Source of the DNA: Pedosphaera sp. | Lineage (GTDB): Bacteria > Verrucomicrobiota > Verrucomicrobiia > Limisphaerales > UBA1100 | Assembly: GCA_009695465.1 (NCBI GenBank) | Contig: SIAW01000013.1 | Span: forward strand, 1 to 40,100 | DNA length: 40,100 bases | Reading direction: 5' to 3' | Shown: in pieces, positions 1-40,100 of the stretch | Layout: the number at the start of each line of letters is the position of its first letter | How positions within the stretch are numbered: position 1 is the stretch's first letter | The notes under the pieces: model-generated | What the model saw: the letters and a program-made list of their open reading frames with translations, nothing else | What the model was told of the DNA's origin: nothing | Databases searched by the model: none | Translations under genes and position numbers: made by a program

Positions 1-150
1 GTGATGAACAAGCGCCCCACACGCGAGATTCAAGACATGGCCGTGAAGGGCGGCATGCAGACTCTTTGGGAAGGCGGACTGCGCCGCGTGACCAATGGCG
101 AGACCACCATCGAAGAAGCGCTCCAGAAGGTCGCCGCCGAAATGCTGTAG
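1..150 (+). CDS. C-terminal end of a GspE/PilB-type secretion ATPase (5' part outside window)
   Basis: Frame 1 is open from the first base to a TAG at 148-150 and encodes about 49 residues. The piece contains MAVKGGMQTLWEGGLRRV followed by a short TTIEEAL helix. This is the usual C-terminal ending of GspE/PilB ATPases, which power type II secretion or type IV pilus assembly from the cytoplasmic face of the inner membrane. The nucleotide-binding motifs lie upstream of the window, so PilB and GspE cannot be told apart. The family assignment rests only on this tail, but the tail is distinctive. The ORF track misses it because it has no start in the window. Confidence 0.75.
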   Translation: MMNKRPTREIQDMAVKGGMQTLWEGGLRRVTNGETTIEEALQKVAAEML

Positions 151-189
151 CCAATCCGAAGCCCGACGGCATCCTGACCCACTCACACC

Positions 190-858
190 GTGTCTGCCAA
201 CCCGGGCGAAGATCCCCTCCAAACCCTGCGCACGCTGACCGAGCGCGCGGCCGTGTATCGCCGTGTCCTCGCGCCCCTCATGATTTACGCGGGCACGGTG
301 GGCGTGATCTCCGCCGTGCTGGCCGAACGTCAGCATCTGCGCGCTTCAAACACCTTCGCGCTGTACTGGCTCTGCGTGGCGGCCGTCGCGGGCGTGGGCG
401 TGCTGGTGCTGCTACGACTGCAGGCACTGCGCGAACGCCAGCCCATCGGGTCGGCGCCCGCGCGCTGCGTCCTGCGGGCAGTAGCGCCGCTGCTGGTGAT
501 CGGGCTGGCGCTGGGCCTCATCGAAGTGATCTGGCCTGCGGAAGGCGGCAACCCACTTTTCCAAAGTCAGCCGCGTCCCACGATCACGCGGCTGATTGCG
601 TTGTGGTTGATGTGCTACGGAGCCGCGCTGCACGCCGGAGGATTTTTCATGACGCGCGGCCTGCGACTTTTTGGTTGGTGCACAATCATCCTCGGCGTCG
701 CTCTCTTGACGGCGATGAATGTCAAAGGCGTCACCGGCCGACTGCCCGCGCCCGTGGATCGCTACGCCCACTGGATCATGGGCCTGATTTTTGGCGCCGG
801 CCATCTGATGTACGGCCTCTACCTTTATTTCACGGAAGACAACCCCGCCGCGCCGTGA
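190..858 (+). CDS. Conserved-looking six-helix integral membrane protein of unknown function
   Basis: The 222-residue protein starts at a GTG, 39 bases after the ATPase stop, with no clear Shine-Dalgarno site. I see about six hydrophobic segments, near residues 27-48, 56-77, 98-117, 132-152, 156-175 and 190-213, separated by short Arg-rich loops. This is an inner-membrane protein with little soluble mass. I recognise no catalytic motif or family. Its position directly behind the ATPase gene could mean co-transcription, but nothing in the sequence links it to secretion. A long overlapping ORF in another frame (66-899) is Arg/Pro/His-rich and looks like a shadow. The start is uncertain; a later Met near residue 31 is possible but would remove part of the first helix. 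Confidence 0.7.
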   Translation: MSANPGEDPLQTLRTLTERAAVYRRVLAPLMIYAGTVGVISAVLAERQHLRASNTFALYWLCVAAVAGVGVLVLLRLQALRERQPIGSAPARCVLRAVAPLLVIGLALGLIEVIWPAEGGNPLFQSQPRPTITRLIALWLMCYGAALHAGGFFMTRGLRLFGWCTIILGVALLTAMNVKGVTGRLPAPVDRYAHWIMGLIFGAGHLMYGLYLYFTEDNPAAP

Positions 859-861
859 GCC

Positions 862-1911
862 TCAGCGGTGCTGGCCCGCCAGCATATCGGTGGGTTTGAG
901 GTCCAGCGCGAAAGGCTCCAGCAACATCGGCTCCGCGTGATCCAGAAATTCGTGGCAGATGCCGAAGAACTCCGCCTCGGTATGGGCTCGGCGGATGCGA
1001 TGTAAAAACTGGCCTGTCGGTTCGATCCCCAGCCCGATGTAGTTCATGTACTTCTTCATCTTCTCCACATGCCGGCCATCGTCCAGCGCGCTGGGGCGCA
1101 CCGCGAAATAAAGACGCTGCACATACTCCAGCATATCCCGCCCGATCGGCACGATGATCGGCTGGCCTTGGCGTTGCTGGCGAATCTGGCTGAACAACCA
1201 TGGATTGCGGATGGCCGCGCGGCCGATCATGAGTCCCGCAGCGCGTGTCTCCTCCACCACACGCGCCGCTTTTGAGGGCGAGTGAACATTGCCATTGGCC
1301 AGCACCGGGCAGGGCATGTGCTCTACGGCGCGGCGGATGAAATCGTAATGCACCCCGCTGCGGTACCCTTCGGCCACCGTGCGGCCGTGGACGGTGAGCA
1401 GGTCAATCCGATGTTTGGCGAAGATCGGCAGCAGCGTGTCAAACACCGCCGGGTTGTCGAAGCCGATGCGGGTCTTCACCGTGAAGTTTGTCGTCACCGC
1501 ATCGCGCAGCGCGCCGAGAATGGCGTCCACCTTCGCAGGCTCGCGCAGCAATCCGCCCCCGGCGCATTTGCGGTACACCACCGGCGCAGGGCAGCCGAGG
1601 TTCAAGTCAATGCCGGCCACCGGGTGCTGCTGCAATTCGCGCGCCGTCCGCACGAGCGCGGGGATGTCGTTGCCGATCATCTGCGCCAGCAACGGGCGGC
1701 CGGTCGGATTTTGGGTGACGGAAGAAAGGATCGTCTTGTCGAGGCACGAACCGGGATAGACGCGGAAATATTCCGTGACGTACAAATCAGCGCCACCGTA
1801 CGCCGCCATCAAGCGCAGAAAAGGCAGGTCGGTAACGTCCTGCATCGGCGCCAACGCGAGCATCGGCTGACCGGCGGTCAGCAGTTGGCGCAATGTGGCG
1901 GGCGCATCCAT
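862..1911 (-). CDS. tRNA-dihydrouridine synthase
   Basis: The 349-residue protein is an FMN-dependent Dus enzyme that reduces specific uridines in tRNA D-loops to dihydrouridine with NADPH. Visible motifs in order are APMQDVTD (21-28, FMN phosphate region), DLNLGCPAP (102-110), the YRKCAGGGLL block with the probable catalytic acid Cys116, TVKTRIG (144-150), LLTVHGRT (171-178), ANGNV and a GLMIGRAAIRNPW segment that binds the flavin phosphate. Length and motif order fit the whole family. I cannot assign DusA, DusB or DusC subtype from motifs alone. The gene starts 77 bases from, and points away from, a tRNA-Gln gene. It converges with the upstream membrane protein gene, with 3 bases between stops. 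Confidence 0.92.
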   Translation of the reverse strand: MDAPATLRQLLTAGQPMLALAPMQDVTDLPFLRLMAAYGGADLYVTEYFRVYPGSCLDKTILSSVTQNPTGRPLLAQMIGNDIPALVRTARELQQHPVAGIDLNLGCPAPVVYRKCAGGGLLREPAKVDAILGALRDAVTTNFTVKTRIGFDNPAVFDTLLPIFAKHRIDLLTVHGRTVAEGYRSGVHYDFIRRAVEHMPCPVLANGNVHSPSKAARVVEETRAAGLMIGRAAIRNPWLFSQIRQQRQGQPIIVPIGRDMLEYVQRLYFAVRPSALDDGRHVEKMKKYMNYIGLGIEPTGQFLHRIRRAHTEAEFFGICHEFLDHAEPMLLEPFALDLKPTDMLAGQHR

Positions 1912-1988
1912 GTCATCAAACTAGGCAGCCGGACTGCACCGATTTCACTTGGTCGGCTGTGGTGTCGGCGTTACTTTTCAGGTGCTGT

Positions 1989-2062
1989 TGTCCGGTGGTG
2001 TAATGGTAGCACAGAGGTTTTTGGTTCCTCTAGTCAAGGTTCGATCCCTTGCCGGACAGCCA
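1989..2062 (+). tRNA. tRNA-Gln (anticodon TTG)
   Basis: A full 74-base cloverleaf can be drawn. The acceptor stem TGTCCGG/CCGGACA has seven Watson-Crick pairs. The D arm is GTGT-AATGGTA-GCAC. The anticodon stem is GAGGT/TCCTC with a T-T mismatch at the loop-closing pair, and the loop TTTTGGT gives anticodon TTG. The T arm is CAAGG-TTCGATC-CCTTG. The discriminator base is G and the CCA end is encoded. The gene stands alone between dus and the helicase gene, with no other tRNA in the window. Confidence 0.95.
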
Positions 2063-2094
2063 GTATTTCTGTCAGAATTTCTTTCGCTTCGTGC

Positions 2095-5000
2095 TCAACC
2101 TTCGGAGAACAGGAACTCCAGATCGGACTTCGACAAGCTCTTGGCAAATCCTTCCTCGCCCAACACGTCGGCGATGGTCTTGCTTTTGCTCTGCTGCAGA
2201 TCCCAGATTTTTTCCTCCACCGTTCTGGGCGCGATGAGCCGATAGGCGTTGACGGTTTTCGTCTGGCCGATGCGATGGGTACGGTCGATGGCCTGCGCCT
2301 CGACGGCCGGATTCCACCACGGATCGTATAACACCACGTAGCTGGCGGTGGTGAGGTTCAGTCCCGTGCCCGCTGCGCGCAGACTCAGCAGGAAGACGCA
2401 GGCGTTGGGGTCATCCTGAAACGCGTTGACGACCTCCTGTCGATCCTTCGTCTCGCCCGTGAGCGTGTGCGTGTTGATGCTGCGCTTCTGGCATTCTGCT
2501 TCGATGAGTTTGAGCATGCGCACAAACTGGCTGAAGATGAGCACCTTTTCGCCGCGCTCAATCAGCGGGGTCACCAATTCAAACAAGCTCTCGGTCTTGC
2601 CGGAGATGCTGTCGTTGCCCACGAGCGCAGGATGGCAGCAGATCTGGCGCAGTCGCGTCAGTGCGCTCAGCACCTGCATGCGGCTCTTGGCGACGCCCTG
2701 CGTGGCGATGGTCTGCATCACCTGATCGCGGCTGCGGCGCAACTCAGCCAAATACAATTTGCGCTGATCGTCGTTGAGTTCGCAGTCGTGCCGTTGCTCG
2801 ATGCGCTCGGGCAGATCTTTGGCGACCTGCTGCTTGATACGCCGCAGCATGATCGGCCGCAGACGCGCGCCCAAGCGGCGCCGCGCGATGGCGCGGGCGT
2901 TGATCGCCTCGGTGCTTTCGCCCGGCGGCTCGTAGGTGTCGTGGAAATTCTTGGCACTGCCCAGATAACCGGGCTGGACGAAATCCACGATGCTCCACAG
3001 ATCGAGCAGGCGATTTTCCAGCGGCGTGCCGGTGAGCGCCAAACGATGATCGCACTGAACCTGCTTCACCGATTGCGTGATCTGCGCGCCCGGGTTCTTG
3101 ATGAACTGCGCCTCGTCCAGAATGACGGCGCGGAAATCAAACTTCTGCAGCTCTTCCAAGTCCCGCCGCAACAGCGCGTAGTTGGTGACGACGATGTCGT
3201 GTTTGGGAATCTCTTTGCGCAGACCGTGCCGCGCCGTGCCGCTCTCCAGCACCAGCACTTTGGTGCCGGGCGCGAAACGCTCGGCCTCGCGCTGCCAGTT
3301 ATACATCACCGACGCGGGGCAGATGACCAGCACCGGCTTGGGCTGGCGCGGGTAACGGTTCTTGAGCCACACCAGATACGTGAGCGTCTGCAGGGTTTTG
3401 CCCAAGCCCATGTCGTCGGCCAAGATCGCACCCAAGCCCAGCGCCTGTTGATGGCAGAGAAAGCTGAAGCCCTCGCACTGGTACGGGCGCAGATCGGCAT
3501 GGATCTGTTTGGGCAACACGGTCGCGGGAATGCCTTCGAAGGTCGAGAGGCGCTCGCGCAGTTTTTTGGCCTGCGCGGTGTCGCCAAAAATGTTCAGCGC
3601 GGCCTCGTTCAAGTGCGCGGCTTGTTCGAGTGAAATCTTCTGCTCATCGGAGTGCAGACCATCCACGCCCATCTCGGCCATGGCTTCCTGCGCCTTTTGC
3701 GTGGCGGTGACATCCAACTCCACCCAGCCGCCATCGGGCAGTTTAACAAAGCGACTGTTGGCGGCGGCCAGATGCTCCAGATCCGCGCGCGTCAATTTCA
3801 TCCCCTCGATCTCCCACTCGGCGCAGACCGAGAGCCAGTCAATGCCGCTGCCCTTGACGAGCAGTTTGGGTTTGAGACGTTTGGGGTGCAGGAAGAGGCG
3901 CTGGAAATTCGGGTTGGCCAGATACTCCGCCTCGGGCGGACGGCTGGCCCACACGCTGGCGAGCACGTTGAGGAAATTTTCGTTCGCGTCGCCCAGCCAC
4001 AGTCCCGGCTCCGGCGTGAACCAGTCGAGTTGGCGCAGCCAATCAATGGCCGGCTGCAGGCGCGCGTCGTCCAGAATCTGCGGCTTGCCGTTGGACTTGG
4101 AGCCTTTGGCCTTGATGTGCCATTCGTGTCCGGTCCATTCCCAGAGGCTGCCGTCGGTGTCGCTGAGCGCCTGCAATCGCAGCTCGACGCGGTCGCCGTT
4201 CATCTCGAAGACAAATCGGGGCTTGGCTTGATGCGCGATGCAGAGTTGATCCCAGTCCACGAGCCCGTTGAGATGCGCGCGGCGCAGGTGGGTGATAAAA
4301 CGATGGCTGAGCTTGCGCACCGGTACCACGGGTTGTTTCACCCAGCGGCTCAGCAACGAGGCGGGCGGGCTGTTGCGCAGCAGGCAGAAGGTGTCGCCGA
4401 CGAGCACCAGCGTGGGTTTGCCTTCAAAGAAGTGAACGTCCTTGAGCAAGTGCACTGTGCCGTCGGGCAAGTGCAGGCGGTGCGTGAAGGAAAGTTCGGA
4501 CTGGCCGTTCTGCAAATCCGGAGTCAGCTCGGCGATCTGTCCATGAAACTGGTAATGCGCCGGACTGTCGGGGACGCACAGGCGGCCGGTGTCGCCCCAG
4601 CGCGCCAGCCAGGTGAGGAGGTCTTGTCCCGACAACGACAGCGACGAATCTTTGGCGTACTCGTCCGCGTAATGTTCGGTGATCCACTCGATGAATTCCC
4701 AGTCGCCGGCGGAGAAAAGTTCCTGCTCGTGCGCGGCGCGAGTGACGAGGTCGGCGATGTGGCCGATGCTTTTCTTTTGATCACCATTGCGCGGGCGGCG
4801 CAGGACGAACTGCACGTTGAGCGTTTGGAGTTCTTCCGAATCCCGCACGGCCTGCGGTCGGCAGAACGCGCGGATGGCGGCGCGTGGGGTGTCCAGATGA
4901 TGCGGCGCGGGCGGGAACATCCAGTGCTCCAACTCCAGCAACATCAGGCGTTCGCTCTCCGCTTCTTGAATCTCGGCAAAGCGATCGCGGTTGGCGTGCT

Positions 5001-5382
5001 CGGCCAACTCCGCGGGGACCGGCCGGCCGGTGCGCATGAAGACCACGGCCAACTGTTCCAGGCGCGCGCCGCCAGCGGCCTTGTGCACGGCGGTCCACCA
5101 ATCTTCGCCGGGAAAATCTTTGCGCGAGAGTTTGAGTTTGCCGAAGTAATCCTCCAGCAACAGCCACGCGCGCTGTGGATCGGTGCAGCGGCTGAAGAGT
5201 TCCAGCAACTCGCGGCGCTCCGCCACCTCCGATTTGGTGCCCGAGAGTTCATTGCGCAAATCAGCGAGCAGGCCGTAGGCCTCGTGAAGTGCAGAATGGT
5301 GTCCGTCATATTTCTGGGCCGCGCCGGACATGGGCATGGCGCGCTTCTTCTTACTCTTGGTTCTCGGCATTTTCTCTTTCAA
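2095..5382 (-). CDS. SNF2-family DEAD/H helicase-like ATPase with long N-terminal region
   Basis: The 1095-residue protein is a bacterial SNF2/RapA-like double-stranded DNA translocase. The ATPase core occupies roughly the last 470 residues. It starts at LRPYQCEGF (Q-motif-like), followed by LADDMGLGKT (motif I, near 655), LDEAQ (motif II, near 757), LTGTPLENR (motif III), VLIFSQFVRML (start of the second RecA lobe), LRAAGTGLNLT (motif V) and DRTHRIGQ (motif VI, near 1036). The first 600 or so residues are mostly soluble, rich in charged residues, and carry no zinc-finger or SWIM cysteine pattern that I can find. They may bind partner proteins or nucleic acid. The first Met is used, giving a basic N-terminus. 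The gene stands alone on the minus strand, so a role in repair or transcription recycling is family inference only. Confidence 0.93.
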   Translation of the reverse strand: MKEKMPRTKSKKKRAMPMSGAAQKYDGHHSALHEAYGLLADLRNELSGTKSEVAERRELLELFSRCTDPQRAWLLLEDYFGKLKLSRKDFPGEDWWTAVHKAAGGARLEQLAVVFMRTGRPVPAELAEHANRDRFAEIQEAESERLMLLELEHWMFPPAPHHLDTPRAAIRAFCRPQAVRDSEELQTLNVQFVLRRPRNGDQKKSIGHIADLVTRAAHEQELFSAGDWEFIEWITEHYADEYAKDSSLSLSGQDLLTWLARWGDTGRLCVPDSPAHYQFHGQIAELTPDLQNGQSELSFTHRLHLPDGTVHLLKDVHFFEGKPTLVLVGDTFCLLRNSPPASLLSRWVKQPVVPVRKLSHRFITHLRRAHLNGLVDWDQLCIAHQAKPRFVFEMNGDRVELRLQALSDTDGSLWEWTGHEWHIKAKGSKSNGKPQILDDARLQPAIDWLRQLDWFTPEPGLWLGDANENFLNVLASVWASRPPEAEYLANPNFQRLFLHPKRLKPKLLVKGSGIDWLSVCAEWEIEGMKLTRADLEHLAAANSRFVKLPDGGWVELDVTATQKAQEAMAEMGVDGLHSDEQKISLEQAAHLNEAALNIFGDTAQAKKLRERLSTFEGIPATVLPKQIHADLRPYQCEGFSFLCHQQALGLGAILADDMGLGKTLQTLTYLVWLKNRYPRQPKPVLVICPASVMYNWQREAERFAPGTKVLVLESGTARHGLRKEIPKHDIVVTNYALLRRDLEELQKFDFRAVILDEAQFIKNPGAQITQSVKQVQCDHRLALTGTPLENRLLDLWSIVDFVQPGYLGSAKNFHDTYEPPGESTEAINARAIARRRLGARLRPIMLRRIKQQVAKDLPERIEQRHDCELNDDQRKLYLAELRRSRDQVMQTIATQGVAKSRMQVLSALTRLRQICCHPALVGNDSISGKTESLFELVTPLIERGEKVLIFSQFVRMLKLIEAECQKRSINTHTLTGETKDRQEVVNAFQDDPNACVFLLSLRAAGTGLNLTTASYVVLYDPWWNPAVEAQAIDRTHRIGQTKTVNAYRLIAPRTVEEKIWDLQQSKSKTIADVLGEEGFAKSLSKSDLEFLFSEG

Positions 5383-5527
5383 CTCAAAATCGAAAGAGTA
5401 TCTCTACGCATCCTGAGGGTGGGGTCAAACCGAAATTGCAGAATCGAGGTTGTCTGCGGCGTCACCGCACGCAGTTATGGCTTGACGGGCGAAACTATTT
5501 TCCTGCGAGGCGCGAAACGCGAGGCGC

Positions 5528-6871
5528 TTATTTTGACACCGCGTGGGTTTTGGATTCCTCGTGCGAGGTGCTGCAGCCGCCGCCCTGTTTGGATTGGATG
5601 GCGGCCTTGGCCTCGGCCAGATGACCTTTGCCGACCGAGTAGCCGTTGTGTGCGTGCACTGTCAGACCAGCGGGATCCACTGCGGGCTTGGCGGCGAAGT
5701 TGTAGCTGAAATTTTTCCAGTTGTCGCCGGACTGATAGTTGGTGCCCAACGCGCCGCTGGGGTCGTAGCCGCAATGCACCATGCAGTTTTCGCAGCGCGG
5801 ATCGCGCGCCACACCGTTCACCACGCCGTAGGTTTCCCAGGCCACCTCATCGAGCATCTCGCGGTAAGTCGGATAATGCCCGCGACCTTTGGTATAATCG
5901 GTCATCAGATAGCAGGGCGCTTTCCAACCGGAGATATTGCGTGTGGGGATGGCCCACGCGGTGCAGGTCAACTCGCGCTTGCCCGACAGAAATTCCTGGT
6001 ACACCGGCGTGCCGAAGATGGTGAAGCGCTGGCCCCAATCTTCGATGGAGGCAAACTTGGCGCGGGTCATCGCGCGCGTGAGGAAGAAATCCTGCGGGTC
6101 TTTGCCCAGCCGCTTGACCATGTCCTTCTTGGCCGCATCGTAATCGTACCCGGGCGAGATGGTGTGGCCGTCCACGCCCAACGCGGAGAAGTAGCGGAAC
6201 ATGCCCTCGATCTCCGCCACTTGGGTCTCTCTGTAAACCGTCGTGTTGGTCGCCACTTGATAACCCAGAATCTTGGCCATGCGGATGGCCAGCACGCATT
6301 CCTTGAAGACGCCCTCGCGCTCGACAATCAGGTCGTGCGTGTATTCCAGTCCGTCAATGTGGACGTTCCAGTACATCCATTTGGACGGCCGGATGACTGG
6401 CTGCGGCTTGGCTTTGCTGTGGCGGATGGCGGCCAAGTCCTGCTCGGAAATCAGATCCTCCTCACGCAGTCGCCGCAGCTTGGGCTCCAACGTCGGCGAG
6501 TACACCGCCGCGAGGTAGTCGCGCATTTTGCGGCGCATGAACATGCCGTTGGTGCAGATGTAAACGATGCGGCTTTGCTCCAGCAACGATTCCACCAGCG
6601 ACTCGATGTGCGGATAGATCAGCGGTTCACCGCCGCAGATGCTCACCATCGGCGCCTCGCATTCGGTGGCGGCGCCCACGCAATCTTCCAGGCTCATCAT
6701 GTCTTTGAGGCTGGTGGAATATTCGCGGATGCGCCCGCAGCCCGTGCAGGTGAGGTTGCAGGTGTGCAGCGGCTCCAGTTGCAGCACCATCGCAAATTTG
6801 GGCGTGCGCAGCAGACGATGCTTGATGATGTGACCGGCGATTTTTACCGTGAGGGCGAGTGGGAAACGCAT
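5528..6871 (-). CDS. hpnH: Adenosyl-hopene transferase HpnH (radical SAM)
   Basis: The 447-residue protein is HpnH, the B12-binding-type radical SAM enzyme that adds an adenosyl group to diploptene as the first step of C35 bacteriohopanepolyol synthesis. The 4Fe-4S motif CNLTCTGC lies at Cys38/Cys42/Cys45, directly after LEPLHT, which matches the family layout. Other visible blocks are CGGEPLIYPH (SAM-binding GGE), VHIDG, and a late CENCMVHCGYDPSG block typical of HpnH. The C-terminus has an extra tail ending near GGGCSTSHEES. A small lipoprotein gene begins upstream and ends 13 bases before it, so the two are probably co-transcribed. No squalene-hopene cyclase or other hpn gene is present in the window. 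Confidence 0.9.
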   Translation of the reverse strand: MRFPLALTVKIAGHIIKHRLLRTPKFAMVLQLEPLHTCNLTCTGCGRIREYSTSLKDMMSLEDCVGAATECEAPMVSICGGEPLIYPHIESLVESLLEQSRIVYICTNGMFMRRKMRDYLAAVYSPTLEPKLRRLREEDLISEQDLAAIRHSKAKPQPVIRPSKWMYWNVHIDGLEYTHDLIVEREGVFKECVLAIRMAKILGYQVATNTTVYRETQVAEIEGMFRYFSALGVDGHTISPGYDYDAAKKDMVKRLGKDPQDFFLTRAMTRAKFASIEDWGQRFTIFGTPVYQEFLSGKRELTCTAWAIPTRNISGWKAPCYLMTDYTKGRGHYPTYREMLDEVAWETYGVVNGVARDPRCENCMVHCGYDPSGALGTNYQSGDNWKNFSYNFAAKPAVDPAGLTVHAHNGYSVGKGHLAEAKAAIQSKQGGGCSTSHEESKTHAVSK

Positions 6872-6883
6872 GATGTGTGGACG

Positions 6884-7084
6884 CTAACGCGCGGTCGCCA
6901 CGAAAGTCTCCGTGACGGGCGCAGGGGGTTGCAGTGGGCGAATGTCGTTCTTCAAGAACAATCCCGGGAGCAACAATGTGGCGGGAGAAACCGCACCCGA
7001 GGCTCGAATGCCCGTGCAGCCAGCGCCCAACGCCATTGATGCGACCACCATTGCCAACAAGGTTAACTTGAAGTTCAGTACCAC
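6884..7084 (-). CDS. Small lipoprotein upstream of hpnH
   Basis: The reading frame that ends 13 bases before hpnH encodes a lipoprotein-like N-terminus: a Lys, a hydrophobic stretch LLAMVVASMA and the lipobox LGAGC. About 40 residues follow, with a GIRASGAVSPATLLLPG segment and a Pro-rich end. I start it at a GTG at 7084, giving about 66 residues, because this places a basic residue in front of the hydrophobic core. The ORF track start at 7228 adds an Ala/Pro-rich stretch that overlaps the neighbouring plus-strand gene and looks like shadow sequence. A GGAGG lies about 20 bases upstream, which is far for this start. Function is unknown. The tight spacing to hpnH is the main reason to believe it. 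Confidence 0.5.
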   Translation of the reverse strand: MVLNFKLTLLAMVVASMALGAGCTGIRASGAVSPATLLLPGLFLKNDIRPLQPPAPVTETFVATAR

Positions 7085-7119
7085 CCTGCCGCATTTTAGG
7101 CAACCTCCGCTTGAGAGCA

Positions 7120-7896
7120 ATGCCACATTATCCACTAAGCCTGCTGCTAAGCTGCGCGTTGGTGCTGGCTTGCTCGGAGCCGCCGCCGGGCCATCTGCAG
7201 CCCGTGATCGGCCAGCCGGCCAACCCATTTCTGCGCCACGCGCAGACCCGATTGGAAGCGGCGCGCGCGGCCCATCGCGCCGAGTCCGCGCCTGCCGATG
7301 CCGTGTGGCAATTGGGTTCGGCGTGTTTTGACCGTGCTGAATTTGCCATCAACGATGCCGAGCGCGCAGCATTGGCCGAGGAAGGGGCCGAGGTCTGCCG
7401 ACAATTTCTAGCCAAGCATCCGGACAAACCCGACAGCGCCCCCAGCCATTATTATCTGGCGATGAACTTGGGCCAGCTTGCTCGTGTCAAAAAACTGGAG
7501 GCACTGGGATTGGTGGGCGACATGGAAAAACATTTCCTGCGTGCGCGCGATCTCAATGCCACGTTCAGCCACGCGGGCGCCGACCGTAATCTGGGCCTGC
7601 TGTATTTCAAGGCGCCGGGCTGGCCGTTGAGCGTGGGCAGCAACAAGAAGGCGCGCCAACATCTGCAACGCGCAGCGGAGTTGGCGCCCAACTTTCCCGA
7701 CAACCGGCTCAACTTACTCGAGGCTCATCTCAAATGGGGCAACGCGGCGGAGGCCACTGCGGAACGCGCTGGCATCGAGAAAATGTGGCCTGCCGCGCGC
7801 GAGCAATTCGCTGGGCCAGACTGGGCCGCCAGTTGGGCGGATTGGCAGGCGCGCTGGGAAACGTTGCGCGCCCCGCCGCAGTCGCCACGGCCGTGA
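7120..7896 (+). CDS. TPR-like lipoprotein
   Basis: The protein is about 258 residues from the ATG at 7120; the tracked TTG at 7111 adds only three residues. The N-terminus is a lipoprotein signal with a hydrophobic run and lipobox LVLAC, so it should be lipid-anchored in the periplasm. The body is alpha-helical with TPR-like helix pairs. Examples are a WQLGSACFDRAEF segment, SHYYLAMNLGQLARV, DRNLGLLYFKAPGWPLS and ARQHLQRAAELAPNFPDNRL. The middle resembles TRAP-T/TatT-like helical lipoproteins, but I do not claim that assignment. It is divergent from the hpnH lipoprotein gene, sharing a very short promoter space, and is the first of three lipoprotein genes on this strand. Confidence 0.75.
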   Translation: MPHYPLSLLLSCALVLACSEPPPGHLQPVIGQPANPFLRHAQTRLEAARAAHRAESAPADAVWQLGSACFDRAEFAINDAERAALAEEGAEVCRQFLAKHPDKPDSAPSHYYLAMNLGQLARVKKLEALGLVGDMEKHFLRARDLNATFSHAGADRNLGLLYFKAPGWPLSVGSNKKARQHLQRAAELAPNFPDNRLNLLEAHLKWGNAAEATAERAGIEKMWPAAREQFAGPDWAASWADWQARWETLRAPPQSPRP

Positions 7897-7983
7897 CGCG
7901 CGCGTCATTCACAGGAGGTCAATAACCGCCAATTGACCTCGCGGGTTGGCATCCGCACTCTCCCAGCAAGGAGTGAAGGGAGG

Positions 7984-8361
7984 ATGCGGTTTCCAGTTTA
8001 CATCGCCATTCTATTTTTGGGTTTCCTGACCGCATGCAATCTCGGCGGCAAGAAACCCGGCGGCGGCACTACTACCACCAATGCGTTGCCGTGGCAGAAT
8101 GGCGGCACAGGCGCGCAGACAACGCAGCCCACGCCCGCAGTCAATCACGGCAAAGTGGCGACGGTGAATCGCGAGCTGCGGTTTGCCGTGCTGGACTTCG
8201 CCCTGTCGCGCCTGCCCGCGCCGGATCAGCGGCTGGGCGTCTATCGCAACGGTGCGCGCGTCGGCGAAGTGACCACCACGCGCATGGTGGACGACACATT
8301 TTTGGTGGCCGATATTAACAAGGGGGACATCCGGCAGGGCGATGACGTGCGCCCCGAGTAG
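7984..8361 (+). CDS. Small lipoprotein with a compact C-terminal beta domain
   Basis: I start this 125-residue protein at the ATG at 7984, which has a GGGAGG just in front of it, rather than at the track start 7933. The signal ends in lipobox FLTAC, so it is a predicted lipoprotein. A Gly/Thr/Gln-rich linker of about 40 residues follows. The last 70 residues form a compact domain running from GKVATVNRELRFAVLDF through LGVYRNGARVGEV to VADINKGDIRQGDDV. The alternating pattern suggests a small beta barrel. I recall similar C-terminal domains in Verrucomicrobiota proteins, but I do not know a function. The gene ends next to a two-way hairpin terminator. Confidence 0.75.
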   Translation: MRFPVYIAILFLGFLTACNLGGKKPGGGTTTTNALPWQNGGTGAQTTQPTPAVNHGKVATVNRELRFAVLDFALSRLPAPDQRLGVYRNGARVGEVTTTRMVDDTFLVADINKGDIRQGDDVRPE

Positions 8362-8374
8362 CGGATGGGGTGGT

Positions 8375-8416
8375 AACAAGGCCCCGGGTGCAATCGCCCG
8401 GGGTCTTTGTTATTTT
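8375..8416. terminator. Bidirectional hairpin terminator
   Basis: AACAAGGCCCCGGG pairs with a CCCGGGGTCTTTGTT arm around an eight-base loop. The GC core has seven perfect pairs and the A/T arms provide a T-rich tract in both directions. It lies just after the lipoprotein stop and overlaps the end of the convergent minus-strand gene, so it can terminate both. Confidence 0.8.
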
Positions 8417-8715
8417 GTCGCCGCCGCGCGCTTGCGGTAAGGCGTGTGCAGATTGAAATAGATGCCGCACAACGGCGGGTCATCGTCATCTTGCTGGCTG
8501 AGGATGATTGTCACCTGCGCGTCCAGCGCGATGCCGTGGCGCAATCCCGCCGGGCGCTTCTCATAAGCCACCAGCGCTTTTTTCAGCAGCGACTCCAGTG
8601 CCGCGCGACAATCCTGCGGCGATTTGTCCAGACACACGATGTGCCGGTCGTACGACTTCACAGCCGTCGCGATCGCGCTTTCGAACATGTCCACGGACAA
8701 TTCCACGAGCCGCAA
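8410..8715 (-). CDS. Small soluble protein of unknown function
   Basis: The 101-residue protein has no signal peptide or membrane helix. It begins MRLVELSVDMFESAIA and contains a YDRHIVCLDKSPQDCRAALE segment with two Cys, a Lys-rich helix, and a DAQVTIILSQQDDDDPP stretch before a basic tail. I do not recognise a family. Two points argue for a real gene: its stop falls inside a strong bidirectional terminator shared with the convergent lipoprotein gene, and the plus-strand frames opposite it are not coding-like. It stands alone, with about 105 bases of intergenic sequence in front of it before the divergent lipoprotein start. Confidence 0.55.
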   Translation of the reverse strand: MRLVELSVDMFESAIATAVKSYDRHIVCLDKSPQDCRAALESLLKKALVAYEKRPAGLRHGIALDAQVTIILSQQDDDDPPLCGIYFNLHTPYRKRAAATK

Positions 8716-8770
8716 AGTGAATCACATTTCCTCATTTGATTCACGCCCAAAATTTGTCGCTGCGTCTCAT

Positions 8771-8810
8771 TTAGCAATTGCCGGTTGATTGCCCGAAGGC
8801 CACTTGCTAA
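8771..8810. repeat. Short inverted repeat in the leader of the lipoprotein gene at 8821
   Basis: TTAGCAA at 8771-8777 and TTGCTAA at 8804-8810 are perfect inverted copies separated by 26 bases, ending 10 bases before the ATG. This could be an operator half-site pair or a weak leader hairpin. The arms are only seven bases, so chance is possible. Confidence 0.3.
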
Positions 8811-8820
8811 GGTCGGCACC

Positions 8821-9387
8821 ATGAAAGTCCTGTTTGCACTGCCGGTGCTGGCGTTGATGCTGTTCGGTTGCAAAAAAGCCCAGACGCAAAGCGGCGACAA
8901 AGAAGAGGAAGTGAACAAGGTGGCCACGCCCGCGATTGGCAAAGCGCCGCCGGCCACGACGGAGAAAGAGACGCCCAAGACCAACAGCCCGCTTCGTCCG
9001 GTGAGCAAACGCAAGAGCAGCGACACCGGCAAATCCACAACCACTGCTGGCGAGGCCAACAAAACAACGGAGCTGCCCACGCTGCCCACGCCTGTCGAAG
9101 GCAGCGGCAGTCTCGTGGGAAGCTGGCAGGTGAAGGTGGATGACAAGTTTTCCTGCACGCTCACTTTTGCCGCGACTGGCAAAGGCAAAATCCGCTTGGA
9201 AGAAGCCGCCGAAGTGCTCGACATGGACATCACTTGGACCGCAAAGGATGGGCACCTGACGTTGACCAAGAAGGATCCGAAGAAGGTCGGCGCTCCGGAT
9301 GTCAGCGAGGGGAATTACAGCATCAGCGGCGATGAGTTGGAGCTGAACTTCGCCGACGAGAAGCACGTGCTCACGCGCAAGCCGTGA
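8821..9387 (+). CDS. Lipoprotein with lipocalin-like C-terminal domain
   Basis: I start this 188-residue protein at the ATG at 8821 because the signal peptide MKVLFALPVLALMLFGC begins there. An AAGG lies eight bases upstream, and the track start at 8785 adds an implausible basic prefix. After the lipobox comes a long Lys/Thr/Pro-rich, low-complexity linker of about 80 residues. The last 90 residues look like a single beta-sheet domain: SLVGSWQVKVDD, CTLTFAATGKGKI, MDITWTAKDGHLTL, GNYSISGDELEL. The GSW start and strand spacing suggest a lipocalin-like fold, as in many small Planctomycetes/Verrucomicrobia proteins. This is a fold guess only. It should be anchored in a membrane facing the periplasm. 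Ligand and role are unknown. Confidence 0.75.
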   Translation: MKVLFALPVLALMLFGCKKAQTQSGDKEEEVNKVATPAIGKAPPATTEKETPKTNSPLRPVSKRKSSDTGKSTTTAGEANKTTELPTLPTPVEGSGSLVGSWQVKVDDKFSCTLTFAATGKGKIRLEEAAEVLDMDITWTAKDGHLTLTKKDPKKVGAPDVSEGNYSISGDELELNFADEKHVLTRKP

Positions 9388-9406
9388 TGCCGGCGAGCGC
9401 GGCCGA

Positions 9407-10105
9407 CTAGTCCGTTGCTTCGGTCTTTCGCTCGCCAAAGAGCGCCGTGCCAATTCGTATCAAGGTGGCGCCTTCTTCAATCGCCACTTCAAAATCCCCG
9501 CTCATGCCCATGCTCAATTCCGGCAGCGGTGCGCCCAGTGCATCCTCGCAACGCGTGCGCAGCTCGCGCAGTTTCCGGAAATGCGGGCGCGCTTTCTCCG
9601 CGATGGGCGACCACGGCGCCATCGTCATCAGCCCGTGGATCGCCAGATGCGGCAGCGCGTTGATGGCCGCCAGATCGCGCAGTGCTGTCTCCGGCGAGAA
9701 CCCGTGCTTGCTGGATTCGCCCGACACATTGATCTCCAGCAATACGGGCAGCGTCCGCGCGGCTTGATCGCAGCGGGCGTTGAGTTCCTCCGCCAGCGGC
9801 AGGCTGTCCAGCGCGTGAATCATCTCGAACAGCGCTGCTGCGTCGCGGCATTTGTTGCTCTGCAGATGCCCGATGAAATGCCAACGCAGATGTCCGGGGC
9901 ACAGCGGAATCTTGGCCTTGGCCTCCTGCACGCGATTTTCGCCGAACAAGCGCAGTCCCAATTGCGCCGCCGCTTCCACGGTGTCGGGAGACACTTTTTT
10001 GGAGACGGCCAGCAACTGCACGCCTGCTGGATCCCGCGCGGCGCGGTCGCAGGCCGCAGCGATGCGCTGGCGCACCGACGCCAAATTTTCAGCCAAGTCA
10101 CTCAC
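9407..10105 (-). CDS. YggS/PROSC-family pyridoxal phosphate homeostasis protein
   Basis: The protein is 232 residues from a GTG at 10105. The track start at 10306 adds a 67-residue prefix that overlaps most of the space in front of the EVE gene and has no family counterpart. Family motifs are VQLLAVSKKVS (with the PLP-binding Lys), LRLFGENRVQEA, WHFIGHLQSNK, VLLEINVSGESSKHGF, GLMTMAPWS, LSMGMSGDFEVAIEEG and IRIGTALFG. YggS proteins are single-domain alanine-racemase-like barrels that bind PLP without known catalysis and help balance vitamin B6 and amino acid pools. The neighbours do not include cell-division or proline genes often linked to yggS, so context adds little. Confidence 0.93.
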   Translation of the reverse strand: MSDLAENLASVRQRIAAACDRAARDPAGVQLLAVSKKVSPDTVEAAAQLGLRLFGENRVQEAKAKIPLCPGHLRWHFIGHLQSNKCRDAAALFEMIHALDSLPLAEELNARCDQAARTLPVLLEINVSGESSKHGFSPETALRDLAAINALPHLAIHGLMTMAPWSPIAEKARPHFRKLRELRTRCEDALGAPLPELSMGMSGDFEVAIEEGATLIRIGTALFGERKTEATD

Positions 10106-10214
10106 GCGCCGCAGTGTAGGTCGCAGGCGCGAGGGTGGGGAGCCAATTGTACCCGCGAGAGCGCCCCATGAAACAGCGTGACGCGACGATGCCTCCTGCG
10201 GCAACCTTGCGGCG

Positions 10215-10628
10215 ATGAACCACTGGTTGGTGAAACAGGAGCCTAGCGATTTTTCGTGGGCAGATTTTGTGGCCGAAAAAGGCAGCGCGTGGACGGGTGT
10301 GCGCAATTTTCAGGCGCGCAATTTTCTGCGCGGCATGAAGCGTGGTGACACGGCACTCTTCTATCACAGCGGCGAAGAGAAGCGCATCGTGGGCATCGCG
10401 CGTGTGGCGCGGGAACATTATCCCGATCCCACCGCCGACGAGGGTGATTGGGCGTGTGTGGATCTCGCCCCAGTGCAGCCTCTCAAAAAAGTAGTGACAC
10501 TCGCCGCCATCAAGGCCGAACCTAAACTGCAGGAGATGTTGCTGGTCCGGCAATCGCGGCTCTCGGTGATGCCGTTGTCGTCAGCGCAGCACCGGCAGTT
10601 GTTGCAGATGGGCGAAACGGCGTCCTGA
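10215..10628 (+). CDS. EVE domain-containing protein
   Basis: The 137-residue protein is a stand-alone EVE domain, related to thymocyte nuclear protein 1 and the PUA fold. Members bind modified bases in DNA or RNA. The family start MNHWLVKQEPSDFSW is present, followed by WTGVRNFQARNFLRGMKRGD, ALFYHSGEEKRIVGIARV and a DWACVDLAPVQPL segment. It ends with the usual LSVMPLSSAQHRQLLQMG region. Length is normal and the ATG start gives the expected N-terminus. It is divergent from the yggS-like gene, with about 110 bases between them. The target modification cannot be told from sequence, and I see no restriction enzyme or methylase next to it. Confidence 0.93.
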   Translation: MNHWLVKQEPSDFSWADFVAEKGSAWTGVRNFQARNFLRGMKRGDTALFYHSGEEKRIVGIARVAREHYPDPTADEGDWACVDLAPVQPLKKVVTLAAIKAEPKLQEMLLVRQSRLSVMPLSSAQHRQLLQMGETAS

Positions 10629-10675
10629 ACGGCCTTGCTTTGACTTGGCCGCGGGGCTGGCGTAATTTTCACCAG

Positions 10676-11695
10676 ATGCTTTCAACGCAACGGCGGCGGA
10701 AAATCGCGCAGGCAGGCTGGCAGGGAGTTTGCCAGCCGCTGCAGCCTTTTCTGAAATCTGTCAGTGCCCAGCTTCGCGAGGAGGTGCATGCGTTTGATCC
10801 GGCCATCGGCACGTTTGTCCAATACGCGCTGACGGGCGAGGGCAAGCAACTGCGTCCGGTGCTGGTGGCGTTGGGCGGTGCCGCTGTGGGCAAACTCGGC
10901 AACGACCACGTGAAGGTCGCCGTGATCATCGAGATGGTGCATCTGGCCACGTTGGTGCATGACGATGTCATTGATCACGCCAAGATGCGCCGCGGTCGGC
11001 CCACGGTGACGGCCAATTGGGGCGCGGAGATTTCTGTGCTCGTCGGCGACTGTCTCTTTGCGCAGGCGCTGAAATTGGCGGCGGAATTTCCCACACCGGC
11101 CGTTTGTCGCGCGGTGTCGCAGGCCACGCGCACGGTGTGCACCGGCGAGGTGATGCAGACCCTGCGACGCGGCAATTACAAACTGTCGCGCGAGGAATAC
11201 CTGCGCGTCGTGCGGATGAAAACTGCGGAGCTGTTTGCGCTGGCCTGTGGGTTGGGCGGACAATTGGCTGGGGGCGAGGGGGCGGTGTGCGGGGCGCTTT
11301 CTGAGTACGGCATCCAGCTCGGCACGGCCTATCAGATTTACGACGACTGCCTCGACATCTTCGGAGAGGAGCCGGTGGCGGGCAAATCGCTGGGCACAGA
11401 TTTGGCATTGGGCAAAGCCACGTTGCCGGTACTGGCAGCACTGGAAAAACTGCCGCCGTCGCAGGCGCAGCACCTGCGCGAATTGCTGGAGGGCTGGGAA
11501 CCCGAGCGTGCGGGCGAAGTGCGTGAGCTGTTGTCGCAAGCGCGCGCAATGGAGGAGACACTGCGCGTGGTGCGCTCGCATTTGGTGCAGGCGCGGTCGG
11601 CGTTGGCGGTGTTGCCGCGTGGCAGCGAAACGCAAGGACTGCTGGCGCTGGCGGATTGCTTGGAGGAACAGGTGGCCGATATGGCCGGCAGCTAG
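10676..11695 (+). CDS. Polyprenyl (trans-prenyl) diphosphate synthase
   Basis: I start the 339-residue protein at the ATG at 10676 instead of the tracked TTG at 10640. It is an all-alpha trans-prenyl synthase that condenses isopentenyl diphosphate with allylic diphosphates. The first aspartate-rich motif is LVHDDVIDHAKMRRGRPT (DDVID) and the second is YQIYDDCLDIFG (DDCLD), with KSLGTDLALGKATLP behind it. GKQLRPVLV in the N-terminal part is the usual diphosphate-binding block. Overall it resembles long-chain enzymes (octaprenyl/heptaprenyl type), which make the side chain of menaquinone. That would fit the quinol-oxidising complex encoded downstream, but chain length cannot be read with certainty. 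It begins 47 bases after the EVE gene. Confidence 0.93.
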   Translation: MLSTQRRRKIAQAGWQGVCQPLQPFLKSVSAQLREEVHAFDPAIGTFVQYALTGEGKQLRPVLVALGGAAVGKLGNDHVKVAVIIEMVHLATLVHDDVIDHAKMRRGRPTVTANWGAEISVLVGDCLFAQALKLAAEFPTPAVCRAVSQATRTVCTGEVMQTLRRGNYKLSREEYLRVVRMKTAELFALACGLGGQLAGGEGAVCGALSEYGIQLGTAYQIYDDCLDIFGEEPVAGKSLGTDLALGKATLPVLAALEKLPPSQAQHLRELLEGWEPERAGEVRELLSQARAMEETLRVVRSHLVQARSALAVLPRGSETQGLLALADCLEEQVADMAGS

Positions 11696-11704
11696 TCTGG
11701 CTGC

Positions 11705-13207
11705 TCAGTACTGGTAGCGCTCGAAGATAAACACCTCGCTGTTGCAACTGGGAAATTCCGCTTGCAGCTTGTTGCTGCCGGCCGGTGTGAAGATGATCTG
11801 GATCGTCCCCGCGTGGACCAGCCGGTCGTACGGCGGCAGCGCCTTCAGGTCCACCACGAACTTGGTTTTGTCCGCCATGGTTTTCCATTGGCCCGTGGCT
11901 AGTTGCTGGCGTCGCGGCAGCAAAGAAGGTTCTTTGAACAGATGGGCATCGCCACCGGGCCCAGTGATGGCGCCGCCAGTGATGCGGTCGAACAACGGCA
12001 GGTTGGGCAAGTACCGCCCGATGACGACGACCTGTCCGTTGTCGGCATTGCCTTCGCGATAAAAGTTCAGCGTCCAATCGTACTCGCGCACGAGTTGGCC
12101 TTTGACGGATTGATTCATGTAGCTGCACTTGTGGAGGAAATTGAGCAGGGCGTGATAGACAGGCTCGCGGCCACGGGGATATTTGCGGCGGAACTGCTCG
12201 TGCGTGTTGGCGATGTCCATCTGCCACATACCGACCAAGGCGGGCATGTTCGCATTGGCCGAGTTGTAAATACCCGACTGACCTTCGCGCAGAAAGCGGT
12301 GGTAGTCCTTGAAATCCAGCGTGCGCAGCGTCTGCAATACTTCGTTGGTGGAGGTGCTGCCGCTCAGTTGAGCGGTCTTGATGAGGGACTTCAATTCGGG
12401 ATGTCCGAGTAGGCGGGAGAAATTGGTCTGCGAACCGAGCATGATGCGCAACTGCATGTTGGTGTCGTCGCGCAGAGCTTGGATGGATTTATTGCGAATC
12501 AGACCGCTCAAGCCCGGATAGGCAAAGACGCGGTTGCGGAATCGGGCGGCATCCACTTGATTGGTGCGCACGCCGTTGTTGTAGATGTACCCCACCGTGT
12601 CGGCCGCTTCATAAAAGCGCGGACTGGCGGCGGAGAACCACGCGGTGGTTTTGTCCAACCCCAACGAGTTCATGTCGTAAAACACGCGGCGCGCAAACTG
12701 GTCGGTGCGCGGCTCGGCGAGGAGGGTTCTGCTGTCTGGGTACACCTGCACCAACAGATAGCCGGGCGGATGGATCAACGTGAAAAGGGCCATGAGATAC
12801 ACCAAGGCTGCCGCCACGCCCAGCGCCAGCCCCGTGATGGCATTCATGTATTCCCATGACTCAAAGTAACGGTCGTCCCCCTTGTACTTGTAGTGGAGGA
12901 CAATTTTTTTGTGGAACGCTTCGGCCACGAGCACTACCAAAAACACGAGGACTGCGAAGACGATGATTTGCGGCATCAGGAATTGCCAAAGCACATTCTT
13001 GAATGTGAACAGGCTGCCCAGATCCAGATCCGCCACCTGCTTAACTTTCGCCAGATGCGGCGTGGCGATGAAGGCCACGGCGGTGGCGACCAAGAAAAAT
13101 CCCATGCGGATGCCGCCGGCCATCTTGCCGCCCAGCACGCCGAGAATCACACCCAGCAACACCAGAGCGACCACCGAGTCGCCCGGGAAGAGTGTGACCG
13201 CAATCAT
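11705..13207 (-). CDS. Large membrane-anchored protein, possible CvpA-like N-terminus
   Basis: The 500-residue protein has about four hydrophobic helices in its first 150 residues, near 9-27, 30-50, 75-98 and 120-146. These are followed by about 350 residues with no membrane segment, probably facing the periplasm. The helix arrangement, with a Gly-rich first helix (LGVILGVLGGKMAGG), resembles CvpA-type proteins, but I do not see enough to assign that family. The soluble part is rich in Arg, Asn and Tyr and has no cysteine-haem or catalytic motif that I recognise. It ends QYF-like with VFIFERYQY. It is divergent from the Rieske gene across 152 bases and converges with the prenyl synthase gene. 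Confidence 0.7.
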   Translation of the reverse strand: MIAVTLFPGDSVVALVLLGVILGVLGGKMAGGIRMGFFLVATAVAFIATPHLAKVKQVADLDLGSLFTFKNVLWQFLMPQIIVFAVLVFLVVLVAEAFHKKIVLHYKYKGDDRYFESWEYMNAITGLALGVAAALVYLMALFTLIHPPGYLLVQVYPDSRTLLAEPRTDQFARRVFYDMNSLGLDKTTAWFSAASPRFYEAADTVGYIYNNGVRTNQVDAARFRNRVFAYPGLSGLIRNKSIQALRDDTNMQLRIMLGSQTNFSRLLGHPELKSLIKTAQLSGSTSTNEVLQTLRTLDFKDYHRFLREGQSGIYNSANANMPALVGMWQMDIANTHEQFRRKYPRGREPVYHALLNFLHKCSYMNQSVKGQLVREYDWTLNFYREGNADNGQVVVIGRYLPNLPLFDRITGGAITGPGGDAHLFKEPSLLPRRQQLATGQWKTMADKTKFVVDLKALPPYDRLVHAGTIQIIFTPAGSNKLQAEFPSCNSEVFIFERYQY

Positions 13208-13359
13208 GAGTATTGGATAACCCGAAGCCGCTCCGGCTGCACCATCAAAATAGTGGGCGGGGGTTGCATCCAGTACAATTTTGGGCTATCCCTCCGGTGA
13301 ATGTTTGGCAGGGAGGGCCAGTCCGAAAACTCGTTCTCACCTCAAGTGCGAGTAGAAAA

Positions 13360-13914
13360 ATGAACGATACCCCGAGCGAAAAATCCGATCGCCGTGAATT
13401 CATCAAGTGCGCCTCGTGCGTCATTGGTGGGGCGATTGGTTTGGTGCCGATGGCGGCTGGTGTGTACGTGGCGATGGATCCGCTGCGGCACAGCGGTGAC
13501 GGTACCGCCAAGACGAACGATGGATTTATGCGGCTGGCCACGCTGGAAGATTTGCCGCTGGGCGGTGCGCCCATGAAATATTCCATCGTCGCCGACAAGG
13601 CGGACAAATGGAGTCGCTACAAAGACATGCCCATCGGCGCGGTGTATTTGCAGCGGACAACGGAGAAACAGGTGGTGGCGTTCAACACCGTCTGCCCGCA
13701 CTTGGGTTGTTTTGTGGATTATCGCAAGGAGGAGAAGGATTTCTTTTGCCCGTGCCACAACAGCAATTTCAGCCAGACGGGCGCGCTCAAAACCGGCGTC
13801 AGCCCGCGCGGCATGGATAGTTTGGAAGTGGAACTGCGCAACGACCGCGAGGTGTGGGTGAAGTTCCAGCATTTCAAGGCGAACACCACCGAGAAAACCC
13901 CAGTGAACTCCTAG
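13360..13914 (+). CDS. Rieske iron-sulfur protein of a quinol:cytochrome c reductase
   Basis: The protein is 184 residues from the ATG at 13360; the track start at 13213 adds a leader with no signal features. The N-terminus has a twin-arginine-like motif (SDRREFIK) before a hydrophobic stretch with Gly/Ala (about 18-38), so it is probably Tat-exported and stays anchored. The 2Fe-2S motifs are CPHLGC (Cys112, His114, Cys117) and CPCHNSNF (Cys130, Cys132, His133). The second normally reads CPCHG, so the Asn after His is a small deviation. It passes electrons from quinol, oxidised at the cytochrome b subunit, to cytochrome c. The cytochrome b-c fusion gene starts 31 bases downstream, which fits an operon. 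Confidence 0.93.
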   Translation: MNDTPSEKSDRREFIKCASCVIGGAIGLVPMAAGVYVAMDPLRHSGDGTAKTNDGFMRLATLEDLPLGGAPMKYSIVADKADKWSRYKDMPIGAVYLQRTTEKQVVAFNTVCPHLGCFVDYRKEEKDFFCPCHNSNFSQTGALKTGVSPRGMDSLEVELRNDREVWVKFQHFKANTTEKTPVNS

Positions 13915-13945
13915 TCGCCCCACGGACCAACGCAATTTTCTCTGC

Positions 13946-15688
13946 ATGATGAAACAACTGTTCGACTGGCTGGAACATCGCACGGGCGCGCGCAAGGTCG
14001 TCAACGAGGCGCTGTATGAAAACATCCCCGGCGGTTCGCGCTGGCGATATGTGTGGGGCAGCACGCTCACGTTCACGCTGGCGGTTCAATTTATCACCGG
14101 CATTTTTCTGTGGATGGGCTATGCGCCCAGCGCCACTTCGGCGTGGGAGAGCGTTCACTACATTCAGGAACAGATGACCGGCGGCTGGTTTCTGCGCGGG
14201 CTACATCACTGGACTGCGCAGGTGATGACGGTGCTGCTCGTGCTGCACTTGATGCAGGTGGTGATTGATGGCGCCTACAAAGCGCCGCGCGAGGTCAACT
14301 TTTGGTTCGGTGTATTGCTGCTGCAACTGGTGCTGGCGTTGTCGTTAACCGGCTACCTGCTGCCGTGGGATCAGAAAGGTTACTGGGCCACGAAGGTCGC
14401 CACCGACATTCTGGGCAGCACACCGCTCGTTGGCTCGTATCTCAAAGAACTGGTGTTGGGCGGCGCGGATTACGGCCATCACACGCTCACGCGATTCTTC
14501 GCGCTGCACGCGGGCGTGTTGCCGGCTGCAGTGATCGCGCTGACGGCGGGGCACATTTATCTCTTCCGCCGCCACGGCATCACCGCCAAGACACCGCTGA
14601 AAAAGCGCGACGAATATTTCTGGCCGGAACAGGTGCTCAAAGACGCGGTCGCCTGTCTGGCGGTGCTGGCCACCGTGCTTTTCTTCGTCGTGAAATATCA
14701 CGGCGCGCATCTGGATGCCCCGGCCGATCCCTCCAGCAATTACCCCGCGCGGCCGGACTGGTATTTCCTTTTCCTCTTCCAGTTCCTCAAATATTTCCCC
14801 GGACACTGGGAAGTGCTCGGCGCCGTCGTCATTCCCGGCATTGTGATGACCTTGATTTTCCTCATGCCCATCTTGGGTAAATGGAAGTTGGGCCATCGCT
14901 TCAACATCGGCCTGCTCTGCGCCGTGCTCATCGGTGCGGGCACGCTGACCATCTCCGCGCTGCGTGAAGACAAGGCCAACGTCACCTATCAAGCCAGCGT
15001 GAAACAGGCTGCCAACGATGCGATCGTGGTCAAGGATTTGGCCAAGACACGCGGCGGTATTCCGCCCGACGGCGCGCTGGTCTTGTTGCAAGGGCCGAAG
15101 CTGTTCGCGCAGCACTGCGCCGGTTGCCACGCTTACGGCGGGCACAACGGTCTGCTGGCGGCCTTGTCCGGACCACAGTCAGCACCGGACTTGAAAGGCT
15201 TTGCCACGCGCGAATATCTGACGGCGTTGCTGGATCCGGCCCAGTTCAAGAGCGCCAAGTTTTTTGGAGGCACCAAACATGCCAACGGCAAGATGGCAAA
15301 GTTCCTGGAGGAGAATGCCGATGCCCTTGCTGGCACCAACAAGGTCAATCTGGCCAAGGTGATAAAAGCGGTGTCAGCCGAGGCAGGGATTCAATCACAA
15401 CGCCCGATGGACACGCGGGACGCCACGGAAATCGCCGAGGGCAAAAAACAGTTTGAGGCATTGGGCTGCACCGACTGCCATTCCTTGGGCAAGTGGAATC
15501 CGGAAGACTCGACCGCGCCCGATCTCACGGGGTACGGCTCGCGCGACTGGATGATGGCGCTGCTGCACGACCCCAGCCACGAGCGGTTCTACGGGAAGAA
15601 AAACGATCGCATGCCCGCTTTCGGCAAGGATCAAAAGCTCTCTCGCCAGCAACTGGAGCGCATCGTGGATTGGTTGCGCGGCGAGTAG
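13946..15688 (+). CDS. Cytochrome b fused to a two-haem cytochrome c
   Basis: The 580-residue protein combines a full cytochrome b with a C-terminal cytochrome c region. Haem b ligands are His87/His101 and His188/His203. The second pair has 14 residues between the histidines, as in cytochrome b6. The Qo-site motif is PDWY (270-273) instead of PEWY. Both the b6-like half and the subunit IV-like half are joined in one chain. The position of the haem-ci cysteine of b6f complexes appears to be Val36. After helix at 288-310 and a final helix near 320-338, a periplasmic region has CAGCH (391-395) and CTDCH (508-512), with Met450 and Met557 as possible sixth ligands. With the Rieske gene just upstream it should form a menaquinol:cytochrome c reductase. 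Confidence 0.93.
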   Translation: MMKQLFDWLEHRTGARKVVNEALYENIPGGSRWRYVWGSTLTFTLAVQFITGIFLWMGYAPSATSAWESVHYIQEQMTGGWFLRGLHHWTAQVMTVLLVLHLMQVVIDGAYKAPREVNFWFGVLLLQLVLALSLTGYLLPWDQKGYWATKVATDILGSTPLVGSYLKELVLGGADYGHHTLTRFFALHAGVLPAAVIALTAGHIYLFRRHGITAKTPLKKRDEYFWPEQVLKDAVACLAVLATVLFFVVKYHGAHLDAPADPSSNYPARPDWYFLFLFQFLKYFPGHWEVLGAVVIPGIVMTLIFLMPILGKWKLGHRFNIGLLCAVLIGAGTLTISALREDKANVTYQASVKQAANDAIVVKDLAKTRGGIPPDGALVLLQGPKLFAQHCAGCHAYGGHNGLLAALSGPQSAPDLKGFATREYLTALLDPAQFKSAKFFGGTKHANGKMAKFLEENADALAGTNKVNLAKVIKAVSAEAGIQSQRPMDTRDATEIAEGKKQFEALGCTDCHSLGKWNPEDSTAPDLTGYGSRDWMMALLHDPSHERFYGKKNDRMPAFGKDQKLSRQQLERIVDWLRGE

Positions 15689-15714
15689 GGAGGCGACGCA
15701 GAAAGAGCCCCATT

Positions 15715-15765
15715 CTGATGGCGGCGCCACTATTTTCTGGTGGCTTGCCGCCTTTCGGCCATCAG
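15715..15765. terminator. Bulged hairpin after the cytochrome b-c gene, possible terminator
   Basis: CTGATGGC pairs with GCCATCAG (8 bp). Inside this GGC pairs with GCC and GCCAC pairs with GTGGC around a nine-base loop. Two bulges, TT and GCCTTTCG, lie on the 3' side. It begins 27 bases after the stop codon. There is no following T tract, so a Rho-independent terminator is doubtful; RNA stabilisation is equally possible. A second imperfect inverted repeat, GCAATCTAG (15772-15780) with CTAGAATTGC (15811-15820), follows. Confidence 0.45.
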
Positions 15766-15973
15766 TACGGTGCAATCTAGCAGTATTTCGGACTAAGTCA
15801 GCGATTTGCGCTAGAATTGCCCAGCCTCTTCCAACCCGCGTCGGGCTTCTTCCCAAATTGGGCACAGGGGTGTGTGAATTGATTTCTGGAGGTCGGTTGG
15901 GGCGGTTTTTCAGACGATTAGTGGGCACCTCGGTTTCGCCCCAGCTTTTTGTTCACAAAGCCGTCAAATGGGT

Positions 15974-16005
15974 TTGACTTTGAATTCAGATACCACAATA
16001 TATCG
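15974..16005 (+). promoter_or_regulatory. Possible nrdA promoter overlapping the first NrdR box
   Basis: TTGACT at 15974-15979 is a near-consensus -35 hexamer. TATATC at 15999-16004 is a fair -10 hexamer at 19 bases spacing, which is longer than ideal. The -10 lies inside the first NrdR box, an arrangement that would let NrdR block RNA polymerase. The call depends mainly on this coincidence. Confidence 0.35.
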
Positions 16006-16008
16006 CGC
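15993..16008. promoter_or_regulatory. Putative NrdR box 1
   Basis: CCACAATATATCGCGC matches nine of the ten core bases of the known NrdR box (acaCwAtATaTwGtgt). NrdR is the nucleotide-sensing repressor of ribonucleotide reductase genes, and this site precedes nrdA. The three 3' flanking bases are poor. Confidence 0.6.
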
Positions 16009-16024
16009 AGTAATTAGAACCAAC

Positions 16025-16040
16025 ATACAACAAGTTGTGG
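16025..16040. promoter_or_regulatory. Putative NrdR box 2
   Basis: ATACAACAAGTTGTGG matches about seven of ten core bases of the NrdR box. Its centre is 32 bases from box 1, leaving a 16-base spacer, which is the spacing expected for paired NrdR sites on one face of the helix. The spacing is stronger evidence than the match itself. Confidence 0.5.
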
Positions 16041-16321
16041 AAAACCCATCGAACAACCTTTCAGCACCCTGTGTGACTTATGTGAATAAGTCCGCCGCTG
16101 AGGTCGTTTTTGCCAGTGTTTTCGGGGCGATTTTGTGGGTGTCGCGTGGCGCCTGTATTTCTTTGGCTTGTGGTAGTGTGGTGCGGATTCAGAAATCCTG
16201 CGTGTGTGCGTGGGCGACTGCCTTGCCGGGGCGGTAGAATTGATGAAAGAGTGGCCCGTCTGGCTGGGCGGTTCACTCGTGATGAGACAGTGGTGTGGCG
16301 GCCACTTGCGGAGTGTGGACG

Positions 16322-19237
16322 ATGATTAGCGAGCAATTAAACGGTCAGTTGCGGATGGCCTCGTTGGATCCGCTGCAGGGCAAAGTATTCAGCGTGCGCA
16401 AGCGCGACGGGCGTGTGGTGCCCTTCGATGAGACGCGCATCTGCTTAGCGGTCGAGAGCGCGTTCAAGGCGGACTTGAATGCCGCCATCGAGAACAAACT
16501 GGCCGACGCCATACAGGCGACGGTGCACCGGTTGACGGAGGCAGTGGTGGAGGCGTGTCTGGCCTGTGCTGTGCGCGGCGATGCGCTGGACATCGAGCGC
16601 ATCCAAGACACGGTGGAAGAGCGGTTGATGGGCGGCGGGCATCACACCGTGGCCCGGCGCTACATTGTTTATCGCGAAGAACGCCGCAAGGCCCGCGCCA
16701 TCCGCGGCGAACGCACGGTGGACGGACAGGCGCAAGCGCGCATGCAGGTGACGTTGCCGGACGGCTCTCGCGAAGTGCTCGATCCCCAGTTCATCAAGCG
16801 CCGCATCTTGGGCGCGTGCCGCGGGGTGGAGGAGAAGTGTCAGCCCGCTGATCTCATCGATGAGACGCTGCAGAATTTGTACGACGGTGTGCGCACCGAT
16901 GAGATCGACAAGGCGATGGTCATGTCGGCCAAGTCGCGCATCGAGAAAGAGCCGGCGTACGCCTTCGTGGCGGCGCGGCTGTTGCTCAACAAGATTTACA
17001 CGGAAGTGCTGCCGCGCTTTGATTCGCCGGCGGAACTGCCCAGGATCCACAGCGCGCACTTCGGCGATTACCTGCAGGCGGGCGTGGACGCGGGGCGGCT
17101 CTCGGCGGATTTGCTGCGGTACGATGTGGCCCGGCTGTCAGCGGCGCTGCGGTTGGAGCGCGATCAGCAGTTCGCCTACATGGGCATCCAGACCGTTTAC
17201 GACCGGTACCTTCTCCACATCAAAGGTCGCCGCATCGAGACGCCGCAATATTTCTTCATGCGCGTGGCCATGGGGCTGGCGCTCAACGAAGCGGACAAAG
17301 AGGCGCGCGCCATTGAGTTTTACGACGCGCTCTCGTCTTTCCGTTTCATGTCGTCCACGCCCACGCTGTTCAACTCGGGCACACTGCATCCGCAGCTCAG
17401 CTCGTGCTATCTCAGCACGGTGATGGATGATCTGGACCACATCTTCAAGGTCATTAGCGACGACGCCAAGCTCTCCAAATGGGCCGGCGGTTTGGGCAAC
17501 GACTGGACGAACGTCCGCGCCACCGGCGCGCACATCAAAGGCACCAACGGCGAAAGTCAGGGCGTCATCCCGTTCTTAAAAGTCGCCAACGATACCGCTG
17601 TCGCCGTCAACCAAGGCGGCAAACGCAAAGGCGCGATGTGCGCGTATCTGGAGACGTGGCATCTGGACATCGAAGACTTTCTGGATCTGCGCAAGAACAC
17701 CGGCGACGACCGGCGCCGGACGCCCGACATGAACACGGCCAACTGGATTCCAGACCTGTTCATGAAACGCGTGAAAGCCAACGCGCATTGGACGCTCTTC
17801 AGCCCTAACGACGCGCCGGACCTGCATGATTTGTACGGCGCGGCATTCGAGGCGCGCTACGCGCAGTACGAGCGCATGGCTGATGAAGGCAAGCTGAGCC
17901 TCTTCAAGCGCGTCGAGGCGCAGCAATTGTGGCGCAAGATGCTGATGATGCTCTTCGAGACGGGCCATCCGTGGATCACCTTCAAAGATCCCTCCAACAT
18001 TCGCTCGCCACAGGATCACACCGGCGTTGTCCACAGCTCCAATCTGTGCACGGAGATTTTGTTGAACACCTCTGCCGAGGAAACCGCGGTGTGCAATCTG
18101 GGATCCATCAACCTCGCCGTGCACATCAAAGACGGCGCGCTCGATGAGCCGCTCCTGGCGCAGACGGCGCGCACGGCCATCCGGATGCTCGATAACGTCG
18201 TTGACATCAACTACTACCCCACGCCCGAAGCGGGCACGGCCAACCTGCGCCATCGTCCGGTGGGGATGGGCATCATGGCTTTTCAGGATGCGCTCTATCA
18301 ATTGGGCGTCCCCTACGCCAGCCAAGCTGCGGTGGAATTCGCCGATCGTTCGATGGAGATGGTGAGCTACTACGCCATCCTCGCCTCCACGGAATTGGCG
18401 GCAGAACGCGGCAGCTATCCCAGCTATGCTGGATCCAAATGGGATCGCGGCCTGCTGCCGTTGGACACACTGGACACGTTAGAACGCGAACGCGGCGGGC
18501 ACCTGATCATCGACCGCAGCACACGGATGGACTGGCAGCGCGTGCGTGACGCCGTGCGCACGCACGGCATGCGCAACAGCAACACGATGGCCATCGCGCC
18601 CACGGCCACCATCTCCAACATCGTCGGCGTCAGCCAATCCATCGAGCCCACCTACAAGAACCTGTTCGCCAAGGCCAACCTCAGCGGCGATTTCACCAGC
18701 GTGAACACGTGGCTGGTGGAAGCACTCAAGTCGCGCGGCCTGTGGGACGGTGAAATGGTGGACGACCTGAAATACCACGACGGCTCCGTGCTGGAAATCA
18801 GCCGCGTGCCCGAGGAGTTGAAGGAGATTTACCGCACCGCATTCGAGATCGAGCCGCACTGGCTCATCGCCTGTGCCGCGCGGCGGCAGAAGTGGCTTGA
18901 TATGGGCCAGTCGCTCAATCTCTACTTCGACATCAACCTCGCCGACGCCAGTCGGCCCACTGGGCGCATCCTCAGCGACATGTATTTCTTCGCGTGGGAG
19001 GCGGGCCTCAAGACCACCTACTACCTGCGCACGCTGGCCGCCACGCAGATTGAAAAGTCCACATTGGACATCAACCGATACGGGCTACAGCCCAAGTGGA
19101 TGAAAAACAAATCCGCCTCCGGCGACATCCAAGTGGCGCGCAACGGCGGCAACGGCAACGGCCACGCAGCGCCCGCAGAGGCGGCGGCGCCGAAGGTCTG
19201 CAGCATTCTGGATCCGGGCTGCGAGGCCTGCCAGTGA
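16322..19237 (+). CDS. nrdA: Ribonucleoside-diphosphate reductase, alpha subunit (class I)
   Basis: The protein is 971 residues from the ATG at 16322, which has GGAG eight bases in front; the track start is nine residues longer. NrdA reduces ribonucleoside diphosphates to deoxy forms using a radical delivered by NrdB. The N-terminus has two ATP-cone regulatory domains. The first spans about residues 18-120 ([16 protein letters not shown] to [12 protein letters not shown]). The second spans about 140-235 ([18 protein letters not shown] to [12 protein letters not shown]). Catalytic parts include SSCYLS with the first redox Cys, the [11 protein letters not shown] loop with the thiyl-radical Cys and Glu, NLGSINL, and a C-terminal GCEACQ tail that carries the shuttle cysteines. 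nrdB follows after 39 bases. Confidence 0.96.
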
Positions 19238-19276
19238 GTTTTACGGCAACCAACCCAAACTGTTAAAGGAGTCACC

Positions 19277-20338
19277 ATGTCTTGTTGCAATATCTCGGAC
19301 ACGCCCGCAGAGGCGCGCGATCTCAGTAAGCGGATCCATGTGGAGGACAAGCGCCTCATCAACTGCAGCGCGGTGGATGTCAATCAGCTCATGCCCATCA
19401 AATATCAATGGGCGTGGGAGCATTATCTCAACGGCTGCAAAAACCATTGGATGCCCAACGAGGTGTCCATGCAGAAGGACATCGAGCTTTGGAAATCCAA
19501 CAAGCTCACCGCCGACGAGCGTCAGGTCATCATGCGCAACCTCGGGTTCTTTTCCACGGCGGAAAGCCTCGTGGGCAACAACATCGTGCTGGCGATTTTC
19601 AAGCACGTGACCAATCCGGAGTGCCGCCAGTATTTGCTGCGCCAGTCCTTCGAGGAGGCCATCCACACGCACACCTTCCACTACATCTGCGAGTCGCTGG
19701 GGCTGGATGAGCGCGAGGTGTTCAACATGTATCACGAGGTGAACTCCATCCGCGACAAGGACCTCTTCGAGATGAACTTGACGTCGGACATCATGCGCTC
19801 GGACTTCAACACGGAGACCGTCGAGGGCATCCAGAAATTCCTGAAGAACCTCGTGGGCTTCTACGTGATCATGGAGGGCATCTTCTTCTACTCGGGCTTT
19901 GTGATGATGCTCTCCTTCCAGCGGCAGAACCGCATGACGGGCATCGCCGAGCAGTTCCAGTACATCATGCGTGATGAGACCATCCACATGAACTTCGGCG
20001 CGGATCTCATCAACGGCATCAAGAAAGAGAATCCCGAGGCGTGGACGCCCGCCTTCCAATCCGAGTTGCAGCAGATGATCGAGCACGCTGTCGAGCTGGA
20101 GATCGCCTACGCGCAGGATTGTTTGCCGCGCGGCATCCTCGGGCTCAACGCCGGGTTGTTCCGCGAGTACGTCCAGCACATCGCCGACCGTCGGCTGGAG
20201 CGCATCGGGATGAAGGCGCGGTATGGCTCGCGCAATCCTTTCCCGTGGATGAGCGAGACGATGGATTTGAGCAAGGAGAAGAATTTCTTTGAGTCCCGCG
20301 TGACGGAATATCAGGTGGGTTCCACTTTGAGCTGGTAG
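19277..20338 (+). CDS. nrdB: Ribonucleoside-diphosphate reductase, beta subunit, class Ic type
   Basis: The 353-residue ferritin-like protein houses the metal cofactor that starts catalysis in NrdA. Metal ligands can be read as Glu96 ([10 protein letters not shown]), Glu127 and His130 (FEEAIH), Glu200 (VIMEG), and Glu234/His237 (RDETIH). The residue four after His130, where class Ia enzymes have the radical Tyr, is Phe134 (HTHTFHY), and the first ligand is Glu rather than Asp. Both features are the signature of class Ic enzymes such as that of Chlamydia, which use a Mn(IV)/Fe(III) cofactor in place of a tyrosyl radical. Tyr136 sits two residues later, as in the chlamydial protein. A clear AAGGAG precedes the ATG. 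The C-terminus ends VGSTLSW. Confidence 0.95.
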
Positions 20339-20340
20339 GT

Positions 20341-20389
20341 GGAGAGCTCCGGCGGCGGTGGTCTTGCGCAAGATCGCCGCCGCTTCTCC
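20341..20389. terminator. Long hairpin between nrdB and dcd
   Basis: GGAGA pairs with TCTCC, CGGCGGCG with CGCCGCCG, and the tip is the perfect palindrome TCTTGCGCAAGA. The structure starts two bases after the nrdB stop. It lacks a T tract, so it may be a Rho-dependent stop, an mRNA-stabilising 3' end, or an attenuator that lowers dcd expression. Confidence 0.5.
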
Positions 20390-20439
20390 GGCCAGTTTCC
20401 TGCAAGTCTCCGTTTCACCAAAAGCAACTTCCACTTTTC

Positions 20440-21009
20440 ATGGGCATTCATTCTGACCAATGGATTCAGCGCATGGCGCTGGAGCACGGCATGATCGAGC
20501 CGTTCGCCGAGGGGCAGGTACGCCACACGCCCGATGGCCAGCGCGTCATCAGCTACGGCGTTTCCAGCTACGGCTACGACCTGCGCGTGTCCGATGAGTT
20601 CAAGGTTTTCACCAACGTGTACAGCTCGGTGGTGGACCCAAAACATTTCGACGAGCGCTCGTTCGTGGACATGAAGACCGATGTCTGCGTCATCCCGCCT
20701 AACTCCTTCGCGCTCTCGCGCAGCGTGGAATATTTCCGCATCCCGCGGCACGTGCTGACAGTGTGCTTGGGCAAAAGCACGTACGCGCGCTGCGGCATCA
20801 TCGTCAACGTCACGCCGTTCGAGCCGGAATGGGAAGGCCACGTGACTCTGGAAATCTCCAACACCACGCCGCTGCCCGCCAAGATTTACGCGAACGAAGG
20901 ACTGGCGCAGGTGCTCTTCTTCGAGGCGCACGAAGTCTGCCAGACCAGCTACGCCGATCGCAGCGGCAAGTACATGAAACAGCGCGGCATCACCGTGCCG
21001 CGCATGTGA
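20440..21009 (+). CDS. dcd: dCTP deaminase
   Basis: The 189-residue protein converts dCTP to dUTP, the precursor of dTMP. It belongs to the Dcd/dUTPase trimer fold. Diagnostic blocks are [18 protein letters not shown], the catalytic region [44 protein letters not shown] with the catalytic Glu, and a [22 protein letters not shown] end. Length is normal for the mono-functional deaminase. A bifunctional deaminase/dUTPase cannot be excluded. It sits 101 bases behind nrdB, separated by a strong hairpin, so it belongs to the same pathway but perhaps to a separate transcript. Downstream the esterase gene starts after only seven bases. Confidence 0.95.
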
Positions 21010-21016
21010 GAAGCGC

Positions 21017-21664
21017 ATGCTGCAGCATGAATTGATCCCCGCAGCCGACGCCCATTCCCGCTGGCGAATGCTGGTGATGCACGGACTGGGCGACAGCATG
21101 GAAGGCTATCGCTGGCTGCCCGACGCGCTGGGACTGCCGTGGCTGGGCTACGTGCTCGTCAACGCGCCCGATGATTATCACGGCGGCTACTCGTGGTACG
21201 ATTTCATGGACAACCCCGCGCCGGGCATTGCGCGCAGTCGGCGCGAGGTGTTTGAACTCCTCGATGCGCAGCGCGCGGCGGGTGTGCCAGCCGAGCAACT
21301 CTTCGTGTTCGGCTTCAGCCAAGGTTGCTTGATGACCTTGGAAGTGGGCATGCGTTATCCGCATCGGCTGGCCGGGTTGGTGGGCGTGAGCGGTTATGTG
21401 CACGAACCAGAACGCGCCGTGCGCGAGCTGTCGCCCGTGGCCACCGCGCAGAAATTTCTGGTGACGCTGGGCAGCTACGATCCGTTGCTGCCGGCCGAGC
21501 GCGTGAAAGGCCAACTGAACCTGCTCAAGAAAGACGGCGGCCTCGACTTGCGCTGGCACGAGTTGGCCAAGGAACACACCATCGCCGGCGAGGCGGAGCT
21601 GGCGATCATCAGGGAGTTTTTGCTGGAGCAAAAGGCGGCAGCCGATGCCGCTCCACGCGGATGA
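21017..21664 (+). CDS. Alpha/beta hydrolase, carboxylesterase/phospholipase family
   Basis: The 215-residue protein is a small cytoplasmic serine hydrolase of the YpfH/LYPLA type. The strand-loop MLVMHGLGDS carries the oxyanion-hole region, the nucleophile elbow is VFGFSQGC, the acid is likely the Asp in GSYDPLLP, and the His lies in KEHTI. A HGGYSWYDF segment is typical of the carboxylesterase branch. No signal peptide is present. The gene starts seven bases after dcd, so it is probably co-transcribed, although no functional link to nucleotide metabolism is evident. Its last 56 bases overlap the 3' end of the convergent DUF362 gene. Confidence 0.88.
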   Translation: MLQHELIPAADAHSRWRMLVMHGLGDSMEGYRWLPDALGLPWLGYVLVNAPDDYHGGYSWYDFMDNPAPGIARSRREVFELLDAQRAAGVPAEQLFVFGFSQGCLMTLEVGMRYPHRLAGLVGVSGYVHEPERAVRELSPVATAQKFLVTLGSYDPLLPAERVKGQLNLLKKDGGLDLRWHELAKEHTIAGEAELAIIREFLLEQKAAADAAPRG

Positions 21665-23009
21665 GTTTCTCATCGGCCACGCCCTCGCCCAGCAACGCGG
21701 CGTGGCGCAGTAACTGCAGACTTTCCGCCACCGGCCGCAGTTGCGCAGCCATCGTTTGACGTTCGATATCCTGCAGCGACAACACGTCCAGCGCCACGGG
21801 ATCCGTGCCTAGTCGAAGCTGATTGAGCACCGTGGAATATTGCAGGCGCAACTCCTCGCCGCCGACGTACTGGCACAGCAGCGCGTCCACGATATGCAGG
21901 CAGACCCGCGACGCCGAAGCGGAGTACTCCACCAATCCGCTGGGATGAATCGTCTGCTCCCAAGTTTGCGTCTCGGCTTTGTCGGTGATGATAACCTTGG
22001 CCGGACCGGGCGGCGGACGCGCCGCGCCCGCGAGTGCCAGTTGCAGTGCCTGCAACGGCGGCAACGGTTTCTCCGCATCGTGCGGCTCGTAGAAAAAAAG
22101 GTGCTGCGCGTTGACGCCCGGCGGCACCAAACCGCGCAGGCTGCCACCGCTATCCTTGGTGGCCTTGGCAAGCGCGGTGTCAAATCCTCGATCCATGATC
22201 ACGCCGCGATGCGCCGTCAGCCGGTAGAGATTCGGCACGACGTTGTGCAGGAATGGTCGCAGTCCTTGGAACCGGCGCGTGTTGTCCGCCCCGCCCATCG
22301 CCAGTCCATACAGGTTGCCTTCGACGCCCGCCACCGGATGTTGCAGCAGCGAACTGATCTGGATGATTTTATCCAAGCGCCGTGTGACCAACTTGGTGAC
22401 ATGCGAATGGCGGCTGCCTTCCAGTTTTCCAAAATCCAGATCGCCCCGGTCCAACGGCCCGAACACCGCTTCATCGTGGAAGAGCTGCGGCTCGTAACCC
22501 GCGCGCGCGGCGCTTTCGATGCCCACGCCCAGTTCCTTCGCGAGCTGAAAATAACCGCCGGCATGCAACGGATCATCGTGGCGATCCCACAGGATGATCT
22601 GCCGCGCGGGAATGCCGGCGGCGAGCAGTCCATTCACCACTGCGCGCACGACGGCCGGGCGCGTGCCGATGATTGGGCCGGCCTCGGCGGCAATCTTGAT
22701 GCCGATGACATCGTTGGTGGAAACCAATTGCCGCCACGCCGCGCGACTGTTGGTGGCACCGGTCCAACGGCGCAGCCCTTCCTCCAGCAATTGGTGGACG
22801 GCCTCGGGTTGCGGTTGGAAATAGGCGGGCTTGCGGACGGGCGCGCGGCAGGTGCCCGGCTGTTCGACAATCACGACGCGCGCACCGGCGGGCTTTTCTT
22901 GCGCCGCAACTTGCCGCAGTCCCGGCAGCACCGACAGTCCGGCGACCAGCAGTACCAATAGCCGTGAACACTGCGAATAACGCAGCTTTGCCAAAGCGTG
23001 CCAGTTCAT
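21609..23009 (-). CDS. DUF362-domain exported protein
   Basis: I start this protein at the second Met (23009), giving 466 residues; the track start at 23054 is possible. The N-terminus has a hydrophobic signal (LLVLLVAGLSVLPGL followed by VAAQ), so it is exported. The body contains DVIGIKIAAEAGPIIGTRP, IPARQIILWDRHDD and HSHVTKLVTRRLDKII, which fit DUF362, a family of unknown chemistry often found with iron-sulfur domains. No ferredoxin cysteine cluster is present here. The late part has a VALDVLSLQDIERQ block typical of the family end. It is divergent from the TPR lipoprotein gene and overlaps the esterase gene by 56 bases tail to tail. Confidence 0.8.
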   Translation of the reverse strand: MNWHALAKLRYSQCSRLLVLLVAGLSVLPGLRQVAAQEKPAGARVVIVEQPGTCRAPVRKPAYFQPQPEAVHQLLEEGLRRWTGATNSRAAWRQLVSTNDVIGIKIAAEAGPIIGTRPAVVRAVVNGLLAAGIPARQIILWDRHDDPLHAGGYFQLAKELGVGIESAARAGYEPQLFHDEAVFGPLDRGDLDFGKLEGSRHSHVTKLVTRRLDKIIQISSLLQHPVAGVEGNLYGLAMGGADNTRRFQGLRPFLHNVVPNLYRLTAHRGVIMDRGFDTALAKATKDSGGSLRGLVPPGVNAQHLFFYEPHDAEKPLPPLQALQLALAGAARPPPGPAKVIITDKAETQTWEQTIHPSGLVEYSASASRVCLHIVDALLCQYVGGEELRLQYSTVLNQLRLGTDPVALDVLSLQDIERQTMAAQLRPVAESLQLLRHAALLGEGVADEKLIRVERHRLPPFAPAKTP

Positions 23010-23027
23010 AAAGAATCGACTCAGGTG

Positions 23028-24836
23028 ATGAGGATAATCAGCCGTCTTTTTCAAGCGACAACAAACATGTCGCCCGGTCGCGTTGCGCGAGCGTGCGCGC
23101 TGGTGATGCTCGCTGGCTCGTGGATGGCGTGCCAGCCCAACGGGCCGGATGCGCTGTTAAAGGGCGAGCGGCAATTGGGCGAAGGCAAAGTGACGCAGGC
23201 CATCGAATCTTTTCAGCACGCCGCGCAGTTGATGCCGGAAGACTGGCGCCCGCTCAATTTTCTGGGCATGGCATTTCATCGCGACGGCAAGTTGGAGGAC
23301 GCCAAAAAATATTACGACAAGGCACTGGCCGCGTCGCGGCTCCAGCCTGCGACGCAGCGCGAGGCCAATGTGCTCCAGTATAATCTGGGCCGGTTGTATC
23401 TGGACTTGGGTCGCGTCGAACAGGCCATGCAGGTGTTAACCACCTACACCTTGCAGGCCCCCAATTCCTTCGAGGGCTTTCTGCTGCGCGGCACGGCCGA
23501 GACCACAGCGGCCACGCAGTTGAAGCAGCCGACGTTGCTGGAGCGCGCGGAGATCAGCCTGCAAAAGGCCGTGCAGCTCAATCCAAAATCCGCTTCGGCT
23601 TACAATCGGTTGGGCGTGGTGCAGATGCAGCGCGGGTTGGTGGAGAAGGCCAAGGCCAGTTTCGGTCGCGCGCATCAAGAGGACGCCAGCCACGAGCCGG
23701 CGCTGTACAATCTGGCGGAGGCATACTTCCGTCATCCCACCGGCGACAAGCATGCGGCCAAGCAACTAGCCTGGAAATATTTTCAGGACTACCTGCACTT
23801 GGATGGCGAGCTGCCCAGCAAAGAAGCGGCGCAGACGGCGTTCAACCAACTGAATTTTGAACTGCATCCGCCCTTGGCGGGGCTGCCCGCGCAGCCTGTG
23901 CCCGCAGTGCCGAACATTCCCGAGCCGCCGCGCCCGTTGGCGCCGCTGCGCGAAAGCAACGTGGTCGTGCGCGTGGCGTTTCCAAAAAGCAACGGCAACG
24001 AACCGCAGCGCGGGGTGATTATCACCAACCTGCCGCCGGTGGCAGTGCAGCCCACTCCAGTGATCCCTGTGCCGCCGCGCCCGCCCGTGGTGGTGGCTCC
24101 GCCGGTGTTGCCGCCGACCAATCAAGTGGCCAAGGTAATCCCGCCGCCGGTGGTGAAGCCCGAGTTGGTGAAGCCGGAACCGCCGCTGCCCACGCCGCCG
24201 CCTGTCGTCAAAGTGGAGCCGCCCAAGCTGACGCCCGCGCCGGTGGTGCCAGTCGTGCCGCCGCCTGCGGTTGTGGTGCCGCCCGTCGCGGCCAAGGTGG
24301 ATGACGACAAAGATTGGGCGAAGATTGCGCGGTACAATTATTCCAAGCCCACGGTGCCCAGCGAGGGCGATCGCAAGAAGGCCAACGAACATTTTGAGAA
24401 GGCGCTGCACGCGCACAAGATCAATCATCTCAAAGACGCGATGACCGGCTATCGCGAGGCGCTGAAGGCTGATCCCGCGTATCCGCAGGCGTACGCGAAT
24501 CTCGCGCTGGCGGCGTTTCATTCGGGCGATCTCAAGCAGGCGACGCAGTCCTATGAAATGGCGCTGGCGATCAATCCGCTGTCGCTGGACACGCGCTACA
24601 ACTTCGCGCTGGCGCTGCAGCGCGGCAAATTCATGGTGGACGCGGCCAAAGAACTGGAGCGGTTGGTGGTGGATTATCCGAGCCTGCTGCAGGCGCATCT
24701 GCTCTTGGGCAATCTGTACGCCGAAGAATTGGCGCGGCCGCTCCGGGCCAAACCGCATTATGCGAAGGTGCTGCAGATGGATCCCGGCCACGAGCAGGCA
24801 CCCAACATCCGTCAGTGGCTCAGCGCGCATCCCTAG
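23028..24836 (+). CDS. TPR-repeat lipoprotein with a proline-rich linker
   Basis: From the ATG at 23028 the protein has 602 residues. A start at 23067 would shorten a long N-region and is also plausible. The signal ends in lipobox SWMAC. Residues about 40-260 contain TPR units, such as WRPLNFLGMAFHRDGKLEDAKKYYDKAL and SAYNRLGVVQMQRGLVEKAKASF. A Pro/Val-rich linker of about 150 residues follows. A second TPR block lies near 440-590 (YREALKADPAYPQAYANLALAAF, SYEMALAINPLSLDTRYNFALAL). The two blocks probably scaffold other periplasmic proteins. dnaG starts 24 bases downstream, so the gene heads a plus-strand series, but no functional tie to replication is visible. Confidence 0.88.
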   Translation: MRIISRLFQATTNMSPGRVARACALVMLAGSWMACQPNGPDALLKGERQLGEGKVTQAIESFQHAAQLMPEDWRPLNFLGMAFHRDGKLEDAKKYYDKALAASRLQPATQREANVLQYNLGRLYLDLGRVEQAMQVLTTYTLQAPNSFEGFLLRGTAETTAATQLKQPTLLERAEISLQKAVQLNPKSASAYNRLGVVQMQRGLVEKAKASFGRAHQEDASHEPALYNLAEAYFRHPTGDKHAAKQLAWKYFQDYLHLDGELPSKEAAQTAFNQLNFELHPPLAGLPAQPVPAVPNIPEPPRPLAPLRESNVVVRVAFPKSNGNEPQRGVIITNLPPVAVQPTPVIPVPPRPPVVVAPPVLPPTNQVAKVIPPPVVKPELVKPEPPLPTPPPVVKVEPPKLTPAPVVPVVPPPAVVVPPVAAKVDDDKDWAKIARYNYSKPTVPSEGDRKKANEHFEKALHAHKINHLKDAMTGYREALKADPAYPQAYANLALAAFHSGDLKQATQSYEMALAINPLSLDTRYNFALALQRGKFMVDAAKELERLVVDYPSLLQAHLLLGNLYAEELARPLRAKPHYAKVLQMDPGHEQAPNIRQWLSAHP

Positions 24837-24860
24837 CGCGACAGGCCCGCCCACCTCGTC

Positions 24861-26660
24861 ATGGCCGGGCTGATTTCACAGGCGATCCTCGAACAGGTCC
24901 GCGCCGCCAGTGACATCGTGGAGGTGATTGGCGGCTGCTTTCCGCTCAAGCGCGCGGGCGCCAACTTCACGGCGGTCTGCCCGTTTCACAAAGAGAAGAC
25001 GCCCAGTTTTAACGTCAATCCGCACAAGCAGATCTTCCACTGCTTTGGCTGTCACAAAGGCGGCGACGTGTTCAAGTTCGTGCAGGAGTACGAGCACATC
25101 GGTTTTCTGGAGGCGGTGGGGCGGTTGGCTGAGCGCGCGAGCATTGTCATCGAGCGCGACGCCTCCGGTGAAGGCGGTCGCCGCCGCGAACTCAAGGACA
25201 CGCTGCTGCAATTGCACGACGCCATCGCGCGGCGCTGGCAGACGGCGTTGACCAACGAAGCGGGCGGACAACTCGCGCGCGATTATCTTGAGAAACGCGG
25301 CGTGAGCGCCGAGGCCATTCAGGAATTTCGGTTGGGCAGCGCACCCGAGTCGTGGGACGACACGGTCAATTGGGCCAAGAGCAAAAGCTACGATTTGCCG
25401 CTGGTGGAACAGGCCGGCCTCATCATCCGCAAGGAAGGCACGGATCGATATTACGATCGCTTTCGCGGCCGCCTGATTTTTCCCATCTGCGATGAACAAG
25501 GGCGTGTCGTGGCTTTCAGCGGGCGCACGCTCGATCCAGAGGCCAAGACCGCCAAGTATGTCAATTCGCCGGAGACGCCGCTCTTCACCAAAGGCCGCGT
25601 GATTTACGGATTGGACAAGGCCAAGCGCGCCATCGCGGAGGCGGGGTGCGCGCTGATCTGCGAAGGCCAGCTTGACCTCATCGCATGCCACGCCGCTGGC
25701 GTGCGCCATGCCGTGGCACCGCAGGGCACGGCGTTGACGGCCGATCACGCGCGCATCCTCAAGCGTTACTGCGAGGAAGTGGTGCTGTGTTTTGACGCCG
25801 ACAACGCGGGGCAGAATGCTGCGGTGCGATCGCTGGATGGACTGCTGGCGGCGGGCTTGGCCATCCGCGTGGCCAGTGTGCCCGCGCCGCATGACCCGGA
25901 CAGTTTCATCCGCGAACATGGCGCCGAGGCGTTCCGCGCGTTGCTGGAACAGGCCGAAGGTTTCTATGATTTTCATTTGCGCCGTCTGTGCGAGGCCAAC
26001 GATGTGCGCACCGATCGCGGCCGCAAGGCGGTGCTGCACGCGATGGGCGAAGCGGCGCAGAAAGCTGGCGACGCAGTGCTGCTCGATGCCTGCGCGCGCA
26101 AGACCGCGCTGGCGCTGGGCGTTTCGGCCGAGGCAGTGCGGATCGAGTTCTCCAAATTAAACACGCAGCCTGTGTTGGGCGAGAGCGACAGAGAACCGGC
26201 TCCGGCCACACCGGCGGTCCGTCCGTCTGTGCACGAGATATGGTTGCTGCGTTTGATTTTTCTGGTGGAGGAAGATCTCGTGACAGCGGCTGCGCATCTG
26301 GAATTGGAATGGCTGGAGCACGCGGCGGTGCGCGAGATTGTCCGGCGCCGATTGGAGGCGCAGCAGCGCGGGACGGGGCAGGGCGCGGCGGCGATGTTGG
26401 GTGAGTTGGACGCGGCCAGCGCGACGCTGTGCACCGAGGTGATGGCCACCGCGCAGCCGGTGCCCGAGCCAGCGCGGGAATTGGGGGCACTGGTGAAACG
26501 CCTGCGCGACCGGCATCTGGACAGGCAACTGGCGCAATTGACGCAGCAACTTTCCCGTCCGGGCGTGTCCGAGGCGGAACAGGTACGCCTGTTGCACGAG
26601 CAGTCTGCGTTGCGCCGGCGCAAGGCCACGCCGCTGGTGCCGCCGACGGCCGCCCGTTGA
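24861..26660 (+). CDS. dnaG: DNA primase
   Basis: The 599-residue protein makes RNA primers at the replication fork. The zinc ribbon is CPFH/CFGC with Cys40, His43, Cys61 and Cys64, the CHC2 pattern. The RNA polymerase core contains YYDRFRGRLIFPICDEQGRVVAFSGR and AKYVNSPETPLFTKG. The TOPRIM metal site is ICEGQLDLIA plus LCFDADNAGQ, where the usual EGYMD reads EGQLD. The last 150 residues are helical and fit the DnaB-interaction domain. Length is typical. It does not sit in the usual rpsU-dnaG-rpoD operon; it lies between a TPR lipoprotein gene and the nfeD-floA genes. Confidence 0.97.
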   Translation: MAGLISQAILEQVRAASDIVEVIGGCFPLKRAGANFTAVCPFHKEKTPSFNVNPHKQIFHCFGCHKGGDVFKFVQEYEHIGFLEAVGRLAERASIVIERDASGEGGRRRELKDTLLQLHDAIARRWQTALTNEAGGQLARDYLEKRGVSAEAIQEFRLGSAPESWDDTVNWAKSKSYDLPLVEQAGLIIRKEGTDRYYDRFRGRLIFPICDEQGRVVAFSGRTLDPEAKTAKYVNSPETPLFTKGRVIYGLDKAKRAIAEAGCALICEGQLDLIACHAAGVRHAVAPQGTALTADHARILKRYCEEVVLCFDADNAGQNAAVRSLDGLLAAGLAIRVASVPAPHDPDSFIREHGAEAFRALLEQAEGFYDFHLRRLCEANDVRTDRGRKAVLHAMGEAAQKAGDAVLLDACARKTALALGVSAEAVRIEFSKLNTQPVLGESDREPAPATPAVRPSVHEIWLLRLIFLVEEDLVTAAAHLELEWLEHAAVREIVRRRLEAQQRGTGQGAAAMLGELDAASATLCTEVMATAQPVPEPARELGALVKRLRDRHLDRQLAQLTQQLSRPGVSEAEQVRLLHEQSALRRRKATPLVPPTAAR

Positions 26661-26715
26661 GCTGCACCCGTCTTTGCGCTTGCCGCCGCAGGCCGTTCGT
26701 TTTTATCCTGACACC

Positions 26716-27168
26716 GTGGAAATTGTCATTGCCCTGATTGTCGCCGGCGTGGTGTTGCTCATGCTGGAAACAATTTTGCCGGGCCTCATCGCTGGCATCT
26801 GCGGCGGCCTCTGTCTCATCGCGGCGGTGGCGATGGCCTATCGCGTGAACGCGGCCACGGGCAACTGGGTGGCCTTGGGCGTGGTGACGGGCACGGTCAT
26901 CGGCACGGTGCTGTGGCTGAGATATTTTCCGACCAGCCGCATGGCGCAGCGGTTCGTACTGGATTGCACCATCGGCGGCGAAAATCCGGGCGACCAGACG
27001 TTGCTCCATCAAGTGGGCGTGGCCCAGACGACGTTGCGCCCCTCGGGCATGGCGATCGTCAATGGCAAGCGGGTGGACGTTGTCACTGAAGGCACGATGG
27101 TGGAGGCTGGCACCGAAGTGAGGGTGGTGTCGGTATCGGGCTTGCGCGTGGTGGTGCGGCCGACCTGA
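26716..27168 (+). CDS. NfeD-like membrane protein
   Basis: I start this protein at the GTG at 26716, giving 150 residues, because the first helix begins there ([18 protein letters not shown]). The track start uses an upstream codon in linker sequence. Three hydrophobic helices lie near 3-22, 25-45 and 55-75. The C-terminal 60 residues form an OB-like domain, [23 protein letters not shown] to [16 protein letters not shown], the hallmark of NfeD proteins. It lacks the N-terminal ClpP-class protease domain, so it is the short NfeD1b type. floA starts 41 bases downstream; NfeD and flotillin-like proteins are commonly paired and act together in membrane microdomains. Confidence 0.93.
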
Positions 27169-27209
27169 CTTTGCGCTGGCCTTTCCGCCGGCATCTTGTA
27201 AAAGACGGC

Positions 27210-28256
27210 GTGAATACTCCTCTACCGGTGGCGGCACTCGAAAGCGGCACTACGATCGTCTTCCTGCTCATAGGAATTGTCGCGCTGGTGATTATCGTGG
27301 TCCTCGGCAACTTTTTTGGTGTCTGGTTGCGCGCAACATTTTCCAAAGCCCACGTCACCTTCAGCGAGTTGATCGCCCTGCGCCTGCGCGGCATCCCCGT
27401 GGGCGCGGTGGTGGATGAGCGCATCACCGCGGTGAAGGCCGGCATTCCCCTGACCACCGACGAGCTCTCCACGCACATGCTGGCCGGCGGCGACATCCGC
27501 ATGGTGGTGCGCGCCTTGATCGCCGCGCAGAAGGCGAACATCGCGCTGGACTTTGACCGCGCCTGCGCGATTGATCTGGCCACGCGCAACACGGAGAAGA
27601 GCGTGCTCAGCGCCGTGATGACCTCCGTCAACCCGCGCGTGATTGATTGCCCATCGGCGGCCAGTGGCCGCACCACGATTGACGCCGTGGCCAAGGACGG
27701 CATCCAGTTGCGTGCCCGTGCGCGTGTGACGGTTCGCACGGCATTGGACCGGTTTATGGGCGGTGCGACGGAGGAGACGATCATTGCGCGTGTCGGTGAA
27801 GGCATCGTCACCACCATCGGTTCAGCGGCCTCCTACAAAGACGTGCTGGAGGCCCCGGATAAGATTTCCAAGACGGTACTGGCGAAGGGGCTGGATGCGG
27901 GCACGGCCTACGAGATTCTTTCCGTGGACATCGCCGACGTGGATGTGGGCGAGAACATCGGCGCCAAACTGCAGGCCGAACAGGCCGAGTCCAACAAGCT
28001 CGTGGCCCAAGCGCAGGCCGAGGTGCGCCGCGCCGCCGCCGTGGCGCAGGAGCAGGAGATGAAAGCGCGCGTGCAGGAGATGCGCGCGCAGGTGGTGCAA
28101 GCGGAGGCGCAAGTGCCGCTGGCGATGGCGGAGGCTTTCCGCAGCGGCAACCTGGGCATCATGGATTATATGCGCATCAAAAATATGCAGGCCGATACGA
28201 GCATGCGCGACAGCATCGGCGGCACCGGCAGCGGTGGCAGTGGACAGAAGGGCTAA
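27210..28256 (+). CDS. floA: Flotillin-like protein FloA
   Basis: The protein is 348 residues from a GTG at 27210; a TTG at 27171 would add 13 residues before the membrane segment. One membrane segment ([22 protein letters not shown]) is followed by an SPFH domain. Motifs typical of FloA are [64 protein letters not shown] and [38 protein letters not shown] coiled-coil of Ala/Glu/Arg repeats follows, then a Gly/Ser-rich tail. FloA forms membrane foci that affect fluidity and secretion complexes. The nfeD gene before it and a small membrane-anchored protein gene after it form a compact operon. Confidence 0.96.
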
Positions 28257-28271
28257 TCCCAAACGCCGGCC

Positions 28272-28910
28272 ATGATGGGAGTCATCCAATCCAGTCCGCT
28301 CGCCGCGATCGGCCTCGGCGACTTGATCTGGATCATTATCGTCGGCGGCGCGGTGTTGATCGACGTCTTCGGAAAGAAAAAAAAGGATGCCGCAGTGGAC
28401 GAGGATTTGGAGGGTAATCCGAACCTCCCGCCGCCTCCTCCGCCACCCGAATTGGTGGCCTTGCTGCGCCAGCACATGCAGGGTGTCCAAGATCCGGCGC
28501 CAACGCCATTACTGCGCAGCATGTCGCCCGTGTCCGTTCACGTGCCGCAGTTGCAGCCCGTGGCGCGGCAGTGGGCGCCGTCGCTAACCACTTCGCCAGT
28601 GACCCCACCCGTGCCGCGCGCGGTCAAGGAGGCGAAGATCAGGGAAGCGAAGGCTCGCGAGGCGAGGAAAGGCCGGCCGGTGCGCGTCACCGCTGCAGCC
28701 AGGGCCGTGGTTTCAACCGCAGCCAAGGCTGGGCACGTGCACAACACCGCTGCGGCAGCGGCTCAATCCCGATCGCACGCAGCAACTGTTGCGGTCGAGA
28801 AGTCAGGGAACGCGGAGAAGATTGCAGAGATGCTGCATACCCCCGAGGGGCTGCGACACGCGTTTCTGGCGACGGTGGTTCTGGGTGCGCCCAAGGCGCT
28901 GGCCGATTAG
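28272..28910 (+). CDS. FloA-linked membrane-anchored small protein with conserved C-terminal motif
   Basis: The 212-residue protein starts at one of two adjacent Met codons, 15 bases after floA. A single hydrophobic segment (LGDLIWIIIVGGAVLIDVF) is followed by a KKKK stop-transfer run and then a Pro-rich region with eight prolines in a row. An Ala/Lys/Arg-rich middle with helical propensity follows. It ends with EGLRHAFLATVVLGAPKALAD. The C-terminal pattern (LR-A-LxxxxLGxPKAL) is one I recall from Planctomycetes and Verrucomicrobiota proteins, but I do not know a function. Its operon position suggests a partner of FloA. Its last three bases overlap the stop of the convergent PSD1 gene. Confidence 0.7.
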   Translation: MMGVIQSSPLAAIGLGDLIWIIIVGGAVLIDVFGKKKKDAAVDEDLEGNPNLPPPPPPPELVALLRQHMQGVQDPAPTPLLRSMSPVSVHVPQLQPVARQWAPSLTTSPVTPPVPRAVKEAKIREAKAREARKGRPVRVTAAARAVVSTAAKAGHVHNTAAAAAQSRSHAATVAVEKSGNAEKIAEMLHTPEGLRHAFLATVVLGAPKALAD

Positions 28911-31900
28911 TCCACGAAGGCCATCTCGTTGGAGAGCAGCAGCACCTGCACGTATTTTTCCCAGGTGCTCAACGGCTTGGGTTTGTACGTTGCGCCCTGA
29001 TACTCGTCGGCCGCCGTCCATTCGTTGACTTGCAGGGATTGGCCCGACTGCTCTTTGGTCAGCGCGTCCACCACCTTGACCGTGGGATTCCAGTTGAAGT
29101 AATCCTGATGCGGCTGCTCGCGGGAGTGGACGATGAAATCAATCGTGTCGCCGCGTCGCACTGTGATGTTGGTGATGTTGTGCCCCTTGGAATCCTTCTT
29201 GGAGTTGGAGGTCCACAACTCTTTGCCGGAACGATCCGACCCCTTCAAAGTCTGTCCGTGGACGATCATGCCGGTGACCCCATCCCACGCCACGTCCAGC
29301 CCTTTCTTATAGTCGGCGCCGGACTTGTCGTAGAGATCTTTGGCTTTGTCCTCCAAGAAATGCTGCAACGTGCCGGTGATGTTCACGGTGGTGTCGCGCG
29401 GGGCGATCCAGCGGCGGATCACCGCGACCTCTTTTACCTGGCCCGAATGCCCGCCTTTGGCCGTCAGGTGCATGTTGCCAAATTGCTTGTCCGGCCGGCT
29501 CGCGCTGCCTTGCCACGCCGTGCCGTCGGTGTACGGGAAATGGAAGAATCGCACGGTGGCCACCTTGGCTTTTTCATCGCGCGCCCATTGTCCGTAGCCG
29601 GTGTACCACGTGGTGGTGGGGGTCATCGCGGTGGGTTGACCGCCGGTTTCCTCGGCCAAGAAACGCTGGCCGAGCTTCAATTCCATCGGCTCGGGCAGGC
29701 GCTGGTAAATCATACTGTACAAGATGGCGATGCGCTGGGCGTCATCGTTCACGCGGGCGAACTCGGGGCGATTGACCAGTCGCTTGGCCAGATCGGCGAT
29801 CATCTGGTTGTTCATCATGAACAACGCCTGCTGCGCCACGGTGGTGATGGAGCGCTGGCCAGTGGTGGCGTCGGGATTGGCGAAGTCGAACGTCTTGAAA
29901 ATGTCGTCCAGATTGCGGCGGTCAATGTAGCCGTAAAGCGTGCGGCGATAATTGAGCGTGTCGCCGGTGAGCTTGACGGGCCGGCCGCCCATCATCAAAT
30001 CCAGCTTGCCGCTGACGTGAATCAAGCCGTCACGGAAGGATTCGAAGTTGAGGCGGCGGCGGTTCACCTTGGTCAGGAAAATATTGTCCGGATCCTTGCG
30101 GCTATAACGCGGGTTGTCGTCGCTGCCTTGCTGGTAGGTGTTGGACATGAGGACGAGCTTGTGCATCTTCTTCATCGTCCATGCCGGCCCACCTTCATCG
30201 CTCATGAGATACGTGGAGAGATAATCCAGCAGCTCAGGATGACTGGGAGGTTCCGCGCGCAGCCCAAACTCGTTGGCCGTACCCACGATGCCCCGGCCGA
30301 AATGGTGCAGCCAAATGCGATTGATCAACACGCGTGCCGTGAGCGGATTATCTTTGCTGGCGATGGCCTTGGCCATTTCGAGACGCCCGCTGGTGTCCGC
30401 AGGGAATGCAGTGCGGTTGCCTTCGGATAGAATCTCCAAGAATTGCCGCGGGGCTTCGTCGCCCAATTGGCCGCGGTTGCCTTTGATCATGATGCGTTGG
30501 TTGGAAGGATTGGGTTTGTCCACCAACACCATCGCGCGCGGCGGCGAGCCATTGTGGGTTTTTTTCAGGTCCGCGATCTTGTCAATGAACTTGCTCTGCT
30601 CATCGCGCTCGACCTTGTTGTCCATGCGCTTGATGCGGTCGAAAGGATAATCGCAGGGCGAATTGTTGCCGTAGAACACGCGGCGCAACTGCTCCCATTG
30701 ATCCGCCAACCCTTTCTCGGCAAACTTGACGCCGAAATTCTTCTCGGCATCCGGCAGCGACTGGGGCGGCTTGAGGGCGGGATCCTTGGTGGCCACCTGT
30801 TTCTGATAATAAGCGGTCAGCGCTTGTGAGCGCCAGATCAGGTCGGCGGTGTCAAAGAGTTGCTGATAGCGCATGGCGGCCTCGTACAAGCTGTTCGGCG
30901 CGGGCTGGGTGAGGTGCTTGAGGACGATAGGATTGATATTCTTGTTCTTGTCCTTCTGCTTCGCGTCGTCGGCCGCCAGCTTCAAGGCTGCGCGCGGTGA
31001 TTCAGCGGCAAAAGTATTCGTGGACAGCGCCGCGTAGGCCACCCACGGGGCGAAGACCGGGTCATCACTGCGCTGGCGGCTCAGGAAGTTCTGCCAGTTG
31101 TCGCCGATGTCCACCTTCATCTTGAAGTCTTTGGTCTTCTTTTCGAACTCAGCACGGTTCTCGCGGACATTCTGTTTCTGATCCCGGAAGAACTCCCCCC
31201 AGATCATGTAGCGCAGCGCGTTGGTGCGGGCGTTCTGCTCAAATTCATAGCGGGTCTGCAGCTTGAACTGTTCGTGGTCGCGCTCCAGCTCCAAGACCTT
31301 GTTCCGGAAATCCTGATACTCGGGCGTGGCTGCGAAGGTTCCTCCTTGCGCGGTGTCAGCCAGCAGAACGGGTTTCTTTTCCTCCGCCGGTTCCTCGGAA
31401 CTGTTCAACACCCCGAACATCGAATAGTAGTCAGCGGTGGGCACCGGATCAAATTTGTGGTTGTGGCAGCGCGAGCAGTACACCGAGAGGCCCAGCGTGC
31501 CGCGGGTGATGGTGTCAATCTGGTCGTCCACCATCTCTTCATTGTTGCGGTCGCGGCGGCCCAACGTGAGCAGTCCCATCGCCGCCTGGCTGTATTTGTC
31601 GGTGCTCTCGCCTTTGGCCAGCAGACGGTCGGCCGCGAGTTGTTCGATGAGGAAACGGTCGTACGGTTTGTCCTGGTTCATCGCGCCGATGACCCAGTCG
31701 CGGTACGTCCACGCGTAGATAAATTCGCCGCCGCGATTGCGTCGGTCACGGCCATCGGTGTCCGCGTAACGCGCCACGTCCAGCCAGTTGCGGCCCCAAT
31801 GCTCGCCGTAATGGGGCGAGGCCAGCAATTGATCCACCACCTTTTCCCAAGCGTTGGGCGAGGTGTCCTGCATGAACGCCATCGCCTCCGCGTAGGTGGG

Positions 31901-32551
31901 CGGCATGCCGATGAGGTCGAAGTACACGCGCCGGATCAACGTCCACTTGTCAGCGGCCGGCGAGGGCATCATTCCCCGCGCCTCTTGCTTGGCCAGCACG
32001 AAGCCGTCGATGGGATTTTCTTTGGCCCAATTGGAGAGCTTGCCGCCGAAGATTGTCGCGGGGTTGATCAGCGCGGGTTTTTTGACGGGCTGAAACGACC
32101 AGTGCTGGCGCGCCTTGTCCATGTCCTTCTGCGATCGGAGCACCGCAGCGTTGTTGCCTCCGCGTGGGTCGGGTGCGCCCTGCCGAATCCATGTTTCCAA
32201 ATCGCTGATCTGATCGGCCGTGAGTTGTGCGCCGCTGGGCGGCATGGGATCCACCGCGCTTTTGACGCGCTGCATGAGCAAGCTGCCGCCCGGATCGCCC
32301 GGCTTGAGCGCCGCGCCGGAGTCGCCACCCTTGATCACGCCTGCTTTGGAATCCAGATATAGCCCAGCCTTGGCCTTCGCATCGCTGCTATGACACTCAT
32401 AACAGTTGTTGACGAAGATGGGGCGGATCTTGGACTCGAAGAACTCCAGTTGCTCGGGGCTGATCTTGTCCTGCTGCGCCTGCACCGGCAGTGCAGCCAA
32501 CAAGAGCGGGGCGAACAGTCTGCTGACGGAAATCCAACGCGCGTTTTTCAT
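28907..32551 (-). CDS. PSCyt1/PSCyt2 (DUF1549)/PSD1 (DUF1553) exported cytochrome protein
   Basis: The 1214-residue protein has a cleavable signal (LFAPLLLAALPVQAQ), then a planctomycetal cytochrome c domain (PSCyt1) with haem motif CYECH at 50-54, a SSDAKAKAGLYLDSKAG block, and GDPGGSLLMQRV. This is followed by PSCyt2/DUF1549 (HWSFQPVKKPA, DGFVLAKQEARGM, VYFDLIGMPPT, HWGRNWLDVARYADTDG) and PSD1/DUF1553 (AKAIASKDNPLTARVLINRIW, FGRGIVGTANEFG, LNFESFRDGLIHVSGKLD). A GGAG precedes the ATG. These large periplasmic proteins are abundant in Planctomycetes and Verrucomicrobiota; electron transfer linked to carbohydrate breakdown has been proposed, but the substrate is unknown. A DUF1501 gene lies 41 bases upstream and is its usual partner. 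Confidence 0.95.
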   Translation of the reverse strand: MKNARWISVSRLFAPLLLAALPVQAQQDKISPEQLEFFESKIRPIFVNNCYECHSSDAKAKAGLYLDSKAGVIKGGDSGAALKPGDPGGSLLMQRVKSAVDPMPPSGAQLTADQISDLETWIRQGAPDPRGGNNAAVLRSQKDMDKARQHWSFQPVKKPALINPATIFGGKLSNWAKENPIDGFVLAKQEARGMMPSPAADKWTLIRRVYFDLIGMPPTYAEAMAFMQDTSPNAWEKVVDQLLASPHYGEHWGRNWLDVARYADTDGRDRRNRGGEFIYAWTYRDWVIGAMNQDKPYDRFLIEQLAADRLLAKGESTDKYSQAAMGLLTLGRRDRNNEEMVDDQIDTITRGTLGLSVYCSRCHNHKFDPVPTADYYSMFGVLNSSEEPAEEKKPVLLADTAQGGTFAATPEYQDFRNKVLELERDHEQFKLQTRYEFEQNARTNALRYMIWGEFFRDQKQNVRENRAEFEKKTKDFKMKVDIGDNWQNFLSRQRSDDPVFAPWVAYAALSTNTFAAESPRAALKLAADDAKQKDKNKNINPIVLKHLTQPAPNSLYEAAMRYQQLFDTADLIWRSQALTAYYQKQVATKDPALKPPQSLPDAEKNFGVKFAEKGLADQWEQLRRVFYGNNSPCDYPFDRIKRMDNKVERDEQSKFIDKIADLKKTHNGSPPRAMVLVDKPNPSNQRIMIKGNRGQLGDEAPRQFLEILSEGNRTAFPADTSGRLEMAKAIASKDNPLTARVLINRIWLHHFGRGIVGTANEFGLRAEPPSHPELLDYLSTYLMSDEGGPAWTMKKMHKLVLMSNTYQQGSDDNPRYSRKDPDNIFLTKVNRRRLNFESFRDGLIHVSGKLDLMMGGRPVKLTGDTLNYRRTLYGYIDRRNLDDIFKTFDFANPDATTGQRSITTVAQQALFMMNNQMIADLAKRLVNRPEFARVNDDAQRIAILYSMIYQRLPEPMELKLGQRFLAEETGGQPTAMTPTTTWYTGYGQWARDEKAKVATVRFFHFPYTDGTAWQGSASRPDKQFGNMHLTAKGGHSGQVKEVAVIRRWIAPRDTTVNITGTLQHFLEDKAKDLYDKSGADYKKGLDVAWDGVTGMIVHGQTLKGSDRSGKELWTSNSKKDSKGHNITNITVRRGDTIDFIVHSREQPHQDYFNWNPTVKVVDALTKEQSGQSLQVNEWTAADEYQGATYKPKPLSTWEKYVQVLLLSNEMAFVD

Positions 32552-32592
32552 CGCCTTGCTCCTTGTGTTAAGTGGACCGCCGTGGGGCGGTG

Positions 32593-34029
32593 TTATGCCA
32601 AAATGCCTTTGATGACTTGGCCACCATCGGGTTTCTTCCGCGAAGGTTCGGTGAGACGCATGTCGCGGCCGCCGGAGGGATAAATGAGCTTCTCGTGGTC
32701 AAAACCCAGTTGATTCAAGATTGTGGCGTGCAGATCTTTCACGTGCGCCGGATTCACCACGGCACTGCCGCCCAGTTCATCCGTGGAACCGTAGCCCATG
32801 CCGCCCTTGATGCCGCCACCGGCCAGCCATGCGCTCATGGCTTTTTCATTGTGACTGCGCCCATTGGGATTGTCCTGCGTGGGGCTGCGGCCAAATTCAC
32901 TGGAGAGATAAATCAGCGTGTCCTTGAAAAGCCCGCGCTCTTTCAGGTCATCCATGAGCGCGCCAATGGCCGGATCCAACTGCTCCGCATTGCGCCGATT
33001 GGCCGTGGGGATGTTGCCATGCAAATCCCAGCCGCCCTGCCACACCTGCACGAAACGCACGCCGCGCTCCAGCAAGCGCCGCGCGATGAGCATCTGCCGG
33101 CCTTGCGGGCCTTGACCGTAGCGGGCCACCGTCTCGGGCTTTTCATCAGCGATGTCAAAGGCTTGCTTGGCATCGGTCTGCATGCGGTACGCCAGCTCGA
33201 AGGAGCGGATGCGCGCCTCCAACTGTGCCTCTGCCTGCCGCTTCTGCTTGTGCACCTCGTTCAAGCGGTACAGCAAATCCAACTGCTTGCGCTGATCGGC
33301 CGCGCTAGTGAAGCTGCTTTTGATGTTCTTGATGATGTCCTCAATCTTCGTGTTCTGAGAATTCACGAAGGTGCCCTGCAACGATCCCGGCAGGAAGGCG
33401 CTGCCAAAATTCTTGGTGTCGGGCATGCCGCCCGGTTGCAATGCGATGAAGCCCGGCAGGTTTTGATTCTCTGAACCCAACCCGTACAGAACCCAACTAC
33501 CCACGCTGGGACGTTCGCGATCGAAATCGCCCGTGTTCATCAGGATTTGCGCAACCTCATGCGCGGGGGCGTCGGTGTACATGGACTTGACCACCGCAAT
33601 GTCGTCGGCGTGCCGTCCCAAGTTGGGCCACACCTCGCTCAACTCCAGCCCGCTCTTGCCGAATTTCTTGAACTCAAATTGCGGCCCGAGCAGCTTGCGA
33701 TTGCCCACCTCCATGCCGTCTTTCTTCTTCAACTCCGGCTTGAAATCCCAGTTGTCCAGATGCGGCATCGCGCCCGCGAGATAGATATGCAGCACGCGCT
33801 TGGCCTTGGCGCGGTCCGGGAACATCGGCTGCTTGGGCGCCAGCGGATCACCTGCGGCGGATTGCGCGCGCAACTCGGGCTGCATCATCGCCGTCAACGC
33901 CAGCGCGCCGAAACCGCTGCCCAGTTGGTTGAGCCACGAGCGGCGCGTCAGGAAGTGGTCCTCCAGCCGGACGGTGTGGTCTTTGCGCGAGTAAAGCGGG
34001 TAATTAAATGGGTTCATAATCGCATCCAA
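32593..34029 (-). CDS. DUF1501 exported protein, partner of the PSD1 cytochrome
   Basis: The protein is up to 478 residues; a second Met at 34017 is an alternative start. The N-terminus has a Tat signal with TRRSWLNQLGSGFGALALT after about 28 residues, so it is exported in folded form. The body has an alkaline-phosphatase-like/sulfatase-like fold in the family DUF1501: HIYLAGAMPHLDNWD, SKFGKSGLELSEVWPNLG-type blocks, MYTDAPAHEVAQI, GQGPQGRQMLIARRLLERGVRFVQV and SEFGRSPTQD. It ends GYGSTDELGGSAVVNPAHV with LHATILNQLGFDHEKL. It precedes the PSD1 gene by 41 bases and the two are nearly always paired. Enzymatic role is not established. Confidence 0.94.
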   Translation of the reverse strand: MDAIMNPFNYPLYSRKDHTVRLEDHFLTRRSWLNQLGSGFGALALTAMMQPELRAQSAAGDPLAPKQPMFPDRAKAKRVLHIYLAGAMPHLDNWDFKPELKKKDGMEVGNRKLLGPQFEFKKFGKSGLELSEVWPNLGRHADDIAVVKSMYTDAPAHEVAQILMNTGDFDRERPSVGSWVLYGLGSENQNLPGFIALQPGGMPDTKNFGSAFLPGSLQGTFVNSQNTKIEDIIKNIKSSFTSAADQRKQLDLLYRLNEVHKQKRQAEAQLEARIRSFELAYRMQTDAKQAFDIADEKPETVARYGQGPQGRQMLIARRLLERGVRFVQVWQGGWDLHGNIPTANRRNAEQLDPAIGALMDDLKERGLFKDTLIYLSSEFGRSPTQDNPNGRSHNEKAMSAWLAGGGIKGGMGYGSTDELGGSAVVNPAHVKDLHATILNQLGFDHEKLIYPSGGRDMRLTEPSRKKPDGGQVIKGILA

Positions 34030-34182
34030 TTTGGGCGGTGATACTACCGCCCTCTGTTCACCGCCAACCTACCCGCTGCCACCCAAAACACAATCGCAAT
34101 ATCCGCAGTCTGAGGATGCCCGTTGTAAGGTGGACCTCCGCCAATCATCAAGCTGTCACACGCGATGGGCACCGCAGAAATG

Positions 34183-34200
34183 GCCCTCCGCAGGAGTGGG
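34183..34200. repeat. 18-base direct repeat, copy 1
   Basis: GCCCTCCGCAGGAGTGGG occurs here and again at 34711-34728 in the same orientation, on either side of a lipoprotein gene. Each copy can form a small CCC-TCC / GGA-GGG stem. Confidence 0.6.
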
Positions 34201-34256
34201 AATAAGTTGGTGCGGCGCAGCATTGCCTTTGCTGTCTTGCCCGATACCTTGGCCCC

Positions 34257-34706
34257 ATGCGCTGGGTCGCCCTATTTTCAGCCCTGTTAACCGCCGGATG
34301 TGCCATCCTTTCCACCGGCCCGGGGCACATTGACAAGGTGCTCGTCCATTATCTGGATGGAGAAGGCCGGCACGCCCGCGGCGGCACCTTGCTGGACCGC
34401 GATATTTTCCAGCGCGAACTGCGCGACAACCCCAACCGCATCGCTACAGTCCGGTTCGACATCAAATGGGCTGGGACCGCCCTCGACGCCAACGCCACGC
34501 GCCTGCGCGTCGAGATTCGCGGCACCAAACAAATCGTCCCCATCGTCATTGAACAACCCGCTGGGATCCCTCGCCAGATGGCTTCGTGGACTGGAGTTGC
34601 TTTGTCTCCCGCCGAATACCAAAAGCTCGGCGCGCTGGAATCTTGGCGCGTCAGCTTGATAGAAGGCAACCGCACCCTCTCCCACCAACAGTCCTTCCTC
34701 TGGTAG
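34257..34706 (+). CDS. Small lipoprotein of unknown function
   Basis: The 149-residue protein has a very short signal and lipobox LTAGC (residues 11-15), so it is predicted to be lipid-anchored. The rest is beta-rich: HIDKVLVHYLDGEGR, GGTLLDRDIFQREL, TVRFDIKWAG, LRVEIRGTKQIVPIVI, SWRVSLIEGN. No cysteine besides the lipid-anchored one is present. I do not recognise a family. It lies alone between the divergent DUF1501 gene and the convergent beta-helix gene. It is bracketed by two copies of an 18-base repeat, the second starting five bases after its stop. No Shine-Dalgarno site is clear. Confidence 0.65.
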   Translation: MRWVALFSALLTAGCAILSTGPGHIDKVLVHYLDGEGRHARGGTLLDRDIFQRELRDNPNRIATVRFDIKWAGTALDANATRLRVEIRGTKQIVPIVIEQPAGIPRQMASWTGVALSPAEYQKLGALESWRVSLIEGNRTLSHQQSFLW

Positions 34707-35033
34707 AAGTGCCCTCCGCAGGAGTGGGCAACTTGTGTGTATCATTAAACAACATACCCGTGACCGAAGCTGCGTTTCGCCGCACGCTGCAGACAGATGG
34801 AACGGGCCAACTCTACTTTCCACTCAGGGACGCAAAAGTGAGCAGGCCCGGGCCACACGAGGAGGTTGCGGAGTCCACCGATGCCGTCGCCTGACTTCTC
34901 TTTGACTCCGCAGACCTAAACCACTGGGTTCCCCCACAGTGCACCACTGGGGCGATTGGCATCGGTGTTTTCTTTTGTCCTGACGGATTTTGGATTTTGC
35001 GGACGACACGGATTTGCACCCCGCAGGAAGGCA
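34707..35033. other. 327-base gap without a credible gene
   Basis: Both strands carry only short ORFs of shadow-like composition. The gap begins with the second copy of the 18-base repeat. It also holds two copies of ACCACTGGG about 26 bases apart and a short inverted CACTG/CAGTG pair near 34921-34940. The run tttggattttgcgg near 34989 lies close to the end of the beta-helix gene, but I see no convincing terminator. The stretch may include remnants of a decayed gene; I cannot identify one. Confidence 0.5.
34711..34728. repeat. 18-base direct repeat, copy 2
   Basis: This is identical to the copy at 34183-34200 in the same orientation. It starts five bases after the stop of the small lipoprotein gene. 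The similarity extends weakly upstream (agaa.tg against agaa.gt). Confidence 0.6.
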
Positions 35034-37097
35034 TCAAAACGGGATGCGGCCGTCCACGCCCACGCCCCATGTTTTGACACCGAGCGGTAGCGCGCCGATG
35101 TCGGGCGCGTCCTTGTCCGCAGCGCGCAACGGGTCGGGCCACTCAGCGGGCACAGGCTGGCCGGTGTTGATGGCGGGACTGCCCGGTTGCAGGCGCAAGT
35201 CGGTGGGCAGCGTTTCGTCGTCGGGCAATTTCATGAACTTCGGATCGGCCACGCGGTCGTGCGTGGTCCAGCCGGCGGGGTAGCGTTTGCGGCTTTCGGC
35301 GAAGAGCGGCGACGCGCGGAATTTCGCAAAGGGATCGCCAGTCAAGGTCGGCCCGCCTTGCGCGCCCCAGAGCAGGTTGCCGCCTTCGCGCAGGTTCTCC
35401 ACCTCTTTCATGCCGATGATGGTCGTGCCGGGCACCGGGCCGGTCTGCGAAAAGATGTTGTTAAACACGTCGCGCTCGGTGTGGCGCATGCCGCCCGGGC
35501 CGATGCCGAACAGGAAATAATCGCGGAACACCGGCGCGTGGCGCAGGAACGTGTTGTGATAGACGCGCATCACCGGCCAGACAGGACTGCCGTGGTCGCT
35601 GGCCAGATGGCCTTCGAAGCGCAGGAACGCGCCGGTCGGGTCCGGCTGCGCGGGCACGGAATAATAAACACCCGCGCGCGCATCGAACACGTTGCGGAAG
35701 ATGTAAACGCCCGACTTCGGGTCGTGGTCCAGCGGCGATTCGTCCTTCTCAATCTCGTGCTGTTGCAAGACGCCCAAGCACGCGCCAATGCGGTTTTGGT
35801 GGATAAAAATCGTGTGGCCACGCAGCTTGGGGCCGCACTCCAAACCGTCGTCGTTGAAGTTGTCCACGAAGTTGTGGTGGAACTGCAGATTCTTCGCGTG
35901 GCGCAGATAGGCGAAATCGTGGTCGTCGGTGAACTCGCTCCAAGCCAGCTCGATATTCTCGTTCGCCGGCTGCCGGTTTTGCAGCACGATTTGATACGTC
36001 GGTGTGCCGCGATATTTCATGTGCGCCCGCCCGCTCCACGGTGCTGATAATCCGCGGAACGCCGAGTGCACCACGCGCACGTTTTGCGAGGCGTTCACGA
36101 GCAATGCCGGAAATCCGCCGAACACCGTTACGTGGTCCAGCTCGATGTGTTGCGAGCCGTACACGTGGATCATCGGGCTGCCCGTCGCGCCGCGCAGCAC
36201 CAGCCCCTGCAATCGCACGTGTTTGACACCGCTCACGCGCAGCACGTCCTCGCCAAACCCCGCCGCGACGACCAACGGCAACTTGCGCGGGTCCGTCTCG
36301 CCGCGATATGTGCGCGCGCCCAAGCCCGCCAGTCGCGTGTGAGCCAGTCGGATGTGGATGCGCCCCGTCGCGCGGTTGAACCACAGTCCCGGCCCGCAAT
36401 AAAAACCCGTGTCACGCATCGCAGTCTTGCCGCCCGTCCACAGCTCGTTCGTCGAACGCAAATCCACCTCGAGCCGGTAACCGTGCAGCGGCACCAGCGA
36501 GTCCGCGAAATTCCCCAACGCCAGTGGCCGCTCCTCTTCGATGCCCCACATCGGCTCCCACGACGCCGGCAGGAATTGTTGCGGCACCTTGCGATCGTCC
36601 GCGTGCAGATACGTTTTGGTCGAAACAAACTCGCCCGCCGCGCGCGCCACGTCGCTGTCCGCCGGCACCCAGCTCGTCGCCGGGCTTTCCAGAAACTCGC
36701 GCAACCCACCGTCAATCACCGCCAGCTCGCCCGGAAAAGAGGCGATGGTGATGGGCGCATTCGTCGTGCCCGATTGCGTGAGCGCGACCTTCTCGTAAAA
36801 CGTCCCGCCGCGCAGATAGAGCGTGTCGCCCGGCTTCAACTGCCGCAGCGCATGCACGAGCGATTTCCACGGCGCACGCTCCGAGCCAGCCCCTGCGTCA
36901 TTGCCGCGCGCCGCGTCCACGAATAATTTTGGTCCCTTCGCCAGCGGCGACTTCACCGCCACCGGCAACGGTCGCATCGGTGGATGCGACGCAAAGCCCG
37001 ACTTCGCCCCCTGTGCGCCCAGCGCGCGCTCAACGCCCGTTGAGATGAACAAGGTGAGTCCCAGCAATAACAGGGGAAGAGTGAGGTGACGATTCAT
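35034..37097 (-). CDS. Exported right-handed parallel beta-helix protein
   Basis: I start this protein at the Met at 37097, giving 687 residues, because the signal peptide (MNRHLTLPLLLLGLTLFISTG) begins there; the track start adds 40 residues of unlikely leader. Early residues KLFVDAARGNDAGAGSERAPWKSL and LKPGDTLYLRGGTFYEKV are the DUF1565-like entry to a beta-helix. Later rungs are seen in VRLQGLVLRGATGSPMIHVYGSQHIELDHVTVFGG, NLQFHHNFVDNFNDDGLECG and PVMRVYHNTFLRHAPVF. The C-terminal LRLQPGSPAINTG and APDIGALPLG is a frequent ending of such proteins. They often bind or cleave polysaccharides, but I see no lyase catalytic set that I can name. It lies near the PSD1/DUF1501 pair. Confidence 0.85.
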   Translation of the reverse strand: MNRHLTLPLLLLGLTLFISTGVERALGAQGAKSGFASHPPMRPLPVAVKSPLAKGPKLFVDAARGNDAGAGSERAPWKSLVHALRQLKPGDTLYLRGGTFYEKVALTQSGTTNAPITIASFPGELAVIDGGLREFLESPATSWVPADSDVARAAGEFVSTKTYLHADDRKVPQQFLPASWEPMWGIEEERPLALGNFADSLVPLHGYRLEVDLRSTNELWTGGKTAMRDTGFYCGPGLWFNRATGRIHIRLAHTRLAGLGARTYRGETDPRKLPLVVAAGFGEDVLRVSGVKHVRLQGLVLRGATGSPMIHVYGSQHIELDHVTVFGGFPALLVNASQNVRVVHSAFRGLSAPWSGRAHMKYRGTPTYQIVLQNRQPANENIELAWSEFTDDHDFAYLRHAKNLQFHHNFVDNFNDDGLECGPKLRGHTIFIHQNRIGACLGVLQQHEIEKDESPLDHDPKSGVYIFRNVFDARAGVYYSVPAQPDPTGAFLRFEGHLASDHGSPVWPVMRVYHNTFLRHAPVFRDYFLFGIGPGGMRHTERDVFNNIFSQTGPVPGTTIIGMKEVENLREGGNLLWGAQGGPTLTGDPFAKFRASPLFAESRKRYPAGWTTHDRVADPKFMKLPDDETLPTDLRLQPGSPAINTGQPVPAEWPDPLRAADKDAPDIGALPLGVKTWGVGVDGRIPF

Positions 37098-37241
37098 GCG
37101 CGGTGAAAATGCGGAGTTGCGTCGGGTTGCATCAGGGTTGCCTTCGGAATGTAGGAACTTGGACGCAGCTAAACCAGCCTCCACGCAAACGAAAATCCAT
37201 GCGCCCGCTGCCGCCACAGCGGCTTGCTCACCCCGCCGGTT

Positions 37242-37440
37242 TTATTGCTTGAGATGGGCGTCGATCATCGCCCGCAGTGTTGCGGCGCGCTTTTGCGCTT
37301 GTGCCAGTTGCTCCGCCGCCTTGCGATACCACTGGGCCGCCTCCACATGATTCTGCGGCACCCGCTGGCCCTCATGATACATCTTGCCCAAGAGATATTG
37401 CGACAAGGACTCCAGCTTGGTCTCTTGGAAAAACTGACAA
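37242..37440 (-). pseudogene. Sel1-repeat gene fragment
   Basis: The frame ending at 37242 encodes one clear Sel1 unit, LGKMYHEGQRVPQNHVEAAQWYRKAAEQ, and then a helical tail ending AHLKQ. The part further upstream in the same frame overlaps the coding end of the next Sel1 gene and reads as shadow sequence. There is no suitable start codon before the repeat except the Met inside it. This looks like the 3' remnant of a longer Sel1 protein gene, possibly a duplicate of its neighbour. A very small expressed gene with an unusual start cannot be ruled out. Confidence 0.55.
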
Positions 37441-37459
37441 CCCGCTTCGGCGGGATGGC

Positions 37460-38251
37460 TCAGGGCTGGCTGGGCTTGAATTCGGTGGAGAGGAGCTGGC
37501 CTTGGGCGATTTCCTGCGGGGTCATCTGGCGGGTCAACGCGGTTCGGCTGCGCCGCGCCTCCTCGCTGCCAGCGGCGCCAGAGAGGTTGAGCCATTTGTA
37601 CGCCTGCACTTTGTCGGCTTTAACACCGCGCCCGCGCCAGTAGGCGTCGCCCAAATAAAACTGGGCGTCGCGGTGGCCTTGCTGGGCGGCGGCGCCCAGC
37701 CATTTGATGGACTCGATGATTTCAGCGGCGGTCGCGCCCGTGGGCACACTGCCGCGCAGCAGTCGCGCCGCGAGCAGAAATTGAGCGGTCGCATAGCCGC
37801 CCTCCGCAGATTTGCGCAGCCACTTGGCGGCTTCGCTGGCCGATTCAGGCAGGCCTTTGCCTTCGGCGTACAGCATGGCCAGATTGAACTGCGCCTCCGG
37901 ATGATTCTGGTCGGCGGCATCGCGGAACCATTTCGCCGCATGCGTGGGTTGCGGCGGGGCGGCGGCACCTTCCGCGAGCATGCAGGCGTAGAGATATTGT
38001 GCGTCCGCTAATCCTTGCTCGGCGGCCTTGCGATACCAGTCCAGAGCCTCGGCGTACTTTTTGTCCTCGTCCAATCGCCGGCCCAGCGCGAGTTGCCAGA
38101 GTTTATCACCCGTGACGGCTTGTTGACGCAGCAAGGTCAACGCGGGGTCTTCGGGTGTCGCAGGCAGTTCCACCGACACGGGCGGGGCGGGGGTGCGACA
38201 GGCGGCTAAAGCGAGCAGGCTGGCGATGCAGATGGCGTGAGGCAACATCAT
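37460..38251 (-). CDS. Sel1-repeat lipoprotein
   Basis: The real start is the Met pair at 38251/38248, giving about 263 residues; the track ORF begins much further upstream in another gene's territory. The signal ends in lipobox LALAAC. At least four Sel1 units follow, such as YAEALDWYRKAAEQGLADAQYLYACMLAEG, AAKWFRDAADQNHPEAQFNLAMLYAEGKGLPES and SIKWLGAAAQQGHRDAQFYLGDAYWRGRGVKAD. The end YKWLNLSGAAGSEEARRSR with TPQEIAQGQ is typical of Sel1 proteins. They act as protein-binding scaffolds. A Sel1 gene lies 52 bases upstream and a Sel1 fragment just downstream. Confidence 0.88.
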   Translation of the reverse strand: MMLPHAICIASLLALAACRTPAPPVSVELPATPEDPALTLLRQQAVTGDKLWQLALGRRLDEDKKYAEALDWYRKAAEQGLADAQYLYACMLAEGAAAPPQPTHAAKWFRDAADQNHPEAQFNLAMLYAEGKGLPESASEAAKWLRKSAEGGYATAQFLLAARLLRGSVPTGATAAEIIESIKWLGAAAQQGHRDAQFYLGDAYWRGRGVKADKVQAYKWLNLSGAAGSEEARRSRTALTRQMTPQEIAQGQLLSTEFKPSQP

Positions 38252-38280
38252 GAATGTTGCGGCGAGATTAACACCGGGCG

Positions 38281-38305
38281 GAGCCGCGACGCAAGCGCAC
38301 GGCTC
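38281..38305. terminator. Short hairpin between the two Sel1 genes
   Basis: GAGCCG and CGGCTC form a six-pair stem over a 13-base loop, overlapping the stop codon of the upstream Sel1 gene. No T tract follows, so termination is uncertain. Confidence 0.3.
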
Positions 38306-38684
38306 AATCTTGCGCCGCGGCGCGGCGGCAGGATTCCAGCACGTCCGGCGGCAGGCGCTTGGCGATGACATCGAGATTCTTGCCCGCCTTGCGATCGCCC
38401 TGATTCGCGGCGCGGTAGAAGTAGCGGTACGCCGCCTGCAAATCCTGCTCGACGCCATCGCCGGTGTAATAACGTGCGCCCAGATTATTCTGCGCGAGCA
38501 TGTGACCGTTGTCGGCGGCGCGTTTGAGCCATTCGATGGCCACCTCATCTTCCAGCGGCGCCTCCATGCCCAGCGCGTGGCGCCAGCCCAGTTCGTACTG
38601 CGCCTCCACATCGCCCGACTGCGCGCGTGTGCGCAGGCCCGGCAGCAGTGGATAAGATTCCTCCTCGTCAATATCCATACTCAT
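38304..38684 (-). CDS. Short Sel1-repeat protein
   Basis: From the Met at 38684 the protein has 126 residues and no signal peptide, so it is probably cytoplasmic. It has an acidic start (MSMDIDEEES) and about two to three Sel1 units: DVEAQYELGWRHALGMEAPLEDEVAIEWLKRAADNG, LAQNNLGARYYTGDGVEQDLQAAYRYFYRAANQG. A basic tail with a Cys follows. The start overlaps the stop of the DUF4396 gene by one base (TGATG), which indicates translational coupling. The longer track ORF would run through that gene and is not believable. Confidence 0.8.
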   Translation of the reverse strand: MSMDIDEEESYPLLPGLRTRAQSGDVEAQYELGWRHALGMEAPLEDEVAIEWLKRAADNGHMLAQNNLGARYYTGDGVEQDLQAAYRYFYRAANQGDRKAGKNLDVIAKRLPPDVLESCRRAAAQD

Positions 38685-39178
38685 CAATGCTTGTGCGTGT
38701 CGCAGCAGTTGCCGGGCTTTGCGGGTGGTTGCGGTTGCGGCGCGGGCGCTTTGCAGCAAGATTCGCCGAACTGTGCTAGACGCCAATAATTGTACGGCCA
38801 CGGCGTGAGAAAGCCCGCAGCCAACATCAGCGGGACGGCCCACCATGTTAATCGCGCGCCACCGGTGGCGAAATAGTCCACGGCGTTCATCGCCGTTTCC
38901 ATCGCCAGCATGCTGATGAGGCTCATGCCCACGGCCGTGCGAAACGCCTGCGCCCACGGCAGGATTTTGGAGAGGATAATTGTTTCCAGCACGATGCTGG
39001 TGAGGATGCCCGCGACGGTGGCGATGAGCATCACGCGCATCGGCTCCTGCATGGCGGTCTGCGGCTGGTAATGTTGGAACCACAGGATGGTGCCGAAGTC
39101 GCCGAGACTGCAGCCGAGCAGACACCAACCGGTGTTGCCCGCCGATTGCCGCCACAGTGCGCCTTGCCGCCAGTTCAT
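38684..39178 (-). CDS. DUF4396-type membrane protein with Cys/His tail
   Basis: The 164-residue protein has four hydrophobic helices, near 18-36, 46-66, 78-100 and 112-128. Motifs CLLGCSLGDFGTILWFQHYQ, VLETIILSK and MLAMETAMNAVDYF fit DUF4396, a family of small membrane proteins of unknown function. The conserved Glu and Asp/Asn within helices look like possible metal or substrate ligands. The soluble tail is Pro/Gln-rich and ends with ESCCKA and NCCDTHKH, giving four Cys and two His, which suggests metal binding. The gene is translationally coupled to the short Sel1 protein gene, so the two products may act together. It is preceded by the dtd gene at nine bases. Confidence 0.8.
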   Translation of the reverse strand: MNWRQGALWRQSAGNTGWCLLGCSLGDFGTILWFQHYQPQTAMQEPMRVMLIATVAGILTSIVLETIILSKILPWAQAFRTAVGMSLISMLAMETAMNAVDYFATGGARLTWWAVPLMLAAGFLTPWPYNYWRLAQFGESCCKAPAPQPQPPAKPGNCCDTHKH

Positions 39179-39187
39179 CGCCGCAGT

Positions 39188-39652
39188 CTATCCGAGAGCG
39201 GGCGGTGTGGCCAGCCGACTGTCGAGCACGAAGGTCACGGGGCCGTCGTTGACGAGGCTCACCTGCATGTCCGCGCCGAATTCGCCGGTGGCCACCGCCA
39301 ATCCACGCGCGCGCAGGCGGGTGTTAAAGTCCTCGTACAACGCGCGGGCGATGTCCGGTGGCGCGGCGTTGTCAAATCCGGGCCGCCGGCCTTTGCGCCA
39401 GTCGCCGCACAGTGTGAATTGGCTGATGACCAGTGCCGCGCCGTCCACATCGAGCACGCTGCGGTTCATCTTGCCCTGGTCATCGCTGAAGAGGCGCAGG
39501 CCCGCCGTCTTGTCCGCCAGGAATTCGCCATCGTGCGCCTCATCACCGCGCATCACGCCCAGCAGGATGACCAGCCCGCGCCCAATCTGGCCGGTCACGC
39601 GGCCGTCCACAGTGACACGGCCTTCGGTGACGCGCTGCAACACCGCGATCAT
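39188..39652 (-). CDS. dtd: D-aminoacyl-tRNA deacylase
   Basis: From the Met at 39652 the protein has 154 residues, the normal length; the track start is 57 residues longer and overlaps the neighbouring gene. Dtd removes D-amino acids (and glycine from mischarged tRNA-Ala) from tRNA. The family start [19 protein letters not shown] is clear, followed by [12 protein letters not shown], the active-site [22 protein letters not shown] and, near the end, [11 protein letters not shown] with the cross-subunit GPVT motif. It lies four bases after the isomerase-like gene and nine before the DUF4396 gene, so these four minus-strand genes probably form one operon. Confidence 0.95.
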
Positions 39653-39656
39653 CGCG

Positions 39657-40100
39657 CTACGCCAGCCATTGCTTGAGCGTGGCCAAGTCGCGCTGGTACG
39701 CCTCCACATGCCGCGGCACCAGCTTGGGGTCGCGATGATCAATGTACTCCTCGTGCAGATTGATGGGGCCGGTGTAGCCCGACTGCACGAGGCTCTTGAG
39801 AAACTTGCGATCCACCACGCCATCGGCCAGCGGCACCCATTCCTGGCGATTGTTGGTCCAGCGAAAATTCTTCACGTACACCACGCCCAAGTGCGGGCGG
39901 ATGACATTGAACTGCACTTCCCACGAGCCCATGCCTTCCGCCGTGGCGTGGCCGAGGTCAAAGGCGACGGCCATGTGCCGCGCGTCCAGTCCCTCAAAGA
40001 GCCGCTGCAAATCCCACAGCGACGCGCCGACATAACCGCGCCCCGAATGGTTCTGGTACAGCGCCTGCAACCCCAGCTCCGCGTTCAGTGCCGCCAGCTC
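39657..40100 (-). CDS. Sugar phosphate isomerase/epimerase-like protein (5' part outside window)
   Basis: The frame is open to the window edge, so the start lies outside; about 147 residues are visible. The segment fits the C-terminal half of an AP-endonuclease-type TIM barrel (xylose isomerase-like). Visible blocks are [37 protein letters not shown] with a likely metal-binding Asp/His, VVYVKNFRW, and the closing [15 protein letters not shown] with a Glu that often binds metal. The catalytic metal site of the family is therefore partly visible. The substrate cannot be told. The ORF track starts it at a TTG that is only an internal codon. Confidence 0.85.

Follow-up and report, generated by a model that had tools for sequence, protein, structure and literature searches.

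Does a ribonucleotide reductase whose beta subunit has a phenylalanine in the place of the radical tyrosine belong to class Ic, and which metals would it then use? The nrdB gene in the analysed stretch of DNA (the window, 40,100 nucleotides) raises this question, and a preliminary description, made by eye, had answered it with a class Ic enzyme. We searched the gene product, its neighbours and the rest of the assembly, and we regard it as highly probable that nrdB supplies the beta subunit for an aerobic ribonucleotide reductase of class Ic, which works with the adjacent NrdA through a mechanism like that of Chlamydia trachomatis.

The nrdB gene and its key residues

The open reading frame starts with ATG at 19277, with AAGGAG just 5' of the start codon. 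It is a real gene and encodes a complete beta subunit of a class I ribonucleotide reductase. The gene and the codons of its key residues (all assigned by alignment) are as follows.

19277..20338, + strand: nrdB, predicted class Ic beta subunit (353 aa; Pfam PF00268, NCBIfam, alignments, fold match)
19448..19450, + strand: Trp58 codon (C. trachomatis Trp51)
19562..19564, + strand: Glu96 codon, first metal ligand (E. coli Asp84, C. trachomatis Glu89)
19655..19666, + strand: Glu127 to His130 codons, EXXH metal ligands
19676..19678, + strand: Phe134 codon, position of the radical Tyr (E. coli Tyr122, C. trachomatis Phe127)
19682..19684, + strand: Tyr136 codon (C. trachomatis Tyr129)
19874..19876, + strand: Glu200 codon, metal ligand
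19961..19963, + strand: Tyr229 codon (C. trachomatis Tyr222, electron relay; role from PMC4118035)
19976..19987, + strand: Glu234 to His237 codons, metal ligands
20309..20311, + strand: Tyr345 codon, predicted C-terminal radical-transfer Tyr (E. coli Tyr356)

In the MAFFT alignment with NrdB of E. coli MG1655, D84 corresponds to E96 and Y122 to F134, just as the preliminary description had read them, with the residue numbers right. The remaining ligands are matched as well (E115 to E127, H118 to H130, E204 to E200, E238 to E234 and H241 to H237), and so are four residues outside the ligand set (W48 to W58, F208 to F204, D237 to D233 and Y356 to Y345). The ligand set of the query consists of four Glu and two His (Glu96, Glu127, His130, Glu200, Glu234 and His237).

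C. trachomatis NrdB (1SYY) aligns with the query without gaps over 337 residues at an offset of 7, and E96, F134, Y136, W58, Y229 and Y345 of the query are E89, F127, Y129, W51, Y222 and Y338 in its numbering. Glu120, His123, Glu193, Phe197, Glu227 and His230 of C. trachomatis are also matched, and all compared residues agree. Against both reference proteins, the radical position of the query is without Tyr and its first ligand is not Asp. Tyr136, which had been equated with the extra tyrosine of the chlamydial protein, indeed aligns with Tyr129; it is not restricted to the Phe type, being present in most Leu-type and some Asp/Tyr-type NrdBs. The list of key residues of C. trachomatis NrdB draws in part on PMC4118035. 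Among the related loci covering the site, 96 of 97 have both Phe134 and Glu96 and the sole exception is the E. coli control, so the signature is not due to chance.

The closest solved relatives by sequence are the C. trachomatis Mn/Fe NrdB entries (1SYY, 4D8F and 4M1I; about 71% identity), which share with the query every ligand, the radical-site Phe and the equivalents of Tyr129, Trp51, Tyr222 and Tyr338. The query differs from them in being a Verrucomicrobiota protein and in its N-terminus, the first 16 residues of which lie outside the alignment. Next among the solved families, in sequence as in fold, comes the R2 protein of PDB 6Y2N (486 bits, about 61% identity). The predicted structure of the query has a moderate mean pLDDT of 73.9 with both ends poor, and was used for the fold match only; its best matches are 1SYY, 4M1I and 4D8F, followed by 6Y2N, with all other subclasses far behind.

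The gene pair, its predicted cofactor and the metal supply

The gene pair, its neighbour downstream and the candidate regulatory sites upstream are located as follows.

15993..16008, + strand: NrdR-box-like site 1, CCACAATATATCGCGC (scored scan; conserved 5' of nrdA in relatives)
16025..16040, + strand: NrdR-box-like site 2, ATACAACAAGTTGTGG (32 bp from site 1)
16295..19237, + strand: nrdA, catalytic alpha subunit (domain models, catalytic residues; 39 bases 5' of nrdB)
20440..21009, + strand: dCTP deaminase, the next gene downstream of nrdB

NrdA contains two ATP cones, the active-site residues Cys371, Cys585 and Cys600, Asn583, Glu587, the pair Tyr909/Tyr910 and a CxxC tail. Homology with relatives sets in at the ATG at 16322, which is therefore likely to be the true start of the gene. 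The protein matches the 1046-residue model PRK12365 from position 116 onward only, so the first of the ATP cones in the model seems to be missing from it. A scan with the strict NrdR-box consensus gave no match, and the box-like pair was found by a looser scored scan together with a spacing test. An equally good pair appeared in none of 2000 Markov shuffles, and site 1 with a second site at the 32-bp spacing recurs 5' of nrdA in five relatives (L005, L009, L010, L011 and L015). Since the genome also has an nrdR gene, NrdR probably controls the transcription of the reductase genes.

Several other genes of the window were recorded as well. One open reading frame (13946-15688, + strand) combines a cytochrome b N-terminal domain with a cytochrome c domain at the C-terminus, and a large planctomycete-type cytochrome protein with PSCyt1/PSCyt2/PSD1 is located at 28907-32551 (- strand). 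An HpnH-like adenosyl-hopene transferase at 5528-6871 (- strand), above cut-off, suggests hopanoid synthesis, and a polyprenyl synthase is found at 10640-11695.

The window forms a single contig in an assembly of 2.57 Mb with 90.6% completeness. The search of this assembly for a second reductase (class I/II barrel, NrdD or other NrdB) found none, with no class II enzyme and no NrdD; nrdA and nrdB of the window encode the one class I/II catalytic subunit and the one NrdB that were found, although another reductase could be missing at 90.6% completeness. What is established directly is which residues are present, the pairing of nrdA with nrdB, the family assignment and that the assembly has no further reductase genes.

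By homology with C. trachomatis NrdB, we think it very likely that the query holds a Mn(IV)/Fe(III) cofactor and depends on manganese, while metal choice is not readable from sequence with certainty (PMC4118035). The metals, their oxidation states and the electron path are what we infer from the C. trachomatis mechanism (PMC4118035, PMC8463856). Mn(II) would occupy site 1 (Glu96, Glu127, His130) and Fe(II) site 2 (Glu200, Glu234, His237), and O2 or H2O2 would oxidise them to Mn(IV)/Fe(IV). One electron passing through Tyr229/Trp58 would then give Mn(IV)/Fe(III), the centre that would replace the tyrosyl radical. From there the oxidising equivalent may travel by way of Trp58 and Tyr345 into NrdA, to Tyr910/Tyr909 and Cys585.

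As for metal supply, an Nramp manganese importer was searched for in the assembly and not found. There is a metal ABC importer (G000:C36:7470-8285, L107), comprising a TroA/MntC/AztC-like binding protein and an adjacent ATPase. The binding protein is about as similar to TroA as to AztC (zinc) and MntC (manganese), and the best model for the ATPase is of Mn/Fe type. The importer appears to be of Mn/Zn type, with a specificity unsettled between Mn and Zn, and it is a possible manganese supply for NrdB.

These features leave some room for a protein that is class Ic by descent and whose one-electron oxidant in the cell is a different metal pair, Fe/Fe or Mn/Mn, depending on supply. The ligand set is common to di-iron and Mn/Fe proteins, C. 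trachomatis R2c can be loaded with the wrong metals in vitro (PMC4118035, PMC8463856), and the assembly offers no Nramp and only an importer of unsettled specificity. However, Mn/Fe is the only highly active form of C. trachomatis R2c (PMC4118035), with which the query shares about 71% identity and all ligands, and we therefore consider another metal pair improbable. Nor do we expect, with scarcely less assurance, that the sole reductase found in a presumably free-living, non-chlamydial bacterium assembles or tolerates a pair other than Mn/Fe. If it did, a class Ic sequence would not in practice imply a Mn/Fe enzyme.

Subclass and relatives of the query

The alignment, the tree, NCBIfam and the searches against PDB and by fold all support a class Ic beta subunit of the Chlamydia type. 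The preliminary description had taken Phe and Glu together as the mark of class Ic. The two residues alone are not a unique mark, because the R2-like ligand-binding oxidases (R2lox), which use Mn/Fe, also begin with Glu and are without the radical Tyr (PMC4118035).

We compared the query with R2lox, which is not a reductase subunit. The first-ligand Glu and the absent radical Tyr are all that would speak for such an oxidase. R2lox has Ala where the query has Phe204 (the Phe197 equivalent) and is without the C-terminal Tyr, whereas the query keeps Tyr229 and Tyr345 and adjoins an intact nrdA. NCBIfam PRK07209 scores 621 bits on the query, while the R2lox models reach 31-63 bits, far under their cut-offs of 194-346. 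R2lox is ruled out on these grounds, and we give it practically no credence. Class Id (the L. blandensis type) was also rejected, its structures 5OLK and 6SF4 scoring just 55-56 bits against 579 for 1SYY. A misaligned class Ia/Ib enzyme with Tyr136, two residues past Phe134, as the radical residue is next to impossible: the motif alignment is unambiguous and free of gaps with E. coli Tyr122 on Phe134, E. coli has His at the position of Tyr136, the C. trachomatis protein shares that Tyr, and Glu96 and Phe134, together with the tree, exclude the Asp first ligand and radical Tyr of class Ia/Ib.

In three trees, the query falls with Verrucomicrobiota Phe/Glu sequences, and the set to which they belong includes members from Chlamydiota, Planctomycetota, Hydrogenedentota and Rubrobacter. 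The Phe group has a support of 88 (SH-aLRT) in one tree, and in another its base is unresolved, while the placement of the query among close Phe sequences is clear. Constraining the query to the Asp/Tyr group made the tree 11.9 log units worse (p-AU 0.035). The query thus groups with the C. trachomatis-type Phe/Glu proteins and not inside class Ia/Ib. The trees do not resolve how the Phe, Leu and Tyr groups branch at depth; in one of them the Leu group joins the Asp/Tyr rows across very long branches, a joining that we do not trust.

Among named records, the nearest are MAGs from Verrucomicrobiota with 81-87% identity; they include two labelled by their depositors as Akkermansia muciniphila and one as Pedosphaera, labels that may be inaccurate. 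Every relative read at 71% identity or more has the same Phe/Glu signature, so the query is an ordinary addition to the known class Ic type, which is common in Verrucomicrobiota. In the family sample, a close homologue was present in all good genomes (10 of 10). About 150 R2 sequences without the Tyr had already been counted by 2014 (PMC4118035).

Two class-Ic-like NrdBs on contigs of the viral catalogue IMG/VR were also read. One (L186:3001-4014) has Glu/Phe and 75% identity. The other (L187:859-1902) is 58% identical to the query overall, but has Asp as first ligand (FSTADSLV) and Tyr at the radical position (EEAIHTHSYQY), which is the class Ia type. It follows from the latter that the two signature sites change together even between fairly close relatives, and this paired change supports the logic of reading Phe and Glu as a joint signature. 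It also follows that the subclass cannot be assigned from identity alone, in agreement with the clustering reported in PMC8463856, where Ic-like and Ia-like sequences share one similarity cluster.

Leu-type NrdBs and the range of class Ic in Verrucomicrobiota

In a survey of 388 Verrucomicrobiota genomes, the NrdB matches fall in identity bands. A match of at least 68% identity, which corresponds to the Phe group, was found in 16 of the 388 (two with fragments only). Most Verrucomicrobiota NrdB matches (about 90; L114-L124, L136) lie in the band of 37-44%, and every full-length member of this band that was read has Glu with Leu. The matches at about 20-31% identity are mostly Asp with Tyr. The Leu-type NrdBs have the same ligands as the query and are likewise without the radical Tyr, but they differ in the Leu for Phe and in an acidic DDDL/DDDEL tail. 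No solved structure nearer to them than C. trachomatis NrdB was found. Leu, Ile and Val at the radical position in R2c have been documented before (Hogbom 2010, as cited in PMC3824934).

In at least 13 genomes of the genera g64 and g211, and in a diverged form in g210, a second NrdB-like gene, here called beta', is located directly 5' of a Leu-type nrdB, and all six operons read out have the order beta'-beta-nrdA. Such loci include G398:C8:97454-99646 (L150, L182) as well as L151-L164 and L180-L185. In g64 and g211, beta' has lost four of the six metal ligands (the first Glu to Gln, both His to Arg and the fourth Glu to Val, Ile or Thr) and is without the C-terminal radical Tyr, with the acidic DDDL-like tail kept. 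Its dN/dS between close copies is 0.04-0.14, which indicates purifying selection. It looks like a metal-dead partner subunit, possibly a bacterial analogue of yeast Rnr4; our limited literature search found no description of a metal-dead beta' in a bacterium. Besides, the second tandem NrdBs of two other loci (L131, orf at 802, G135:C11:44515-45459; L138, G227:C42:61967-62920) keep all ligands and the Leu, with Asn for Tyr229 and His for Tyr136.

Class Ic has been linked to pathogens and extremophiles (PMC4118035), and a class Ic enzyme has been reconstructed in the last common chlamydial ancestor (PMC9816063). That a sister lineage of Chlamydiae has a class Ic enzyme as its sole reductase agrees better with spread or inheritance inside the superphylum than with an adaptation to host immunity, while it proves neither. 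In conclusion, the query extends the documented distribution of the Chlamydia-type reductase within Verrucomicrobiota, and in this genome DNA precursors seem to be made through this enzyme alone.
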